Part shown: positions 1 to 64,000 of the stretch, piece after piece
Layout of the letters: the number at the start of each line of letters is the position of its first letter
Numbering within the stretch: the first letter of the stretch is position 1
Source of the DNA: Comamonadaceae bacterium
GTDB taxonomy: Bacteria; Pseudomonadota; Gammaproteobacteria; Burkholderiales; Burkholderiaceae_C
Direction of reading: 5' to 3'
NCBI GenBank assembly: GCA_947453965.1
Contig: CANGIQ010000004.1
Location: 62,001 to 126,000, forward strand
Length of the DNA stretch: 64,000 nucleotides
Notes under the pieces: model-generated
What the model was told of the DNA's origin: nothing
Databases searched by the model: none
The model's input: the letters and a program-made list of their open reading frames with translations, nothing else
Position numbers and translations under genes: made by a program

Positions 1-82
1 ATTAGAAGTTAGAACTTATGATTCTTCATCGCTCTATACTTATCAAGTCAATACGTCGTAGTTAAGCCATCTTGAGGTTTCA

Positions 83-1177
83 ATGCAAGTTTCTGTTCTA
101 GTTAAATTACTCTCAATCATGAGTGTGAATACCTCTGCCGAAACTGCAATTACTGCACGTGATATCGCGCTTAAATGGGATAAGCGTTATCCAGATGGTG
201 AACCGGATGAAAGCACGCTGCGGCAAGTTCAACGGTATATGAATGAGCTGACCGCGTCCATAGAAGACTTGCCTCCTCTGATTGAGTATGAAGAGTTTCA
301 AATCTCAATCACGCCAAAGCTTCAAGGAAAAAAGGCCAGAGAAGTCCGTCACTTCTATTTGCCACCAGACAGAGTTGTCAAGTGGTTTATGACAGAACAG
401 GCGGCGGTTAACCTTCTATTAACTGGTCAAGTGGTTGGTCAATCTTTGGGCGGTATAAAGCAGCTTGGCTTGAATCGCGTTAAGTCGATTGCCAGCGATG
501 TCATTGATTTAAAGAAGTCTGATGAACTTCGACGAATTGCAAGCAGTATCAGAATTGTTCAGGACGGCTTAGGCCGTTTGCGCGCCACTATTCGTCCAGG
601 CATCCTTCAAACCATGATGGATAGCATCATTTCAGACAAGGCTGTATCTTTTACCTATGTGAAGCCCAATGGTGAGTCTAAAAAGCATACGGTTAATCCA
701 TTGGGTTTGGTGAGCAAGGACGGTGCTATTTATCTGATTGCCACGAAGGGCAGTGATCCCAAAAAAATTCACTTCGCATTGCAACGGGTTATTGACGCGG
801 ATGTTGCAAGTCGATCGCCGAGAATTGTTCCATTAGGTTTCGATCTTGACCAATACATCGAGGAAACGCATCAATTGAGTCATCCTATTGGTGAGGGGAT
901 TCAACTTGTTCTAGAAGCGAATGATGAAGCACTTTTTCATTTCGTAGAACGGCCTCTTGCGCGTACGCAAAAGATTGAAAAATCACGTACAAAAAAATGG
1001 CACAAGATTACTGCTGAAATTCCAAACACAATACTTCTTATGCCATTTTTAATGAGCATGCTTAAAAACGTTCGTGTAATTGAGCCGCTTTCACTTCGAA
1101 AAGAAGTTGCCAATATGATTGAACAGATGAAGGAAAACTACTCGATTCCAGGCGCTGATGAGCTGCACCGTATATAG
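83..1177 (+). CDS. WYL-domain transcriptional regulator (BrxR/CapW-like architecture: N-terminal wHTH, WYL, C-terminal extension)
   Basis: 364 aa ORF; N-terminal HTH-like stretch (ITARDIALKW...ESTLRQVQRYMNEL) followed by a WYL-type core (ISDKAVSFTYVKPNGESKKHTVNPLGLVSKDGAIYLIATKG). Confidence 0.8.
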   Translation: MQVSVLVKLLSIMSVNTSAETAITARDIALKWDKRYPDGEPDESTLRQVQRYMNELTASIEDLPPLIEYEEFQISITPKLQGKKAREVRHFYLPPDRVVKWFMTEQAAVNLLLTGQVVGQSLGGIKQLGLNRVKSIASDVIDLKKSDELRRIASSIRIVQDGLGRLRATIRPGILQTMMDSIISDKAVSFTYVKPNGESKKHTVNPLGLVSKDGAIYLIATKGSDPKKIHFALQRVIDADVASRSPRIVPLGFDLDQYIEETHQLSHPIGEGIQLVLEANDEALFHFVERPLARTQKIEKSRTKKWHKITAEIPNTILLMPFLMSMLKNVRVIEPLSLRKEVANMIEQMKENYSIPGADELHRI

Positions 1178-1200
1178 AAGTGCAGGCATGATCTGAATCA

Positions 1201-1809
1201 TCATGCTGATTTTTTCAAGTAAGGGCCATAGACTTCAGCCGGCGCAAATCCTGCACAGAGTTGCTCGATGATATGGTCGCGAAAGTTGCGGACCTCTGGC
1301 GATAAGTTAGAGCGGTTCGCTGTGTAAAACTCCCACATTATTTCGGAAGCTTTAACTTTTGAAATCTTGATTGTTTTTTGAAGGCGGATTGCATTGGCAG
1401 CTTTTGCTTTATGGATGTGGTCCCAAAATTCGGGTAGCTTAGCTTCCCAATTAAAGGCATAACAGATTTGACGCTCTTGTTCGCAGTCGAATTTGTTTTT
1501 GATGCCTTCGCCGCACTCACCTTTGCGACCTACGATCAAAGTTGAGATACGTGGCAACTTCGCTTGCTCAGCAAAGTCAAAAATTACACCCAACACACGG
1601 CCTGTTCGTACAGGAATCATTTTCTGAATGTCAGTGTCATTTGGATGACGCTGTTTTGCCAGTTCGATCAACTCTTTGTATGTCAGCACTGTCTTATTTT
1701 TAGCTGTCTCGATCAAAATTGGATAAAACAGACTTGCCAAATGCAAGCTTAAGTCTGTATGAAAATTTTGCTCACTAGAGTCAACGGAGAGAGGGGAGAA
1801 GTTAGTCAT
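1201..1809 (-). CDS. Uncharacterised protein
   Basis: ORF track gives 1201..1872 from a TTG; the ATG at 1809 has an AAGGA Shine-Dalgarno. Region TYKELIELAKQ...RTGRVLGVIFDFAEQAKLPRISTLIVGRKGECGEGI is vaguely winged-helix-like; no firm family. Confidence 0.6.
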   Translation of the reverse strand: MTNFSPLSVDSSEQNFHTDLSLHLASLFYPILIETAKNKTVLTYKELIELAKQRHPNDTDIQKMIPVRTGRVLGVIFDFAEQAKLPRISTLIVGRKGECGEGIKNKFDCEQERQICYAFNWEAKLPEFWDHIHKAKAANAIRLQKTIKISKVKASEIMWEFYTANRSNLSPEVRNFRDHIIEQLCAGFAPAEVYGPYLKKSA

Positions 1810-1866
1810 GTCATTCCTTAAATCAGGGTTGCTTTGCGATTCATTTGATAGTTTTTCAGATGGTGG

Positions 1867-1881
1867 CGACAAAAGATGTCG
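1867..1881. promoter_or_regulatory. Candidate operator site A, CGACA-AAAGA-TGTCG
   Basis: Perfect 5-bp inverted repeat; read towards the 223-codon gene it is CGACATCTTTTGTCGCC. Ends 56 nt upstream of ATG 1809. Confidence 0.5.
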
Positions 1882-1914
1882 TTTTATCGAATGTTTATCG
1901 ATTTTTCCATGTGT

Positions 1915-3345
1915 CTACGCAACAAGAGAGAAAGGACCTCCAGGTTTTTTCATTGATTCCCTTTGCAACTGAATGATTGATTCAAAGTCTTTTCGTGTAA
2001 GAAACGTTTTTTCATTCAATGTCTCTGCAATCAGCTTTAAAAGCTGATGGTGGGCTTTAAAGAGGCTCAGTACCATCTCAAATTGAGTAGACAGGTATTC
2101 GCGAATCATGATTTCTACATGGGCGTATTCTGATGGCGTTGGCTTGCCGAGCACGACTTCAAGATTTGATGCGGCTTGCGCATCAGTGGAAAGATCTGGT
2201 GAGTGCCCCCACTTACCAAATAATCCGCCTGCAAGTCGAGTTGCAGATTCAAGGTCTGATTTGGAGCCACTTGCGCTTGTTTGCGTCGCTCCAAGTAAAT
2301 AGTGCTCTGCTACACGTCCACCGAGTGCGACACGAATCTTGTGCGTGATGTCTCGATAGGTCAAGTCATCACTGATTCGTTCATGATCGTCATAGCCACG
2401 AACGACAACGCCATGTGTTCCACCACGCTTTATGACACTACAGTATTCAGGCGGTGTTTTGTCTTTGGAGTCCAAATAAACAACAAGGGCGTGTCCAGCT
2501 TCATGAATAGCGTGACGCTGGCGAATTTCAGGTGGATCTAATTGATCATCGCATTCGCTAATTCCATACACAGCCAGCATCACCAAGTCATTAAATGTGA
2601 CTTTTCGCTTCTCTGACCACGCGCGACGCTGGAGTGATTTTTGAACAATGCTGCGGCGACGGTAGTCATTCAATTCATGCCGAACTAGACATCCGACACG
2701 TTTCAGATTGGATTGATACGACTCATCAACAATGCCAATACCCGTTTCCTCCAGAAATGCCTGGGCAGTTTCTTCATAACCAATTTCAGGTATTTCAATG
2801 CGCCGATCGAAGAGGCCAGATTGACGTAACTGCTTGTCCATTTGGGATACAGACTGCAATCCTGTTACAAAAACAATAGGTTGCTGCAGAATCCCTGCTC
2901 TAAGGCGTTTTGCGAGCTCTTTGCGAAATTCATAGGCCTTGTCTTCATCGTGCGTTGGACATTCAGGCCACTCATGATCATCCTCGTCATCGTTCGCACC
3001 ATTTTTAAGCCAAGCACCGGGTTCAAGGTAGATGAGAACAGGTTCATTGCCAGCTAAGACATCGAGCCACTCGCCAAAATTACTGACTTGATCATGAGCG
3101 ATGATATGCAACTGCATACCTGCCTCACCAGCAATGTAATGGACCATTGTTTGAATTGCTTCAACATCGTGATGTTCGATGACTACTGCATGCCCAATCA
3201 TTTCCCATTCATGTCGGAAAAAGCTAGAGCCAGTTGCTGTCTTGATGGCATCTTTCCAACGCTTGATGGCACTTGTCTCGGGAAGAAAATTCCAAAATGT
3301 ACACCCCAAATTTGCTGTCGATATTTGTGGAATAGTTTTTTTCAT
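1915..3345 (-). CDS. FtsH-like M41 metalloprotease with degenerate AAA domain
   Basis: HEAGH zinc motif, LGGRVAEHYLLG and KSDLESATRLAG match the M41 domain; SGLFDRRIEIP matches the FtsH PGRFDRQ second-region-of-homology; no GxxxxGK[ST] P-loop anywhere. Confidence 0.75.
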   Translation of the reverse strand: MKKTIPQISTANLGCTFWNFLPETSAIKRWKDAIKTATGSSFFRHEWEMIGHAVVIEHHDVEAIQTMVHYIAGEAGMQLHIIAHDQVSNFGEWLDVLAGNEPVLIYLEPGAWLKNGANDDEDDHEWPECPTHDEDKAYEFRKELAKRLRAGILQQPIVFVTGLQSVSQMDKQLRQSGLFDRRIEIPEIGYEETAQAFLEETGIGIVDESYQSNLKRVGCLVRHELNDYRRRSIVQKSLQRRAWSEKRKVTFNDLVMLAVYGISECDDQLDPPEIRQRHAIHEAGHALVVYLDSKDKTPPEYCSVIKRGGTHGVVVRGYDDHERISDDLTYRDITHKIRVALGGRVAEHYLLGATQTSASGSKSDLESATRLAGGLFGKWGHSPDLSTDAQAASNLEVVLGKPTPSEYAHVEIMIREYLSTQFEMVLSLFKAHHQLLKLIAETLNEKTFLTRKDFESIIQLQRESMKKPGGPFSLVA

Positions 3346-3389
3346 GTATCGCTCCTTTGTCTGTGAAGATGCACGGTAAATGAATTAAG

Positions 3390-3404
3390 CGACAAATACT
3401 GTCG
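3390..3404. promoter_or_regulatory. Candidate operator site B, CGACA-AATAC-TGTCG
   Basis: Perfect 5-bp inverted repeat 43 nt upstream of the FtsH-like start; read towards the gene it is TTGACGACAGTATTTGTCGC. Confidence 0.5.
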
Positions 3405-3479
3405 TCAAAAATGAAAGCCTTTTTGAGGCGGCATTGAGAACCCTAATTTCGCCGGAAATTCGGATTCCATAAATATTGA

Positions 3480-3494
3480 CGACTTCTTTTGTCG
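3480..3494. promoter_or_regulatory. Candidate operator site C, CGACT-TCTTT-TGTCG
   Basis: One mismatch in the palindrome; TTGACGACTTCTTTTGTCGC is 16/20 identical to sites A and B in gene orientation; 53 nt upstream of ATG 3549. Confidence 0.5.
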
Positions 3495-3548
3495 CCTTCA
3501 TTTCTCACAATAGTTTTTGTTAACAACTTAACGAGTTGGGGGAAAGCG

Positions 3549-4616
3549 ATGTCCGCAGTAAAGCCAAGTACATGCTCTTTTAGGAGGCGCAAACTTTTCG
3601 ACGCTCATGCGCTCTTGTGCATTTTTATTGCGACGTCAATTCTTTTCCTCTGCGGTTGTGCCACGACGCCAGTGACCAGCCGTAATGCAAGTACACCCGT
3701 ACGGGCCACAGGTGTTGGATCAACAATGGAAAATGCAAAAGAGAATGCGTTTCGCCAAGCGATTGAAAACAAAATTGGTGTTCTCGTTCTCAGCGAGAAA
3801 GAAATTAAGAATTTCAAGCTGAACAAAGATGACATCTTGACGTTTAGTGCTGGATTTATTGATGACTACAACGTGATTAGCAAAGAAAAGTTAGCTGCAA
3901 AATGGGTTGTAACTATCGATGCATGGGTTTCTGGTAGCCGCCTTGCAAACAAGATTACAGCAATCAGCTCGGTGGATGGTTCGATCAGCGGAAAAAAAGC
4001 AGCTGATCGATTCGATTCATTCATCAAACAAAAGCAACAAGCGGATCGGTTGCTACAAAAAATGATTTCTGGCTTTCCTGAAGATGCGATTCAGGTTAGA
4101 TTTCTCCGGACCGAGATGAAATTTGATCCAGACCGACGTGCGCAGGTTTTAATTTATTTTGAAACTGCATGGAGTAAGGCTTACATTACTTCACTCTTGG
4201 AAATGCTTGCACTTCTCCAAGATACAACTTATGGAAATGGGTTTGTTGGTGTCGTAAATGTTAGTCACAAAAAACCAGATGACTGGTTCGGAAGCCTTGA
4301 TACTTTTTATTTTTTAGATCGTCATTTATTCAATACCTTGTATAACCAACTAAATAACACCAAAATTGCTGTGCGTTTAAAAATTCGAGATGGCCGAACG
4401 GTCGTGCATGAAGACTGCTGGCCGCTCGACAATCAGTTCATTACCTATGGTTATGGAAGTCAACTTGGGATTTTGGGCAATCGCATCTTTGAATCTAAGA
4501 TTCAAATGGAAATTCCGTATGGCTCGTCTGCGCATCGCGTCTTAGAAAGTGCGAGTAGCATCACACTTTCTATTGAATCTGCAGACCGTTGTAGTCGCTC
4601 TAAGACAAAGCGCTAA
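3549..4616 (+). CDS. Predicted lipoprotein with LPP20/FlgT-N-like domain
   Basis: ORF track start 3489 is TTG; ATG 3549 has a GGGGGAAAG Shine-Dalgarno. Signal peptide with lipobox LCGC; ATGVGSTMENAKENAFRQAIENKIGV...DILTFSAGFIDDYNVIS resembles LPP20/FlgT-N. Confidence 0.65.
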   Translation: MSAVKPSTCSFRRRKLFDAHALLCIFIATSILFLCGCATTPVTSRNASTPVRATGVGSTMENAKENAFRQAIENKIGVLVLSEKEIKNFKLNKDDILTFSAGFIDDYNVISKEKLAAKWVVTIDAWVSGSRLANKITAISSVDGSISGKKAADRFDSFIKQKQQADRLLQKMISGFPEDAIQVRFLRTEMKFDPDRRAQVLIYFETAWSKAYITSLLEMLALLQDTTYGNGFVGVVNVSHKKPDDWFGSLDTFYFLDRHLFNTLYNQLNNTKIAVRLKIRDGRTVVHEDCWPLDNQFITYGYGSQLGILGNRIFESKIQMEIPYGSSAHRVLESASSITLSIESADRCSRSKTKR

Positions 4617-4647
4617 TTTGCTAACTTATAAGTAGAGAAATTCAGTG

Positions 4648-4667
4648 CTAAATTTGATTTTTGTCGC
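4648..4667 (+). promoter_or_regulatory. Candidate half-site D (TTTTTGTCGC)
   Basis: Shares the TTTGTCGC right half with sites A-C, 49 nt upstream of ATG 4717; left half not conserved. Confidence 0.35.
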
Positions 4668-4716
4668 TTTTGCTTTTAATGTGTGAAAGCTTTTTTTTCA
4701 AAATAAAGGTGCGTTA

Positions 4717-6858
4717 ATGTCAACAGCTTCTAAGGCTCGTTATTTGAGCAAATCGCGTTTTAAATTGGCATTGGAATGCCCAACTAGGCTTTTTTACGCT
4801 AAAGAGTCAAATGGGTATTTCGACAAAAATCAAGATAACGATTTCCTACACGCACTGGCTGATGGCGGAAATCAGGTTGGCGAACTTGCAAAATTTAAAT
4901 ACCATCCAAATCCAATTGGCGAAGCTATTACCGTGGAGCCGCTTGGATATGAGGAAGCACTTTCACAAACTCGATTGAAGATGTCTACTTCGACTCGCAC
5001 TGTGATTGCTGAGGCCGCATTGCTGCATGAGACATTTTTTGTTCGTGTTGATATTCTGATTCATGATCCTGTCGCTAAGACAATCGAGATCATCGAGGTG
5101 AAGTCAAAAAGTATTGATGATGCGACCATTGCGTCACGCTTCAAAAATGATAAAGGAAACTTTCAAGCGAAATGGCTCCCTTATCTCTATGACGTCACAT
5201 TTCAATCAGAAGTCGCTAGGCGTTGTTTCCCTGAGTACAAAATTATTTCTAAGTTGTTGTTGCTAGATTCTGATGAAGTTTGCGACATTGATGCCTTGCA
5301 TCAAAAATTCAAAATCGTCACGGTGAAAGATCCTCAGTCTGGTAAGGCGCGCGTTCGCATTGAAACGGCACCTGATTTAACGCGTGATGATTTGGGCCGA
5401 TTGAATTTCTTGCGTGAAGTTCTTGTTAGCGACATCGTTCATGAATTGCGTGCTAAACCGATTGACAACACTCCGCACGTTCCTTCTGAACATGGCAGGG
5501 ATTTGAACACCTTCATGAGTTGGGTAGGACGCCTTCAAGCAGAAGGCGCTTTATATTTCGGAGGCGTTTCCAAGGCATGTAAGTCATGTCAATTCAGAGC
5601 AGGTCCAAATGAGCCGAAGAAGAGTGGTGTTCATGACTGTTGGCAAACTGCTTTGAGTCAAGGGATGCTTGATTCCGGACGTGATATCGAAGATCGTAGT
5701 GAGCCACTTTCCATTGATATTTGGGGTGGGGGTTCTGGGTCGGTCAGTATGGCCGATCGGGTGCTTGAGGCGCGACGTGCATTTCTTGCTCATGTCCAAG
5801 AGGATGATGTTCGTCCAAAAAATCAAAGTAATGAAATTGGGATGTCTTCGCTTGAACGACGGATGTTTCAGGTGAAGGCAGCCAATGAAAAAACAAATGT
5901 TGTTGAAATTAATGAGGACGTCTTGAGTGCCATAGATAATTGGGAGTGGCCTTTGCACATGATTGACTTTGAAACTTCAGCACCAGCAATTCCTTTCTTT
6001 AAGGATATGCATCCATATCAAACTTTGGCGTTCCAGTTCAGTCACCACATCATGGAAAAGTTGCCTAGCGGCAAGGTGAAAATTCGTCATGCGAATCAAT
6101 GGATCAGCACGAAGGCAGAGTCATTTCCAAGTATTGAGTTTGTTAGGCAGTTACGAAACGCCTTGATGCCAGGTGGACGCCTAGTTGGTACAGTTTTTCG
6201 ATATCACAATCATGAAAACTCTGTGCTGCGCAGCCTGCGTAAGACAATCCTTGATGAAGGACAGTCTTTGGTGCCTGATATGGAGGCCCTGGTTGAGTTC
6301 ATTGATCTGATTACTAAATCAACGAGCTCTGAGGCATCGTTTGAAGGTGAGAAACAAATGGTTGACTTGCACCGTTTGATTCAAAAGGGTTATTACTCTA
6401 GCGTGGCCGGTGGCAGCATTTCTTTGAAATACATGCTCCCCGCTGTACTTCATGACGCGCCAGCAGTTTCAGATTTTTATCGTAAGCCAAAGATCTATGG
6501 AGCGGGTCTTGTTATCGATAGCCTTAACTTTAATCAGGAAGGGCATGTCTGGCTGCAAGCAGATAAAGGAAATGATCCTTACAAAACATTGCCAGGTATT
6601 TTTGGCCCAGACTATGGAGAGCTTGATGCCATCATTGCCCGTCTTGCGGGAGACGAAGAGGGGGAAGATGGTGCGATCAATCAAGGCGGTCTGGCCATGA
6701 CGGCCTATAACTACACTCAATTTACCAGCTTGCAAGATGCTGATCGTGAACGAATTCAATCCGCACTTTTGCGTTACTGTGAGCTCGATACTTTGGCTAT
6801 GGTTATTTTGGTGCAGGGTGTGATGGAGTTGCGTGGTACCCCGCTAACTATTCAATAA
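4717..6858 (+). CDS. DUF2779-family protein: Cas4-like PD-(D/E)XK nuclease with Fe-S cysteines plus C-terminal DEDD (RNase H-like) exonuclease
   Basis: LALECPTRLFY, VRVDILIHDPVAKTIEIIEVKSKS (D...EVK), CKSCQF...HDCW cysteines; then HMIDFETSAPAIPF, SLKYMLPAVL and YCELDTLAMV motifs. Confidence 0.8.
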   Translation: MSTASKARYLSKSRFKLALECPTRLFYAKESNGYFDKNQDNDFLHALADGGNQVGELAKFKYHPNPIGEAITVEPLGYEEALSQTRLKMSTSTRTVIAEAALLHETFFVRVDILIHDPVAKTIEIIEVKSKSIDDATIASRFKNDKGNFQAKWLPYLYDVTFQSEVARRCFPEYKIISKLLLLDSDEVCDIDALHQKFKIVTVKDPQSGKARVRIETAPDLTRDDLGRLNFLREVLVSDIVHELRAKPIDNTPHVPSEHGRDLNTFMSWVGRLQAEGALYFGGVSKACKSCQFRAGPNEPKKSGVHDCWQTALSQGMLDSGRDIEDRSEPLSIDIWGGGSGSVSMADRVLEARRAFLAHVQEDDVRPKNQSNEIGMSSLERRMFQVKAANEKTNVVEINEDVLSAIDNWEWPLHMIDFETSAPAIPFFKDMHPYQTLAFQFSHHIMEKLPSGKVKIRHANQWISTKAESFPSIEFVRQLRNALMPGGRLVGTVFRYHNHENSVLRSLRKTILDEGQSLVPDMEALVEFIDLITKSTSSEASFEGEKQMVDLHRLIQKGYYSSVAGGSISLKYMLPAVLHDAPAVSDFYRKPKIYGAGLVIDSLNFNQEGHVWLQADKGNDPYKTLPGIFGPDYGELDAIIARLAGDEEGEDGAINQGGLAMTAYNYTQFTSLQDADRERIQSALLRYCELDTLAMVILVQGVMELRGTPLTIQ

Positions 6859-6866
6859 ATCGCACC

Positions 6867-8195
6867 ATGACACAACACGCCGCCGTATCCGGTGTTATTT
6901 ATTGGTTCAGACATGACCTGCGTCTTCACGACAACCCTGCATTGACGCAGGCGATTTTGTGGGCAGAGCGTCACCACACCTGGTTGTTGCCTGTGTACGT
7001 GCACGACACGGCCCTGCGTCTAGACACACCTTGGGGCTTTGCGCGCACCAGTGACCATCGTTTGGCGTGGACTCAAATGGCAGTGCAAGATGTGGCAGAA
7101 CAAATCGCGGAACTCGGCAGCCAGCTGTTGCAAATCACGGGCGACCCCAGTGTGGCGTTGGCAGAGCTGATGCAGCGCTCAGCAGCAACCCTGTTGGTGT
7201 GCGAAGAGGTTGCCGCGCCTTACGAACAGGCGCACATTCAAGCCTTGCAAGCAAGCGGGGTGACGGTGCACACCGTATGGCAATCTACCCTCATGACGCC
7301 TGAGCAACTGCCATTCGAAACCCATGAGGTGCCCGATGTGTTTTCGAGTTTTCGGCGAGCAGTAGAGCGTAAAACTTTCGCACCAGTGCCACCGGTGAGC
7401 GCTGTCACGCGTCTTCCCGCCTTGCCCGAGCAGATGGACTTTCACTTTGCGCTGGGTCGTGAACTGGGCCTCAACAACGCGGCCATTTTGAACGACCCAC
7501 GCTCCGCATTTCCTTGGTCGCAGCCTGCGTTTCATGGCGGTGAGCGCGCGGCCCTCGTGCATCTGGCTCAGTATTGCAGCCGTGGTTTACCGCATAGCTA
7601 CAAAACCACGCGTAACGGACTGTGCGGCGCAGACTACTCCACCAAATGGTCACCTTGGTTGGCCACAGGCGCCTTATCACCGCGTCAAGCGTGGTCGGCC
7701 ATTGCTTCTTTCGAGGCGCAGCATGGCGCCAATGACAGCACCTACTGGATTGGTTTTGAGCTGCTGTGGCGTGACCACTTTCGTTGGCTGCACCGCAAAC
7801 ATGGCGATCGCATGTATTGGCAACGCGGTTTGTCTGAGGCGCCGTATCAGCGACCCCGTCACAACGCAGGCGTATTTGAGCGTTGGCGATCTGGTCAAAC
7901 CGGCCATGCCTTCATTGACGCAGGCATGCGTGAGCTCAATGCCACGGGCTACGCGTCCAACCGCATGCGGCAAAACTTGGCAAGCTATTTGATTCACGAC
8001 TTGCACTGTGATTGGCGCGCCGGAGCCGCTTGGTTTGAATCCCAGTTGATTGATTTTGATGTGTACAACAACCAAGGCAATTGGTTGTACTTGAGCGGAC
8101 GTGGAACCGACCCCAGAGGGTCCAGGCGCTTTAACCCCGACAAGCAAGCCGATGACTACGATCCCGACGGCGCTTTCCGTGAACTCTGGCGGTAA
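6867..8195 (+). CDS. Cryptochrome DASH / deoxyribodipyrimidine photolyase family
   Basis: N-terminal IYWFRHDLRLHDNPAL, DVFSSFRRAVE, C-terminal NWLYLSGRGTDPRGSRRFNPDKQADDYDPDG typical of CRY-DASH. Confidence 0.9.
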   Translation: MTQHAAVSGVIYWFRHDLRLHDNPALTQAILWAERHHTWLLPVYVHDTALRLDTPWGFARTSDHRLAWTQMAVQDVAEQIAELGSQLLQITGDPSVALAELMQRSAATLLVCEEVAAPYEQAHIQALQASGVTVHTVWQSTLMTPEQLPFETHEVPDVFSSFRRAVERKTFAPVPPVSAVTRLPALPEQMDFHFALGRELGLNNAAILNDPRSAFPWSQPAFHGGERAALVHLAQYCSRGLPHSYKTTRNGLCGADYSTKWSPWLATGALSPRQAWSAIASFEAQHGANDSTYWIGFELLWRDHFRWLHRKHGDRMYWQRGLSEAPYQRPRHNAGVFERWRSGQTGHAFIDAGMRELNATGYASNRMRQNLASYLIHDLHCDWRAGAAWFESQLIDFDVYNNQGNWLYLSGRGTDPRGSRRFNPDKQADDYDPDGAFRELWR

Positions 8196-9181
8196 GTCGG
8201 TGATGGGCGCTCATTCAGGTCAATCCCTTCATGTTGGGCAATTTTTTCGAGGGCATTTTCAAACAGTGATCGGGCAGAACCCGAGATAGAACGCAAGTAC
8301 GCATGAAGGTGCGCATCGTCTGCGTTCTTGTTCAAGCACTCCTGGCTGTACTCTTCAAAGCTGGCCAGTTGTGAAATCAGTTCAGCCACATGCCTGGGAC
8401 ATTCGCACAGCACATTGGTCGAGATGCCTGCGACACGGGCCAATGTGTCCTCCGAGTACTTGCGGCTTGAAATCACCGTGCCCGATGTGCCAAATTCCTG
8501 CGCACGGGCTGGGTCCACAAACAAAACCGACTGGATGAGTTCTGCCAATTCGCTGTCCGAGATAGGCTCTCGTCGAACAATCAGTCCAGAAAATTTCATC
8601 GCTTGAACCACCGCTTCAGGTGCGAAGTTGTAGATGACGATGGTTTGTGCAAACGGATGCTTTTGAATGAGCGCTTGAATCGTGGCTTGAACAGCAGTTT
8701 GCAGGGTGTTGACTTTGATCAACAGCACCTGGGATTGTTCCGACAGCACGGCGGTGGCAGCGGCGCTCAAGTCGGTCAACACGTCGGTGACTCTGATTTT
8801 GTGGGGCTGCAAGACGGTAGCGAATTTCTGTGATTCGATTCGGTTGGCCATGCTCAAGCCCACCACCGCAAGTGTCAAGGGCTGACCCTGCACAACCGAC
8901 GGACGGGGTGCGCTGTTTTGCACATTGCTCATGCGACGCAGTTGCGCCAAATCCAGATGGGCAATCGCGCTGATGGCATGCCCCTCGCGCGCGAGCTGCT
9001 TGAGCAATATGGCTTTGGAGACATCGTGCTCTTCGTACAAGCGTTGGTTGCCTTCGGTTTTTACCGGGCTGAATGCGCCGTAGCGTGTTTCCCAGATACG
9101 CAAGGTGGAGACGGGAATGCCTGTGGTTTTAGAAACCGCACCAATGCGGAAGAACAGTGTGGTGATTGGGAGTGCGGACAT
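8156..9181 (-). CDS. MerR-family regulator (photolyase-associated type)
   Basis: HTH FRIGAVSKTTGIPVSTLRIWETRYGAFSPVKTEGNQRLYEEHDV; ATG at 9181 preferred over the 9304 ORF start because the N-terminal extension is low-complexity hydrophobic. Confidence 0.85.
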   Translation of the reverse strand: MSALPITTLFFRIGAVSKTTGIPVSTLRIWETRYGAFSPVKTEGNQRLYEEHDVSKAILLKQLAREGHAISAIAHLDLAQLRRMSNVQNSAPRPSVVQGQPLTLAVVGLSMANRIESQKFATVLQPHKIRVTDVLTDLSAAATAVLSEQSQVLLIKVNTLQTAVQATIQALIQKHPFAQTIVIYNFAPEAVVQAMKFSGLIVRREPISDSELAELIQSVLFVDPARAQEFGTSGTVISSRKYSEDTLARVAGISTNVLCECPRHVAELISQLASFEEYSQECLNKNADDAHLHAYLRSISGSARSLFENALEKIAQHEGIDLNERPSPTYRQSSRKAPSGS

Positions 9182-9280
9182 CAAAATCTTATTTTTGAGT
9201 AGTTGTTGAGTAGATAATATGATTAAAAATAGAAAAAATGTGAATAAATCCACTATTGCGTAGATAAATATCTCAAAATC

Positions 9281-9294
9281 CTCCTCAGTAGGAG
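9281..9294 (+). promoter_or_regulatory. Hairpin CTCCT-CAGT-AGGAG overlapping the Shine-Dalgarno of the Rrf2 gene
   Basis: Perfect 5-bp stem with a tetraloop; AGGAG ends 8 nt before ATG 9303. Confidence 0.45.
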
Positions 9295-9302
9295 ATTGCC
9301 CC

Positions 9303-9794
9303 ATGATTTCGAAGAAAACCGTTCATGCCATTGAGTTGTGCGTCTTGCTGGCTGGTCAAAGGAGCGCGGGCTACATGACCACCATGGATCTTTCGCCACG
9401 GCTTGATTTGTCCATTTCTTACTTAGAAAACATTCTGAAGTCACTCAAGGACCATGCCCTCGTCTTGTCCATGAAAGGTCCAGGTGGCGGCTACATGATC
9501 AGGGGTGATATCTCTCGCATCTCCATGTGGGATGTGGCCTGCGTGTTCGAAACAACCTTGGCGGCCGCAGAGGGCGGCAGCGACGCGGCGTCGCACGGAT
9601 CTTATGAGCTCGAACTGGAGCAGGTGGTGATCCGTACCTTGAAGAGTTTCACGCTGGCAGACTTTGCTGATTTCTGTGCGTCAGACGCCAGCGCTTACGC
9701 CGAGGTGGTGGGTCGATTCAAGTTCAAACCCTTGCCTGTGCCTTTCATGCCCAAAGCACCGAACTCGGTGTTTCAGCTCTCCGCATCACTTTGA
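9303..9794 (+). CDS. Rrf2-family transcriptional regulator (no IscR-type cysteine triad)
   Basis: MISKKTVHAIELCVLLAGQ...LDLSISYLENILKSLKDHALVLSMKGPGGGYMI matches the Rrf2 wHTH. Confidence 0.8.
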   Translation: MISKKTVHAIELCVLLAGQRSAGYMTTMDLSPRLDLSISYLENILKSLKDHALVLSMKGPGGGYMIRGDISRISMWDVACVFETTLAAAEGGSDAASHGSYELELEQVVIRTLKSFTLADFADFCASDASAYAEVVGRFKFKPLPVPFMPKAPNSVFQLSASL

Positions 9795-9852
9795 GCGTTT
9801 GGGTCATGTATTGGATCGCATCCAAAACGTCCATGAGCCACGGAGCCTAGGA

Positions 9853-10140
9853 ATGCCCCTCAAGTTTTCACAACGGCTTGCAGATCTTTCGGTGGGCGAT
9901 GTGTCCGCCGTGATCCAAATGGCGTGGGAGGACCGCACCTCTTTTGAAACCATCCAAGAGCGTGTTGGGTTGTCAGAGTCCGAGGTCATACGCCTCATGC
10001 GCCATGAGCTCAGTCCCAGCTCTTACAGGATGTGGCGCAAGCGCATGAAGGGTCGTGTCACCAAGCACTGCGCGCTCAGAAGCCCTGACATGAAATTTGA
10101 AGATCGCCGGGTGGCTGACCACCGCCGCGCCAATTGCTGA
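9853..10140 (+). CDS. TIGR03643 / DUF2805 family protein
   Basis: VSAVIQMAWEDRTSFETIQERVGLSESEVIRLMRHELSPSSYRMWRKRMKGRVTKH; ORF track start 9664 is likely too early. Confidence 0.8.
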   Translation: MPLKFSQRLADLSVGDVSAVIQMAWEDRTSFETIQERVGLSESEVIRLMRHELSPSSYRMWRKRMKGRVTKHCALRSPDMKFEDRRVADHRRANC

Positions 10141-11045
10141 TGTCTTGGCAAGCCGCCATCACCGATGTGGCGTTGCGCGCAATCGGTGAGCGCGTGCGTG
10201 CGATCACGGGTTCCACCTCCGACCTGAATGATTTCACTTTTCCAAAGGGTGACCCTGGCTTGTTTGGGCCTGACTCGATCGCCTGGACCGTGCATGCACA
10301 CTTCACGGCCATGATGGTGGGGGGCTTGTCATCGTTGATGGTTCAGTCCCTGCACCCTAGAGCGCTGTCTGCTGTTTGGGACCATTCTGATTTCCGCCAC
10401 CAACTCAAAGGCAGGTTAGGTCGAACCGCCTATTTTGTGGCGGCCACCACCTATGGCGGCGAAGCCTTGGCCATGGGGGCGATTCGTCGGGTCAACATGA
10501 TCCATGCCCACATCCGTGGCGTCGACCTTCAAGGACGCCCCTATATCGCCAACGAGCCAGCCCTGATACGTTGGGTTCATCTTGCCGAGGTGAGTTCATT
10601 CCTTGGTGCGTATCAACATTTCGCCAAAACGCCACTGTCTGAGTCCGCCTGTGACCAGTACATTGCGGAAATGCGTCAGGTGGGGCATTTGTTGGGCGCG
10701 ACCGATTTACCCCTGACGTGGCGATCGACCCAAGAAGCTTTGTCCGCATATCTGGGTGAGTTGAGCTTTGATGAACGCGCCAAGGAAATACGCACGATCA
10801 TTGAAAACTATCCCACCGATGTGCTCGACCAGCCTTTCATGCGTCTGATCTTGAATGCTGCATTTGATGTCATGCCCTCATGGGTCCTAGCGCTCATGCA
10901 AAGGCCCGCCAATTGCGCACTGCAGGCGCAAGCGACCAAACTGGCGCTTGTGGCAGCTTCGCAGCCGATTCAGTGGATGCTTGATCGGCAAGGCGTCTGC
11001 GCTGTTGCACGCCAGAGGGTTCAGGGGCGTGTGGCCGATGTTTGA
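10140..11045 (+). CDS. Oxygenase MpaB family protein (DUF2236)
   Basis: GPDSIAWTVHAHFTAMMVGGLSSLMVQSLHPRALSAVWDHSDF...GRTAYFVAATTYG; ATG overlaps the upstream TGA. Confidence 0.8.
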   Translation: MSWQAAITDVALRAIGERVRAITGSTSDLNDFTFPKGDPGLFGPDSIAWTVHAHFTAMMVGGLSSLMVQSLHPRALSAVWDHSDFRHQLKGRLGRTAYFVAATTYGGEALAMGAIRRVNMIHAHIRGVDLQGRPYIANEPALIRWVHLAEVSSFLGAYQHFAKTPLSESACDQYIAEMRQVGHLLGATDLPLTWRSTQEALSAYLGELSFDERAKEIRTIIENYPTDVLDQPFMRLILNAAFDVMPSWVLALMQRPANCALQAQATKLALVAASQPIQWMLDRQGVCAVARQRVQGRVADV

Positions 11046-11353
11046 GATGGCCTTGGCAACACATCCGCCAACAATTGGTCGATGTGCATCGCCAGCTCAA
11101 AGTCTTTGTGGGTGAGCCCACCGGCGTCGTGTGTCGTGAGCTGAATCCGCATGTGGGTGTAGCTCGATAAAACTTCGGGGTGGTGGTCTAGCTTCTCGGC
11201 CACTTCGGCCACATGCACAAAGAAATTGACAGCCGTCTTAAAACTGTCGAACACCACGTTCTTGCAAATGCGGGTCTTGTTCGCATCCAAGGTCCAGTGG
11301 TCTAACAGCTTTAGCCCGTGGTCAATGTCGGCGTTGTTGAGTCGTTGCTGCAT
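11021..11353 (-). CDS. 4a-hydroxytetrahydrobiopterin dehydratase
   Basis: KLDHHPEVLSSYTHMRIQLTTHDAGGLTHKDFELA motif of PCD/DCoH. Confidence 0.9.
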   Translation of the reverse strand: MQQRLNNADIDHGLKLLDHWTLDANKTRICKNVVFDSFKTAVNFFVHVAEVAEKLDHHPEVLSSYTHMRIQLTTHDAGGLTHKDFELAMHIDQLLADVLPRPSQTSATRP

Positions 11354-11380
11354 GTGGAGGCTTTGCGATGGCTGAATGCT

Positions 11381-12148
11381 TCACTCAGCATAGCCAGGAT
11401 TGACACGGTCCAACACCCGCATCATGGCTTCGAAGTACAAGCGCTCGCGTTCTGCACGTGAATAGTGGTCATCCTTGCTGGGTGTGCGCACGCGGTCAAT
11501 CACGCGCTCTTCCAAGATGTTCAAAGGTTTGCACGTGCTCATGGCGAGCACTTGGGTGCGGCATGCTTTTTCGAGTTTGTAGAGCAAGCGGTAGGCCTGC
11601 GCCACGGTGTCGCCCACGGTGATGACGCCATGGTTTTTCAAGAACATGACGGACTTGTCTTTCAACAAGGATGCCAAGCGCTCGCCTTCGTTCAGCGATG
11701 AAGCCAACCCCGTGTAAGTGTCGTCATACGCAATGCGTTCATGGAAAAACGCAGCGGTTTGGGTCGCGGGCAGCAGGCGGTTGTCTTGCAGCATATTGAG
11801 TGCCAGTGCCCAAGGCTGGTGGGTGTGCAAAACCACCTTGGCACCGGTGAGCCGGTGCAGTGGCGCATGGATGCTGCGTGCAGACAGTTCAACCACGCCA
11901 TGGCCTTCCAGGGTGTCACCCGCTTCGTTGAACACCATGAGGTCGCTGGCCCGTGCTTCCGACCAGTGCAAACCAAATGGCAACACCATGTATTGGTCTT
12001 CACGCCCTGGCACCGTCATGGTGAAGTGGTTGTCGATGCCTTCGTCAAAGCCATCGTGGACGGCGAGTCGCAAAGCCGCTGCCAGATGGATCTTGGCTTG
12101 TTTGATGGGGTCGGGGTTCGATGCGCTGTGCAATGCGTGGACGGACAT
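11381..12148 (-). CDS. Class II aldolase/adducin family protein
   Basis: VVLHTHQPWALALNML, FLKNHGVITVGDTVAQAY; GGAAC Shine-Dalgarno before ATG 12148. Confidence 0.85.
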   Translation of the reverse strand: MSVHALHSASNPDPIKQAKIHLAAALRLAVHDGFDEGIDNHFTMTVPGREDQYMVLPFGLHWSEARASDLMVFNEAGDTLEGHGVVELSARSIHAPLHRLTGAKVVLHTHQPWALALNMLQDNRLLPATQTAAFFHERIAYDDTYTGLASSLNEGERLASLLKDKSVMFLKNHGVITVGDTVAQAYRLLYKLEKACRTQVLAMSTCKPLNILEERVIDRVRTPSKDDHYSRAERERLYFEAMMRVLDRVNPGYAE

Positions 12149-12253
12149 GATGTTCCTTTTCAAAGAAGCATAAAAACTGCAATCAGCGTAGCGGAAAATT
12201 GAAAAAAAGACAGCACCTAAATGACCGATATGTCACCTAGGTTGGCGTGCGGC

Positions 12254-13024
12254 TCACAAATCGCAAAGCGGTGCCAGCAGGTAACCCGCTGCTTCAAGCG
12301 CCAAACGCACGGCTTGCGCCGTGGCCACCGCCTCAGGACCATCGCCATGTACACAGATGCTGTCGATGCGACAGGGTAGATGAAGCCCGTTGGCAGTCAC
12401 GATGGCTTTGGCGTTCATCATGCGCAGCACGTGTTCCACGCAGGCTTGACTGTCGTGGATCACGGCACCTGCGCGGGAACGTGGCGTGAGTTGCCCGTCG
12501 TCTAAGTAGGTCCGATCTGCGAACACCTCATACCGAACTGGTTGACCCGCTTCTTCTGCCGTCTTTGCGAACGTGGAATAGGGCGGAACAAGAAGAACCA
12601 GCGATGGGTCTAATTTGCGCACCTCCTTCACGATGGTGGCTGCCACCGCAGCGTCCGCGCAAGCCACATTGTGCAAAGCGCCATGTGGTTTGACATGGGT
12701 GACGCGGGTGCCTTCTGCGACGGCAATGGCTTGCAAGGCGCCGATTTGATAGAGCAGGGTGGCTTCTAAATCTTGGGCCGACATCTGCATCACGCGCCTG
12801 CCAAAACCTTGCAGATCTGGAAATGACGGATGCGCGCCAATGCTCACGCCTTGGGCCATGGCCAAGCGGACAGTTTCTTGCATGACGGTTGGGTCACCGG
12901 CGTGGAAGCCGCAAGCCACATTGGCACTTTTGACGATCTGCAGCAAGGCTGTGTCGTCGCCCATTGTCCAAGCGCCAAAGCTCTCACCCAAGTCGGCATT
13001 CAGGTTGATACGAGGAGTTGTCAT
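12254..13024 (-). CDS. pxpA: 5-oxoprolinase subunit PxpA (LamB/YcsF)
   Basis: INLNADLGESFGAWTMGDD...ANVACGFHAGDP...HVKPHGALHN. Confidence 0.93.
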   Translation of the reverse strand: MTTPRINLNADLGESFGAWTMGDDTALLQIVKSANVACGFHAGDPTVMQETVRLAMAQGVSIGAHPSFPDLQGFGRRVMQMSAQDLEATLLYQIGALQAIAVAEGTRVTHVKPHGALHNVACADAAVAATIVKEVRKLDPSLVLLVPPYSTFAKTAEEAGQPVRYEVFADRTYLDDGQLTPRSRAGAVIHDSQACVEHVLRMMNAKAIVTANGLHLPCRIDSICVHGDGPEAVATAQAVRLALEAAGYLLAPLCDL

Positions 13025-13037
13025 CGTCGGGTTCCTA

Positions 13038-14087
13038 TCAAAGTTCTGCGCGTAACATGCCGCTCACGAGGTTGCTGCTGTAGAGCGCCTGTTCATCCAT
13101 GAAGCCAGGCGGTAAAAACGATTCACGCGTGGTCAGCCATTGCATCCATGCGTCACGTTGGTCTTGCAGGGCTTGTCGCGCTTGGGCGCCCGTCACGCTT
13201 TGAAAGCGCAGTTGTGAACCCGGTTTCAAATGCGCGAGTTTGGGCAGGTCAGCTTGAATCACCGTTGCAATTTTGGGGTAGCCACCGACTGTTTGGCTGT
13301 CGGCCAACAGCACAATCGGTTGGCCATTGGCAGGCACCTGGATGGCTCCGGGCGTCACTGCATCTGAGACGATGTCGGCCGCTGCCGCGTTGACATGAGC
13401 CAACGCCGTGCCACGTAGCCTCAGCCCCATGCGGTCTTGCTCCACCGTGGCTTCCCATGTGTCATTTTCAAATCGAGTCAGTGACTCAGGCGTGAAGTGA
13501 TCTTGCTGTGGACCCCACATGACACGAATGGGCCCCGCTGGGTGCACCCATGGCGCAGGACTGCGCCATTCACGAAAGTCAGACGTGGTCCAGGTGCTGC
13601 AAGGCAGCAGATCACCCGGACGCAATGCCCGTCCTTGCAAGCCTTCGAGTCCCGCACGCCAATAGCTGGAGCGGCTGCCCAACTGCGTGGGCAGTTGAAG
13701 GCCACTGGCCACAGCCAGATAAGCGCAGCCTGTTTCGGCGAGGCCCAATGTCAATCTGTCGCCTGTTTGTAGGGTGGCGCTTTGCCATGCTGGCAAGGTG
13801 GTTTGTTTGCCATCTTGGCTCAACCATGTCGCTGTGATGGCACCCGTCAGTGCGACACGCACGGGACCTGAGGCGATGCGCAGTTCCGTGCCCATGCCGC
13901 GCAACTCCAACACGGCTTCACCACCCGCATTGCCAACCAAGGCATTCGCCGCTTCTGCCAAGGGGGCATCCAGCCAACCCGACAAGGGGATGCCTTCATG
14001 GCGGTGTCCGGCACGTCCTCGGTCTTGCACCGTGGTGCCAATGCCTGGCTGCACGACTTCCATCATGCCTGTTGATGCGCCATTCAT
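13038..14087 (-). CDS. pxpC: 5-oxoprolinase subunit PxpC (biotin-dependent carboxyltransferase-like)
   Basis: VVQPGIGTTVQDRGRAGHRHEGIPLSG; RVMWGPQQDHFT; QTVGGYPKIATVIQADLPKLAHLKPG. Confidence 0.92.
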   Translation of the reverse strand: MNGASTGMMEVVQPGIGTTVQDRGRAGHRHEGIPLSGWLDAPLAEAANALVGNAGGEAVLELRGMGTELRIASGPVRVALTGAITATWLSQDGKQTTLPAWQSATLQTGDRLTLGLAETGCAYLAVASGLQLPTQLGSRSSYWRAGLEGLQGRALRPGDLLPCSTWTTSDFREWRSPAPWVHPAGPIRVMWGPQQDHFTPESLTRFENDTWEATVEQDRMGLRLRGTALAHVNAAAADIVSDAVTPGAIQVPANGQPIVLLADSQTVGGYPKIATVIQADLPKLAHLKPGSQLRFQSVTGAQARQALQDQRDAWMQWLTTRESFLPPGFMDEQALYSSNLVSGMLRAEL

Positions 14088-14833
14088 GTGGCGTCTCCCG
14101 GGGCTAGAAAGGTCTCACGTGAGCGTTCGCCGTGTTGGCACTGCAAGAAAAGTTGTTCGTATGCCGCTTTGTCAATCGCATACCAACTGACGATGTCGCC
14201 CGCTGCCAACATGGCAGGTTGATCGGTTTGTCGCAGATCAAACAAAGGCACAGGTGTTTTGCCAATCAGGTTCCAACCACCTGGGCTCTCCCAAGGGTAG
14301 ACCGCGCACATTTCGCCGGCAATGGCCACCGAGTTGGGCGGAACACGTTGACGCGGGCTCGCCAGGCGCGGCATGGCCAGTTCTGGTGGTAAGCCGCCCA
14401 TGTAGGGAAAGCCTGGCAAAAAGCCAATCATGTAGACGCGAAATTGGGTGGCCAACACGCGCTCAATCAATTGGTCTTCGCGCATCTGTTTGGCTTGCGC
14501 CCAAGCGGGCAGATCAAGGGCGAAGCTGGGGTCAAAGCAAGCAGGCAAGCGCCAATGTTTACCTGTGATGACGCTTTGTTGCATGTTGTGTGCAAACGCC
14601 AACAGCTGTGCAGCGAGTGCATCGGCATCGGTGGCGTGTGGCGCGAAATGTACGGTGAGCGAGCGAAAAGTCGGCACCACATCGGTGACGGCTGCAAACA
14701 ACGGGTTGTCGATGCGCGCTTGCGCGACGCGATTCGCCAAGGCCATGACTTGCCCATTGAGCTCGGTGTCGATGCGCGAGCCGAACTCGACGGTCCAGGC
14801 GCTGTCTCCGAGTGGCAAGAGTCGTGTCGTCAT
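14084..14833 (-). CDS. pxpB: 5-oxoprolinase subunit PxpB (KipI-like)
   Basis: FRVYMIGFLPGFPYMGGLPPELAMPRLASPRQRVPPNSVAIAGEMCAVYPWESPGGWNLIGKTP; 4-nt overlap with pxpC. Confidence 0.93.
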   Translation of the reverse strand: MTTRLLPLGDSAWTVEFGSRIDTELNGQVMALANRVAQARIDNPLFAAVTDVVPTFRSLTVHFAPHATDADALAAQLLAFAHNMQQSVITGKHWRLPACFDPSFALDLPAWAQAKQMREDQLIERVLATQFRVYMIGFLPGFPYMGGLPPELAMPRLASPRQRVPPNSVAIAGEMCAVYPWESPGGWNLIGKTPVPLFDLRQTDQPAMLAAGDIVSWYAIDKAAYEQLFLQCQHGERSRETFLAPGDAT

Positions 14834-14847
14834 CGCGCGTCTTCGTT

Positions 14848-15381
14848 TTAAAGCGAGGCCGCAGACCGGGCGGCCTGGTCGTACACACCCGAGAGCACGC
14901 GCAGCAGACGCGCCAATTCGCCAATGTCGCGATTCAGGGCTTCATCCGCTTTCAAGGCGTTGATGAGGCAGCTCTCGCGAATTTCGCGGTAACGCTGCAC
15001 ATAGTCGTTGCCGGACGCGGTTGACGAGTAAGTCACCTCTTTGCCGCTCTTGCGCGAGGCCACCACGCCCAGTCCCAGTAATTTTTTGAGCGAGTAGTTG
15101 ATGAGGTGTGTGTCTTCCACGTTCATGATGAAACAAATATCCGACAAACGTTTGTCACGCGCACGGTGAGACACATGATGGAGCACCAACACATCCAGTG
15201 GGGTAAGGTCTTTCAAACCGGCAGCGGACATGCAGTGGATGATCCAGCGGTGAAATGCATTGCCCGCGACGATGAGGCCAAATTCGAATTCGCTCATTTC
15301 GGCACTTCGCGGGGACACCAAGTGTGACGACGAGACGATGGGCACACTGGCGTGTGACTCAGCCTTGGGTTTCTTGGTCAT
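14848..15381 (-). CDS. MarR-like winged-helix regulator
   Basis: FHRWIIHCMSAAGLKDLTPLDVLVLHHVSHRARDKRLSDICFIMNVEDTHLINYSLKKLLGLGVV. Confidence 0.75.
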   Translation of the reverse strand: MTKKPKAESHASVPIVSSSHLVSPRSAEMSEFEFGLIVAGNAFHRWIIHCMSAAGLKDLTPLDVLVLHHVSHRARDKRLSDICFIMNVEDTHLINYSLKKLLGLGVVASRKSGKEVTYSSTASGNDYVQRYREIRESCLINALKADEALNRDIGELARLLRVLSGVYDQAARSAASL

Positions 15382-15431
15382 ACATGCTTTCTTCTTGGGT
15401 TTCTCGGTGCGTCGTGTACCATCATAAAATC

Positions 15432-15457
15432 AAATTGTCGACAATTTGTCAACAATT
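15432..15457. promoter_or_regulatory. Tandem palindromic operator candidate AAATTGTCGACAATTTGTCAACAATT
   Basis: 16-bp perfect palindrome followed by a second TTGTCAACAA copy in the divergent MarR-like/TRAP intergenic region. Confidence 0.55.
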
Positions 15458-15537
15458 AGGGAATATGCCTAGGATGAATCGCTCAGACAAAGGTAAATTC
15501 AATCTGTTGTCACTTAACTACTGTTTGGAGGTGTTTC

Positions 15538-16515
15538 ATGAAACGCAGGTATTTCTCTCTTGCCGCTTTGGGTCTGACCAGTTGCCTTGCCGCTGGGTTG
15601 GCACAGGCGCAGACCAAATGGGATTTGGCGTCGGCCTATCCCGCCAATAACTTCCACACAGAAAACTTGATGCAGTTTGCGGCCGATGTCGACAAGGCGA
15701 CGGCAGGCAAGCTCAAGATCACGGTGCATGCCAACGCCTCGCTATTCAAAGCGACAGAAATCAAACGCGCGGTGCAAGGCGGCCAGGCCCAAGCGGGTGA
15801 GGTGATTCAGGCCAACTTGCAAAACGAATGGCAAATCTACGGCGCCGACGGGTTGCCGTTCTTGGCCGACAGCTACGACGAATCCGTCAAGCTGCAAGCC
15901 GCGCAGCGCCCGATGGTGGAGAAGAAGTTGGCCGATCAAGGCTTGGTGTACCTCTACGCTGTGGCCTGGCCACCGCAAGGCATCTTCACCAAAAAGCCCA
16001 TCGCCTCGGCGGCTGACCTCAAGAGCGTCAAGTGGCGCGCTTACAGCCCAGCCACGGCCCGCATTGCAGATTTGGTGAAGGCCCAACCGGTGACCGTGCA
16101 GGCAGCAGAACTCTCTCAAGCCTTGGCAACAGGTGTGGTCGAGGCGACCATGACCTCGGGTGCAACGGGTGTGGACAGCAAGCTGTATGAACACCTCAAG
16201 TACTACTACGACGTGCAAGCTTGGTTGCCCAAGAACATGGTGATCGTCAACCGCAAAGCATTTGACGCCCTGGATAAACCCTCCCAAACCGCCGTCTTGA
16301 ACGCCGCTGCTGCCGCCGAAACGCGTGGACTGGCGGCCAGCAAGCGTGTGGATACGGAATCCAAAGCCAAGCTCAAGGCCAACGGCATGCAAGTGCTGGA
16401 GCCTTCGGCACAACTCAAAGCCGACCTGCAAAAAGTAGGCGAGGTGATGCTCACGGAATGGCTTGAGAAATCGGGCCCTGAAGGGCAGTCCTTGCTGACC
16501 AGCTACAAGCGTTGA
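15538..16515 (+). CDS. TRAP transporter substrate-binding protein DctP
   Basis: Signal peptide, TKWDLASAYPANNFHTENLMQFAADVDKATAGKLKITVHANASLF. Confidence 0.9.
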   Translation: MKRRYFSLAALGLTSCLAAGLAQAQTKWDLASAYPANNFHTENLMQFAADVDKATAGKLKITVHANASLFKATEIKRAVQGGQAQAGEVIQANLQNEWQIYGADGLPFLADSYDESVKLQAAQRPMVEKKLADQGLVYLYAVAWPPQGIFTKKPIASAADLKSVKWRAYSPATARIADLVKAQPVTVQAAELSQALATGVVEATMTSGATGVDSKLYEHLKYYYDVQAWLPKNMVIVNRKAFDALDKPSQTAVLNAAAAAETRGLAASKRVDTESKAKLKANGMQVLEPSAQLKADLQKVGEVMLTEWLEKSGPEGQSLLTSYKR

Positions 16516-16517
16516 TC

Positions 16518-17084
16518 ATGAGCAACGCGCCTGTGACAAAACCATCTGGACTGCGACGCGGTCTGGATGGGCTGTATGCACTGGGAGGCATCATTTCCTC
16601 CCTCTGTGTTTTGACCATTTTGGTGCTCATGGTGGGCGCATCGATGGGGCGTAGCCTAGATTGGCGTGTCTCGTGGATCAATGACGTGGTGTCATGGTTG
16701 TGCGCCGCAGCGGCCTTTTTTGGCATGGCCTACAGCTTTCGAAATGGCGACTTTGTGCGGGTGACCTTGTTGCTTGAAAAAGTGTCTCCACGCACACGCC
16801 ATTGGCTGGAGGTGACGTCTTTGGCAACCGCCAGTGTGGCGATTTCTTATCTGTTTTTTTGGGCTGCACGCTTCACCTACCAGAGCTGGGAGTTCAACGA
16901 CATTGCCGGCAATATGGTGGCGATTCCCTTGTGGATTCCACAGCTGAGTTTTGTCATCGGTGCTGGAATTTTGTTTGTGGCGGTGGTGGATGAGTGTGTT
17001 TGCGTGTTGCGTGGTGGCAGGCCTAGCTATGTCGTCCGTGTGGAAGAACGCCATGCACGTGGCGATTTTTCCGAGGAGTTGTGA
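16518..17084 (+). CDS. TRAP transporter small permease DctQ
   Basis: Four hydrophobic segments, between dctP and dctM with overlapping junctions. Confidence 0.88.
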   Translation: MSNAPVTKPSGLRRGLDGLYALGGIISSLCVLTILVLMVGASMGRSLDWRVSWINDVVSWLCAAAAFFGMAYSFRNGDFVRVTLLLEKVSPRTRHWLEVTSLATASVAISYLFFWAARFTYQSWEFNDIAGNMVAIPLWIPQLSFVIGAGILFVAVVDECVCVLRGGRPSYVVRVEERHARGDFSEEL

Positions 17085-18394
17085 TGAGCTTGCTTGAAAT
17101 TGGTGGCTTGCTGCTGCTCTTGATGTTGTTGATGCTCAGCGGCGGTGTGTGGATTGCCATGACCTTGGCGATTGTGGGTTGGGTCGGTCAGGCCTTCTTC
17201 ACCCACACCGAGCCTGGCATGAACCTGTTCAGTGCGTTTTGGGAAACCACCGCGAGTTGGGAACTTGCAGCGTTGCCGCTGTTCATCTGGATGGGTGAAA
17301 TTCTCTACCGCACGCGTTTATCAGAACAAATGTTTGATGGTTTGGCGCCCTGGTTGAACCGTGTGCCAGGCCGTTTGATGCACACCACCATTTTGGGCTG
17401 CGGTATTTTTGGCTCGGTTTCTGGATCGTCTGCGGCCACCTGTGCCACGATTGCCAAAGTCGCATTGCCCGAGTTGGAGCGTCGTGGCTATGACCGGGGG
17501 TTGGCCTTGGGCTCACTGTCTGCCGCAGGGGGGCTTGGCATTTTGATTCCACCCTCGATCACCATGGTGGTCTATGCCGTGGCTGCTGATGCCAGTGTGA
17601 TTCGGTTGTTCTTGGCGGGCTTTCTGCCAGGCTTTTTGCTCATGGGTTTGTTCTCTGGTTACATCGCCTGGTGGAGCCTTCGAAACCCCGACCGTGTGCC
17701 GCCGCCTGAGGCGCCCACGACCTTCGTCGAAAAACTACGCCGCTCAGGCAGTTTGATACCTTGTGGCTTGTTGATCGTGTTCATCGTTTGGGTGCTGGTG
17801 AGCGGCTTGGCAACCGCAACAGAATGCGCGGCCTGGGGTGTGGTCGGTTCACTCGCCATTGCAGCGGCAGGACGCAGCTTGACCTGGGACAATTTTTGGG
17901 CTGGTTTGGCTGGTGCCACGCGCATCAGCTGCATGATCATGTTCATTTTGGCGGGCGCTGCGTTTTTGACCAAGACCATGGCCTTCACCGGCATCCCGCG
18001 TGAGTTGGCTGAGTTTGTGCAGAGCCTTGATTTGTCACCCTTCGGTTTGATTGCCGTGTTGGTGGTGATTTATCTGGTGCTGGGCACGGCCTTGGACGGC
18101 ATCTCGATGATTGTGCTGACCAGCGCGGTGGTGTTGCCCATGATTCAAAAGGCCGGGTTTGATCTGGTGTGGTTTGGCATCTTCATCATCATGTTGATTG
18201 AAATTGCAGAGATCACGCCACCGGTCGGGTTTAACCTGTTCGTGTTGCAAAACATGACAGGCATCGACAGCAACCGAATCGCCCGCATGACCTTGCCCTT
18301 TTTTGGCTGCATGATTTTGGCCATTGTGTTGATCACGATTTTTCCGGAAATCGTGACCAGCGTGCCCAACTGGGTCATGGGTCAGGAGCTTTGA
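17081..18394 (+). CDS. TRAP transporter large permease DctM
   Basis: GIFGSVSGSSAATCATIAKVALPELERRGYDRGLALGSLSAAGGLGILIPPSI signature. Confidence 0.95.
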   Translation: MMSLLEIGGLLLLLMLLMLSGGVWIAMTLAIVGWVGQAFFTHTEPGMNLFSAFWETTASWELAALPLFIWMGEILYRTRLSEQMFDGLAPWLNRVPGRLMHTTILGCGIFGSVSGSSAATCATIAKVALPELERRGYDRGLALGSLSAAGGLGILIPPSITMVVYAVAADASVIRLFLAGFLPGFLLMGLFSGYIAWWSLRNPDRVPPPEAPTTFVEKLRRSGSLIPCGLLIVFIVWVLVSGLATATECAAWGVVGSLAIAAAGRSLTWDNFWAGLAGATRISCMIMFILAGAAFLTKTMAFTGIPRELAEFVQSLDLSPFGLIAVLVVIYLVLGTALDGISMIVLTSAVVLPMIQKAGFDLVWFGIFIIMLIEIAEITPPVGFNLFVLQNMTGIDSNRIARMTLPFFGCMILAIVLITIFPEIVTSVPNWVMGQEL

Positions 18395-18405
18395 GGGCTC
18401 AGCAA

Positions 18406-19542
18406 TTAACAGTCAGCGGGTGGTGACAAGCGATAGCTGGCCGGTGTGCGACTGAGTTTGATCGGCGACGCCAGCCCCTTGTAGCCACCCGGCATGCTGA
18501 CCGTCATGCCCCGATGTGCCGTGTGCGGATGGTTCAAGGCCTGAGGCACATCCAGAATCGGCGCGCAGGGCACGCCTTTGTCTCCGAGTTGCTCCACCAA
18601 GGCTTCGCCATCTCGTGTGGACATCAAGGCAATCAGTTGTTGTCGCAAATCTGCGCGATGCACCGAGCGGCCTGCTGCGCTTGCAAAGGCGGGCTGCTTC
18701 GCCAGATCGGCGTCACCCAGCACGTGGCACAGTTGTTCAAATTGACGGTCGTTGCCGACCGCCAGAAATACCGGCACTGTTTGGGTGGGGAATGCGTCGT
18801 ACGGATAAATGTTCGGATGTGCGTTGCCCGTGCGGTTGGGCACGCGTCCGTCACCGAACCAGTTGGCCGCATGGGGGTGCAACAGTGACAGGCCGCAGTC
18901 ATACAGGGCGGCTTCGACGAACTGGCCCAAACCGCTGCGCTGGCGTTCTTGCAGCGCCATCAGAACGCCCAGTGCCGCGTTGAGGCCCGTGACCATATCG
19001 ACCACAGGTAGTCCCACCCGCAGCGGCTCGCCACCCACTTCACCGTTGACACTCATGATGCCGCTCATGGCCTGAATGGCAGCGTCATAGCCAGGCAGCC
19101 CACCCAAGGGACCATCAGCACCGTAGCCGCTGATGCGGCAGTGGACCAGCCGGGGGAATTTTTCTTTCAGTGTGTCGTAGCCCAAGCCCCATTTTTCCAG
19201 CGTGCCTGTTTTGAAGTTTTCCAGCAAAACGTCTGCACCCGTCAATAAGGTCAGCAAGCGGTCGCGGTCTGCGGCTTGGGTCAAGTCCAGCCGCATGCCA
19301 CGTTTGTTGCGGTTGATCCCCATGTAGTAAGAGGCGACACCGTTTTCGAACGGCGGCCCCCAGGTGCGGGTTTCATCACCTTGTGGCGGTTCAATCTTCA
19401 AGACATCGGCGCCATGGTCGGCCAGGATTTGCCCGCAATACGGGCCGCCCAAAACGCGGGACAAGTCGATCACGGTGACGCCTGCAAGAGCGCCGGTGTT
19501 GGGAATGGGGGTGGTCATGGGCGTGTGCTTTAAATTTTTCAA
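18406..19542 (-). CDS. CaiB/BaiF CoA-transferase family protein
   Basis: VIDLSRVLGGPYCGQILADHGADVLKIEPPQGDETRTWGPPFENG. Confidence 0.93.
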   Translation of the reverse strand: MKNLKHTPMTTPIPNTGALAGVTVIDLSRVLGGPYCGQILADHGADVLKIEPPQGDETRTWGPPFENGVASYYMGINRNKRGMRLDLTQAADRDRLLTLLTGADVLLENFKTGTLEKWGLGYDTLKEKFPRLVHCRISGYGADGPLGGLPGYDAAIQAMSGIMSVNGEVGGEPLRVGLPVVDMVTGLNAALGVLMALQERQRSGLGQFVEAALYDCGLSLLHPHAANWFGDGRVPNRTGNAHPNIYPYDAFPTQTVPVFLAVGNDRQFEQLCHVLGDADLAKQPAFASAAGRSVHRADLRQQLIALMSTRDGEALVEQLGDKGVPCAPILDVPQALNHPHTAHRGMTVSMPGGYKGLASPIKLSRTPASYRLSPPADC

Positions 19543-20541
19543 TCAGTCAACGGTGGCGCCAGAGGCCTTCACGACCTCGCGCCATTTCGGCACTTCGGTT
19601 TGAATGAAGGCGGCCAGTTGTGCGGGCGTTTGTTCGGTGGCGATTTCAAGCCCTTGTTCTTGCAGGCGTTGACGCACATCCGCTTGCTTGAGCACATTCA
19701 CAAACGCGGCATTGAGTTTTTGCACGGTGTCTTTGGATGTGCCAGCAGGCGCCACGATGCCAAAGAACACGCTGACATCAAAATCTTTCAGGCCTTGTTC
19801 GGCCAAGGTAGGCACATCGGGCAGGCTGCGCGATCGCGTCGCTGACGTCACGCCCAAGACCCGCAGCTTGCCCGCTTTGATATGGGGCAAAGCCGTCAAC
19901 ACATCGGTGAAAGACATGGTGACTTGGCCGCCCAAAAGATCGTTCAGTGCTGGGCCTGTGCCTTTGTAGGGAATGTGCTGAATGTCTGTGCCGCTGACCA
20001 TGTTGAACAACACACCTGCCAGATGCGACGACGCACCGTTGCCTGATGAGGCGTAGGTGAGTTTGTTGGTTTTGGCATAGGCGATGAGTTCGCGCACGTT
20101 GTTGGCGGGCACATTGGGATGCACCACCAACACATTGGGCAGATGCCCGATGCGAATGACGGGCTCGAAACTCTTGATCGGGTCGTAGCTGATTTTGTTG
20201 TACAGGCTGACGTTGATGGCCAAGGGGCCGGAGGTGCCAAACAAAATGGTGTTGCCGTCAGCGGCAGCGCGTGCGACTTGTTCTGCACCAATGTTGCCGC
20301 CAGCGCCCGCTTTGTTTTCCACGATCATGCCTTGTGGAAGATAGGCTTTGATGGCAGTGGCTAAGTTGCGCGCCATGGCGTCTGTCGGGCCGCCTGGGGC
20401 AAAAGGGACAACCAGGGTGACGGGTTTCACGGCTGCGGGCGTCTGTGCCTGTGCGTGATGACTGAAACCTAGGCCATTCGTGAGCAACAACAGCATGGCG
20501 AGCAGCGTGTGGCTGCGGGGGTGTGTGAAGATTGAGATCAT
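19543..20541 (-). CDS. Bug/TctC family tripartite tricarboxylate transporter substrate-binding protein
   Basis: KPVTLVVPFAPGGPTDAMARNLA...IVENKAGAGGNIGAEQVARAAADG. Confidence 0.93.
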   Translation of the reverse strand: MISIFTHPRSHTLLAMLLLLTNGLGFSHHAQAQTPAAVKPVTLVVPFAPGGPTDAMARNLATAIKAYLPQGMIVENKAGAGGNIGAEQVARAAADGNTILFGTSGPLAINVSLYNKISYDPIKSFEPVIRIGHLPNVLVVHPNVPANNVRELIAYAKTNKLTYASSGNGASSHLAGVLFNMVSGTDIQHIPYKGTGPALNDLLGGQVTMSFTDVLTALPHIKAGKLRVLGVTSATRSRSLPDVPTLAEQGLKDFDVSVFFGIVAPAGTSKDTVQKLNAAFVNVLKQADVRQRLQEQGLEIATEQTPAQLAAFIQTEVPKWREVVKASGATVD

Positions 20542-20589
20542 GGCGTGTCTCCTGCAGTATTTTTAAAAAGGGCAATCACGTGTGGCCAC

Positions 20590-21576
20590 TCATTGGGGCG
20601 ACGCACCTGAGGTGGTTTTGAAGCGTTCCATGCGGATCTTCTCGCGCGCAAAAGCGGTTCTGGCGTACTGCGCAAAATCTTCTGGGCTGCGGTAGTTCAC
20701 GGGCTGGTTGAGTTGGTCGAGTATTTTTCGACCCTCGGGCGATTCGAGCGCGGTTTTGAATGCGTCATGGATGATGCGCACACGTTCGGGCGCCATTCCC
20801 TCAGGACCCGCGATGCCATACGGTGACTCAATCGCCGCATCGACACCGAGTTCACGCAAGGTCGGCACCTGCGGAAACTGCGCCACCCGTTTGGGCGTGA
20901 GCATGACCAGGTAACGCATTTTGCCGGCCTGGATGTGTGAGGACGCCACGCCCGAGAGCACGCTTGCATCGATGTGCCCGCCTAGCAAATCGGCAGCTTG
21001 TTCGGCATCGCCTTTGTAGGGTACCCGGTTGAGATCAATCTTGGCGGTCTGAACCAATTCGCTGAGTGCGATGCTGGGCGTCTGGATGGGGCCCGCGGCA
21101 CCGACAGAAATCTTGCCTGGGCGCTTGCGTGCGTCGTTCACGAAGTCATTCCAGTTTTGCCACGGCGCATCTTGCTTGACGGCGATGCCAAAGGTGTAGT
21201 CCGTCAGACCAATGATGTAGGTGAGTTTGAGCGGGTCAAAAGCCACTTTGTTCAGGTAGGGCTCGCGGTAGGTGCTGGCAGGCAGCACCGCCAGGGTGTG
21301 ACCATCGGCTTGGACGCGGGCCAGTTCGGCGGCGCCAAAAGTGCCATTGGCACCGGGTTTGTTTTCAACTACCACAGCTTGCCCCAGCAGGACGGAAGCT
21401 TGTTGGGCCAGCACACGCAGATGTGAATCGGTGGGGCCACCTGCAGCGTAGGGCACCACGAGCTTGATGGGCTTGCTGGGAAAACTTTGAGCCAAGGCAA
21501 AGCCGCTGGTCATGCTCCATGCGGTGATCAAGGCCGTTGCGAGCCATTGGCGACGGGACGGGCAAACGTGGGTCAT
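20590..21576 (-). CDS. Bug/TctC family substrate-binding protein
   Basis: KPIKLVVPYAAGGPTDSHLRVLA...VVENKPGANGTFGAAELARVQADG. Confidence 0.93.
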   Translation of the reverse strand: MTHVCPSRRQWLATALITAWSMTSGFALAQSFPSKPIKLVVPYAAGGPTDSHLRVLAQQASVLLGQAVVVENKPGANGTFGAAELARVQADGHTLAVLPASTYREPYLNKVAFDPLKLTYIIGLTDYTFGIAVKQDAPWQNWNDFVNDARKRPGKISVGAAGPIQTPSIALSELVQTAKIDLNRVPYKGDAEQAADLLGGHIDASVLSGVASSHIQAGKMRYLVMLTPKRVAQFPQVPTLRELGVDAAIESPYGIAGPEGMAPERVRIIHDAFKTALESPEGRKILDQLNQPVNYRSPEDFAQYARTAFAREKIRMERFKTTSGASPQ

Positions 21577-21604
21577 GGTTGTCTCCTTGTGTTTTTAGGG
21601 TGGG

Positions 21605-23362
21605 TCAGCACAGGTTCAAGGTTTGCAGTTCTTCCAGGCTCGCCACGCAGGCGTGGGTGTCGAATAGCGGAGCCAAATCGACAGCTTGAGGTGACTGCAG
21701 TGGGTTGTGTGGCAGCAGACGGTGTCCCAGCACCAACTGGGCCAGCAACATGCGCCGCATGGAGCCCGTTTTGCCGGCTTCCCAGCCCATGGCGATGGCG
21801 GTGGTCAAGTGATACAGGGCCGATGCGGCTTGGCGTGCCATGGATTCTTGTTTGGCGCGTGCCGTTTGTTCGGCCAGCGTGTGCACTTGAGCCAGCAGTG
21901 TTTGCAAACACGCGCGAACTTGAGGGTGCCAAGGTGTGGCGGCCATCAGTGCCTCCATGTGCTGGCGCCAAACGGGCAAGGCATCTTCGCGCACGATGGC
22001 ACGCATCACGTCCAGTGCGACGATGTTGCTGGTGCCTTCCCAGATCGACCCGAGGTGTGCATCGCGCACGATGCGTGGGTCTCCCCACTCTTCGATGTAG
22101 CCACAGCCGCCCCGAACTTCCATCGCGTCTGCAGTGACTTTGCGCGCATCACGGCAGGCGCGAAATTTGATCAAAGGCGTCAGCAAGCGGGTGAGGGCGT
22201 AGGCGCCGGGCTCCTGGGCATCGCTGCGACGCAATGCTTCTGCGGTTTGGAACATCATGGTGCGGGCTTGTTCCGCGGGCACCATCAGCTTGGCCAGTTG
22301 GCGTTGCATCAAAGGCATTTCGATCAGGTGTTTGCCAAAGGCCTGTCGGTGGCGCGAGATGTAGAGTGCTTCAGAGACGGCGCGACGCATCAAGCCCGCG
22401 GCGCGCATGCCGTTTGAAAGGCGCGAGTTGTTGACCATGTCGGCCATTTGCGCAAAGCCTCGACCCAGCTCACCGACCAGCCAAGCTTTGGCGCCTTCCA
22501 ACCGGATTTCGCCGCTGGCCATCGAGCGTGTGCCCATCTTGTCTTTGAGTCGGATGATGCGGTACTTGTTGGGTGTGCCGTCCGGGAGCACACGCGGCAA
22601 CAGGAACAGCGACACGCCTTTCATGCCTGCAGGCGCACCTTCGGTGCGCGCAAGCACCATGGCCATCGCGGCATCGGGGTTGGAGCAAAACCATTTATCG
22701 CCATGCAAGCGCCAAGCGTGTCCGGGTTCATCGGCATCGGGGCGCGCCCATGTTTCGGTGGCCGACACATCGGAGCCGGCGCCTTGTTCGGTCATGAACA
22801 TGGCACCTTGCGACAAGGCATCCAGATCTTGGGTGGTCAGATCAGCCAAGTAACGTTGCACCAGTTCAGGCGAACCGTATTTGCGCAGCGTGCGGGTGAG
22901 CGAATCGGTCATGGAGAGCGGGCAGCACAGCCCGAACTCGGCTTGCACAAACAGGTAGGTCAGCGCGTACTTGACGGCCGGTGGCATGGTGTGCCCCCAG
23001 CCTAAAACGCCAGCCCGATGCGACATGGCGGCCAAGCCGAATTCGCCAAAGGCCAGACGTTCCATTTCCACATAGGCGGGATGTTTGAGGATGCGCTGTG
23101 CATCTACCCCGGCACGCGAGCGGTGTTCCAGCGTGGGCGGGTGCATGTCTGCGGTGTGCGCCAACTGGTCTAGCTCGCCGCCTGCAAGCTCGCCCAATCG
23201 ATGCAAATGGGGTTGCAGATGGGCCAGCAAATCTGCAGGCAAGTACAAGGCCAGGAGTTGGGCGAACTCTGGGTCATCGAGGTAGGCATTGGCCCCGGCG
23301 CGGTCAGGCACGGGGTGTTCATCACCCGTTGGGGTGAAATCAGCAGCTTGTCGAGCATTCAT
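21605..23362 (-). CDS. Acyl-CoA dehydrogenase family protein (AidB-like)
   Basis: GAMFMTEQGAGSDVSATETWA...WRLHGDKWFCSNPDAAMAMVLART...GGCGYIEEWGDPRIVRDAHLGSIWEGTSNIVALDVMRA. Confidence 0.88.
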   Translation of the reverse strand: MNARQAADFTPTGDEHPVPDRAGANAYLDDPEFAQLLALYLPADLLAHLQPHLHRLGELAGGELDQLAHTADMHPPTLEHRSRAGVDAQRILKHPAYVEMERLAFGEFGLAAMSHRAGVLGWGHTMPPAVKYALTYLFVQAEFGLCCPLSMTDSLTRTLRKYGSPELVQRYLADLTTQDLDALSQGAMFMTEQGAGSDVSATETWARPDADEPGHAWRLHGDKWFCSNPDAAMAMVLARTEGAPAGMKGVSLFLLPRVLPDGTPNKYRIIRLKDKMGTRSMASGEIRLEGAKAWLVGELGRGFAQMADMVNNSRLSNGMRAAGLMRRAVSEALYISRHRQAFGKHLIEMPLMQRQLAKLMVPAEQARTMMFQTAEALRRSDAQEPGAYALTRLLTPLIKFRACRDARKVTADAMEVRGGCGYIEEWGDPRIVRDAHLGSIWEGTSNIVALDVMRAIVREDALPVWRQHMEALMAATPWHPQVRACLQTLLAQVHTLAEQTARAKQESMARQAASALYHLTTAIAMGWEAGKTGSMRRMLLAQLVLGHRLLPHNPLQSPQAVDLAPLFDTHACVASLEELQTLNLC

Positions 23363-23480
23363 GGGGCGGTCTCCGCATTGGATTCATGGCATGGGCATGC
23401 CTTTGCCAAGGATTTTTAGAGACCTGATTTAATATGTCTAATATTGATTTTCTAATTTTTCATAAAAAATTTGTATTGCC

Positions 23481-24344
23481 ATGGAATTCAGACACCTGCG
23501 TTATTTCCTCGCTTTGGCTGAAGAGTTGCACTTTGGTCGGGCCGCAAAGCGGCTCAACATTTCACAACCGCCGCTGAGTTTCAACATCAAACAGCTAGAG
23601 ACCTCATTGGGCGCAGAGCTGTTCATCCGCAACAGCCACGGTGTGCGTCTGACGCCTGCGGGTGAGGCGTTTCGTCAATCGGCCCAGCGTGTGTTGATGG
23701 AGGCGAACGCGGCGGCTTTGCAAGTGCGCGAAGTCGCAGCAGGGGTGACCAGCCGGGTACGCATCGGTTTTGTGGGCTCGATGTTGTTTCGTGGGTTGCC
23801 TGAACGCTTGCATGAATTTCAGCTGGCGTTTCCCAAAGTACAGATTGAGCTGACAGAACTGAACTCCGTCGAGCAACTCGAGGCCTTGGCACGCGGCGTG
23901 ATTGACGTGGGATTTGTGCACACAGACCGGATTGCCGGTGACTTGCAACATGCGCTGTACATGTCGGAGCCCTTTGTGTGTTGTTTGCCGGCGCGACACC
24001 CGGCGGCACGGGGTAAGACGCTGAATACGGAGCGATTGAAAAACTCACCGCTGATTTTGTTTTCTCGTGGTGCATCGCCCGACTATTACGAACGCGTGAT
24101 CTCCCTGTGTGCCCTGATCGGATGGGCGCCTTTGGTGCGCCACGAGGTGCGTCATTGGTTGAGTGTGGTGGCCTTGGTTCGCAAAGGCATGGGGGTGGCT
24201 TTGGTCCCACGCGCCTTGATGGACAGCGGTGTGGCGGACGTGGTGTTCAAGCCATTGCCGGAGTCGCGGGTGAGGTCCGATGTGCACATGGTCTGGCGGG
24301 AGCGCCATGTGCCAGACGCCTTGTTGGCGTCTTTGTTGCCTTAA
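23481..24344 (+). CDS. LysR-family transcriptional regulator
   Basis: MEFRHLRYFLALAEELHFGRAAKRLNISQPPLSFNIKQLETSLGAELF. Confidence 0.95.
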   Translation: MEFRHLRYFLALAEELHFGRAAKRLNISQPPLSFNIKQLETSLGAELFIRNSHGVRLTPAGEAFRQSAQRVLMEANAAALQVREVAAGVTSRVRIGFVGSMLFRGLPERLHEFQLAFPKVQIELTELNSVEQLEALARGVIDVGFVHTDRIAGDLQHALYMSEPFVCCLPARHPAARGKTLNTERLKNSPLILFSRGASPDYYERVISLCALIGWAPLVRHEVRHWLSVVALVRKGMGVALVPRALMDSGVADVVFKPLPESRVRSDVHMVWRERHVPDALLASLLP

Positions 24345-24398
24345 CATTTGTCACGATGACTGTGTTGTTGAACCTTTGTTAAAAAATGGAGACACTGA

Positions 24399-25361
24399 AT
24401 GAAGATGTTGAATCGAATCTTGTTGCTGGTTGTGGGCCTGATCAGCAGCTGCGTTGCAATGAGTCAAACGTATCCAGCAGGTCCTATCACCTTGGTGGTT
24501 CCTTTTGCTGCGGGGAGTGGCACAGATGCGGTGGCTCGCATCGTCAGCAAAAAGCTCAGTGATCGCTTGAAGCAACCGGTGCTGATTGAAAACAGAGCCG
24601 GTGCCAATGGCCAAATTGCGGCACAGTTTGTGGCCAAAGCCAAACCCGATGGCTACACCTTGTTGATGACCACCAACACCTCGCATTCGGCCAACCCCAG
24701 CTTGGTCAGCAACCTCAAGTACGACCCCATCAAAGATTTCACACCTGTGGCGCGCGTGGGTGAGTTGCCCTTCGCGTTTGTGGTGCATCAAAACGATCCC
24801 GCCAAAACGCTCAAAGACTGGATTGAGAATGCCAAACGCAATCCCGGCAAGTTTTCATATGCCACCCCCAACAGTACCTCGTTGGTGGCTTCTGAAACCA
24901 TCAAAAGAATTGCAGGCATTGATGTGGTGGGTGTTCCCTACAAGTCGAGTCCACAAGCCCTGACGGATTTGATTGGCGGATCGATACAAATGTATGTGGT
25001 CGATTCGGGCTCTGGCATGAGCATGATCAAGGCGGGAACCGTCAAAGTTTTAGGCGTGACCACCAAAGACCCACTCAGCGCCATGCCTGGCGTACCGCCC
25101 ATTGCCAGCATCGTTCCTGGATTTGATTTGACCTCGTGGAACGGTATTTTTGGACCGGCGGGCATGCCCAAAGCTGTGGCCGACAAAATCAATGCAGAAC
25201 TTCAGCAAGTGCTTGAAGACAAAGAAATCAAAGAGCGCTTGAGCCAGCTTGGATTTGAAATTTGGCCTACCAAAACACCAGAAGATTTTGCGAAGTATGT
25301 GAGTGAGCAATTGGTGCACTGGAGCACCTTGATCAAACAAGCGGGTATTCGTCCCGAATAA
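24399..25361 (+). CDS. Bug/TctC family substrate-binding protein
   Basis: PITLVVPFAAGSGTDAVARIVS...LIENRAGANGQIAAQFVAKAKPDG. Confidence 0.93.
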   Translation: MKMLNRILLLVVGLISSCVAMSQTYPAGPITLVVPFAAGSGTDAVARIVSKKLSDRLKQPVLIENRAGANGQIAAQFVAKAKPDGYTLLMTTNTSHSANPSLVSNLKYDPIKDFTPVARVGELPFAFVVHQNDPAKTLKDWIENAKRNPGKFSYATPNSTSLVASETIKRIAGIDVVGVPYKSSPQALTDLIGGSIQMYVVDSGSGMSMIKAGTVKVLGVTTKDPLSAMPGVPPIASIVPGFDLTSWNGIFGPAGMPKAVADKINAELQQVLEDKEIKERLSQLGFEIWPTKTPEDFAKYVSEQLVHWSTLIKQAGIRPE

Positions 25362-25388
25362 CGAGGCGCATTCGACAGAAGGAAACAC

Positions 25389-25775
25389 ATGAAAAAAAGT
25401 TACTTGGTTCGTGCCGCGGATGTACCGGCTTATCAGCCAGCAAATCACCACCACACCAGCAACCAACGGTTGATTGGGCCCGAAACAGTAGGCGCCCAAC
25501 ACATGGAGGTGTTGCTGGGCACGTTGCACAAAGGAGGCGGTGCTTTGCCGCATGCGCATCCAGGCATTGAGCAAGCGTGCTATTTGCTAGAAGGCACGGC
25601 CCATGTCGAGGTGGCCGGTCAATCGTTTGAGATGGTGCCTGGCGACACCTGTTTCTTTCCCGCAGACGAAATGCATGTGTTCACGGTGACCAGTGAGACG
25701 CCCGTCAAATTGCTGGTCATGTACAGCCCACCCTATGGTGAGTCTCCAGACAAAGTGATTCGCGCTGCGGCGTAA
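25389..25775 (+). CDS. Cupin-domain protein
   Basis: GALPHAHPGIEQACYLLEGTAHVEVAGQSFEMVPGDTCFFPADEMHVF. Confidence 0.9.
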   Translation: MKKSYLVRAADVPAYQPANHHHTSNQRLIGPETVGAQHMEVLLGTLHKGGGALPHAHPGIEQACYLLEGTAHVEVAGQSFEMVPGDTCFFPADEMHVFTVTSETPVKLLVMYSPPYGESPDKVIRAAA

Positions 25776-25798
25776 ATGATGTTGAACGGAATGTGGTC

Positions 25799-26962
25799 AT
25801 GAATTTTTCAATCACCCCTGAACAAGAGCAAATTCGTGATGCCATTGAGAGGGTGTGCCAACCCTTCGATGCCGATTACTGGTTGCGCAAAGACCAAGAG
25901 GGTGGATTCCCCGACGACTTTCATCGTGCCTTGGCCAGTTCGGGCTGGTTGGGCATTGCCATGCCTGAGGCATATGGCGGGGCCGGTCTGGGCATCAGTG
26001 AGGCCGCGCTCATGATGCACACCATTTCTGCCACCGGTGCAGGCTTGTCGGGCGCTTCTGCCGTTCACATGAACATCTTTGGTTTGCACCCTGTGGTGGT
26101 GTTTGGCAACGACGAGCAAAAGAAACGGTGGTTGCCACCCTTGATTGCGGGCACCGACAAGGCCTGCTTTGGTGTCACCGAGCCCAACACTGGGTTGAAT
26201 ACCTTGAAGCTCAAGACCCGCGCTGTGCGCGAGGGCAATCACTATGTGGTTCATGGTCAAAAAGTCTGGATCAGCACCGCACAAGTGGCCAACAAAATCT
26301 TGCTGCTGGCGCGCACCACACCTGTCGAAGAATGCCAAGGCACAGAAGGCTTGAGTTTGTTCTACACCGACTTGGACCGCAGCACCGTAGAGGTGAGAGA
26401 GATTGAAAAACTCGGTCGCAAATGTGTGGACTCCAATCAGGTGTTCATCGATGGCTTGCGTATTCCTGTGCAAGACCGGGTTGGCGAGGAAGGCAAGGGC
26501 TTCAGCTACATCTTGCACGGGCTCAATCCGGAACGCATTTTGATTGCCAGCGAAGCCGTAGGCTTGGGACGTGCTGCGCTCAAGCGTGCGGCCGGTTATG
26601 CCAACGAACGAGAGGTTTTTGGCCGTCCCATTGGTCAAAATCAAGGGATTCAACATCCTCTGGCCAAATCGTGGATGGAGCTCGAAGCCGCGCATTTGAT
26701 GGTTCATAAAGCGGCATGGCTTTATGACCAAAACTTGCCCTGTGCGGCAGAGGCCAACAGCGCCAAATTTTTGGCGGCCGAGGCGTGTTACCACGCGTGT
26801 GAGAACGCGATCTTCACCCACGGGGGAATGGGTTATGCCAAGGAGTACCACGTGGAGCGCTATCTTCGTGAGTCTTGGATTCCCCGCTTGGCGCCCGTCA
26901 GCCCCCAATTGATTTTGTGCTTTATTGCCGAGAAAGTGCTCGGCCTACCCAAGTCGTATTGA
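25799..26962 (+). CDS. Acyl-CoA dehydrogenase
   Basis: GVTEPNTGLNTLKLKTRAVREGNHYVVHGQKVWISTAQVA...HGGMGYAKEYHVERYLRE. Confidence 0.93.
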   Translation: MNFSITPEQEQIRDAIERVCQPFDADYWLRKDQEGGFPDDFHRALASSGWLGIAMPEAYGGAGLGISEAALMMHTISATGAGLSGASAVHMNIFGLHPVVVFGNDEQKKRWLPPLIAGTDKACFGVTEPNTGLNTLKLKTRAVREGNHYVVHGQKVWISTAQVANKILLLARTTPVEECQGTEGLSLFYTDLDRSTVEVREIEKLGRKCVDSNQVFIDGLRIPVQDRVGEEGKGFSYILHGLNPERILIASEAVGLGRAALKRAAGYANEREVFGRPIGQNQGIQHPLAKSWMELEAAHLMVHKAAWLYDQNLPCAAEANSAKFLAAEACYHACENAIFTHGGMGYAKEYHVERYLRESWIPRLAPVSPQLILCFIAEKVLGLPKSY

Positions 26963-27071
26963 GTCCGGTGTGCGTCCCATGGTGGCCCCGAAGGGTGGGT
27001 TCGGAAATGACGAACCCACCTTCCGTGAAACCCTAGGTCCGTATCGCAGCAGTTTGCCTATCATTGCTTGT

Positions 27072-28619
27072 ATGCATCCAGACATTGACCACCTGCTGGC
27101 ACAACCTTTTGGTTCCTTGCCCGAATTCGTTGCCTTACAAGCCACCCACCGACCTCATCACACCGCTCTGATTCTCGAAGAGGTGCAACTGAGCTACGCC
27201 GAACTTCGTTTGGGTATGGAGCGGGTGGCCGCCAGTTTGCAGCGCGATGGTTTTGGGCCAGGCGATGTGTTGGCCCTGTGCGCTGGCACCTCCATGGAAT
27301 ACGTGATGGCCTATTTCGGTGCGTTGCGTGCGGGGGTGGCGGTGGCACCGTTGGCGCCATCGGCCACGGCCGAACATCTGAGCGCCATGCTGAGTAACTG
27401 CGGCGCACGCCTGGTGCTGCGCGACGCCGCAGTGGCGGCGCAATGGCCTTTGCAGGCGGGTAACACGCTGCGCTGTGTGGCGCTCGATGATTCGCCGCAA
27501 GCGGGCGAGCGTTGGTTGCACTGGTTGGCCGCGCCAGAGCAGACACCAGCGCCCATTGCGCCCACACCAGACTGGCCCTTCAACGTCATTTACTCTTCAG
27601 GCACCACAGGCGTGCCCAAAGGCATTGTGCAATCGTGGGCCATGCGCTGGGCCCATCTGCGCCGTGCGGTGACCAATGGTTATGGCCCCGACAGCATCTC
27701 GCTGTGCGCCACGCCGCTGTATTCCAACACCACGCTGGTGGCTGCATTGCCCACGCTGGCCTTGGGCGGCACGCTGGTGCTGATGCGCAAGTTCGATGCG
27801 GCGCACTACCTGCAACTGGCTGAGCAACACCACGCCACCCACACCATGTTGGTGCCTGTGCAGTACCAGCGCTTGATGGCCTGTCCAAGCTTTGACAGCA
27901 CCAACCTGAGCCTGCTCAAAAACAAGTTCTGTACCAGCGCACCTTTCAACGCCAAGCTCAAGGCCGAGGTATTGCAGCGTTGGCCAGGCCGACTCATCGA
28001 GTACTACGGACTGACCGAAGGCGGCGTGCGTTGCGAGCTGCATTGCCACGAATTTCCAAACAAGCTGCACACGGTCGGCCGTCCCGGTGAGGGCGCTGAC
28101 ATCCGCTTCATTGACGAGCAAGAGCAAGAGATACCCAAGGGCGAACTGGGCGAAATCGTGGGTGAGTCGGCCGGCATGATGACCGGCTATTACCGCTTGC
28201 CCGACAAAACCCGCGAGGCCGAATGGTTCGATGCAAAGGGCAAACGCTTTATCCGCAGCGGCGACGTGGGCCGCATGGACGAAGACGGTTTCATTGTGTT
28301 GGGGGACCGCAAGAAGGACATGATCATCACGGGCGGCTTCAACGTTTACCCCTCCGACATTGAAGAAAAACTGGTGCAACACCCCGATGTGCAGGAATGC
28401 GCGGTGGTGGGCGTTCCCTCCGAGCAATGGGGCGAGACCCCCGTGGCCTTTGTGGTGCTGCGTTCTGGCGCATCCGCGCAAGCACAGACGTTGCGTGAAT
28501 GGCTCAACGCGCGCGTGGGCAAGACCCAACGTGTGGCCGATGTGCGACTGGTAGATGCCTTGCCGCGCAGTGAAATTGGCAAAGTGCTCAAGCGCCAGTT
28601 GCGCGATGAATACGTGTAA
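27072..28619 (+). CDS. AMP-binding acyl-CoA synthetase/ligase
   Basis: VIYSSGTTGVPKGIVQ, EYYGLTEGG, YYRLPDKT, DRKKDMIITGGFNVYPSDIEE; ATG 27072 preferred start. Confidence 0.92.
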   Translation: MHPDIDHLLAQPFGSLPEFVALQATHRPHHTALILEEVQLSYAELRLGMERVAASLQRDGFGPGDVLALCAGTSMEYVMAYFGALRAGVAVAPLAPSATAEHLSAMLSNCGARLVLRDAAVAAQWPLQAGNTLRCVALDDSPQAGERWLHWLAAPEQTPAPIAPTPDWPFNVIYSSGTTGVPKGIVQSWAMRWAHLRRAVTNGYGPDSISLCATPLYSNTTLVAALPTLALGGTLVLMRKFDAAHYLQLAEQHHATHTMLVPVQYQRLMACPSFDSTNLSLLKNKFCTSAPFNAKLKAEVLQRWPGRLIEYYGLTEGGVRCELHCHEFPNKLHTVGRPGEGADIRFIDEQEQEIPKGELGEIVGESAGMMTGYYRLPDKTREAEWFDAKGKRFIRSGDVGRMDEDGFIVLGDRKKDMIITGGFNVYPSDIEEKLVQHPDVQECAVVGVPSEQWGETPVAFVVLRSGASAQAQTLREWLNARVGKTQRVADVRLVDALPRSEIGKVLKRQLRDEYV

Positions 28620-28665
28620 ATCACGACGGCCCCCTTTGATGTTTGACACAAGGACTGAAAACACC

Positions 28666-29658
28666 ATGCACAACCAAGCTTCTAAACTGCGCCGCAACCT
28701 CGCGGCTTGTTTTGCACTGTTCACTACGGCATGCCTTATGCAATTCGCGCATGCCGACAAGCCATGGCCTGTCAAACCGATTCAGCTGGTCATTCCCTAC
28801 CCACCGGGTGGCAGTGCCGATTTGCTGGGGCGGCCGCTGGCCTTGCAGTTGCAGCAGCAACTCGGCCAACCTGTGGTGCTCGAATACAAGGCTGGTGCAG
28901 GTGGCACGCTGGCCACGCAGTACGTGGCGCGTGCCCAGCCCGACGGCTACACCGTGCTGATGGTGTTGGCCGCCCACGCCATCAACCACAGCCTGTACCC
29001 CAAGTTGCCGTATGACACGCGCAAAGACTTCACACCCGTATCGTTGGTAGCCAACTTGCCCATGGTGGTGGCGGGTAGCCGGAAGCTGTCTGCCAAGAAC
29101 ATGAACGAACTGGTGCAAGCCGCCAAGGCCGCGCCCGGTCAGCTCACTTTTGGTTCGGCGGGCAATGGCAACACGGGGCACTTGGCGGCCGAGTATTTCA
29201 GCAGCATTGCAGGCATCAAGATGACGCATGTGCCCTACAAAGGCAGTGCAGGCGTGGTCAACGCCATGCTGGCGGGCGACATCGATTTGACGTTCGACAG
29301 TATTTCGACTTCCATGCCGCAAATTCGCAGCGGCCAGATGCATGCGCTGGCCGTCACCAGCCCGCAGCGCTCCGCGCTGGCGCCCGAGGTGTCCACGGTG
29401 CAGGAGCAGGGCATTGCGGGATTTGATGTCACAGGCTGGTACGCCATCATTGCGCCTGCGGGCATGCCCAACGACATCAAGCAGCGCTTGAGCCGTGAGA
29501 TCGCCACGGCGCTGCGCCAGCCCCAGGTGCAGTCACAGTTGGCCGCTGGCGGTTACGAACCTGTGGGCTCCACGCCGGAGGCCTTGCAAGCCCACATCGA
29601 ACGCGAAATCACGCGCTGGTCTGCGGTGGTCAAGTCCACCGGCGCCAAGATCGATTGA
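28666..29658 (+). CDS. Bug/TctC family substrate-binding protein
   Basis: KPIQLVIPYPPGGSADLLGRPLA...VLEYKAGAGGTLATQYVARAQPDG. Confidence 0.92.
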   Translation: MHNQASKLRRNLAACFALFTTACLMQFAHADKPWPVKPIQLVIPYPPGGSADLLGRPLALQLQQQLGQPVVLEYKAGAGGTLATQYVARAQPDGYTVLMVLAAHAINHSLYPKLPYDTRKDFTPVSLVANLPMVVAGSRKLSAKNMNELVQAAKAAPGQLTFGSAGNGNTGHLAAEYFSSIAGIKMTHVPYKGSAGVVNAMLAGDIDLTFDSISTSMPQIRSGQMHALAVTSPQRSALAPEVSTVQEQGIAGFDVTGWYAIIAPAGMPNDIKQRLSREIATALRQPQVQSQLAAGGYEPVGSTPEALQAHIEREITRWSAVVKSTGAKID

Positions 29659-29681
29659 GTTTGAACACAAGGAGCTCCCAG

Positions 29682-30662
29682 ATGCATGACGCCACCACGC
29701 GCCGCCAACTCATTGCCAGCGGTCTTCTTGCTGCGGCGACACAACCTTGGGCCGCATGGGCTGCGCCCGCATGGCCGAACCGGACGGTGCGCTTCATCGT
29801 GCCGTTTCCACCGGGTGGCCCTGTGGACACCACCGCGCGCATTTTTGCGACCAAGTTGTCCGAAGTCTGGCAAACCCCGACGGTGATCGACAACCGCGCC
29901 GGGGCCGGTGGTGTGGTGGGTGCCACAGCCGCCGCCAAAGAAGCACCCGATGGCCATGGCTTGTTTGTGGGGGCGATTCACCATTCGGTCAATCCATCGC
30001 TGATGGGCAAGCTGCCCTACGACATTGAAAAAGATTTCGCACCCATCAGCTTTGCGGCCATGTTCCCCGTGTTTTTGGTGGCGCATCCGTCGGTGCCAGC
30101 CAACTCGATTCAAGAGTTGATTGCGCTGGCCAAAAGCGGAGCGCCATTGGCCTACGGGTCTTCTGGCAATGGCGGTGGTACCCACTTGGCGGGCGAGTTG
30201 TTCAATATGGAAGCGGGCACCAAGCTGCAGCACATTCCGTACAAAGGCAGCGCACCTGCCATGAATGATTTGCTGGGCGGTCAGGTGCAACTGATGTTCA
30301 GCGACGCGCCCACCGCCTTGCCGCACATCAAATCCGGCCGTGTCAAGGTGCTGGCGGTGGCCAGTCGCAAGCGTTCACCGATGTTGCCCAATGTGCCGAG
30401 TGGTGTGGAATCTGGTCTGCCTGGCTTCGAGGCCTATTCTTGGGCTGCGTTGTTCGCACCCGCCCAGACGCCTCAACCCGTGTTGGACAAGATCAACGCC
30501 GACTTCAACACCGTGATGAAAGACTCTGAGGTGCGCCGTCGCCTGCTAGAGGCCGGTGCGGAGGCCGATCCCGGCACGCAGGAACAGATGCGTCAACGCC
30601 TGCGCAGCGAATTGGACAAATGGGCCAAGGTCATCAAGGCCGGTGGCATCACAGCGGGTTGA
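29682..30662 (+). CDS. Bug/TctC family substrate-binding protein
   Basis: RTVRFIVPFPPGGPVDTTARIFA...VIDNRAGAGGVVGATAAAKEAPDG. Confidence 0.92.
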   Translation: MHDATTRRQLIASGLLAAATQPWAAWAAPAWPNRTVRFIVPFPPGGPVDTTARIFATKLSEVWQTPTVIDNRAGAGGVVGATAAAKEAPDGHGLFVGAIHHSVNPSLMGKLPYDIEKDFAPISFAAMFPVFLVAHPSVPANSIQELIALAKSGAPLAYGSSGNGGGTHLAGELFNMEAGTKLQHIPYKGSAPAMNDLLGGQVQLMFSDAPTALPHIKSGRVKVLAVASRKRSPMLPNVPSGVESGLPGFEAYSWAALFAPAQTPQPVLDKINADFNTVMKDSEVRRRLLEAGAEADPGTQEQMRQRLRSELDKWAKVIKAGGITAG

Positions 30663-30665
30663 TGC

Positions 30666-31082
30666 ATGCAGCCACAGCTCGACCGTAATGCGTTTCTTCG
30701 GCTGATCGGTGCCGTTCAAGTGCCAGCCCCACCGGGTAAGGTGCATGTGCGTTTGCCCCATGTGCGCGAGGAGTTGCTGAACCAATTGCCAGCCGCGCAT
30801 GGCGGCGTGATCATGACGCTGCTTGATTCGGTCATGTCGCGCGCTGCTGCGCAGCTGCCCGATGCACCATCACAAACCGCCGTCACCGTGGAGATGAGCA
30901 GCCGCTTTCATCGCCCCGGGCGTGGCCCATTGCTGGCTGAAGGCTGGGTGGTACACGCCAGCCGCAGCCTGTGCAGTTGTGCGGCGCAGATGGTGGATGA
31001 AGAGGGGACGTTGGTGGCAACCGCCACAGGGACCTTCAAATACTGGCTGGCCAAGACAACGCTGGATGATGCGACGCCTTGA
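30666..31082 (+). CDS. PaaI-like hotdog thioesterase
   Basis: AHGGVIMTLLDSVMSRAAAQLPDAPSQTAVTVEMSSRFHRPGRGPLLAEGWVVHASRSL. Confidence 0.88.
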   Translation: MQPQLDRNAFLRLIGAVQVPAPPGKVHVRLPHVREELLNQLPAAHGGVIMTLLDSVMSRAAAQLPDAPSQTAVTVEMSSRFHRPGRGPLLAEGWVVHASRSLCSCAAQMVDEEGTLVATATGTFKYWLAKTTLDDATP

Positions 31083-31123
31083 CGCATTCTATGCCGTAGA
31101 TCTTTTTTCGTGCCCCCCAAAAA

Positions 31124-31149
31124 AACAAGCCCCGCATGCGGGGCTTGTT
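31124..31149. terminator. Bidirectional intrinsic terminator
   Basis: AACAAGCCCCGCATGCGGGGCTTGTT between convergent genes, flanked by an A-run on the left. Confidence 0.85.
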
Positions 31150-31168
31150 GTCATGAGGTGCTTGGTGA

Positions 31169-32488
31169 TCAGCCCACAAACCCCACCAGCCACAAAGGCA
31201 CGATGGGGAAGAAGAGGAACAGCAGGGTGCGCAGCACGTCGCTGACCAAGAAGGGCATGACGCCTTTGTAGCTCTCAGCCATGGGCACTTCTTTGGCCAT
31301 GCTGTTGACCACATAGACGTTCAGGCCCACGGGCGGCGCGATCAGGCCAAAACCTACCGTCATCAACACCATGATGCCAAACCAAATGGCCACCATGTCT
31401 TTGGGCATGCCAAAGTCCAGGCCCATCACCATGGGGAAGAAGATCGGCACAGTCAGCAACAGCATGGACATTTCGTCCATCACGGCGCCGAGCAACACGT
31501 AGAAGATCAAAATCGCACCAATCACAGCCAAAGGTGGCAAACCCCAGCTGCCGACCACAGCGGCCAATTGGTTGGGCACTTGCGTCATGGCCAAAGCGGC
31601 GTTCATCAAGTCAGCGCCGACAAAGATCAAGAAGATCATCGCTGCGCTGGTCGCAGTGCCCAAAAAGCATTCGCGGAACTTGGCCATGCTCATCTCACCT
31701 TTGCCAACCGCTGTCAGCAGGGTAGAGGCTGCACCGACCGCCGCACCTTCTGTGGGGGTGAACAAGCCGCCATAGATGCCGCCGAACACGAGGGTGAAGA
31801 TCATCAAAATTGGCAACACGCCCCAGACTTTGGCCCATGTCATGGGTTCACGATCTTCGTCAACTTCAGGGGCTTGGCCTGGCACCATGCGCACATAGAC
31901 GGCCACGGCCACCATATAACCCACCATCGCAATGATGCCGGGAATCACGGCTGCAGCGAACAGCTTGGAAATGTTTTGTTCGGTCAAGATGGCATAAATC
32001 ACCAGCACCACGGAGGGTGGGAGTTGAATGCCCAAGGTGCCACCCGCTGCGAGCGTGCCGGTTGCCAAACGGCCTGAGTAGCCGTGACGCTTCATCTCGG
32101 GCAGGGCAACGCCTGTGATGGTCGCTGCGGTGGCTACGGACGAACCACTGATGGCGCCAAATGCGGCACAGGCCAGCAACGATGCCATGGCCAACCCGCC
32201 TTTGAAGCCGCCCATCACGCTGGCTGCAAACGCAAACAAAGACTTGCTGATGCCGCCCTTGGTGGCAAAGTTGCCCATCAAGATGAACAAGGGGATCACG
32301 GACAAGTCATAGCCTGCAAAGCGAGCAAATGCTTGCGCATTGACGAAGTTGGAAAAAGGCAGCCATCCCGCTTGCGAGATGTAGCCAATGGCACCGGCCA
32401 AAAACATGCTGATGGCAATCGGAAACCGAATGGCCATGAAAAACAGCATGCTGCCGAAAATAAATCCTGTCAGTTCTAAAGGCGTCAT
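31169..32488 (-). CDS. TRAP transporter large permease DctM
   Basis: AAFGAISGSSVATAATITGVALPEMKRHGYSGRLATGTLAAGGTLGIQLPPS. Confidence 0.95.
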   Translation of the reverse strand: MTPLELTGFIFGSMLFFMAIRFPIAISMFLAGAIGYISQAGWLPFSNFVNAQAFARFAGYDLSVIPLFILMGNFATKGGISKSLFAFAASVMGGFKGGLAMASLLACAAFGAISGSSVATAATITGVALPEMKRHGYSGRLATGTLAAGGTLGIQLPPSVVLVIYAILTEQNISKLFAAAVIPGIIAMVGYMVAVAVYVRMVPGQAPEVDEDREPMTWAKVWGVLPILMIFTLVFGGIYGGLFTPTEGAAVGAASTLLTAVGKGEMSMAKFRECFLGTATSAAMIFLIFVGADLMNAALAMTQVPNQLAAVVGSWGLPPLAVIGAILIFYVLLGAVMDEMSMLLLTVPIFFPMVMGLDFGMPKDMVAIWFGIMVLMTVGFGLIAPPVGLNVYVVNSMAKEVPMAESYKGVMPFLVSDVLRTLLFLFFPIVPLWLVGFVG

Positions 32489-32490
32489 GC

Positions 32491-32967
32491 TTAATTCTCC
32501 GTGGGCAATTCAAAGCCAAACAAAGCTTGACGCAAACCAATCACAGCGGTCAATGCAAAGGGGGGCACCATGGCGGCATACACAATCCATTCAGGCAAGC
32601 TCATCAACATGGTTTGCGAGCCGGAGTTGTAGGCACTCAAGCCACCCAAGGTGGTTCGCCAGGCCAGCAAACCAAACACCAGGGCCAAAACAAAGGCGCC
32701 GAGTTTGTCGAGTTTGCCGTTGGTAGCGTCGCTGAGGCTGTTGGTGAAGAAATCCACAATGATGTGGCCTTGGCGGACTTGCGACAGCGGCATGAACAAG
32801 GCAATCGCGGCGCCAGTGGACATGGCGGTGATTTCAAAAGCGCCGGCCATGGAGTCGCCCGTCGTGTTGCGCAAAATCAAGTTGCCACAGGTGATGAGTG
32901 TGATGAGCGTGATCAGCGCTCCCGCTAAAACGGCACAAAGATTGGCCAGTGAGGTAAGAAGTCTCAA
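32491..32967 (-). CDS. TRAP transporter small permease DctQ
   Basis: Hydrophobic protein immediately upstream of dctM; GNLILRNTTGDSMAGAFEITAMSTGAAIALFMPLSQVRQGHIIVDFF. Confidence 0.9.
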   Translation of the reverse strand: MRLLTSLANLCAVLAGALITLITLITCGNLILRNTTGDSMAGAFEITAMSTGAAIALFMPLSQVRQGHIIVDFFTNSLSDATNGKLDKLGAFVLALVFGLLAWRTTLGGLSAYNSGSQTMLMSLPEWIVYAAMVPPFALTAVIGLRQALFGFELPTEN

Positions 32968-33012
32968 AGTGACTCTCCAGAGAGTTCGAGGAAGAAGTGC
33001 TCAGTGTACGTA

Positions 33013-33040
33013 ACAAAGGGAGGTTGGAACCTCCCTTTGT
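33013..33040 (-). terminator. Intercistronic hairpin between dctP and dctQ
   Basis: ACAAAGGGAGGTTGGAACCTCCCTTTGT perfect stem inside the dctP-dctQM transcription unit. Confidence 0.7.
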
Positions 33041-33070
33041 GATGGATGAAACAAGCCGAAGCGTTGCGTC

Positions 33071-34105
33071 TTACTTGGTGTATTTCGCAATCAGAGCTTG
33101 TGCTTCGTGCAGCAAGGTGGTGCCATCGAAGCCTTTTTTGTCCATGTCTGCCACCCACTCGTTGCTCAAACCTGCAGAAGCACGCTTCCAGTTGTCGAGT
33201 TCGGATTGAGGAATGACGGTGATGGTGTGACCACCGGCGACCATCTTGGCTTTGCCTGGTACGTCGTTGCCCGCTTGGGTTTTGCCCAAGAACGCCGACA
33301 GTTCGCGGCCCGAGTTTTTGTCGATGACTTTCTTCAAATCAGCAGGCAGTGACTCGTACTTGGCCTTGTTCATGGGCACCACAAACACGGTGGTGTACAA
33401 CGCATTGGCCGAGCGGTCGGTCTCTGCGGTGAAGTGGGCCAACTCGTCGATCTTCAATGTTTGCGCCACTTCGTAGGGAATCACAGCACCATCAATCACA
33501 CCTTTGGACAAGGCGTCTGGCACGGCAGGCACAGGCATGCCCACGGGTGTAGCGCCCATGCTAGCAAGCAGCTTGGTGGTCAAACGGGTGGGGGCACGCA
33601 GCTTCAGGCCTTTGATGTCAGCCATGGTTTTGATTTGCTTCTTGGCTGTGAAGATGTTGCCAGGGCCGTGCACGTGCATGGCCAGCACTTTCACGTCTTT
33701 GTATTCTTCTTTGGCGAATTTTTCATAGTAGTCCCAGGCGGCGCGGCTGGTGGCCTCGGCGTTGGTCATCATGAAAGGCAGTTCGAACACTTCCATCTTG
33801 GGGAAACGGCCTGCCGTGTAGCCAGGCAATGTCCACACCACGTCAGCCACGCCATCGCGTGCTTGATCGTAGAGCTGGGGTGGTGTACCGCCCAATTGCA
33901 TGGCGGGGTAGATTTGGCATTGCAGACGGTTGTTCGAGTCTTTGGCAATGTTGTCGCACCAGCCGCGCAGCATGTGTGTGTTTTGGATCGACTGTGGGCT
34001 CAGAAAGTGATGGACTTTCAGAATGATGGGGTCAGCCGCTTGGGCGACAAAGCCTGCGCTGGCCAAGACAGCAGCCAAGGCTGCACGTTTGAAAACTTGT
34101 TGCAT
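33071..34105 (-). CDS. TRAP transporter substrate-binding protein DctP
   Basis: DPIILKVHHFLSPQSIQNTHMLRGWCDNIAKDSNNRLQCQIYPAMQLGGTPPQLYDQARDGVADVVW. Confidence 0.93.
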   Translation of the reverse strand: MQQVFKRAALAAVLASAGFVAQAADPIILKVHHFLSPQSIQNTHMLRGWCDNIAKDSNNRLQCQIYPAMQLGGTPPQLYDQARDGVADVVWTLPGYTAGRFPKMEVFELPFMMTNAEATSRAAWDYYEKFAKEEYKDVKVLAMHVHGPGNIFTAKKQIKTMADIKGLKLRAPTRLTTKLLASMGATPVGMPVPAVPDALSKGVIDGAVIPYEVAQTLKIDELAHFTAETDRSANALYTTVFVVPMNKAKYESLPADLKKVIDKNSGRELSAFLGKTQAGNDVPGKAKMVAGGHTITVIPQSELDNWKRASAGLSNEWVADMDKKGFDGTTLLHEAQALIAKYTK

Positions 34106-34146
34106 GTAACCGTCTCCGATGGAAAATTTAACGTTGAGATAGTAAT

Positions 34147-34162
34147 CCGACCGAGTGGTCGG
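34147..34162. promoter_or_regulatory. TetR-type operator candidate CCGACC-GAGT-GGTCGG
   Basis: Perfect inverted repeat 42 nt upstream of the dctP start. Confidence 0.55.
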
Positions 34163-34167
34163 TTAAT

Positions 34168-34184
34168 TAAGGGGAAACCCCTTA
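34168..34184. terminator. Hairpin TAAGGGG-AAA-CCCCTTA downstream of the NUDIX gene
   Basis: Perfect 7-bp stem 13 nt after the stop codon. Confidence 0.5.
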
Positions 34185-34196
34185 GGCCCCTTGTTT

Positions 34197-34745
34197 TCAG
34201 GCGATGTCGACTTGATGCAGCTGGAATTGCTGACTTTTGGCATCCGCAAAGTAATGCTGCAAGGTTTCTTTGACGGTGCGAAACGCAATCTCGTCCCAAG
34301 GCACTTCATCCTCAGCAAACAAGCGTGCTTCCATGGTTTCGTGGCCGGGGTCAAACTGGTCGCTGGTGAGTTGGGCGCGAAAGAAAAAATGCACTTGCCC
34401 CACGCGCACCACGTTCATGATGCTGAAGATGTCTTGCATTTCAAACTGCGCACCGGCTTCTTCGGTGGTCTCGCGCGCGGCGCCCTGGGCCAATGTTTCA
34501 CCCAACTCCATGAAGCCCGCGGGCAAGGTCCACTTGCCCAGCCGAGGTTCGATGTTGCGTTTGCACAGCAAGACCTTGTCGCCCCACACCGGCACGGTAC
34601 CCACCACATTGAGTGGGTTTTCGTAATGGATGGTGTGGCATGACGGGCACACCGCACGCTCACGTGTGTCGCCATCGTCAGGCACACGGTAGCTCACGGC
34701 GCTGCCGCATGATTTGCAATGTTGGATGAGCGGACGGTGCAGCAT
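34197..34745 (-). CDS. NUDIX hydrolase with N-terminal zinc ribbon
   Basis: HCKSCGSAV...AVCPSCHTIHYENP; PAGFMELGETLAQGAARETTEEAGA. Confidence 0.92.
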   Translation of the reverse strand: MLHRPLIQHCKSCGSAVSYRVPDDGDTRERAVCPSCHTIHYENPLNVVGTVPVWGDKVLLCKRNIEPRLGKWTLPAGFMELGETLAQGAARETTEEAGAQFEMQDIFSIMNVVRVGQVHFFFRAQLTSDQFDPGHETMEARLFAEDEVPWDEIAFRTVKETLQHYFADAKSQQFQLHQVDIA

Positions 34746-34764
34746 GCGGGGTCGGCTTTCTGGT

Positions 34765-35460
34765 TTAGGCGACGCGAACTTTGAGTTCGCCCAGGCCTGT
34801 GACGGCACCAACCAGGGTGTCGCCTGACACCACCGCAGCCACGCCTTCGGGCGTGCCGGTGTAGATCAGATCGCCCGGTTGCAATTCCCAAGCGGCAGAC
34901 AAGTGCTCAATGGTTTCGGCAATGTTCCAAATCAGCTTGTGGATGTGGCTGCGTTGGCGGTCCTGGCCGTTGACCTGCACATAGATTTCGGCATTCACCA
35001 CATCACCGGCTTGCGCCGCAGGGGTGATCGGGCCGATCGGCGCGCTCAGATCAAATGCTTTGCCAATGCACCATGGGCGGCCTTGCTTTTTCATCTCGCC
35101 TTGCAAATCGCGGCGCGTCATGTCCAAGCCTACGGCGTAACCGTAGATGTGGTGCATGGCGTCAGCCGCCTTGATGTTTTTGCCGCCTTTGCCAATCGCC
35201 ACCACCAATTCAATTTCGTGGTGCAGGTTCTTGGTCAAGCTGGGGTAGGGCATGGTGCCGGTCTCGCCCGCGTGAACCACGATCAACGCATCTGCAGGCT
35301 TCAAGAAAAAGAAAGGCGGCTCACGACCTGTGAAGCCCATTTCTTTGGCGTGTTCTTCGTAATTGCGGCCCACGCAGTAAATGCGGTGCACGGGAAACGT
35401 TTCGGTTTTGCCCACCACGGGCACCGACACCACGGGGGTGGGAGGGAAGAGATAGCTCAT
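34765..35460 (-). CDS. Fumarylacetoacetate hydrolase family protein
   Basis: IYCVGRNYEEHAKEMG...PFFFLKPADALI...LHHEIELVVAIGKGG...LIYTGTPEGVAAV. Confidence 0.93.
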   Translation of the reverse strand: MSYLFPPTPVVSVPVVGKTETFPVHRIYCVGRNYEEHAKEMGFTGREPPFFFLKPADALIVVHAGETGTMPYPSLTKNLHHEIELVVAIGKGGKNIKAADAMHHIYGYAVGLDMTRRDLQGEMKKQGRPWCIGKAFDLSAPIGPITPAAQAGDVVNAEIYVQVNGQDRQRSHIHKLIWNIAETIEHLSAAWELQPGDLIYTGTPEGVAAVVSGDTLVGAVTGLGELKVRVA

Positions 35461-35487
35461 GGGTGTGTCCTGTTTGTGGTTTTGGGC

Positions 35488-35793
35488 TCAGTTGACAGAT
35501 TTAGCGACCAGCTCGAAATGCTCGACGACTGGGGGCTGGGCAAAGAAAGGTCCGACGATGGCGCGCCATTCGGCAAAACCGGGCGATTCACGAAAGTCCA
35601 CCGTGTGGTTCTCGAGCGTGGTCCAAAAAATTTGCAGCACATAGCGCTCAGGTGATTCCACGCCGCGGTTGACTTTGAACCCTTCAAAGCCCTTGGCCTT
35701 GGCAATCACAGTGTTCAAACCGTGTTGGATGGCTTGGTCAAAAGCGGCTTGCTGGCCGGGCTGAATGCGGATGTCGGCGAGTTCGAGAATCAT
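35488..35793 (-). CDS. Antibiotic biosynthesis monooxygenase (ABM) family protein
   Basis: ILELADIRIQPGQQAAFDQAIQHGLNTVIAKAKGFEGFKVNRGVESPERYVLQIFWTTLENHTVDFRES. Confidence 0.8.
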   Translation of the reverse strand: MILELADIRIQPGQQAAFDQAIQHGLNTVIAKAKGFEGFKVNRGVESPERYVLQIFWTTLENHTVDFRESPGFAEWRAIVGPFFAQPPVVEHFELVAKSVN

Positions 35794-35901
35794 GGCGTGC
35801 TCATGGGTTAAGACAAGCACCAAGTCTAACGTCAGGCCCACAAGAGTTGGCGTCCCATGTGTGATATTCGAGGTGCTATCCGTTCACGCTATCCTTGCGC
35901 C

Positions 35902-36657
35902 ATGAACATCACAGACTGGCCCTTGCCTGCAGGCGTCCACGCCGTGTGCACCACGCGCTTGGGTGGTGTGTCGCAAGCGCCGTTCGACAGTTTCAACCTG
36001 GGTGACCATGTCAACGATGTGCCTGCGCATGTCGCTGCCAACCGAGCCTTGTTGCAACAGCAGCTTCAAACCGCGCGGCCCGTGTTTTTGCAGCAAGTGC
36101 ATGGGGTGGATGTGGTGGCCTTGAATGCGCAGACCCCAAATGGCACGGTGGCTGATGCATGTTTCACCACCGACATCGGTGTGGCATGCACCATCATGGT
36201 GGCCGATTGCTTGCCCCTGCTGTTCACAGATTTAGAAGGTCAAGTGGTGGCTGCAGCTCACGCAGGCTGGCGCGGTTTGGCGCAAGGGGTGATCGAGCAC
36301 ACGGTGCAGGCCCTATGCAAGGCGGTGAACGTTCAGCCCAAAGACCTGCGTGTTTGGTTGGGCCCATGTATCGGACCTTCTGCTTTTGAGGTGGGGGATG
36401 AGGTGCGCGAAGCCTTCATCGCGCATCACACCGACGCGCAGCGCATGTTCCAGCCACATCCCGCGCATGCGCACAAATGGCTGGCCGATTTAGCGGGGTT
36501 GGCGCGTCAACGGCTGCAAGCCTTGGGGGTTTTGTCCATCGCAGGCAATGACAGCACACGCGCGTGGTGCACCGTCAGTCAAGCTTCAAGCTTCTTTTCC
36601 TACCGACGCGACGGTGTCACGGGACGTTTCGGGGTGTGCATCTGGCGCAGCGCTTGA
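35902..36657 (+). CDS. pgeF: Purine nucleoside phosphorylase / multicopper polyphenol oxidase family (YlmD/YfiH)
   Basis: VFLQQVHGVDVV...DACFTTDIGVACTIMVADCLPLLFTDLEGQVVAAAHAGWRGLAQGV...GPCIGPSAFEVGDEV. Confidence 0.92.
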   Translation: MNITDWPLPAGVHAVCTTRLGGVSQAPFDSFNLGDHVNDVPAHVAANRALLQQQLQTARPVFLQQVHGVDVVALNAQTPNGTVADACFTTDIGVACTIMVADCLPLLFTDLEGQVVAAAHAGWRGLAQGVIEHTVQALCKAVNVQPKDLRVWLGPCIGPSAFEVGDEVREAFIAHHTDAQRMFQPHPAHAHKWLADLAGLARQRLQALGVLSIAGNDSTRAWCTVSQASSFFSYRRDGVTGRFGVCIWRSA

Positions 36658-36858
36658 CGCTTGAGCCAGGGCTTCTTGCGCTTTGCGTGCACGGCGTCTG
36701 GCGGGTGAACCCATGATGTAACCCACCACGCCCATAGGTAAAACCCCATAGAGTAAAAACGTGAAGACGGCCCCCAAAACCGAGCCGATAGGGCTGGTGG
36801 CTTCGGCCACCGCCATCATCAAGGCCACATAAAGCCACGCAATCAATACCAAATACAT
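36586..36858 (-). CDS. Small membrane protein, uncharacterised
   Basis: 90 aa, two hydrophobic segments and an Arg/Lys-rich turn; overlaps the pgeF 3-prime end convergently. Confidence 0.55.
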   Translation of the reverse strand: MYLVLIAWLYVALMMAVAEATSPIGSVLGAVFTFLLYGVLPMGVVGYIMGSPARRRARKAQEALAQASSAAPDAHPETSRDTVASVGKEA

Positions 36859-36958
36859 TTTGTATACGCCTAACTTTGATGTCTGTCAGAAAATCGAAGG
36901 GTATTTCAAGACATACTGGCGACAGTCGATCAAGAAATTCGAAATCAGGAGACAAGCA

Positions 36959-38632
36959 ATGGACCAGAATTCTGCCTTAAAGAGTTTGAGCGAGGGTTGG
37001 TTGAAGGCCCTGGCGTCTTTCCAAACACTGGGCACCCAAGGTGGTGGTACGCCTCAACTCAGTTTCGCGGCTGACAAACTCGAGGCTTTGCAAAAGCAAT
37101 ACATGACCGAGGCCACCGAGTTGTGGAACCAAAGCTTGCACGGTGCGCCGACTGTCAAAGACCGTCGCTTCTCTGGCGATGCATGGGCTCAAAACCCCGT
37201 GGCTGCCTTTGCGGCCGCCGCGTACATGCTCAACACCCGCACCTTGATGGGCTTGACCGATGCGGCAGAAACGGATGCCAAAACCAAAGCCCGCATTCAA
37301 TTTGCTGTTGAGCAATGGGCCGCGGCCACCGCCCCCAGCAACTTCTTGGCGCTGAACGCAGACGCGCAGAAAAAAGCCATCGACACACATGGCGAAAGTA
37401 TTTCCAAAGGCATTCAAAACTTGCTGCACGACATGCAGCAAGGCCATGTGTCCATGACCGACGAGAGCTTGTTTGAGGTGGGTAAGAACGTGGCCACCAC
37501 CGAAGGCAAGGTGGTGTTTGAAAACGAGTTCTTCCAATTGCTGGAATACAAGCCCTTGACAGCCAAGGTCTACGAGCGTCCTTTCTTGTTGATCCCACCT
37601 TGCATCAACAAGTTCTATATCTTGGACCTGCAGCCCGAAAACTCGCTCATTCGCTATGCCGTGAGCCAAGGCCACCGCACGTTTGTGGTGAGCTGGCGCA
37701 ACCCCGACGAATCGTTGAAACACACCACCTGGGACAACTATGTGGAAGACGTGGCGATTCAGGCGATTTCGGTGGTGCAAGAAATTGCCAATGCCAAACA
37801 AATCAATGCCTTGGGCTTTTGCGTCGGCGGCACGATTTTGTCGAACGCCTTGGCCGTGTTGGCGGCACGCGGGCAAAAGCCTGTGGCCAGTGCCACTTTC
37901 TTGACCACCTTGATCGACTTCCGCGACACCGGCGTGCTGGATGTGTTCATTGACGACAACTTCGTCAAGTTCCGCGAAGCGCAGTTTGCCAGCGGTGGCC
38001 TGATGAAGGGCAAAGACATGGCGTCGACCTTCAGCTTTTTGCGTCCCAACGATTTGGTGTGGAACTATGTGGTGGGCAACTACCTCAAGGGCGAAACCCC
38101 ACCCCCGTTTGACTTGCTCTACTGGAACAGCGACTCCACCAACTTGCCTGGCCCGATGTATGCCTGGTATTTGCGCAACACCTATTTGGAGAACAACCTC
38201 ATCAAGCCCGGCAAAGCCACGGTGTGTGGTGAAAAAATTGACCTCTCCAAAGTCAATATCCCGGTCTACATCTATGGCTCACGGGAAGACCACATCGTGC
38301 CCATTGGCGGCTCGTATGCCTCTACCCAAGTCTTCCCAGGTAAAAAGCGTTTTGTGATGGGTGCGTCAGGCCACATCGCCGGCGTGATCAACCCCCCAGC
38401 AGCCAAGAAGCGTTGCTACTGGACGGGCAGCGACACCAGCTTTCCCGCCGATGTGCAGCAGTGGATTGGCAAGGCCAAAGAACACCCAGGCAGCTGGTGG
38501 ACCGATTGGTCGACTTGGCTCAAAGCGCATGCGGGCAAACAGATTGCGGCGCCTAAAACCTATGGCCGCGGCAAGCACAAAGCGATTGAGAACGCACCCG
38601 GCCGTTACGTCAAAGAACGCGCCAGCAATTGA
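36959..38632 (+). CDS. phaC: Class I poly(R)-hydroxyalkanoate synthase
   Basis: INALGFCVGGTILSNALAVLAARG lipase-box variant; SGHIAGVINPPAAKKR. Confidence 0.95.
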   Translation: MDQNSALKSLSEGWLKALASFQTLGTQGGGTPQLSFAADKLEALQKQYMTEATELWNQSLHGAPTVKDRRFSGDAWAQNPVAAFAAAAYMLNTRTLMGLTDAAETDAKTKARIQFAVEQWAAATAPSNFLALNADAQKKAIDTHGESISKGIQNLLHDMQQGHVSMTDESLFEVGKNVATTEGKVVFENEFFQLLEYKPLTAKVYERPFLLIPPCINKFYILDLQPENSLIRYAVSQGHRTFVVSWRNPDESLKHTTWDNYVEDVAIQAISVVQEIANAKQINALGFCVGGTILSNALAVLAARGQKPVASATFLTTLIDFRDTGVLDVFIDDNFVKFREAQFASGGLMKGKDMASTFSFLRPNDLVWNYVVGNYLKGETPPPFDLLYWNSDSTNLPGPMYAWYLRNTYLENNLIKPGKATVCGEKIDLSKVNIPVYIYGSREDHIVPIGGSYASTQVFPGKKRFVMGASGHIAGVINPPAAKKRCYWTGSDTSFPADVQQWIGKAKEHPGSWWTDWSTWLKAHAGKQIAAPKTYGRGKHKAIENAPGRYVKERASN

Positions 38633-38671
38633 TTTCAGCGATTGATTTTTTACACGACAACAGGAGACAAC

Positions 38672-39850
38672 ATGGAAGACATCGTCATCGTTTCAGCCGC
38701 ACGCACAGCCGTCGGCAAGTTTGGTGGTTCATTGGCAAAAATTGCTGCCACCGATTTGGGCTCCATCGTGATTCGTGAAGCCTTGGCGCGCGCCAAGGTG
38801 GACCCTGCCTTGGTGGGCGAAGTGATCATGGGCCAAGTGCTGGCCGCTGGCGCAGGTCAAAACCCTGCACGTCAGGCCTTGATGAAGTCCGGTGTTCCCA
38901 ATGCCGTGCCTGCCTTGACCATCAACGCGGTGTGTGGTTCTGGTTTGAAGGCGGTCATGTTGGCCGCCCAAGCGGTGGCCTATGGCGACAGCGAGATCGT
39001 GGTGGCCGGTGGTCAAGAAAACATGAGCGCATCACCGCACGTGTTGTTGGGCTCGCGCGATGGCCAACGCATGGGCAACTGGAACATGGTCGACTCGATG
39101 ATCGTCGACGGTTTGTGGGATGTGTACAACCAATACCACATGGGCATCACGGCTGAAAACGTGGCCAAAGCGCACGGCATCAGCCGCGACATGCAAGACG
39201 CCTTGGCCTTGGCCAGCCAACAAAAAGCCTCTGCCGCCCAAGACGCGGGCAAGTTCAAAGATGAAATCGTGTCAGTGAACATCCCACAGCGCAAAGGCGA
39301 TCCTGTGGTGTTCAATGTTGACGAGTACATCAATAAAAAAACCAATGCCGAAGCCCTCGCAGGCTTGCGTCCTGCGTTTGACAAAGCCGGTACGGTGACC
39401 GCAGGCAATGCCTCGGGCATCAACGACGGCGCGGCTGCCGTGGTGGTGATGACGGCCAAAAAAGCGGCCGCCCTGGGTCTCAAGCCCTTGGCACGCATTG
39501 CTGCGTTTGGCACCAGCGGTTTGGACCCCGCGATCATGGGCATGGGCCCGGTATCGGCGTCGCGCAAAGCCTTGCAACGCGCAGGCTGGAAGGCTGCGGA
39601 TGTGGACTTGTTCGAGCTCAATGAAGCCTTTGCCGCACAAGCCTGTGCGGTGAACAAAGAATTGGACATCGATCCAGCCAAAGTCAACGTCAACGGCGGC
39701 GCCATTGCGATTGGCCACCCCATCGGTGCGTCGGGTTGCCGCATCTTGGTCACTTTGTTGCACGAGATGCAGCGTCGCGATGCCAAGAAGGGCTTGGCCG
39801 CTTTGTGCATTGGTGGCGGCATGGGGGTTTCTCTGGCCTTGGAGCGTTGA
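38672..39850 (+). CDS. phaA: Acetyl-CoA acetyltransferase
   Basis: VSAARTAVGKFGGSLAKI...NAVCGSGLKAVMLA...GGAIAIGHPIGASGCRILVTLLHEM. Confidence 0.95.
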   Translation: MEDIVIVSAARTAVGKFGGSLAKIAATDLGSIVIREALARAKVDPALVGEVIMGQVLAAGAGQNPARQALMKSGVPNAVPALTINAVCGSGLKAVMLAAQAVAYGDSEIVVAGGQENMSASPHVLLGSRDGQRMGNWNMVDSMIVDGLWDVYNQYHMGITAENVAKAHGISRDMQDALALASQQKASAAQDAGKFKDEIVSVNIPQRKGDPVVFNVDEYINKKTNAEALAGLRPAFDKAGTVTAGNASGINDGAAAVVVMTAKKAAALGLKPLARIAAFGTSGLDPAIMGMGPVSASRKALQRAGWKAADVDLFELNEAFAAQACAVNKELDIDPAKVNVNGGAIAIGHPIGASGCRILVTLLHEMQRRDAKKGLAALCIGGGMGVSLALER

Positions 39851-39906
39851 TCGCGTCAGTTAAAGTTTTTAGTCAGTTCAATAACTCATACAACAGGAGA
39901 CAAGTG

Positions 39907-40644
39907 ATGAGCAAAAAAGTAGCGTATGTAACAGGTGGTATGGGTGGCATCGGGACCGCGATTTGCCAGCGTCTGCATCAAGAAGGTTTCACCGTGATCG
40001 CGGGCTGCGGCCCCACACGTGACTTCAAAAAATGGTTGGACGAGCAAAAAGCATTGGGCTACACCTTCTACGCTTCTGTGGGTAACGTCGCGGATTGGGA
40101 CTCCACGGTAGAAGCTTTCACCAAAGCCAAGGCTGAGCACGGCCCGATCGATGTGTTGGTGAACAACGCCGGTATCACCAAGGACCGCATGTTCTTGAAG
40201 ATGAGCAAAGAAGACTGGGATGCGGTGATGAGCACCAACCTCGACTCCATGTTCAACGTGACTAAGCAAGTCGTGCCCGATATGGTCGACCGTGGCTGGG
40301 GCCGCATCATCAACATCTCGTCAGTCAACGGTGAAAAAGGCCAAGCGGGTCAAACCAACTACTCGGCCGCCAAAGCCGGTATGCACGGTTTCTCCATGGC
40401 CCTGGCGCAAGAGCTGGCCACCAAAGGCGTGACGGTGAACACTGTGTCGCCTGGTTACATCGGTACCGACATGGTCAATGCCATCCGTCCTGATGTGTTG
40501 GAAAAAATCGTGGCCACCGTGCCGGTCAAGCGTTTGGGCAAACCTGCTGAAATTGCTTCCATCATTGCCTGGATGGCCAGCGAAGACGGTGGCTACACCA
40601 CCGGCGCTGATTTTGCGGTCAACGGTGGTTTGCACATGGGTTGA
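39907..40644 (+). CDS. phaB: Acetoacetyl-CoA reductase
   Basis: KKVAYVTGGMGGIGTAICQRLHQEGF...LVNNAGITKDRMFLKMSKEDWDAVMSTNLDSMFNVTKQV...YSAAKAGMHGF. Confidence 0.95.
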   Translation: MSKKVAYVTGGMGGIGTAICQRLHQEGFTVIAGCGPTRDFKKWLDEQKALGYTFYASVGNVADWDSTVEAFTKAKAEHGPIDVLVNNAGITKDRMFLKMSKEDWDAVMSTNLDSMFNVTKQVVPDMVDRGWGRIINISSVNGEKGQAGQTNYSAAKAGMHGFSMALAQELATKGVTVNTVSPGYIGTDMVNAIRPDVLEKIVATVPVKRLGKPAEIASIIAWMASEDGGYTTGADFAVNGGLHMG

Positions 40645-40678
40645 TGTAGGTGATGCCTCGGGCATCCTGCTGACCCCC

Positions 40679-40708
40679 AAAAGCCGCAGCTTGGTCTGCG
40701 GCTTTTTT
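40679..40708 (+). terminator. Rho-independent terminator of the pha operon
   Basis: AAAGCCGCAG-CTTGGT-CTGCGGCTTTTTT. Confidence 0.85.
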
Positions 40709-40799
40709 CATGGCCGTGTGCCCTAAGTGTTAACCCGTCATTTAATTTTGTTAGAGTTGTCAAAGTTAATAACAAATATGGCAAATTTGCCGGAGGATT

Positions 40800-41513
40800 A
40801 TGGGCGATTACACCAATATGGCGGGGTACTACGACGTCATCATGACCTCGGGCTACTACGACTACGCGAAGATTGTGGACAGCCTGGTGGCACACCAACC
40901 CCGACGCAATGTGTTGGAAATCGGGTGCGGGACGGGTTTGATTTTGGAAGAGTTGGCCAAGCGTCAGCCGCAGCTGCCGATCACCGGCATTGATTTGACC
41001 GCGCCTATGCTCTCCATTGCGCAAAAGCGTTTGGCGCCTTTTTCAACTGTGTCTTTGTCGCAGCAAAACATCACCGAGTTATCGCTCAACGAAAAGCATG
41101 AATTGGCGTTTTCTTACGGCGGTGTTTGGTACTTTGTGATCGACGGCGACAAAGAGCCATTCATGGTCAGCCATATTGCCGATGAACAAGCCAATCACTT
41201 GGGCTTTCAACACTTGGCTCAACACATGGCGGTGGGTGGTACCTTGTTGTTGGGCATTCAAGGTCCGCACCACGACTACGAGACCGTGATTTCCAACGGC
41301 ATGAAGTACTCGCAAAAAATTGATCCCACTGACATTGGATTCACCAAGCACTATTACCTAAAGGACGGCGATCACAAAGTGATGGACCAAACCGTCCACT
41401 ACCGCACCTACACCTTTACCCAGGCGCAGGCCCTGATGGGAGCCTATGGCTTCGAGTACGTGGCCAAGAAAGACACGCATCAGCTGTTTTTGCAGTTCAA
41501 GAAAGTGAAATGA
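40800..41513 (+). CDS. Class I SAM-dependent methyltransferase
   Basis: NVLEIGCGTGLILEELAKRQPQLPITGIDLTAPMLSIAQKRL; GGAGG Shine-Dalgarno. Confidence 0.88.
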   Translation: MGDYTNMAGYYDVIMTSGYYDYAKIVDSLVAHQPRRNVLEIGCGTGLILEELAKRQPQLPITGIDLTAPMLSIAQKRLAPFSTVSLSQQNITELSLNEKHELAFSYGGVWYFVIDGDKEPFMVSHIADEQANHLGFQHLAQHMAVGGTLLLGIQGPHHDYETVISNGMKYSQKIDPTDIGFTKHYYLKDGDHKVMDQTVHYRTYTFTQAQALMGAYGFEYVAKKDTHQLFLQFKKVK

Positions 41514-42412
41514 TGAGCGCTGCCAAACCGAAGTTGTTTTTCATCGGCGTCGGCAATATGGGCAACCCCATGGCCGCGAACCTGGTCAAGGCCGGTTACG
41601 CCGTCACGGTGTTTGACGTGGCGCGCGCCAAAGCCGACAACTTGCTGGCCTTGGGCGCCACCTGGGGCAACAGCTTGGCCGAAGGCGCCGCACAGGCCGA
41701 TGTGGTGATGGCCTCGTTGCCAGGCCCCGTGCAAGTGCGCGAGGTGATGCTGGGCGAGCAGGGCGTGTTGGCCCATGTCAAAGCGGGCACGACCGTGATT
41801 GATACCTCCACCAGTGCGGTGGATTTGGTGCGTGAGTTGGTGGCACTGGCTAAAGCCAAAGGCGTGGACTTTTTAGAAGCGCCTGTCACCAATGCCGTGG
41901 ATATGGCGGCGCTGGGCCGTTTGTCTGTGTTTGTGGGTGGCGATGCCGCCTGCTTTGAAAAGCACAAACCCATCTTTGATGTGATTGGCGAAAAGATTTT
42001 TCACGTGGGCGAGCCAGGCAATGGCGCCACTATCAAGTTGCTCACCAATTTACTTTGGTTCGTCAGTGCGGCAGCCATTGGCGAGGGGTTGATGCTGGGG
42101 GCCAAAGCCGGTATTCCTTTGCACACCGTGTGGGAAGCCATCAAGTCCAGCGCGGGCAACAGCTGGGTGGCCGAGCACGATGTGCCATCCATCTTTGCGG
42201 GGCATTACGACCCCAGCTTTTCGCTCGCCTTGTGCTGCAAAGATTTGGGCCTCATCAACGACATCGCCAAATCGCAAGGCTATGAATTGCCCATGGGCGG
42301 CATGGCGCAAACACTGTTTCAACAAGCCATGAGCACCTATGGTCCCGATGCGGCCGAGTTGCATGTGGTCAAACTGCTGGAAGAACGTGTGGGACACATG
42401 TTGCGACCATGA
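41510..42412 (+). CDS. NAD(P)-dependent oxidoreductase (beta-hydroxyacid dehydrogenase family)
   Basis: FIGVGNMGNPMAANLVKAGYAVTVFDVARAK...VVMASLPGPVQVREVML; ATGA overlaps on both sides. Confidence 0.92.
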   Translation: MMSAAKPKLFFIGVGNMGNPMAANLVKAGYAVTVFDVARAKADNLLALGATWGNSLAEGAAQADVVMASLPGPVQVREVMLGEQGVLAHVKAGTTVIDTSTSAVDLVRELVALAKAKGVDFLEAPVTNAVDMAALGRLSVFVGGDAACFEKHKPIFDVIGEKIFHVGEPGNGATIKLLTNLLWFVSAAAIGEGLMLGAKAGIPLHTVWEAIKSSAGNSWVAEHDVPSIFAGHYDPSFSLALCCKDLGLINDIAKSQGYELPMGGMAQTLFQQAMSTYGPDAAELHVVKLLEERVGHMLRP

Positions 42413-43719
42413 CCGAACAATCTCGCCTACTTGCCGAAGCTCATTTGCACATGCCACAAGGCGTGGCAGAGAACTACCGCTATTGGGGTGAGAAAGACAC
42501 AGTCTTCATCGCCAGCGCCAAAGGCTGCACGCTCACCGATGTGGATGGCAAAACCTATGTGGACTTTCGCTTGGGCTACGGTCCCATCATCTTGGGTTAT
42601 CGCGACGAGCGCGTAGACAACGCGGTGATCGAGCAAATCACCCAGCGTGGCACGCTCTCAGGCTTTGCAACCGAGCTCGACACCACCGTGGTCAAGCAAA
42701 TCAAAGCCCTGTGCCCGAACATCGACAAAATGCGATTTGCCAATTCGGGCACCGAGGCGGTCATGGGCGCGGTGCGCACGGCACGCGGCTACACCGGCCG
42801 CGACCGGGTAGCGATTGTGGAAGGCTCTTTCCACGGTTTGTACGACGAGATGATGTGGAAGTCCGACATCGAACACTGGCAGCCGGGCAGCAAGGTCGCG
42901 CCGCAAGTCATTCCATTCGGTGCTGGTATTCCTGAGCGCAGCCGTGAGCTGCTGAGCATCATCAGCCACAACGATTTTGAGTCGCTTGAAAATTTGTTTG
43001 CCACCCACGGTGACACACTGGCTTGTGTGGTGATTGAACCCATCATTGGCAATGCTGGCAGCGTGTCGGCCAGCCAGGCGTGGCTGCAACGCCTGCGTGA
43101 CCTGTGCACCCAGCACGGCGCGCTGCTCATCATTGACGAGGTGAAGTCGGGTTTTCGCGTCGCCAAGGGCGGGGCGCAAGAGTTGTATGGCATCCATGCC
43201 GACCTGAGCACCTATGCCAAGGCCATGGGCAATGGCTATCCGGTGGCAGCTTTTGGCGGCAAAGCCCAGGTGATGGACGTGGTGGGGTCACACTCTGGCG
43301 GCGTGGTGCATGGCGGCACCTACACCGCCAACTTGGTGGCTTTGAGTGCTGCCCACGCCACGCTCAAAATTTTGACTGAGACCGATGCACACGAGACTAT
43401 TCAACGTGTGGGCATGCAAATTCAAGCCTTGCTTGGCCGTGTGTTCACCGCGGCTGGCATGGAACACGCCTTCGCAGGCCCACCTGCGATGTTTGGCATT
43501 CACTTCAGCGCGACCGTGCCCACCAACTACCGTGACTGGCGCGTCACCAACAGCGCGCTGTACCGCAAGTTCGCCTGGGAGCTCATTGCACGCGGTGTGA
43601 TGTTGGAGCCCGATTCGCGCGAACCCTGGTTCATTTGCGAAGCGCATCAGCACATGGACCTGGGATGGCTCGAAGAGATGGCCACACAGGCGATGCGTGC
43701 AGCACTGCTGGCTGATTGA
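42409..43719 (+). CDS. Class III PLP-dependent aminotransferase / glutamate-1-semialdehyde aminomutase-like
   Basis: FANSGTEAVMGAVRTARGYTGRDRVAIVEGSFHGLYDE...LLIIDEVKSGFRVAKGGAQELYGIHADLSTYAKAMGNGYPVAAFGGK. Confidence 0.92.
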   Translation: MTEQSRLLAEAHLHMPQGVAENYRYWGEKDTVFIASAKGCTLTDVDGKTYVDFRLGYGPIILGYRDERVDNAVIEQITQRGTLSGFATELDTTVVKQIKALCPNIDKMRFANSGTEAVMGAVRTARGYTGRDRVAIVEGSFHGLYDEMMWKSDIEHWQPGSKVAPQVIPFGAGIPERSRELLSIISHNDFESLENLFATHGDTLACVVIEPIIGNAGSVSASQAWLQRLRDLCTQHGALLIIDEVKSGFRVAKGGAQELYGIHADLSTYAKAMGNGYPVAAFGGKAQVMDVVGSHSGGVVHGGTYTANLVALSAAHATLKILTETDAHETIQRVGMQIQALLGRVFTAAGMEHAFAGPPAMFGIHFSATVPTNYRDWRVTNSALYRKFAWELIARGVMLEPDSREPWFICEAHQHMDLGWLEEMATQAMRAALLAD

Positions 43720-43777
43720 GCCATGCGGTCATGCCCCTGCCAAATCGGGGCGTTGAAGAAGTCAGGATAATTGGCGC

Positions 43778-44800
43778 ATGACTCTTCCCGACGCCTCGCT
43801 GTGGCGCACCTCAGTCGCTCCCATGATGGATTGGACCGACCGCCACTGCCGTTACTTTCACCGCCTGCTCAGCCGCCACACCTTGCTCTACACCGAGATG
43901 GTCACCACCGGTGCGCTGCGCCATGGCGATGTGCAACGGCATTTGCGATTCAATGCTGAAGAGCATCCCGTGGCCTTGCAGTTAGGCGGCAGCGATGCGG
44001 CTGACTTGGCGCACGGTGCCAAACTCGGTGAGCAATGGGGTTACGACGAAATCAACCTCAACTGCGGTTGCCCGTCTGACCGGGTGCAGCGCGGCGCCTT
44101 TGGCGCTTGCTTGATGAACGAGCCACAAACCGTGGCCGATGGCGTCAAAGCCATGCTCGATGTGGTGAGCGTGCCTGTGACGGTCAAACACCGCATCGGC
44201 ATTGACCGCATCGAGAGCTACGACTTTGTGCGTGACTTTGTCGGCACGGTCAGTGACGCAGGTTGCCAAGTGTTCATCGTGCATGCGCGCAACGCTTGGC
44301 TCGATGGCCTGAGCCCCAAAGAAAACCGCGAAATTCCACCCTTGCGTTACGAGTTGGGTTACCAGCTGAAAAAAGACTTTCCGAATTTGGTGATCGCCAT
44401 CAACGGCGGCATCACCAGCAACACGCAAATGGTTGAACACCTGCAGCATGTAGACGGCGTGATGCTGGGGCGTGAAGCGTATTACCGCCCCTGGCTCATG
44501 ACCACCTGGGATGCCGAGTTCTACAACGACCCGCACGACACACCCACCCGTGAGGCGGTGGAGGAGGCGATGGTGGCCTACATGGAGCGTGCCCATGCCG
44601 AAGATGGTTGCCCTTGGTATGCGATCGCGCGTCATATGCTTGGGCTGTACCACGGACAGCGTGGTGCGCGTTTGTGGCGTCAGGTCTGGAGCAACCACAA
44701 GCTCAAACCCCTGCCGCCCCGAGAGGTGTTGAAGATCGCGCGTGAGGCTTTGGCGCGTGGGGCGCAGCAAACGCTTGAAAGCGCCCACCATGTCGAGTGA
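43778..44800 (+). CDS. dusA: tRNA dihydrouridine(20/20a) synthase DusA
   Basis: SVAPMMDWTDRHCRYFHRLLSRHTLLYTEMVTTGAL...EINLNCGCPSDRVQRGAFGACLM. Confidence 0.95.
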   Translation: MTLPDASLWRTSVAPMMDWTDRHCRYFHRLLSRHTLLYTEMVTTGALRHGDVQRHLRFNAEEHPVALQLGGSDAADLAHGAKLGEQWGYDEINLNCGCPSDRVQRGAFGACLMNEPQTVADGVKAMLDVVSVPVTVKHRIGIDRIESYDFVRDFVGTVSDAGCQVFIVHARNAWLDGLSPKENREIPPLRYELGYQLKKDFPNLVIAINGGITSNTQMVEHLQHVDGVMLGREAYYRPWLMTTWDAEFYNDPHDTPTREAVEEAMVAYMERAHAEDGCPWYAIARHMLGLYHGQRGARLWRQVWSNHKLKPLPPREVLKIAREALARGAQQTLESAHHVE

Positions 44801-45713
44801 TATGCCCCAGGCTCGTTTGCGCCATTGGGCCTTGGCATTGATGTGGGTCTTGCCCCTGTTGTGGGCTGTCAACATTGTGGCGGCGCGTCAAGCGCCGGGC
44901 GTGGTGTCCCCTCATGTGCTGGCCCTGGGTCGCTGGGGGTTGGCCGGCTGCATTTTGTCGGGCTTGAGCTGGCGTGAGCTGTGGTCTCAGCGTGGCTATG
45001 TCTGGCAACACCGCTGGCGCTATGTGGCCTTGGGGGCGTGCGGCATGTGGGTGTGCGGGGCGTGGATTTATCTGGCGGGTGAGAGCACCAGCGCAATCAA
45101 TATTTCGCTCATCTACGCATCGGCCCCGGTGATGATTGCCGTGGGGTCGGTGGTGTGGCTCGGTGAACGTTTTTCAAAGCGTCAAGTGCTCGGTGTGGTG
45201 CTGGCCTTGTTGGGGGTGGTGCATGTGGTGGTGCGTGGCGATTGGCGCCATTTGATCCAGCTCCAACTGGTGCCTGGTGACCTGTGGGTGGTTGCCGCTG
45301 CCATTGCATGGGCCGCTTACGCCTTGCTGCAAAAGAAATGGCCCAGCCCGCTCAGCGCAACCGCGCGTTTGGCCTCGATCTGCATGGGCGGGGTGGTGGT
45401 GTTGCTGCCCTTTGCGGTGTGGGAGCTGATGTCTGAGCACACGCCCGTGTTGGGCTTGCATGCCTTGCAACTGATCGTGGTCACGGCCTTGGTGCCGGGC
45501 TTGGGTGCTTACTGGATTTATGGATGGACGCAAAAGATTTTGGGTGCCAGCCGCGTGGCCATGACCCTTTATCTGGGACCGCTTTACTCGGGGGGCGCAG
45601 CCTGGTTGTTGCTCAACGAGTCCTTGGGTTGGCACCATGTCTGGGGCGGGGTGATGATTTTGTCGGGCGTGGCCTTGGTGATGGCCATCAAACCCGCTTC
45701 GCCCACCGCGTAG
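44790..45713 (+). CDS. DMT-superfamily (EamA) transporter
   Basis: Ten hydrophobic segments; EamA repeats. Confidence 0.88.
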   Translation: MSSDMPQARLRHWALALMWVLPLLWAVNIVAARQAPGVVSPHVLALGRWGLAGCILSGLSWRELWSQRGYVWQHRWRYVALGACGMWVCGAWIYLAGESTSAINISLIYASAPVMIAVGSVVWLGERFSKRQVLGVVLALLGVVHVVVRGDWRHLIQLQLVPGDLWVVAAAIAWAAYALLQKKWPSPLSATARLASICMGGVVVLLPFAVWELMSEHTPVLGLHALQLIVVTALVPGLGAYWIYGWTQKILGASRVAMTLYLGPLYSGGAAWLLLNESLGWHHVWGGVMILSGVALVMAIKPASPTA

Positions 45714-45741
45714 ACTCAGCACTCACGACCCTCGCCGAGGT

Positions 45742-47799
45742 ATGACGATGCAAACTCACCCGCCAGTTCACACCGTTGTCGGGGCTTGTCCCCACGATTG
45801 CCCTGACACCTGTTCCTTGCTCACCACGGTGCAAGACGGACGCGCCATCAAGGTGCAAGGCAATCCGGCCCATGCCATGACCGATGGCGTGTTGTGCACC
45901 AAAGTCTCCCGTTACACCGAGCGCACCTACCACCCCGAGCGTATCTTGCAACCGCTCAAGCGGGTGGGGCCCAAAGGCTCAGGCCAGTTTGAACCCGTCA
46001 CCTGGGACGCGGCGCTGGACGATATTGCCACCCGGTTGAAACGCATTGCCGCAGACGATCCGCAAGCCATCCTGCCCTACAGCTATGCCGGCACCATGGG
46101 GCTGGTGCAGGGCGAATCCATCGCCGCACGGTTTTTCCATCAGCTGGGGGCCTCTTTGCTGGACCGCACGATTTGCGCGTCTGCCGGCGCCGAAGCCTTG
46201 ACCTACACCTTGGGTGCCAAGGTGGGCATGCGGGTGGGGCAGTTTGCGCAGTCCAAGCTCATCCTCATTTGGGGCAGCAATTCGATTGGCAGCAATTTGC
46301 ATTTCTGGCGTATGGCGCAAGAGGCCAAGCGTCAAGGCGCCAAGCTGGTGTGCATTGACCCGCGCAAAAGCGAAACTGCTGACAAATGCCACACCCACAT
46401 TGCACTCAAGCCCGGCACTGATGCCGCGCTGGCCCTGGCCTTGATGCATGAATGCATCGTGCACAACTGGCTCGACCAAGACTACCTCGACCGTTACACC
46501 GTGGGCTGGGACGCCCTGCGCGCGCGTGCTTTGCAATGGCCGCCGCAGCGCGCGGCCGAGGTGTGTGGTGTGCCTGTTGAGCAGATCATCGAACTCGCGC
46601 GTGATTGGGGTACCACCCGGCCTGCTGCCATTCGCCTGAACTACGGCATGCAGCGTGTGCGCGGTGGCGGCAACGCGGTGCGTGCCATTGCCTGCTTGCC
46701 CGCGCTTACCGGAGCGTGGCGTCATCCGGCGGGTGGTTTGCTGCTGGCGAGCTCCGGGCATTTTCCGGTGCGTCGCGCTGCGTTGCAGCGCCCCGATTTG
46801 TTGGGCGATCGTCGCCCACGCATGGTCAATATGAGCACCATTGGCGAAGCACTGCTCGCGCCAGCCTCGCCTGCGTTTGGGCCGCAAATTCAAGCCGTGG
46901 TGGTTTACAACAGCAATCCCGTGGCGGTGGCGCCGCAATCGGGCCAGGTGGTTCAGGGCTTTGCCCGAGAAGATTTGTTCACGGTGGTGTTGGAGCACTT
47001 TCAAACCGACACCGCTGACTACGCCGACTACATCCTGCCCGCCACCACCCAGCTGGAGCATTGGGACATCCACACCAGCTACGGCCACACCGATGTGTTG
47101 CTCAACCGTCCGGCCATTGCGCCGGTAGGGCAGGCGCGCACCAACACCGCTATTTTTAGGGCCTTGGCCCAGCGCATGGGCTATCACGACCCGTGTTTTC
47201 AAGAAGACGATGAAGCGCTGTGTCGCAGTGCCATCGGTGCACCCCAGGATTTCGATATCTTGCTGGCGCAGGGCTTTTTCAGTCTGGATCTGCCGGACGT
47301 ACCGTTTGCCCAGGGTGGCTTTCCCACGCCTTCGGGTAAGTGTGAGTTCTTCAGCCAACGCCTGGCCGATATGGGGCTCGATGGCTTGCCCGACCATGTG
47401 CCCAACTACGAGGTGGCGCAGGCACATGGGCGCTATCCCTTGGCCATGATTTCACCGCCTGCGCGCAACTTCTTGAACTCCAGTTTTGTCAATCTGCAGA
47501 GCTTGCGGGATATCGAGGCCGAGCCCGTGCTGGAGATGCACCCGCACGATGCAGCGGCGCGCGGCATTGCCAACGGCGCGGTGGTGCGTGTCTTCAACGA
47601 CCGGGGTACCTATGTGTGCAAAGCTCGCGTGAACGACCGGGCTCGTCTGGGCGTGGTCAACGGCCTGGGCATTTGGTGGCGCAAGTTGGGGCTCAACGGT
47701 ACCAATGTGAACGAGCTGACCAGTCAGAAGCTGACCGATTTGGGGCGTGCGCCGGTGTTTTACGACTGTTTGGTTGAGGTGGCGCTGGACGGCGCTTAG
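45742..47799 (+). CDS. Molybdopterin-dependent oxidoreductase
   Basis: ACPHDCPDTCSLLTTVQDGRAIKVQGNPAHAMTDGVLCTKVSRYTERTYHPERILQPLKRVG. Confidence 0.92.
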   Translation: MTMQTHPPVHTVVGACPHDCPDTCSLLTTVQDGRAIKVQGNPAHAMTDGVLCTKVSRYTERTYHPERILQPLKRVGPKGSGQFEPVTWDAALDDIATRLKRIAADDPQAILPYSYAGTMGLVQGESIAARFFHQLGASLLDRTICASAGAEALTYTLGAKVGMRVGQFAQSKLILIWGSNSIGSNLHFWRMAQEAKRQGAKLVCIDPRKSETADKCHTHIALKPGTDAALALALMHECIVHNWLDQDYLDRYTVGWDALRARALQWPPQRAAEVCGVPVEQIIELARDWGTTRPAAIRLNYGMQRVRGGGNAVRAIACLPALTGAWRHPAGGLLLASSGHFPVRRAALQRPDLLGDRRPRMVNMSTIGEALLAPASPAFGPQIQAVVVYNSNPVAVAPQSGQVVQGFAREDLFTVVLEHFQTDTADYADYILPATTQLEHWDIHTSYGHTDVLLNRPAIAPVGQARTNTAIFRALAQRMGYHDPCFQEDDEALCRSAIGAPQDFDILLAQGFFSLDLPDVPFAQGGFPTPSGKCEFFSQRLADMGLDGLPDHVPNYEVAQAHGRYPLAMISPPARNFLNSSFVNLQSLRDIEAEPVLEMHPHDAAARGIANGAVVRVFNDRGTYVCKARVNDRARLGVVNGLGIWWRKLGLNGTNVNELTSQKLTDLGRAPVFYDCLVEVALDGA

Positions 47800-48431
47800 C
47801 TCGCCGCTTCCAGACCATTCGCGAAATGCGCCTTCATGCACTGCACGCTGGCGGCCTCGTCCCGTGCCAGCAGGGCGTCCATCAGGGCTTGGTGCTCACG
47901 CAGGGATTCATCAATGCGCCCCGTCTTGAACAGCGAGTTGTGGCGGTTGAGCTTCATCACCTTGCGCAAATCGGCCACCATTTGGTCGCGCCAGCGGTTG
48001 TTGGCGATTTCGAGCAAGCGCATGTGAAAACGCTCGTTGATCTCGAAAAACTTCTCGCGGTCGTGGGTGGCAGCGGCGAGCGCCGCATGGAGGTCTTGCA
48101 AATCTTTCAGCTGTTCGGGGCTGGCTTGGGTGGCCACAACGCCTGCGGCATCGGCCTCTAACAAAGAGAGCAGGTGGTAGACATCGCGCTGGTCTTTGTC
48201 GTTCACCTCGGTCACATAGGCGCCGCGGCGCACCTTCATGGTCACCAAACCTTCGGCCGCCAGCACCTTCAGGGCCTCGCGCAGGGGGGTGCGGCTGATG
48301 CCGTATTCCTCGGCCAGACGCATCTCGTCAATCCAACTGCCGGGCTCTAACTCACGCGCAAAAATGCGCTGCCGAAGCAGTTCGGCAACTTCTTCGTACA
48401 GGGCGCGGGGGGTGAGGGTGACGGCAGCCAT
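47796..48431 (-). CDS. GntR-family (FCD) transcriptional regulator
   Basis: LYEEVAELLRQRIFARELEPGSWIDEMRLAEEYGISRTPLREALKVLAAEGLVTMKVRRGAYV. Confidence 0.93.
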   Translation of the reverse strand: MAAVTLTPRALYEEVAELLRQRIFARELEPGSWIDEMRLAEEYGISRTPLREALKVLAAEGLVTMKVRRGAYVTEVNDKDQRDVYHLLSLLEADAAGVVATQASPEQLKDLQDLHAALAAATHDREKFFEINERFHMRLLEIANNRWRDQMVADLRKVMKLNRHNSLFKTGRIDESLREHQALMDALLARDEAASVQCMKAHFANGLEAAS

Positions 48432-48564
48432 GGCGTCGGATTGTAAGCTCAGATAAGATTTTGAATCAATAATTATAAATGATATGATGCTTGGAACACA
48501 TTACCCTGGGGTCTACCCTGTGGGCTGTCCGATCGCTGAAAACACCTTTCAAGAGTGAATTGCC

Positions 48565-50721
48565 ATGAGCCAAAAGCCGACCGAATTCAACGCCGCCAAC
48601 CTCGAAGCCTGGGCCAAAGCGGCCGCCAAATCTGCCCCCGGTGGCGATGTGAACGCCCTGAACTGGAAGACCTTGGACGGCATCAGCGTCAAGCCGCTGT
48701 ACACCGCCGAAGACACCCAGAACCTGCCTTATGCCAACACCTTGCCCGGTTTTGAGCCGTATGTGCGTGGACCACAAGCCACCATGTACGCGGTGCGCCC
48801 TTGGACAATTCGCCAGTACGCCGGTTTTTCCACCGCTGAAGAATCCAACGCGTTTTACCGCAAGGCTCTGGCTGCAGGTGGTCAAGGCGTGTCGGTGGCG
48901 TTTGACTTGGCCACCCACCGTGGCTATGACTCAGACCATCCCCGTGTAACGGGCGATGTGGGCAAGGCCGGTGTGGCGATTGACTCGGTCGAAGACATGA
49001 AGATCTTGTTCAACGAGATTCCCTTGGACAAGGTGTCGGTCTCGATGACCATGAACGGCGCGGTGCTGCCCGTGTTGGCCGGCTATGTGGTGGCCGCCGA
49101 AGAGCAGGGCGTGAGCCAAGAGCTGCTCTCGGGAACGATTCAGAACGACATTCTGAAAGAGTTCATGGTGCGCAACACCTACATTTACCCGCCCGAGCCG
49201 TCGATGAAGATCATTGGCGACATCATTGGCTACACCGCCCAACACATGCCCAAGTTCAACTCGATCTCGATTTCGGGTTACCACATGCAAGAGGCGGGTG
49301 CCAACCAAGCCTTGGAGTTGGCCTTCACCTTGGCAGACGGCAAAGAGTATGTGAAGACAGCCATCGCCTCTGGCTTGGATGTGGACGCCTTTGCAGGCCG
49401 CTTGTCGTTCTTCTGGGCGGTGGGCATGAACTTCTATTTGGAAATCGCCAAGATGCGCGCCGCCCGCTTGCTGTGGTGCCGCATCATGAAGGGCTTTGAC
49501 GCCAAGAACCCCAAGAGCTTGATGCTGCGCACGCACAGCCAAACCTCGGGCTGGTCGCTCACCGAGCAAGACCCGTACAACAACGTGGTGCGCACCACCA
49601 TCGAGGCCATGGCTGCGGTGTTTGGTGGCACCCAGTCGCTGCACACCAACTCGTTTGACGAAGCGATTGCTTTGCCCACCGAGTTCTCGGCGCGTATTGC
49701 CCGCAACACCCAGCTCATCATTCAAGAAGAAACCCACATCACCAATGTGATCGATCCCTGGGCCGGTTCTTACATGATGGAGTCACTGACCCAAGAAATG
49801 GCCGACAAGGCCTGGGCCATCATCGAAGAAGTCGAAGCCATGGGTGGCATGACCAAGGCCGTGGACAGCGGCTGGGCCAAGTTGAAGATCGAAGCGGCTG
49901 CGGCTGAAAAGCAAGCGCGCATTGACTCTGGCAAAGACGTCATCGTCGGCGTGAACAAATACAAGCTCGCCAAAGAAGACCCGATTGAAATTTTGGCCAT
50001 CGACAACGTCAAAGTGCGTGACGGTCAGATTGAACGTTTGAAGCAAATCAAAGCCAAACGCGACAGTGCCAAAGTACAAGCCGCCTTGGACGCGCTCACC
50101 GCTTCTGCTGAGAGTGGGGAAGGTAACTTGCTCGATTTGTCGATCAAGGCGATTCGCCTGCGCGCCACGGTGGGCGAGGTGAGCGATGCCTTGGAAAAAG
50201 TTTTCGGCCGCCACCGCGCCGACACGCAAAAGGTGACCGGTGTGTACGCAGCTGCTTACGATTCAGCCGAAGGCTGGGACCAACTGAAAAAAGAAATCAG
50301 CGAATTCGCTGATGCCCAAGGTCGTCGCCCACGCGTGATGATCGCCAAGCTCGGCCAAGACGGCCATGACCGTGGTGCCAAAGTGGTGGCCACGGCCTAT
50401 GCCGACTTGGGCTTTGACGTGGACATGGGACCTTTGTTCCAAACCCCTGAAGAGTGCGCACGCCAAGCCATCGAAAACGATGTGCATGCGGTGGGTGTGT
50501 CCACCCTTGCAGCAGGTCACAAAACCTTGGTGCCTGCCATCATCGCTGAGCTGAAGAAGCAAGGCGCGGACGACATCATCGTGTTTGTGGGCGGTGTGAT
50601 TCCGCGTCAAGACTACGAGTTCTTGTACGAGTCTGGTGTCAAAGGCATTTACGGTCCAGGCACGCCCATTCCGGCCAGCGCGAAAGACGTGCTGGAGCAA
50701 ATCAAAAAGGCGCTGGGCTAA
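48565..50721 (+). CDS. scpA: Methylmalonyl-CoA mutase
   Basis: Full-length mutase with C-terminal B12 motif [13 protein letters not shown]. Confidence 0.95.
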
Positions 50722-50729
50722 GCCCAGGC

Positions 50730-51761
50730 TTGCACACGGACACGCGCGTGACGCCTGATCAACTGTTGCAAGGTCTGCTGCATGGGCAAGCGCCTGTGCA
50801 GCGCCGCGCCATGGCCAAGGCCATCACCTTGCTGGAGTCCACCCGCACCGACCATCGCGCCTTGGCCGATGAATTGCTCACCGCCATGCTGCCGCACACG
50901 GGGCAATCCTTTCGCTTAGGTATCAGCGGTGTGCCCGGTGTGGGCAAGTCCACCTTCATCGAAGCGCTGGGTTTGTATTTGATTGGTCAAGGTCACCGTG
51001 TGGCCGTGTTGGCGGTAGACCCCTCGTCCAGTGTGTCGGGTGGTTCTATCTTGGGTGACAAAACCCGCATGGAACATTTGTCAGTGCACCCACAAGCCTA
51101 CATTCGCCCCAGCCCATCGAGTGGTACTTTGGGTGGCGTGGCCGAGAAAACCCGTGAGTCCATGCTGGTCTGCGAAGCCGCAGGCTACGACGTGGTGATT
51201 GTGGAAACTGTGGGCGTGGGCCAAAGCGAAACAGCGGTGGCCAACATGACCGATATGTTTTGTTTGCTGCAGTTGCCCAATGCGGGCGACGATTTGCAGG
51301 CGATCAAAAAAGGCGTGATGGAGCTGGCGGATTTGGTGGTCATCAACAAGTCGGACATCGACTTGAACGCCGCCACACGTGCTGAAGCGCAAATTACCAG
51401 TGCCCTGCGTTTGCTGGGCATGCACGGCAACCCCGAGAACGCCCACCACAACGAGACCCAATGGCATCCTCAAGTGATCAAGATCAGCGCCTTGCTCAAT
51501 CAAGGTGTGGACGCGTTTTGGTCTGCGGTCAGTGACTTCAAGCGACTGCAAACCCACAATGGACGCTTTGACACGCGCCGCCAACAGCAAGCCCTGTCGT
51601 GGATGTGGGAACGCATTGACGCAGGTCTGAAACAAAATTTTCGGGCGCAGTCACGTGTGCAAGCACTGCTGCCCCAACTCAGTCACCAAGTGGGCGCGGG
51701 GCAGTTGGCTGCTTCGACGGCAGCCCGTCAACTGCTCAGTGCTTACCAAGCACAGAGTTAA
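50730..51761 (+). CDS. meaB: Methylmalonyl-CoA mutase-associated GTPase MeaB
   Basis: [51 protein letters not shown]. Confidence 0.95.
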
Positions 51762-51793
51762 TTTGAAATCTTCCTGGAGAAAAGAGAGCAACC

Positions 51794-53326
51794 ATGCAAG
51801 ACATCATTGAACAACTGGAACAAAAACGTGCGGCGGCGCGCTTGGGCGGTGGCCAAAAGCGCATCGACGCCCAACACAGCAAGGGCAAGCTCACGGCGCG
51901 TGAGCGCATCGAGGTATTGCTGGACGAAGGCACCTTCGAAGAGTGGGACATGTTCGTCGAACACCGTTGCACCGACTTCGGCATGGAAGGCAACAAGATC
52001 CCGGGCGACGGCGTGGTCACGGGCTACGGCATGATCAACGGCCGTTTGGTGTTTGTGTTCAGCCAAGACTTCACGGTCTACGGCGGTGCCTTGTCTGAAA
52101 CCCATGCCGAGAAAATTTGCAAAATCATGGACCAAGCCATGAAGGTTGGCGCACCTGTGATCGGCCTGAACGACTCGGGCGGTGCGCGCATTCAAGAAGG
52201 CGTGGCCTCACTGGGCGGCTACGCCGAAGTCTTCCAGCGCAACGTCATGGCCAGCGGCGTAGTGCCACAGATCAGCATGATCATGGGGCCATCAGCCGGT
52301 GGTGCGGTGTATTCGCCCGCGCTGACCGACTTCATCTTCATGGTCAAAGACACCTCGTATATGTTTGTGACCGGTCCTGAAGTGGTCAAGACCGTGACCC
52401 ACGAGGAAGTCACGGCTGAAGAGTTAGGCGGCGCCTTGACCCACACCACCAAGAGCGGTGTGGCCGACATGGCCTTTGAGAACGACGTCGAAGCCTTGTT
52501 GATGCTGCGTCGCCTCTACAACTACCTGCCTTTGAACAACCGCGAAAAAGCACCTGTGCGTGCCAGCGGTGACCCATCGGGCCGCATGGACATGAGCTTG
52601 GACACCTTGGTGCCTGAGAACCCCAACAAAGCCTATGACATGAAAGAGCTCATCGTCAAAACTGTGGACGATGGCGACTTCTTTGAGCTGCAACCCGACT
52701 ACGCCAAAAACATCCTGATCGGCTTTGCCCGCATGGAAGGCCAAACCGTGGGCATCGTGGCCAACCAGCCCTTGGTGCTGGCAGGCTGTCTGGACATCAA
52801 GAGCTCCATCAAGGCTGCGCGCTTTGTGCGCTTCTGCGATGCGTTCAACATCCCCGTCGTCACGTTTGTGGACGTGCCCGGTTTCATGCCCGGTACCTCG
52901 CAAGAGTACGGCGGCATCATCAAACATGGTGCCAAGTTGCTGTATGCGTACGCCGAGTGCACCGTGCCAAAAATCACCGTCATCACGCGCAAGGCCTACG
53001 GCGGTGCGTATGACGTGATGGCCTCCAAGCACTTGCGCGGCGACGTGAACTTTGCCTGGCCCAACGCCGAGATTGCGGTGATGGGTGCCAAGGGTGCGGT
53101 GGAAATCATCTTCCGCGAAGACAAAGGCGATCCTGAAAAACTAGCCGCCAAAGAAGCCGAATACAAAGCCCGCTTTGCCAACCCGTTTGTGGCGGGTGCA
53201 CGCGGCTTCATCGACGACGTCATTCAACCGCACGAAACCCGCAAGCGCATCTGCCGCTCGTTGGTGATGTTGAAAGACAAAAAGATCGACAACCCATGGC
53301 GCAAGCACGGGAATATTCCGCTCTAA
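51794..53326 (+). CDS. pccB: Propionyl-CoA carboxylase beta subunit
   Basis: Carboxyltransferase: [50 protein letters not shown]. Confidence 0.93.
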
Positions 53327-53343
53327 GACGCGAGGAGAAGAAC

Positions 53344-55392
53344 ATGTTTAAAAAGATACTGATTGCAAACCGTGGCGAAATTGCTTGCCGCGTCATCGCC
53401 ACCGCTCACAAGATGGGCATCCAAACCGTGGCTGTTTATTCTGAGGCGGACAAAGAAGCACGCCATGTGCAGCTGGCCGACGAAGCCGTGTTGTTGGGCC
53501 CCGCGCCGTCGCGCGAGTCTTACCTCGTGGCTGACAAAATCATCGCAGCTGCCAAGGCCACAGGCGCACAAGCCATTCACCCGGGCTATGGCTTTTTGAG
53601 CGAGAACACCGAGTTCGCCAAGCGCTGCGAAGACGAAGGCATTGCCTTCATCGGCCCCAAGGCGCATTCGATTGCGGCCATGGGCGACAAGATTGCATCC
53701 AAGAAGTTGGCCAACGAAGCCAAGGTCAACACCATCCCTGGTTACAACGATGCCATCGACACCGCGGAGCAAGCGGTGGAAATTGCCAAAGGCATTGGCT
53801 ACCCCGTGATGATCAAAGCGTCAGCCGGCGGCGGTGGCAAGGGCCTGCGCGTGGCTTTCAACGACAAAGAAGCGTTTGAAGGCTTCACCTCGTGTCGCAA
53901 TGAAGCACGTAACAGCTTTGGCGACGACCGTGTGTTCATCGAAAAATACGTGCTCGAACCCCGTCACATCGAAATTCAGGTACTGGGCGACAGCCATGGC
54001 AACGTGGTGTATTTGAACGAGCGTGAGTGCTCCATCCAACGCCGTCATCAAAAGGTGATCGAAGAGGCGCCATCGCCTTTCATCAGCGAGGCCACCCGCA
54101 AAGCCATGGGCGAACAAGCCGTGGCCTTGGCCAAGGCGGTGAAATACCAATCGGCTGGCACGGTGGAGTTTGTGGTCGGCAAAGACCAGGATTTCTATTT
54201 CTTGGAAATGAACACCCGTTTGCAGGTGGAGCATCCTGTGACCGAAGCCATCACCGGTCTGGACTTGGTGGAGATGATGATTCGCGTGGCTGCTGGCGAG
54301 AAATTGCCGATCGCGCAAAAAGACGTGCAACGCAATGGCTGGGCCATTGAATGCCGCATCAACGCCGAAGACCCGTTCCGCAACTTCTTACCTTCCACAG
54401 GCCGTTTGGTGCGTTTTCAAACGCCCAAACAAACCATGTTCCAAGGCAACACCGCCGACTTGCTGGGCGTGCGTGTGGACACCGGGGTGCAAGACGGTGG
54501 CGAGATTCCGATGTTCTACGACTCGATGATCGCCAAGCTCATCGTGCACGGTAAAGACCGCAACGAGGCGATTGCCAAGATGCGCGAAGCCTTGAACGGC
54601 TTTGTAATTCGCGGCATCAGCTCGAACATTCCCTTCCAAGCGGCGTTGCTGGCACATCCCAAATTTGTCTCGGGTGACTTCAACACCGGGTTCATTGCCG
54701 AGCAATACGCACACGGCTTCCGTGCTGAAGATGTGCCACATGATGACCACGACTTTTTGGCTGCCTTGGCCGCATTCGTGCGCCGTAAGTCGCGCGAGCG
54801 CGCCGCCAACCTGAGTGGTCAGTTGCCTGGCTATGACGTCAAAGTGGGTCAAGACTACACCGTGGTCGAGTTGGGCCAGGACGGCAAAAACCGCTATGTG
54901 CAAGTGCATGTGGACGAGTTCGTGGGCAAGTCGGGCGTGGCGCAAATCACCATCGCGGGCAAGAGCTATGCGATTGAAAGCAACTCACGCTTGAACGACA
55001 TTCGCATCGAAGGTTCGGTCAACGGCAAGCCTTTCACTGCCCAAGTGGAGCGCGGCACCTTGAAGAACCCCTTGGCCTTGCAAGTGCAGCACAACGGCAC
55101 CCGCATCGAGGCCTTGGTGATGTCGCCCCGTATGGCGGAGCTGCACAAGCTCATGCCATTCAAAGCACCCCCCGATTTGAGCAAATATGTGATTTCTCCC
55201 ATGCCTGGCTTGTTGGTCGATGTGGCGGTACAGCCGGGACAAAAAGTGCAAGCGGGCGAACGCGTGGCCGTGATTGAAGCGATGAAGATGGAAAACGTCT
55301 TGTTCGCCACCCAAGACGGCGTGGTCAAAAAAGTGGTGGCGTCCAAAGGCGAATCGCTGACGGTCGACCAGATGATTGTGGAGTTTGAATAA
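53344..55392 (+). CDS. pccA: Propionyl-CoA carboxylase alpha subunit (biotin carboxylase + BCCP)
   Basis: MFKKILIANRGEIACRVI start; ATP-grasp; biotinyl site VIEAMKMENVL. Confidence 0.94.
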   Translation: MFKKILIANRGEIACRVIATAHKMGIQTVAVYSEADKEARHVQLADEAVLLGPAPSRESYLVADKIIAAAKATGAQAIHPGYGFLSENTEFAKRCEDEGIAFIGPKAHSIAAMGDKIASKKLANEAKVNTIPGYNDAIDTAEQAVEIAKGIGYPVMIKASAGGGGKGLRVAFNDKEAFEGFTSCRNEARNSFGDDRVFIEKYVLEPRHIEIQVLGDSHGNVVYLNERECSIQRRHQKVIEEAPSPFISEATRKAMGEQAVALAKAVKYQSAGTVEFVVGKDQDFYFLEMNTRLQVEHPVTEAITGLDLVEMMIRVAAGEKLPIAQKDVQRNGWAIECRINAEDPFRNFLPSTGRLVRFQTPKQTMFQGNTADLLGVRVDTGVQDGGEIPMFYDSMIAKLIVHGKDRNEAIAKMREALNGFVIRGISSNIPFQAALLAHPKFVSGDFNTGFIAEQYAHGFRAEDVPHDDHDFLAALAAFVRRKSRERAANLSGQLPGYDVKVGQDYTVVELGQDGKNRYVQVHVDEFVGKSGVAQITIAGKSYAIESNSRLNDIRIEGSVNGKPFTAQVERGTLKNPLALQVQHNGTRIEALVMSPRMAELHKLMPFKAPPDLSKYVISPMPGLLVDVAVQPGQKVQAGERVAVIEAMKMENVLFATQDGVVKKVVASKGESLTVDQMIVEFE

Positions 55393-55884
55393 ATGAGCAC
55401 GGCGAACCGCCCCTTCCAAGTTCTCGGCATTCAACAAATCGCCATCGGCGGTCCTGACAAGGGCCGTCTGAAAAAATTGTGGGTAGATATGTTTGGCCTC
55501 GAAGTCACCGGCACGTTTCAAAGCGAACGCGAGAATGTGGACGAAGACATCTGCGCCATCGGCGTCGGCCCCTTCAAGGTCGAAGTCGATTTGATGCAAC
55601 CCATGGACATCGACAAAAAACCAGCGGTTCACGCCACCCCGCTGAACCATGTGGGTCTGTGGATCGATGACTTGCCAGTGGCGGTGGAATGGCTTACCGC
55701 ACAAGGCGTGCGCTTTGCACCCGGCGGCATCCGCAAGGGCGCGGCAGGGTTTGACATCACCTTTTTGCATCCCAAGGGCAACGACGAGTTCCCGATTGGG
55801 GGCGAAGGCGTGTTGATTGAGCTGGTGCAAGCCCCGGCCGAAGTGGTCAAGGCCTTTGCGGCCTTGGCAGCTTCACACGCTTAA
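55393..55884 (+). CDS. mce: Methylmalonyl-CoA epimerase / VOC family
   Basis: VOC-fold protein directly downstream of pccA (TAAATG junction), C-terminal [23 protein letters not shown]. Confidence 0.8.
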
Positions 55885-55907
55885 GCGCTTGCCCGGACGG
55901 ATGGGTG

Positions 55908-57161
55908 TCATTCGTGCATAGACACGCGCTTGGCTAACACATAGGCCAGCAAAGATGCGCATGAAGCGACCACGGCACACAGCCAGTAGTGCGTCACTTG
56001 GCCGCTTGGTTCGTTGTGCAGCAGCATGCCACCCACCCATGCCGCCACGCCCATCGAGAACGATTGAACCGCACCGTTGAGCGACATGAAGGTGCCACGG
56101 AATTTGGGGTTGGCTGCTGAGGTGAGCAACGCCATGCCTGGAATCATGCGTGCGTTCATGGCAAAGAACAGTGTGCTGGTCACCAGCAACACCACATACA
56201 GCGGCACCGGTTCGATCAGCGTGACGGCAAACATCGGGATGATCGAGAACAGCACAGCACGTTGAAAGGTTTGGCGCTTGCCCAAACGGTCGGTCACACC
56301 CCCCACCCAGCGCCCGCTGAACAGTGTGACCACACCACCGCAAAAGTACAACCACGGAATTTCATTCGGCGCCATGATCTGGTTGTTCTGCAAATACAGC
56401 GTGATGTAGGGAATGATGGTGAAGGCGGCAAACATCATGGTGGCCGACAACAGCAAGGCCATGCGTTGGTTGGCTTCACCCAGCACTTGGCCCATGGCGT
56501 GCAACACATGTTTGTCTTTGGCGTGGGCCACATGCGCATCAAGCTTGGGTACGCTGAAATTGGCCAATGCACCCACGACGATGCACATCACCCCAATGGC
56601 AAAAAAGGCCGTGTGCCAGCCCCACAGATTGGCAAACAGCAAACCCGCAGGCACGCCTGCAACGGTGGCTACCGAGAACGAGGTCATCACGATGCCGGTG
56701 GCGCGGCCGCGCCGGGCAAAGGGCACCACGTCGCCGATGATGGTTTGTGTCATGGTCGACAGTACGCCACCGAAAAAACCAGCGGCAATGCGTGCCGCCA
56801 TCAGCCAGCCATAGGTGGGCGCCACGCCACATGCGATGGTGGTCAGTGCAAACAGCACATACAGAGTCAGCAGCAAACGCTTGCGGTCGAAACGGTCAAT
56901 GAACATGGTGGCAAACAAGCCAGACAGACCTGCCGCCACGGTGTAGGCCGAAACCAGCAAACCAAACTCAGCGAAGCTGATGCCAAACAGGCGTGTGAGT
57001 TGCGGCCCCAGCGGCATCATGATCATGAAGTCCACGATGTGCGTGAACTGAATGCCAGCCAAGCTCAGAAGGAGCAGAAGTTCTCTGCGTGCAGATAAGT
57101 GTGTGTGCATAGGGGGAGGTGAAATCACTGGCATGGAGGAGGACACCCCCATATTGTTCAC
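55908..57161 (-). CDS. MFS transporter
   Basis: 12-TM-type protein, LFATMFIDRFDRKRLLLTLYVLFALTTIACGVAPTYGWLMAARIAAGFFGGVLSTM. Confidence 0.92.
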   Translation of the reverse strand: MNNMGVSSSMPVISPPPMHTHLSARRELLLLLSLAGIQFTHIVDFMIMMPLGPQLTRLFGISFAEFGLLVSAYTVAAGLSGLFATMFIDRFDRKRLLLTLYVLFALTTIACGVAPTYGWLMAARIAAGFFGGVLSTMTQTIIGDVVPFARRGRATGIVMTSFSVATVAGVPAGLLFANLWGWHTAFFAIGVMCIVVGALANFSVPKLDAHVAHAKDKHVLHAMGQVLGEANQRMALLLSATMMFAAFTIIPYITLYLQNNQIMAPNEIPWLYFCGGVVTLFSGRWVGGVTDRLGKRQTFQRAVLFSIIPMFAVTLIEPVPLYVVLLVTSTLFFAMNARMIPGMALLTSAANPKFRGTFMSLNGAVQSFSMGVAAWVGGMLLHNEPSGQVTHYWLCAVVASCASLLAYVLAKRVSMHE

Positions 57162-57817
57162 GTCTTCGTGGCGTGACGTGCTTTTGCTTTAGCGAGTGCG
57201 GCTTCGATGATGGCACGTTTACGGTCCACTTCGGGCGCATGCTCGGTGCCTTTGGTGTGGGCGGGTAGATCGGCTAGTTTTTTCAAGGCTTTGGCTTGCA
57301 AACGCTGGTCGTGCTCTGCGGCTTCACGTTGCAGACGTATTTGGCGTGCGTCGTAGCGTGTGCGTGCCAGGTCGGCCAAATGCTGCGGCCAGGCCGCCCA
57401 GCCGCTGAGGTCAAGGTCAACCGGTTCGAGCGAGATGCAATCGACTGGACAGGCAGGGATGCACAACTCGCAGCCGGTGCAATACGACTCAATCACCGTG
57501 TGCATGCGTTTGTTGGCGCCGACGATGGCATCGGTAGGGCACACGCCGATGCACAGCGTGCAGCCAATGCACCAGGCCTCGTCAATGATGGCAATGGTGC
57601 GCGGGCCTTCTAAGCCGTTGTCAGGATTGAGGGGGGTGACAGGTTGGCCGGTCAGGGCCGCCAAGCGCACCACACCCTCTTGGCCTCCGGGTGGGCACTG
57701 GTTGATGCCCGCTTCGCCAAGCGCCATGGCCTCGGCGTAGCGTTGGCAATCCGGGTAGCCGCAGCGCGTGCATTGCGTTTGCGGCAGGGCATCGTTGAGC
57801 TGTTGGGCGAGGCTCAC
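57158..57817 (-). CDS. RnfB-like ferredoxin (electron transport complex subunit B)
   Basis: LPQTQCTRCGYPDCQRYAEAMALGEAGINQCPPGG; two CxxCxxCxxxCP clusters; no other rnf genes nearby. Confidence 0.9.
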   Translation of the reverse strand: MSLAQQLNDALPQTQCTRCGYPDCQRYAEAMALGEAGINQCPPGGQEGVVRLAALTGQPVTPLNPDNGLEGPRTIAIIDEAWCIGCTLCIGVCPTDAIVGANKRMHTVIESYCTGCELCIPACPVDCISLEPVDLDLSGWAAWPQHLADLARTRYDARQIRLQREAAEHDQRLQAKALKKLADLPAHTKGTEHAPEVDRKRAIIEAALAKAKARHATKT

Positions 57818-59232
57818 TTCTTGGCAGAAGCCGCTTTTCTGGCGACAGGCTTGGCAGCGGCCTTGACAGCCACTTTTTTGGCCACAGCAGGGCGGGGCTT
57901 TTTAGCGGCAACAGTTTTTTGAGCTGCAACTGCTTTTTTGGGCGCGGCCGCTTTGGCAACTTTGCCAGCCTTGTTGTTTTCCAGGATGAAGCTCTTGACG
58001 TGTGGGTACACCACCTCGCGCCAACGGCGACCGCTGAAGATGCCGTAGTGGCCTGCGCCTTTGGCTTCCAGGTGGTGATGCGCTTGGCGCACGATGCCGC
58101 TGCACAGCTTGTGCGCCGCTTCGGTTTGGCCTGAGCCCGAAATATCGTCCAACTCGCCTTCGACAGTCAGCAAGGCGGTGTTACGAATGTCTTGTGGGCG
58201 CACAAGTTCAAGCTTGCCTTGTGGGTTTTTCACTTCCCAGGTGCCGCGTACCAGTTTGAACTCTTGGAACACGGTGTTGATGGTTTCCAAGTAGTAGTCG
58301 GCATCCATGTCGAGCACGGCGTTGTACTCGTCGTAGAACTGACGGTGCGATTCGGCGCTGGAGTTGTCGCCCTTGATCAAGTCTTTGAAGTAATCGTAAT
58401 GGCTCTTCAAATGACGATCGGGGTTCATGGCCACAAAGCCGGTGTGCTGCAAGAAGCCTGGGTAGACGCGACGGCCAGCACCGGGGAAGTTGTCGGGCAC
58501 GCGGTAGATCACATTGTTTTCAAACCAGCTGTGGCTCTTGTTGGTGGCCAAGTTGTTCACGGCGGTGGGGGACTTGGTGGCGTCGATGGGGCCGCCCATC
58601 ATGGTCATGCTCAAGGGCGTTTGTTCACCACGGCTGGCCATCAAAGACACTGCAGCCAAGACTGGAACCGTGGGCTGGCACACGCTCATGATGTGGCAAC
58701 TGCCGTACTTGGCTTGCAAGTCACGGATGAACTCCTGCACATAGTTCACATAGTCGTCGAGGTGGAATTCACCTTCGCTCAAAGGCACCAAGCGTGCATT
58801 GCGCCAATCAGTGATGTAGACCTTGTGGTCTTTGAGCATGGTCTTGACGGTGTCACGCAGCAAGGTGGCGTAGTGGCCTGACAAAGGCGCCACGATCAAC
58901 ACCACGGGTTGGTTTTTGAGCTTGTTCAGCGTGGCAGCATCGTCTGAAAAACGCTTGAAGCGGCGCAGTTCGCAAAAAGGCTTGTTGATTTCAATGCGCT
59001 CGTGGATGGCTACGCTGACGCCATCGACTTCCACCGATTGGATGCCAAATGCTGGTTTTTCGTAGTCTTTGCCCAAGCGGTAGAGCAGGTCGTAACCGGC
59101 GGACACGCGCTGCGCCATGGCGTTTTGGCCAATCGGTGACATGGGGTTGCTGTAGAGCTTCGAGGCCGCCTGCGCAAAGTCTGCGAACGGCTCCATCAAG
59201 GTGCGCTGTGTTTCGAAGATTTGGTAAAGCAT
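57814..59232 (-). CDS. phaZ: Intracellular polyhydroxyalkanoate depolymerase with Lys/Ala/Pro-rich C-terminal tail
   Basis: MLYQIFETQRTLMEPFADFAQ...PVVLIVAPLSGHYATLLRDTVKTML; tail KAGKVAKAAAPKKAVAAQKTVAAKKPRPAVAKKVAVKAAAKPVARKAASAKK. Confidence 0.92.
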   Translation of the reverse strand: MLYQIFETQRTLMEPFADFAQAASKLYSNPMSPIGQNAMAQRVSAGYDLLYRLGKDYEKPAFGIQSVEVDGVSVAIHERIEINKPFCELRRFKRFSDDAATLNKLKNQPVVLIVAPLSGHYATLLRDTVKTMLKDHKVYITDWRNARLVPLSEGEFHLDDYVNYVQEFIRDLQAKYGSCHIMSVCQPTVPVLAAVSLMASRGEQTPLSMTMMGGPIDATKSPTAVNNLATNKSHSWFENNVIYRVPDNFPGAGRRVYPGFLQHTGFVAMNPDRHLKSHYDYFKDLIKGDNSSAESHRQFYDEYNAVLDMDADYYLETINTVFQEFKLVRGTWEVKNPQGKLELVRPQDIRNTALLTVEGELDDISGSGQTEAAHKLCSGIVRQAHHHLEAKGAGHYGIFSGRRWREVVYPHVKSFILENNKAGKVAKAAAPKKAVAAQKTVAAKKPRPAVAKKVAVKAAAKPVARKAASAKK

Positions 59233-59340
59233 AAGTCGTATCTCACAAAAATGTTGCAGTGCAATATAGCAGCAGTTTCATCGTTCAAAATGGAGTCTGT
59301 CCCCCAATTTACTGGGTAATTTTTCTGTCTTGGACCATTC

Positions 59341-60162
59341 ATGAGCACTGTGATCACACCAACGCGTCAGCCTGTTCTTTTTCTGGGGCACGGCAGCCCC
59401 ATGAATGCGATTGAAGACAGCTCGTACCGCCGGGCTTGGCAGAATTTAGGGGCTCAGTTTGGCCTCCGTTGGGCCAAACCCAAGCTCATTTTGTGCATCT
59501 CGGCCCACTGGATCACCCAGGGCTGGTGGCTCACAGGCATGGACAAACCCAAAACCATCCATGACTTTGGCGGTTTTCCACAAGAACTGTTTGAACAGCA
59601 ATATCCCGCGCCCGGTGCACCCGAATGGGCCGCGCAGGCCGCGAAACAACTGAGTCAGCCATACAACGGCGAGCCTTTGGGCCTGGACTTGACCGAGTGG
59701 GGCTTGGACCATGGGGCGTGGAGCGTGCTCAAGCCCATGTTTCCGGCGGCGGACATTCCGGTGGTGCAGCTGAGCATCGACTATCACCGTCCTGCTGCCG
59801 AGCACTATGCCTTGGGGCAGCAGCTGCACACCTTGCGCGATCAAGGTGTGCTCATCGTGGCCAGTGGCAACACCGTGCACAACCTGCGCACCATGAACCG
59901 CTCAGCGCCCGACAACCAGGCGTATGACTGGGCGATTGCGTTTGATCAATGGGTGGCCAGCCAAATCACATCTGGCCACAACGAAGCGTTGGTGGACTTT
60001 CAAGCCCAAGGTGTCATCGCGAAGATGTCGCACCCCAGCTACGACCACTTTTTGCCTTTGCTTTACGCTGCGGGGGTGGCAGAGGCAGGTGAGCCAGTGG
60101 AATTTTTCAACGAAGGCTATCAGCTGGCATCAATCGCGATGCGTTCGGTGATTTGGGGGTGA
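59341..60162 (+). CDS. Extradiol ring-cleavage dioxygenase (4,5-DOPA dioxygenase/YgiD family)
   Basis: PVLFLGHGSPMNAIEDSSYRRAWQNLG...ISAHWITQGWWLTGMDKPKTIHDFGGFP. Confidence 0.93.
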   Translation: MSTVITPTRQPVLFLGHGSPMNAIEDSSYRRAWQNLGAQFGLRWAKPKLILCISAHWITQGWWLTGMDKPKTIHDFGGFPQELFEQQYPAPGAPEWAAQAAKQLSQPYNGEPLGLDLTEWGLDHGAWSVLKPMFPAADIPVVQLSIDYHRPAAEHYALGQQLHTLRDQGVLIVASGNTVHNLRTMNRSAPDNQAYDWAIAFDQWVASQITSGHNEALVDFQAQGVIAKMSHPSYDHFLPLLYAAGVAEAGEPVEFFNEGYQLASIAMRSVIWG

Positions 60163-60176
60163 GGTGAATTGCTATG

Positions 60177-60205
60177 AAAAAAAGGGCCCTCGGGCCCTTT
60201 TTCTT
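60177..60205. terminator. Bidirectional intrinsic terminator
   Basis: AAAAAGGGCCCTCGGGCCCTTTTT between convergent genes. Confidence 0.85.
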
Positions 60206-60237
60206 TGTCACACACCGCCTGCGCGTGCGCTATGCCG

Positions 60238-61434
60238 TCACATCACTTTCGCGATGGCTTGGCACACATAGTCGATGTTCTTGCTGTTGAGCGCAGCCAC
60301 GCACATGCGGCCGGTGTCGGTGCCGTACACGCCAAATTCAGAGCGCAAACGCACCATTTGGTCTTTGCTCAAGCCCGAGTAGCTGAACATGCCGATTTGG
60401 GTGGTGATGAAGCTCATGTCTTGCTTGACGCCAGCAGCTTTGAGGCCATCGACCAGCTTTTGACGCATGGCCTTGATACGCACGCGCATTTCGCCCAGTT
60501 CTTTTTCCCACAATGCGCGCAGCTCGGGGTTGCCCAGCACAGCCGCCACCACGGCACCGCCGTGAATGGGTGGGTTGGAGTAGTTGGTGCGAATCACGAT
60601 TTTGAGTTGCGACAACACGCGGCCCGCTTCTTCTTTGTCCGCGCACAACACGCTCAAAGCCCCCACGCGCTCGCCGTACAAGCTGAAGCTCTTGGAGAAC
60701 GAGGTGGACACAAAGAAGCACAAGCCAGCAGCGACGAATTTTTGAATCACCGCGCCGTCTTCGGCAATGCCGTGGCCAAAGCCTTGGTAAGCCATGTCCA
60801 AGAACGCGGTGAGGTTTTTGGCCTTGACCACCGCCACCACCTGGTCCCATTGGGCGGGGGTGATGTCGTAGCCGGTGGGGTTGTGGCAGCACGCATGCAA
60901 CACCACCACCGTGCCAGCAGCAGCGGCGTTCAATGAGGTCAACATGCCGTCAAAGTTCACGCCGCGCTTGGCTGGGTCGTAGTAAGCGTAGGTGTCGACC
61001 TTGAAGCCCGCGTTGGTGAACAAAGCGCGGTGGTTTTCCCAGCTGGGATCAGAAATCAATACGGTGGCGTTGGGGCTCAGGCGCTTCAAAAAGTCAGCGC
61101 CGATTTTCAAGCCACCGGTGCCGCCAATACCTTGCACCGTGGCCACGCGGCCCGATGTAACGGGCTCGGAATCAGCACCAAAGACCAAGCCTTTGACGGC
61201 TGCGTCATAGGCGGCAATGCCGTCGATGGGCAAGTAGCCACGTGCGGCTGGTGTCGCCATCATGGTTTTTTCGGCGGCTTGCACACACTGCAACAGGGGC
61301 AGTTTGCCGTTGTCGTCGAAATACACGCCCACGCCAAGGTTGACTTTGTTGGGGTTGGTGTCAGCGGCAAATTGCTCGTTGAGGCCCAAGATGGGGTCGC
61401 GGGGTGCCATTTCGACGGCGGTAAACATTGACAT
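60238..61434 (-). CDS. tyrB: Aromatic amino acid aminotransferase
   Basis: MFTAVEMAPRDPILGLNEQFAADTNPNKVNLGVGVY...YGERVGALSV. Confidence 0.93.
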   Translation of the reverse strand: MSMFTAVEMAPRDPILGLNEQFAADTNPNKVNLGVGVYFDDNGKLPLLQCVQAAEKTMMATPAARGYLPIDGIAAYDAAVKGLVFGADSEPVTSGRVATVQGIGGTGGLKIGADFLKRLSPNATVLISDPSWENHRALFTNAGFKVDTYAYYDPAKRGVNFDGMLTSLNAAAAGTVVVLHACCHNPTGYDITPAQWDQVVAVVKAKNLTAFLDMAYQGFGHGIAEDGAVIQKFVAAGLCFFVSTSFSKSFSLYGERVGALSVLCADKEEAGRVLSQLKIVIRTNYSNPPIHGGAVVAAVLGNPELRALWEKELGEMRVRIKAMRQKLVDGLKAAGVKQDMSFITTQIGMFSYSGLSKDQMVRLRSEFGVYGTDTGRMCVAALNSKNIDYVCQAIAKVM

Positions 61435-61584
61435 CGTCAGTCCTTGATCACGGATAAAGAAAGGGAATTAGGTGAGCTTGCGCAGTCTGCGGTAGGCTTG
61501 CATGTTCGGCCTGAATTTTAAGGGTCAACCCGTACGGTTTTTTGAGCCGCACGTTTTTTTCGAGCCATACCGTTTTCAAACACC

Positions 61585-63708
61585 ATGTCTGACACCCCAG
61601 AAACACTTGCGCCCGTGTCGCCAGCCACACCGGCGGCAGAGGCGCCCAAGGGCACCTTGGTCAGCTACCCCGGCTCGCCGTTTGAGCTGTTTCAGCCATA
61701 TCCGCCTGCGGGCGACCAGCCCACAGCCATTGCCCAATTGGTCGAAGGCATCAACGATGGCGAGGTGTTTCAAACCCTGTTGGGCGTGACGGGCTCGGGC
61801 AAAACCTTCACCATGGCCAACGTGATTGCCCAACTGGGGCGTCCTGCCATCATCTTTGCGCCCAACAAAACCTTGGCGGCGCAGCTGTACAGCGAGTTCC
61901 GTGAGTTTTTCCCCAACAACGCGGTGGAGTATTTCGTCAGCTACTACGACTACTACCAGCCCGAGGCCTATGTGCCGCAGCGCGATTTGTTCATCGAAAA
62001 AGACAGTGCCATCAACGAGCACATCGAGCAAATGCGCTTGAGCTGCACCAAAAGCATCTTGGAGCGCCGCGATGTGATCGTGGTGGCCACGGTGTCGGCC
62101 ATCTACGGCATTGGTGAGCCCGAGAGTTACCACCAGATGATCATGACCCTGCGTGCGGGCGACAAAGTCGGGCAGCGCGACGCCATCGCCCAGCTGGTGC
62201 GCATGCAGTACGAGCGCAATGACCAAGATTTTTCACGCGGCAAATTCCGCGTGCGCGGCGACACGATTGATGTGTTCCCTGCCGAACATTCCGAGTTGGC
62301 CATTCGCATTGAACTGTTCGATGACGAGATTGAAAGCCTGCAACTGTTTGACCCGCTCACAGGCCGCATTCGCCAAAAGATTCCGCGCTTCACCATTTAC
62401 CCTTCTAGCCATTACGTGACGCCGCGCGACCGCGTGTTGGCGGCGGTGGAAACCATCAAGGTGGAGTTGGCCGAGCGCTTGAAAGAGTTGGTCGGCATGA
62501 ACAAGTTGGTCGAAGCTCAGCGCCTAGAGCAACGCACGCGCTTTGATTTGGAGATGCTCAGCGAAGTCGGCCACTGCAAAGGCATTGAGAACTACACCCG
62601 CCATTTGTCGGGTGCCGCGCCCGGTGCGCCGCCCAGCACCTTGACCGACTACATGCCCAAAGACGCGGTGATGTTCTTGGATGAGAGCCACGTCATGATT
62701 GGCCAGCTCGGCGGCATGTACAACGGTGACCGCGCGCGCAAGACCACCTTGGTGGAATACGGCTTTCGTTTGCCCAGCGCCTTAGACAACCGGCCCTTGA
62801 AGCTCGATGAGTTTGAAAAACGCATGCGCCAAGTGGTGTTTGTCTCGGCCACGCCGGCTGAGTATGAAAAGACCCATGCCAGCAAAGTGGTGGAGCAGTT
62901 GGTGCGCCCCACGGGCTTGGTGGACCCCATTGTGGAAGTGCGCCCCGCGACGCACCAAGTCGACGATGTGTTGCAAGAAATCCGCATTCGAGTGGACTTG
63001 AACGAGCGCGTGCTCATCACCACCCTGACCAAGCGCATGGCCGAGCAATTGACCGACTACCTCACCGACAACGGCGTCAAAGTGCGCTATGTGCACAGCG
63101 ATGTCGACACCGTGGAGCGGGTGGAAATTCTGCGTGACTTACGCCTCGGCGCATTCGACGTGCTGGTGGGCATCAACTTGCTGCGCGAGGGCATTGACTT
63201 GCCCGAGGTCTCGTTGGTGGCGATTTTGGATGCCGACAAAGAAGGTTTCTTGCGCTCTGAACGCAGCTTGATTCAAACCATTGGCCGTGCCGCGCGTAAC
63301 CTGAGTGGCAAAGCCATTCTGTATGCCGACCGCATGACCGAGTCCATGAAGAAGGCCATTGGCGAGACCGAACGTCGCCGCGCCAAACAAATCGCCCACA
63401 ACGAAGCCCATGGCATCACGCCGCGCGGCGTGTTCAAGCAAGTGCGCGACTTGATCGACGGTGTGTACAGCGAGAAGGCCGGCAAAGAAGCCCAAGAGCG
63501 CGAAATGCAACGCGCCGCCATCGAAGACATGAGCGAACGCGATGTGGCCAAAGAAATCAAACGCCTGGAAAAGCTGATGATGGAACATGCCCGCAACCTC
63601 GAGTTCGAAAATGCCGCCCGCGTGCGCGACCAACTGGCCACCTTGCGCGAGCAGGCCTTTGGCGGGGCAGGGCACGACAACGTGGCGGTGTTGGCGCAAA
63701 AACCGTGA
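61585..63708 (+). CDS. uvrB: Excinuclease ABC subunit B
   Basis: [67 protein letters not shown]. Confidence 0.98.
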
Positions 63709-63789
63709 CCTAGGGTTTTCGCGAGGTTTTTGTCGCCGACAAATCGCTTGTGCGACAGAGTACCCGAGCAAAAACGTGGGGATTGAGGT

Positions 63790-63814
63790 ATACTTGACTC
63801 AATTAGTCGACAAA
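63790..63814 (+). promoter_or_regulatory. Type 1 IscR-binding site candidate
   Basis: ATACTTGACTCAATTAGTCGACAAA matches the type 1 consensus ATASYYGACTRWWWYAGTCRRSTAT at most positions, upstream of iscR. Confidence 0.8.
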
Positions 63815-63837
63815 GCCCAACCACAAAGGAGCTTGCC

Positions 63838-64000
63838 ATGCGTCTCACCACCAAAGGTCGTTTTGCGGTCACCGCCATGATTGATTTGGCCTTGCGCCAA
63901 AACAACGGTCCCGTCACCTTGGCTGCTATCAGCCAACGTCAACAAATCTCGTTGTCTTACCTCGAACAGTTGTTCGGTAAGCTGCGTCGCCACGACCTGG
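63838..64000 (+). CDS. iscR: Rrf2-family Fe-S regulator IscR (truncated by window end)
   Basis: [54 protein letters not shown], partial. Confidence 0.9.

What the first reader, a model, noticed from the sequence alone, without database searches (positions are those of the whole stretch)
1867..4667. Shared palindromic promoter element defines a candidate regulon next to a WYL regulator
Read in gene orientation: A = AAAACGACATCTTTTGTCGC, B = TTGACGACAGTATTTGTCGC, C = TTGACGACTTCTTTTGTCGC, D = CTAAATTTGATTTTTGTCGC. A-C are CGAC(A/T)-N5-TGTCG palindromes; all four share TTTGTCGC in the same orientation, ending 56, 43, 53 and 49 nt upstream of the preferred start codons (1809, 3345, 3549, 4717). 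Four separate, differently oriented transcription starts with one element at near-constant distance is hard to explain by chance and ties the 223-codon ORF, the FtsH-like protease, the lipoprotein and the DUF2779 nuclease into one regulon. WYL proteins of the CapW/BrxR type are known to bind inverted repeats; that the WYL protein at 83-1177 is the regulator here is inference. TTGTCG may also overlap the -35 box.
Basis: partly seen in the sequence, partly recalled or inferred. Interest (0 to 1): 0.78.

Follow-up and report, generated by a model that had tools for sequence, protein, structure and literature searches.

The report
DriD-type activator boxes controlling defence-like island
Four scattered promoters in a small, probably anti-phage gene island carry the same 15-base palindrome, placed like the binding site of a known DNA-damage activator (DriD), so the island's own WYL protein probably switches it on rather than holding it off.

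Summary
The motif is real and far beyond chance. CGAC(A/T)-N5-TGTCG occurs five times in the 2.95-Mb genome. Four sites lie within 5 kb here, each before a gene: A, B, C, and a new one 1.5 kb left of the window. The fifth lies inside flhA. D is only a half-site.

Related islands in other genomes carry the box at matching places; the M41-protease site sits about 40 nt before the start codon in three genomes. One same-genus island with a different WYL has a changed box (AAGACA-N5-TGTCTT), whose only exact copies in that genome lie in the island.

The CapW/BrxR (repressor) comparison fits poorly. The core equals the DriD consensus (ATACGAC-N7-GTCGTAT). All seven main sites have an AnnnT hexamer exactly 11 nt downstream, as I also read in published DriD promoters, and none has a -35 box. 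The WYL protein's modelled fold matches DriD best. Best explanation: the WYL protein at 83-1177 is a DriD-like activator of protease, lipoprotein and probably nuclease genes in a defence-like island.

Ligand is open: the arginine pair of DriD/PafBC sensors is not conserved. Nothing was measured. New variant of a known kind.

The parts
83..1177 (+). WYL2: wHTH-WYL-WCX regulator, proposed DriD-like activator; probably last gene of the run that starts at box E left of the window (genome C4:60470)
   Evidence: Pfam WYL and WCX; best fold match DriD 8tp8, E 2.7e-12; gene order
1204..1809 (-). p202, 202-aa protein of unknown function, target of box A; homologs also carry a box upstream in L107 (CGAC) and L067 (AGAC)
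1867..1881 (-). Box A, CGACATCTTTTGTCG, then N11 and AAAACT
1850..1855 (-). -10-like hexamer AAAACT of box A
   Evidence: position from the fixed 11-nt spacing
1915..3345 (-). M41 metalloprotease (HEAGH motif) with FtsH-like C-terminal part; no Walker A motif seen in the sequence
   Evidence: Pfam Peptidase_M41 E 3.8e-22; sequence
3390..3404 (-). Box B, CGACAGTATTTGTCG, then N11 and TACCGT; same place as in L068 and L015
3373..3378 (-). -10-like hexamer TACCGT of box B
3480..3494 (+). Box C, CGACTTCTTTTGTCG, then N11 and CACAAT
3506..3511 (+). -10-like hexamer CACAAT of box C
3549..4616 (+). 355-aa putative lipoprotein, target of box C
   Evidence: homologs at 43-52% in L065, L066, L067
4660..4667 (+). 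Half-site D (TTTGTCGC), with TAATGT 10 nt after TTGTCG; doubtful member
4717..6858 (+). DUF2779 protein, probable nuclease; probably read through from box C
   Evidence: Pfam DUF2779 E 2.1e-17; no clear terminator between 4616 and 4717 in the scan; 67% identical homolog directly downstream of a boxed AAA gene in L107

Best explanation
The palindrome is the operator of a DriD-like transcriptional activator, most likely the WYL protein at 83-1177. A dimer, when its WYL domain is ligand-bound, sits on CGAC-N7-GTCG centred near -31, in place of the missing -35, and brings sigma70-type RNA polymerase to the AnnnT -10 that lies 11 nt downstream. One signal would thereby switch on the p148-p118-lipoprotein-WYL2 run (positive feedback), p202, the M41 protease and the 355-aa lipoprotein (DUF2779 probably by read-through), a defence-like set beside a tandem AAA ATPase and a GmrSD-type gene. 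Shown by computation: the boxes, their spacing, their conservation and their co-occurrence with the regulator. Inferred: binding, activation, ligand and anti-phage role.
For: Four of the five genome copies within 5 kb, each before a gene. Box at matching places in islands with WYL2 or its relatives: L065, L066, L068, L107, L015. Island with a different WYL has AAGACA-N5-TGTCTT, whose only two exact copies in that genome lie in the island. AnnnT at exactly 11 nt in 7 of 7 sites, other offsets at most 2, 0 of 20000 shuffles. Same core as the DriD consensus and binding probe, and same 11-nt spacing in the DriD promoters printed in PMC12340889. -35 positions match at 0-1 of 6; no sigma70 promoter found at the sites. 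WYL2 model matches DriD first in the PDB. Recognition-helix R47/R51 kept in relatives with boxes.
Against: The outer bases of the DriD consensus (ATA...TAT) are not kept. The sensor arginine pair R-x-x-R is I/V-x-x-A in WYL2. WYL2 model confidence is moderate (pLDDT 74, TM about 0.46-0.51, identity 15%). L065 and L066 are near relatives, so the seven sites are not fully independent. L046 has WYL with both arginines but no exact box, and L102 and L108 likewise. Nothing measured.
Confidence: 0.72

Rival explanations
1. WYL2 binds the box as a CapW/BrxR-type repressor that blocks these promoters until an infection signal releases it.
For: CapW and BrxR are WYL repressors of defence systems that bind palindromes or inverted repeats; the island looks defence-like.
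Against: CapW sites overlap the -10 and the BrxR R-BOX1 is downstream of its promoter; here the box is upstream of the -10 at fixed spacing and there is no -35. CapW and BrxR rank below DriD and PafBC in the fold search.
Confidence: 0.17
2. Another protein, for instance WYL1 (L006:6797-7768) or an unlinked factor, reads the box.
For: WYL1 is in the same locus. No binding was tested.
Against: WYL1 has no ortholog in the box-carrying islands L065, L066, L068 and lacks R47. The box occurs almost only in the island, which argues for an island-borne regulator, and it changes where the WYL changes.
Confidence: 0.08
3. The palindromes are not operators: chance, stems of weak terminators, or copies of a small mobile repeat.
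For: Two of them score as weak terminator-like stems; the fifth genome copy is inside a gene.
Against: Far above chance; always 40-60 nt before a start codon with the same half towards the gene; fixed -10 spacing; kept at the M41 gene in other genera while the flanks differ.
Confidence: 0.03

Closest known systems
[quoted passage not shown] PMC12340889; PDB 8tp8, 9pfq)
   Same: wHTH-WYL-WCX protein; palindromic box with CGAC-N7-GTCG core; box over the -35 region at fixed distance from a weak -10; poor -35.
   Different: Outer bases of the box; no R-x-x-R sensor pair in WYL2; only about 15-20% identity; regulates an island of AAA/protease/nuclease/lipoprotein genes instead of didA, bapE, recJ, dnaG.
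PafBC of mycobacteria (PMC5656591, PMC11804915)
   Same: WYL activator; promoter motif tTGTCRgtg-N8-TannnT has the same right half and the same 11-nt spacing.
   Different: PafBC is a heterodimer of two WYL subunits; its motif as published is a half-site, here it is a palindrome; no R-x-x-R in WYL2.
SiwR of Mycobacterium smegmatis (PMC10693628)
   Same: Single WYL activator with a 19-bp imperfect palindrome upstream of the -10; helix arginines R38 and R42 have the spacing of R47 and R51 here.
   Different: Different box (conserved GGA at -26); local dinS operon; R204/R207 sensor pair present there, not here.
CapW and BrxR (PMC9122588, PMC9122601)
   Same: WYL-domain regulators of defence islands that bind palindromes or inverted repeats.
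   Different: Repressors with sites over or downstream of the -10; weaker structural match.

Membership tests
DriD-type WYL activators | wHTH-WYL-WCX architecture | tested here: met
   Pfam WYL and WCX; modelled N-terminal helices and best PDB match 8tp8
DriD-type WYL activators | Box core CGAC-N7-GTCG | tested here: met
   A, B, C, E and orthologous sites
DriD-type WYL activators | Outer box bases ATA...TAT | tested here: not met
   Flanks read TTG, AAA, AAG and C/T
DriD-type WYL activators | Box over the -35 region at fixed distance from the -10, with a poor -35 | tested here: met
   11 nt in 7 of 7 sites and 0-1 of 6 -35 matches; DriD promoters aligned
DriD-type WYL activators | Arginine pair (R-x-x-R) in the WYL sensor, as in SiwR R204/R207 and aligned in DriD and PafBC | tested here: not met
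   I/V-x-x-A in WYL2 and its three close orthologs; alignment only
DriD-type WYL activators | Activation of RNA polymerase by the ssDNA-bound dimer | not testable with these tools
   Needs binding and transcription assays
PafBC | Right half-site with an 11-nt spacing to TAnnnT | tested here: met
PafBC | Two WYL subunits acting as a heterodimer | tested here: not met
   One WYL2 gene in the run; WYL1 is not conserved with it in orthologous islands
CapW/BrxR repressors | Operator over or downstream of the -10 | tested here: not met
   Box lies upstream of the -10-like hexamer; the -10 is inferred, not mapped
CapW/BrxR repressors | Represses its target promoters | not testable with these tools
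   Needs a reporter assay
Known anti-phage system | Match of the island proteins to a described system | tested here: inconclusive
   M41, p202, lipoprotein and DUF2779 have no PADLOC match; AAA only weakly like IetA; the neighbouring GmrSD-type gene matches HEC-05

The most novel reading that the evidence does not exclude
A family of AAA ATPase / DUF2779 nuclease / M41 protease islands is switched on, not de-repressed, by island-borne DriD-type WYL activators; box and recognition helix change together, and the altered sensor pocket (A-L-[HQ]-R in place of R-L-D-R) reads an infection signal other than the ssDNA read by DriD and PafBC.
Probability: 0.35. Interest if true: 0.75.

Novelty: new variant of a known kind. 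Interest (0 to 1): 0.62.

Why it matters
The WYL regulators best known from defence islands, CapW and BrxR, are repressors. A DriD-type activation box at several island promoters predicts inducible expression with positive feedback, gives a sequence signature (CGAC-N7-GTCG, 10-11 nt, AnnnT) for finding such islands, and offers a natural pair (WYL2 with CGAC boxes, the G632 WYL with AGAC boxes) in which WYL-DNA recognition and ligand sensing can be tested directly.

Tried and rejected
WYL1 as the regulator (no ortholog in the box-carrying islands). Site D as a full member (half-site only). CapW/BrxR-type repression (wrong position relative to the -10). Chance. The loci first taken as controls (AAA-DUF2779-WYL islands of other genera) failed as controls because they carry the same box before the AAA gene; they became a lead, with the caution that their -10 spacing reads 10 nt and that this was seen after the fact. 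A first AlphaFold model from 4 sequences was too poor to use. A search of genome contigs gave one distant hit, plasmids gave no WYL2 and only partial FtsH-like matches to the M41 protein, viral contigs gave none.

Full report
Observation. A, B and C match CGAC(A/T)-N5-TGTCG; the window holds 5 strand-hits against 0.32 expected, with none of 100 shuffles reaching 5. D shares only TTTGTCGC, an octamer found 10 times in the window against 4.5 expected. In the whole genome (2.95 Mb, 47 contigs) the motif has five sites: A, B, C, one 1.5 kb left of the window (contig C4:60470, 'E'), and one inside flhA. Four sites in 5 kb has P about 2e-10. A longer pattern with up to three mismatches leaves the same four as the only sites with 0-1 mismatch; from two mismatches on, hits are scattered and not above the control.

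The locus. L006 is C4:50001-69000 (window position + 12000). From left to right: a GmrSD-type gene (PADLOC HEC-05, E 2.6e-226); WYL1 on the minus strand; a tandem AAA ATPase of 714 aa (weakly like the anti-phage ATPase IetA, E 1e-40, and far below the NCBIfam cut-off); box E; then four genes in a row (148 aa, 110 aa, a 211-aa lipoprotein, WYL2). Box A precedes p202, box B the M41 protease and box C a 355-aa lipoprotein, which is followed by DUF2779; a photolyase gene lies beyond. WYL2 is thus probably transcribed from box E, which would give positive feedback (inference from gene order).

Orthologous islands. Three further genomes carry WYL2 at about 52% identity. L065 (same genus) has the exact box 59 nt before the 211-aa lipoprotein gene. 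L066 (same genus, AAA gene lost) has a one-mismatch box before the same gene and an exact box elsewhere. L068 (another genus) has CGACTATTTTTGTCG about 40 nt before its M41 gene, as in the window. More distant islands agree: L107 (WYL2-like, 35%) has exact boxes before its p202 homolog and its AAA gene, the latter followed directly by a DUF2779 gene 67% identical to the window's; L015 (another family, with another WYL) has CGACCTATTTTGTCG about 40 nt before its M41 gene.

A natural swap. L067 (same genus) has the M41, AAA, DUF2779, p118, p202 and lipoprotein genes but not WYL2; it has a different WYL protein of 350 aa. It has no CGAC box. Instead AAGACA-N5-TGTCTT stands before p202 and before a small gene, and these two are the only exact copies in that genome. 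Same geometry, different outer base, different regulator: this is the best evidence that the local WYL protein reads the box.

What kind of box. The DriD paper (PMC12340889) gives ATACGAC-N7-GTCGTAT and a binding probe ATACGACAGTAACTGTCGTAT, the same CGACA-N5-TGTCG core. The mycobacterial RecA-independent promoter motif is tTGTCRgtg-N8-TannnT (PMC5656591). I therefore asked whether a -10 lies at fixed distance. Over seven sites (A, B, C, E, and those in L065, L066, L068) all have AnnnT exactly 11 nt after TTGTCG (TTGACG in L066), five being TAnnnT; no other offset from 0 to 29 has more than two, and none of 20,000 shuffles reaches this. L065 and L066 are close relatives, so the sites are not fully independent. 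The DriD promoters printed in that paper align with the same 11 nt (CAAGGT, CAATCT, CAAGCC); that reading is mine, anchored on the G-14 which the authors call conserved. With this -10, the -35 positions match TTGACA at 0 or 1 of 6, and a sigma70 scan finds no promoter at the sites. This is the anatomy of an activator-dependent promoter. CapW sites overlap the -10, and the BrxR R-BOX1 lies downstream of its promoter (PMC9122588, PMC9122601).

The protein. A profile of WYL2 finds DriD and PafBC only weakly by sequence (E 0.002-0.005, WYL part only). A model built with 16 homologs (pLDDT 74) matches DriD first (E 2.7e-12), then PafBC, then CapW and BrxR. The recognition helix carries R47 and R51; arginines with the same spacing (R38, R42) are needed in SiwR (PMC10693628). 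Box-carrying relatives keep both; the L067 WYL has a rearranged helix, and the L050 WYL has S51 and only imperfect boxes. The sensor pair R-x-x-R aligned in DriD and PafBC is I/V-x-x-A in WYL2 and R-x-x-A in several relatives. I therefore do not file WYL2 as a DriD ortholog: it appears to work like DriD at the promoter, and its ligand is open.

Wider family. AAA-WYL islands of other genera (L047, L048, L049, L051, L052, L053, L057, L058; several with DUF2779) carry CGAC-N7-GTCG upstream of the AAA gene, in most about 40-55 nt before its start; two AAA loci in which no WYL was detected (L055, L056) have no exact box. There the AnnnT hexamer reads at 10 nt. I met these while using them as controls, so this is a lead and not a planned test. 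L046, L102 and L108 have such a WYL but no exact box.

Conclusion. Binding, activation, ligand and anti-phage function are inferred; nothing here was measured.

Noticed in passing
L006:5019-6755 (genome C4, left of the window): GmrSD-type DUF262 gene that matches PADLOC HEC-05 (E 2.6e-226), next to WYL1 and the AAA gene; supports a defence-island setting.
   Followed up: partly
window:1915-3345: M41 protease keeps HEAGH, but its FtsH-like N-terminal part shows no Walker A motif; it may depend on the separate tandem AAA ATPase (L006:8174-10318).
   Followed up: no
L066:9020-9100: The AAA gene present in L065 is missing here; its box-like upstream stretch (CGTCTATATTTGTCG, 11 nt, GATCAT) remains in front of p118.
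   Followed up: partly
L067:1092-1110, 5468-5486, 12007-12025: Variant box AAAGACA-N5-TGTCTTT (0-2 mismatches) before a small gene, p202 and a resolvase-like gene, in the island with a different WYL protein.
   Followed up: yes
L047, L048, L049, L051, L052, L053, L057, L058: AAA-WYL islands in other genera carry GCGACA-N5-TGTCGC-like boxes upstream of the AAA gene, with an AnnnT hexamer at 10 rather than 11 nt.
   Followed up: partly
L067:7489-8229, L107:9029-9787, L102:6254-7519: A recurrent uncharacterised protein (about 250 aa, 421 aa in L102; 'FYPGAGxDGxP' stretch) in these islands, without a Pfam match where tested (L107).
   Followed up: no
L066:10788-10802: An exact box downstream of WYL2 without AnnnT at 11 nt in either direction; target unclear.
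   Followed up: no
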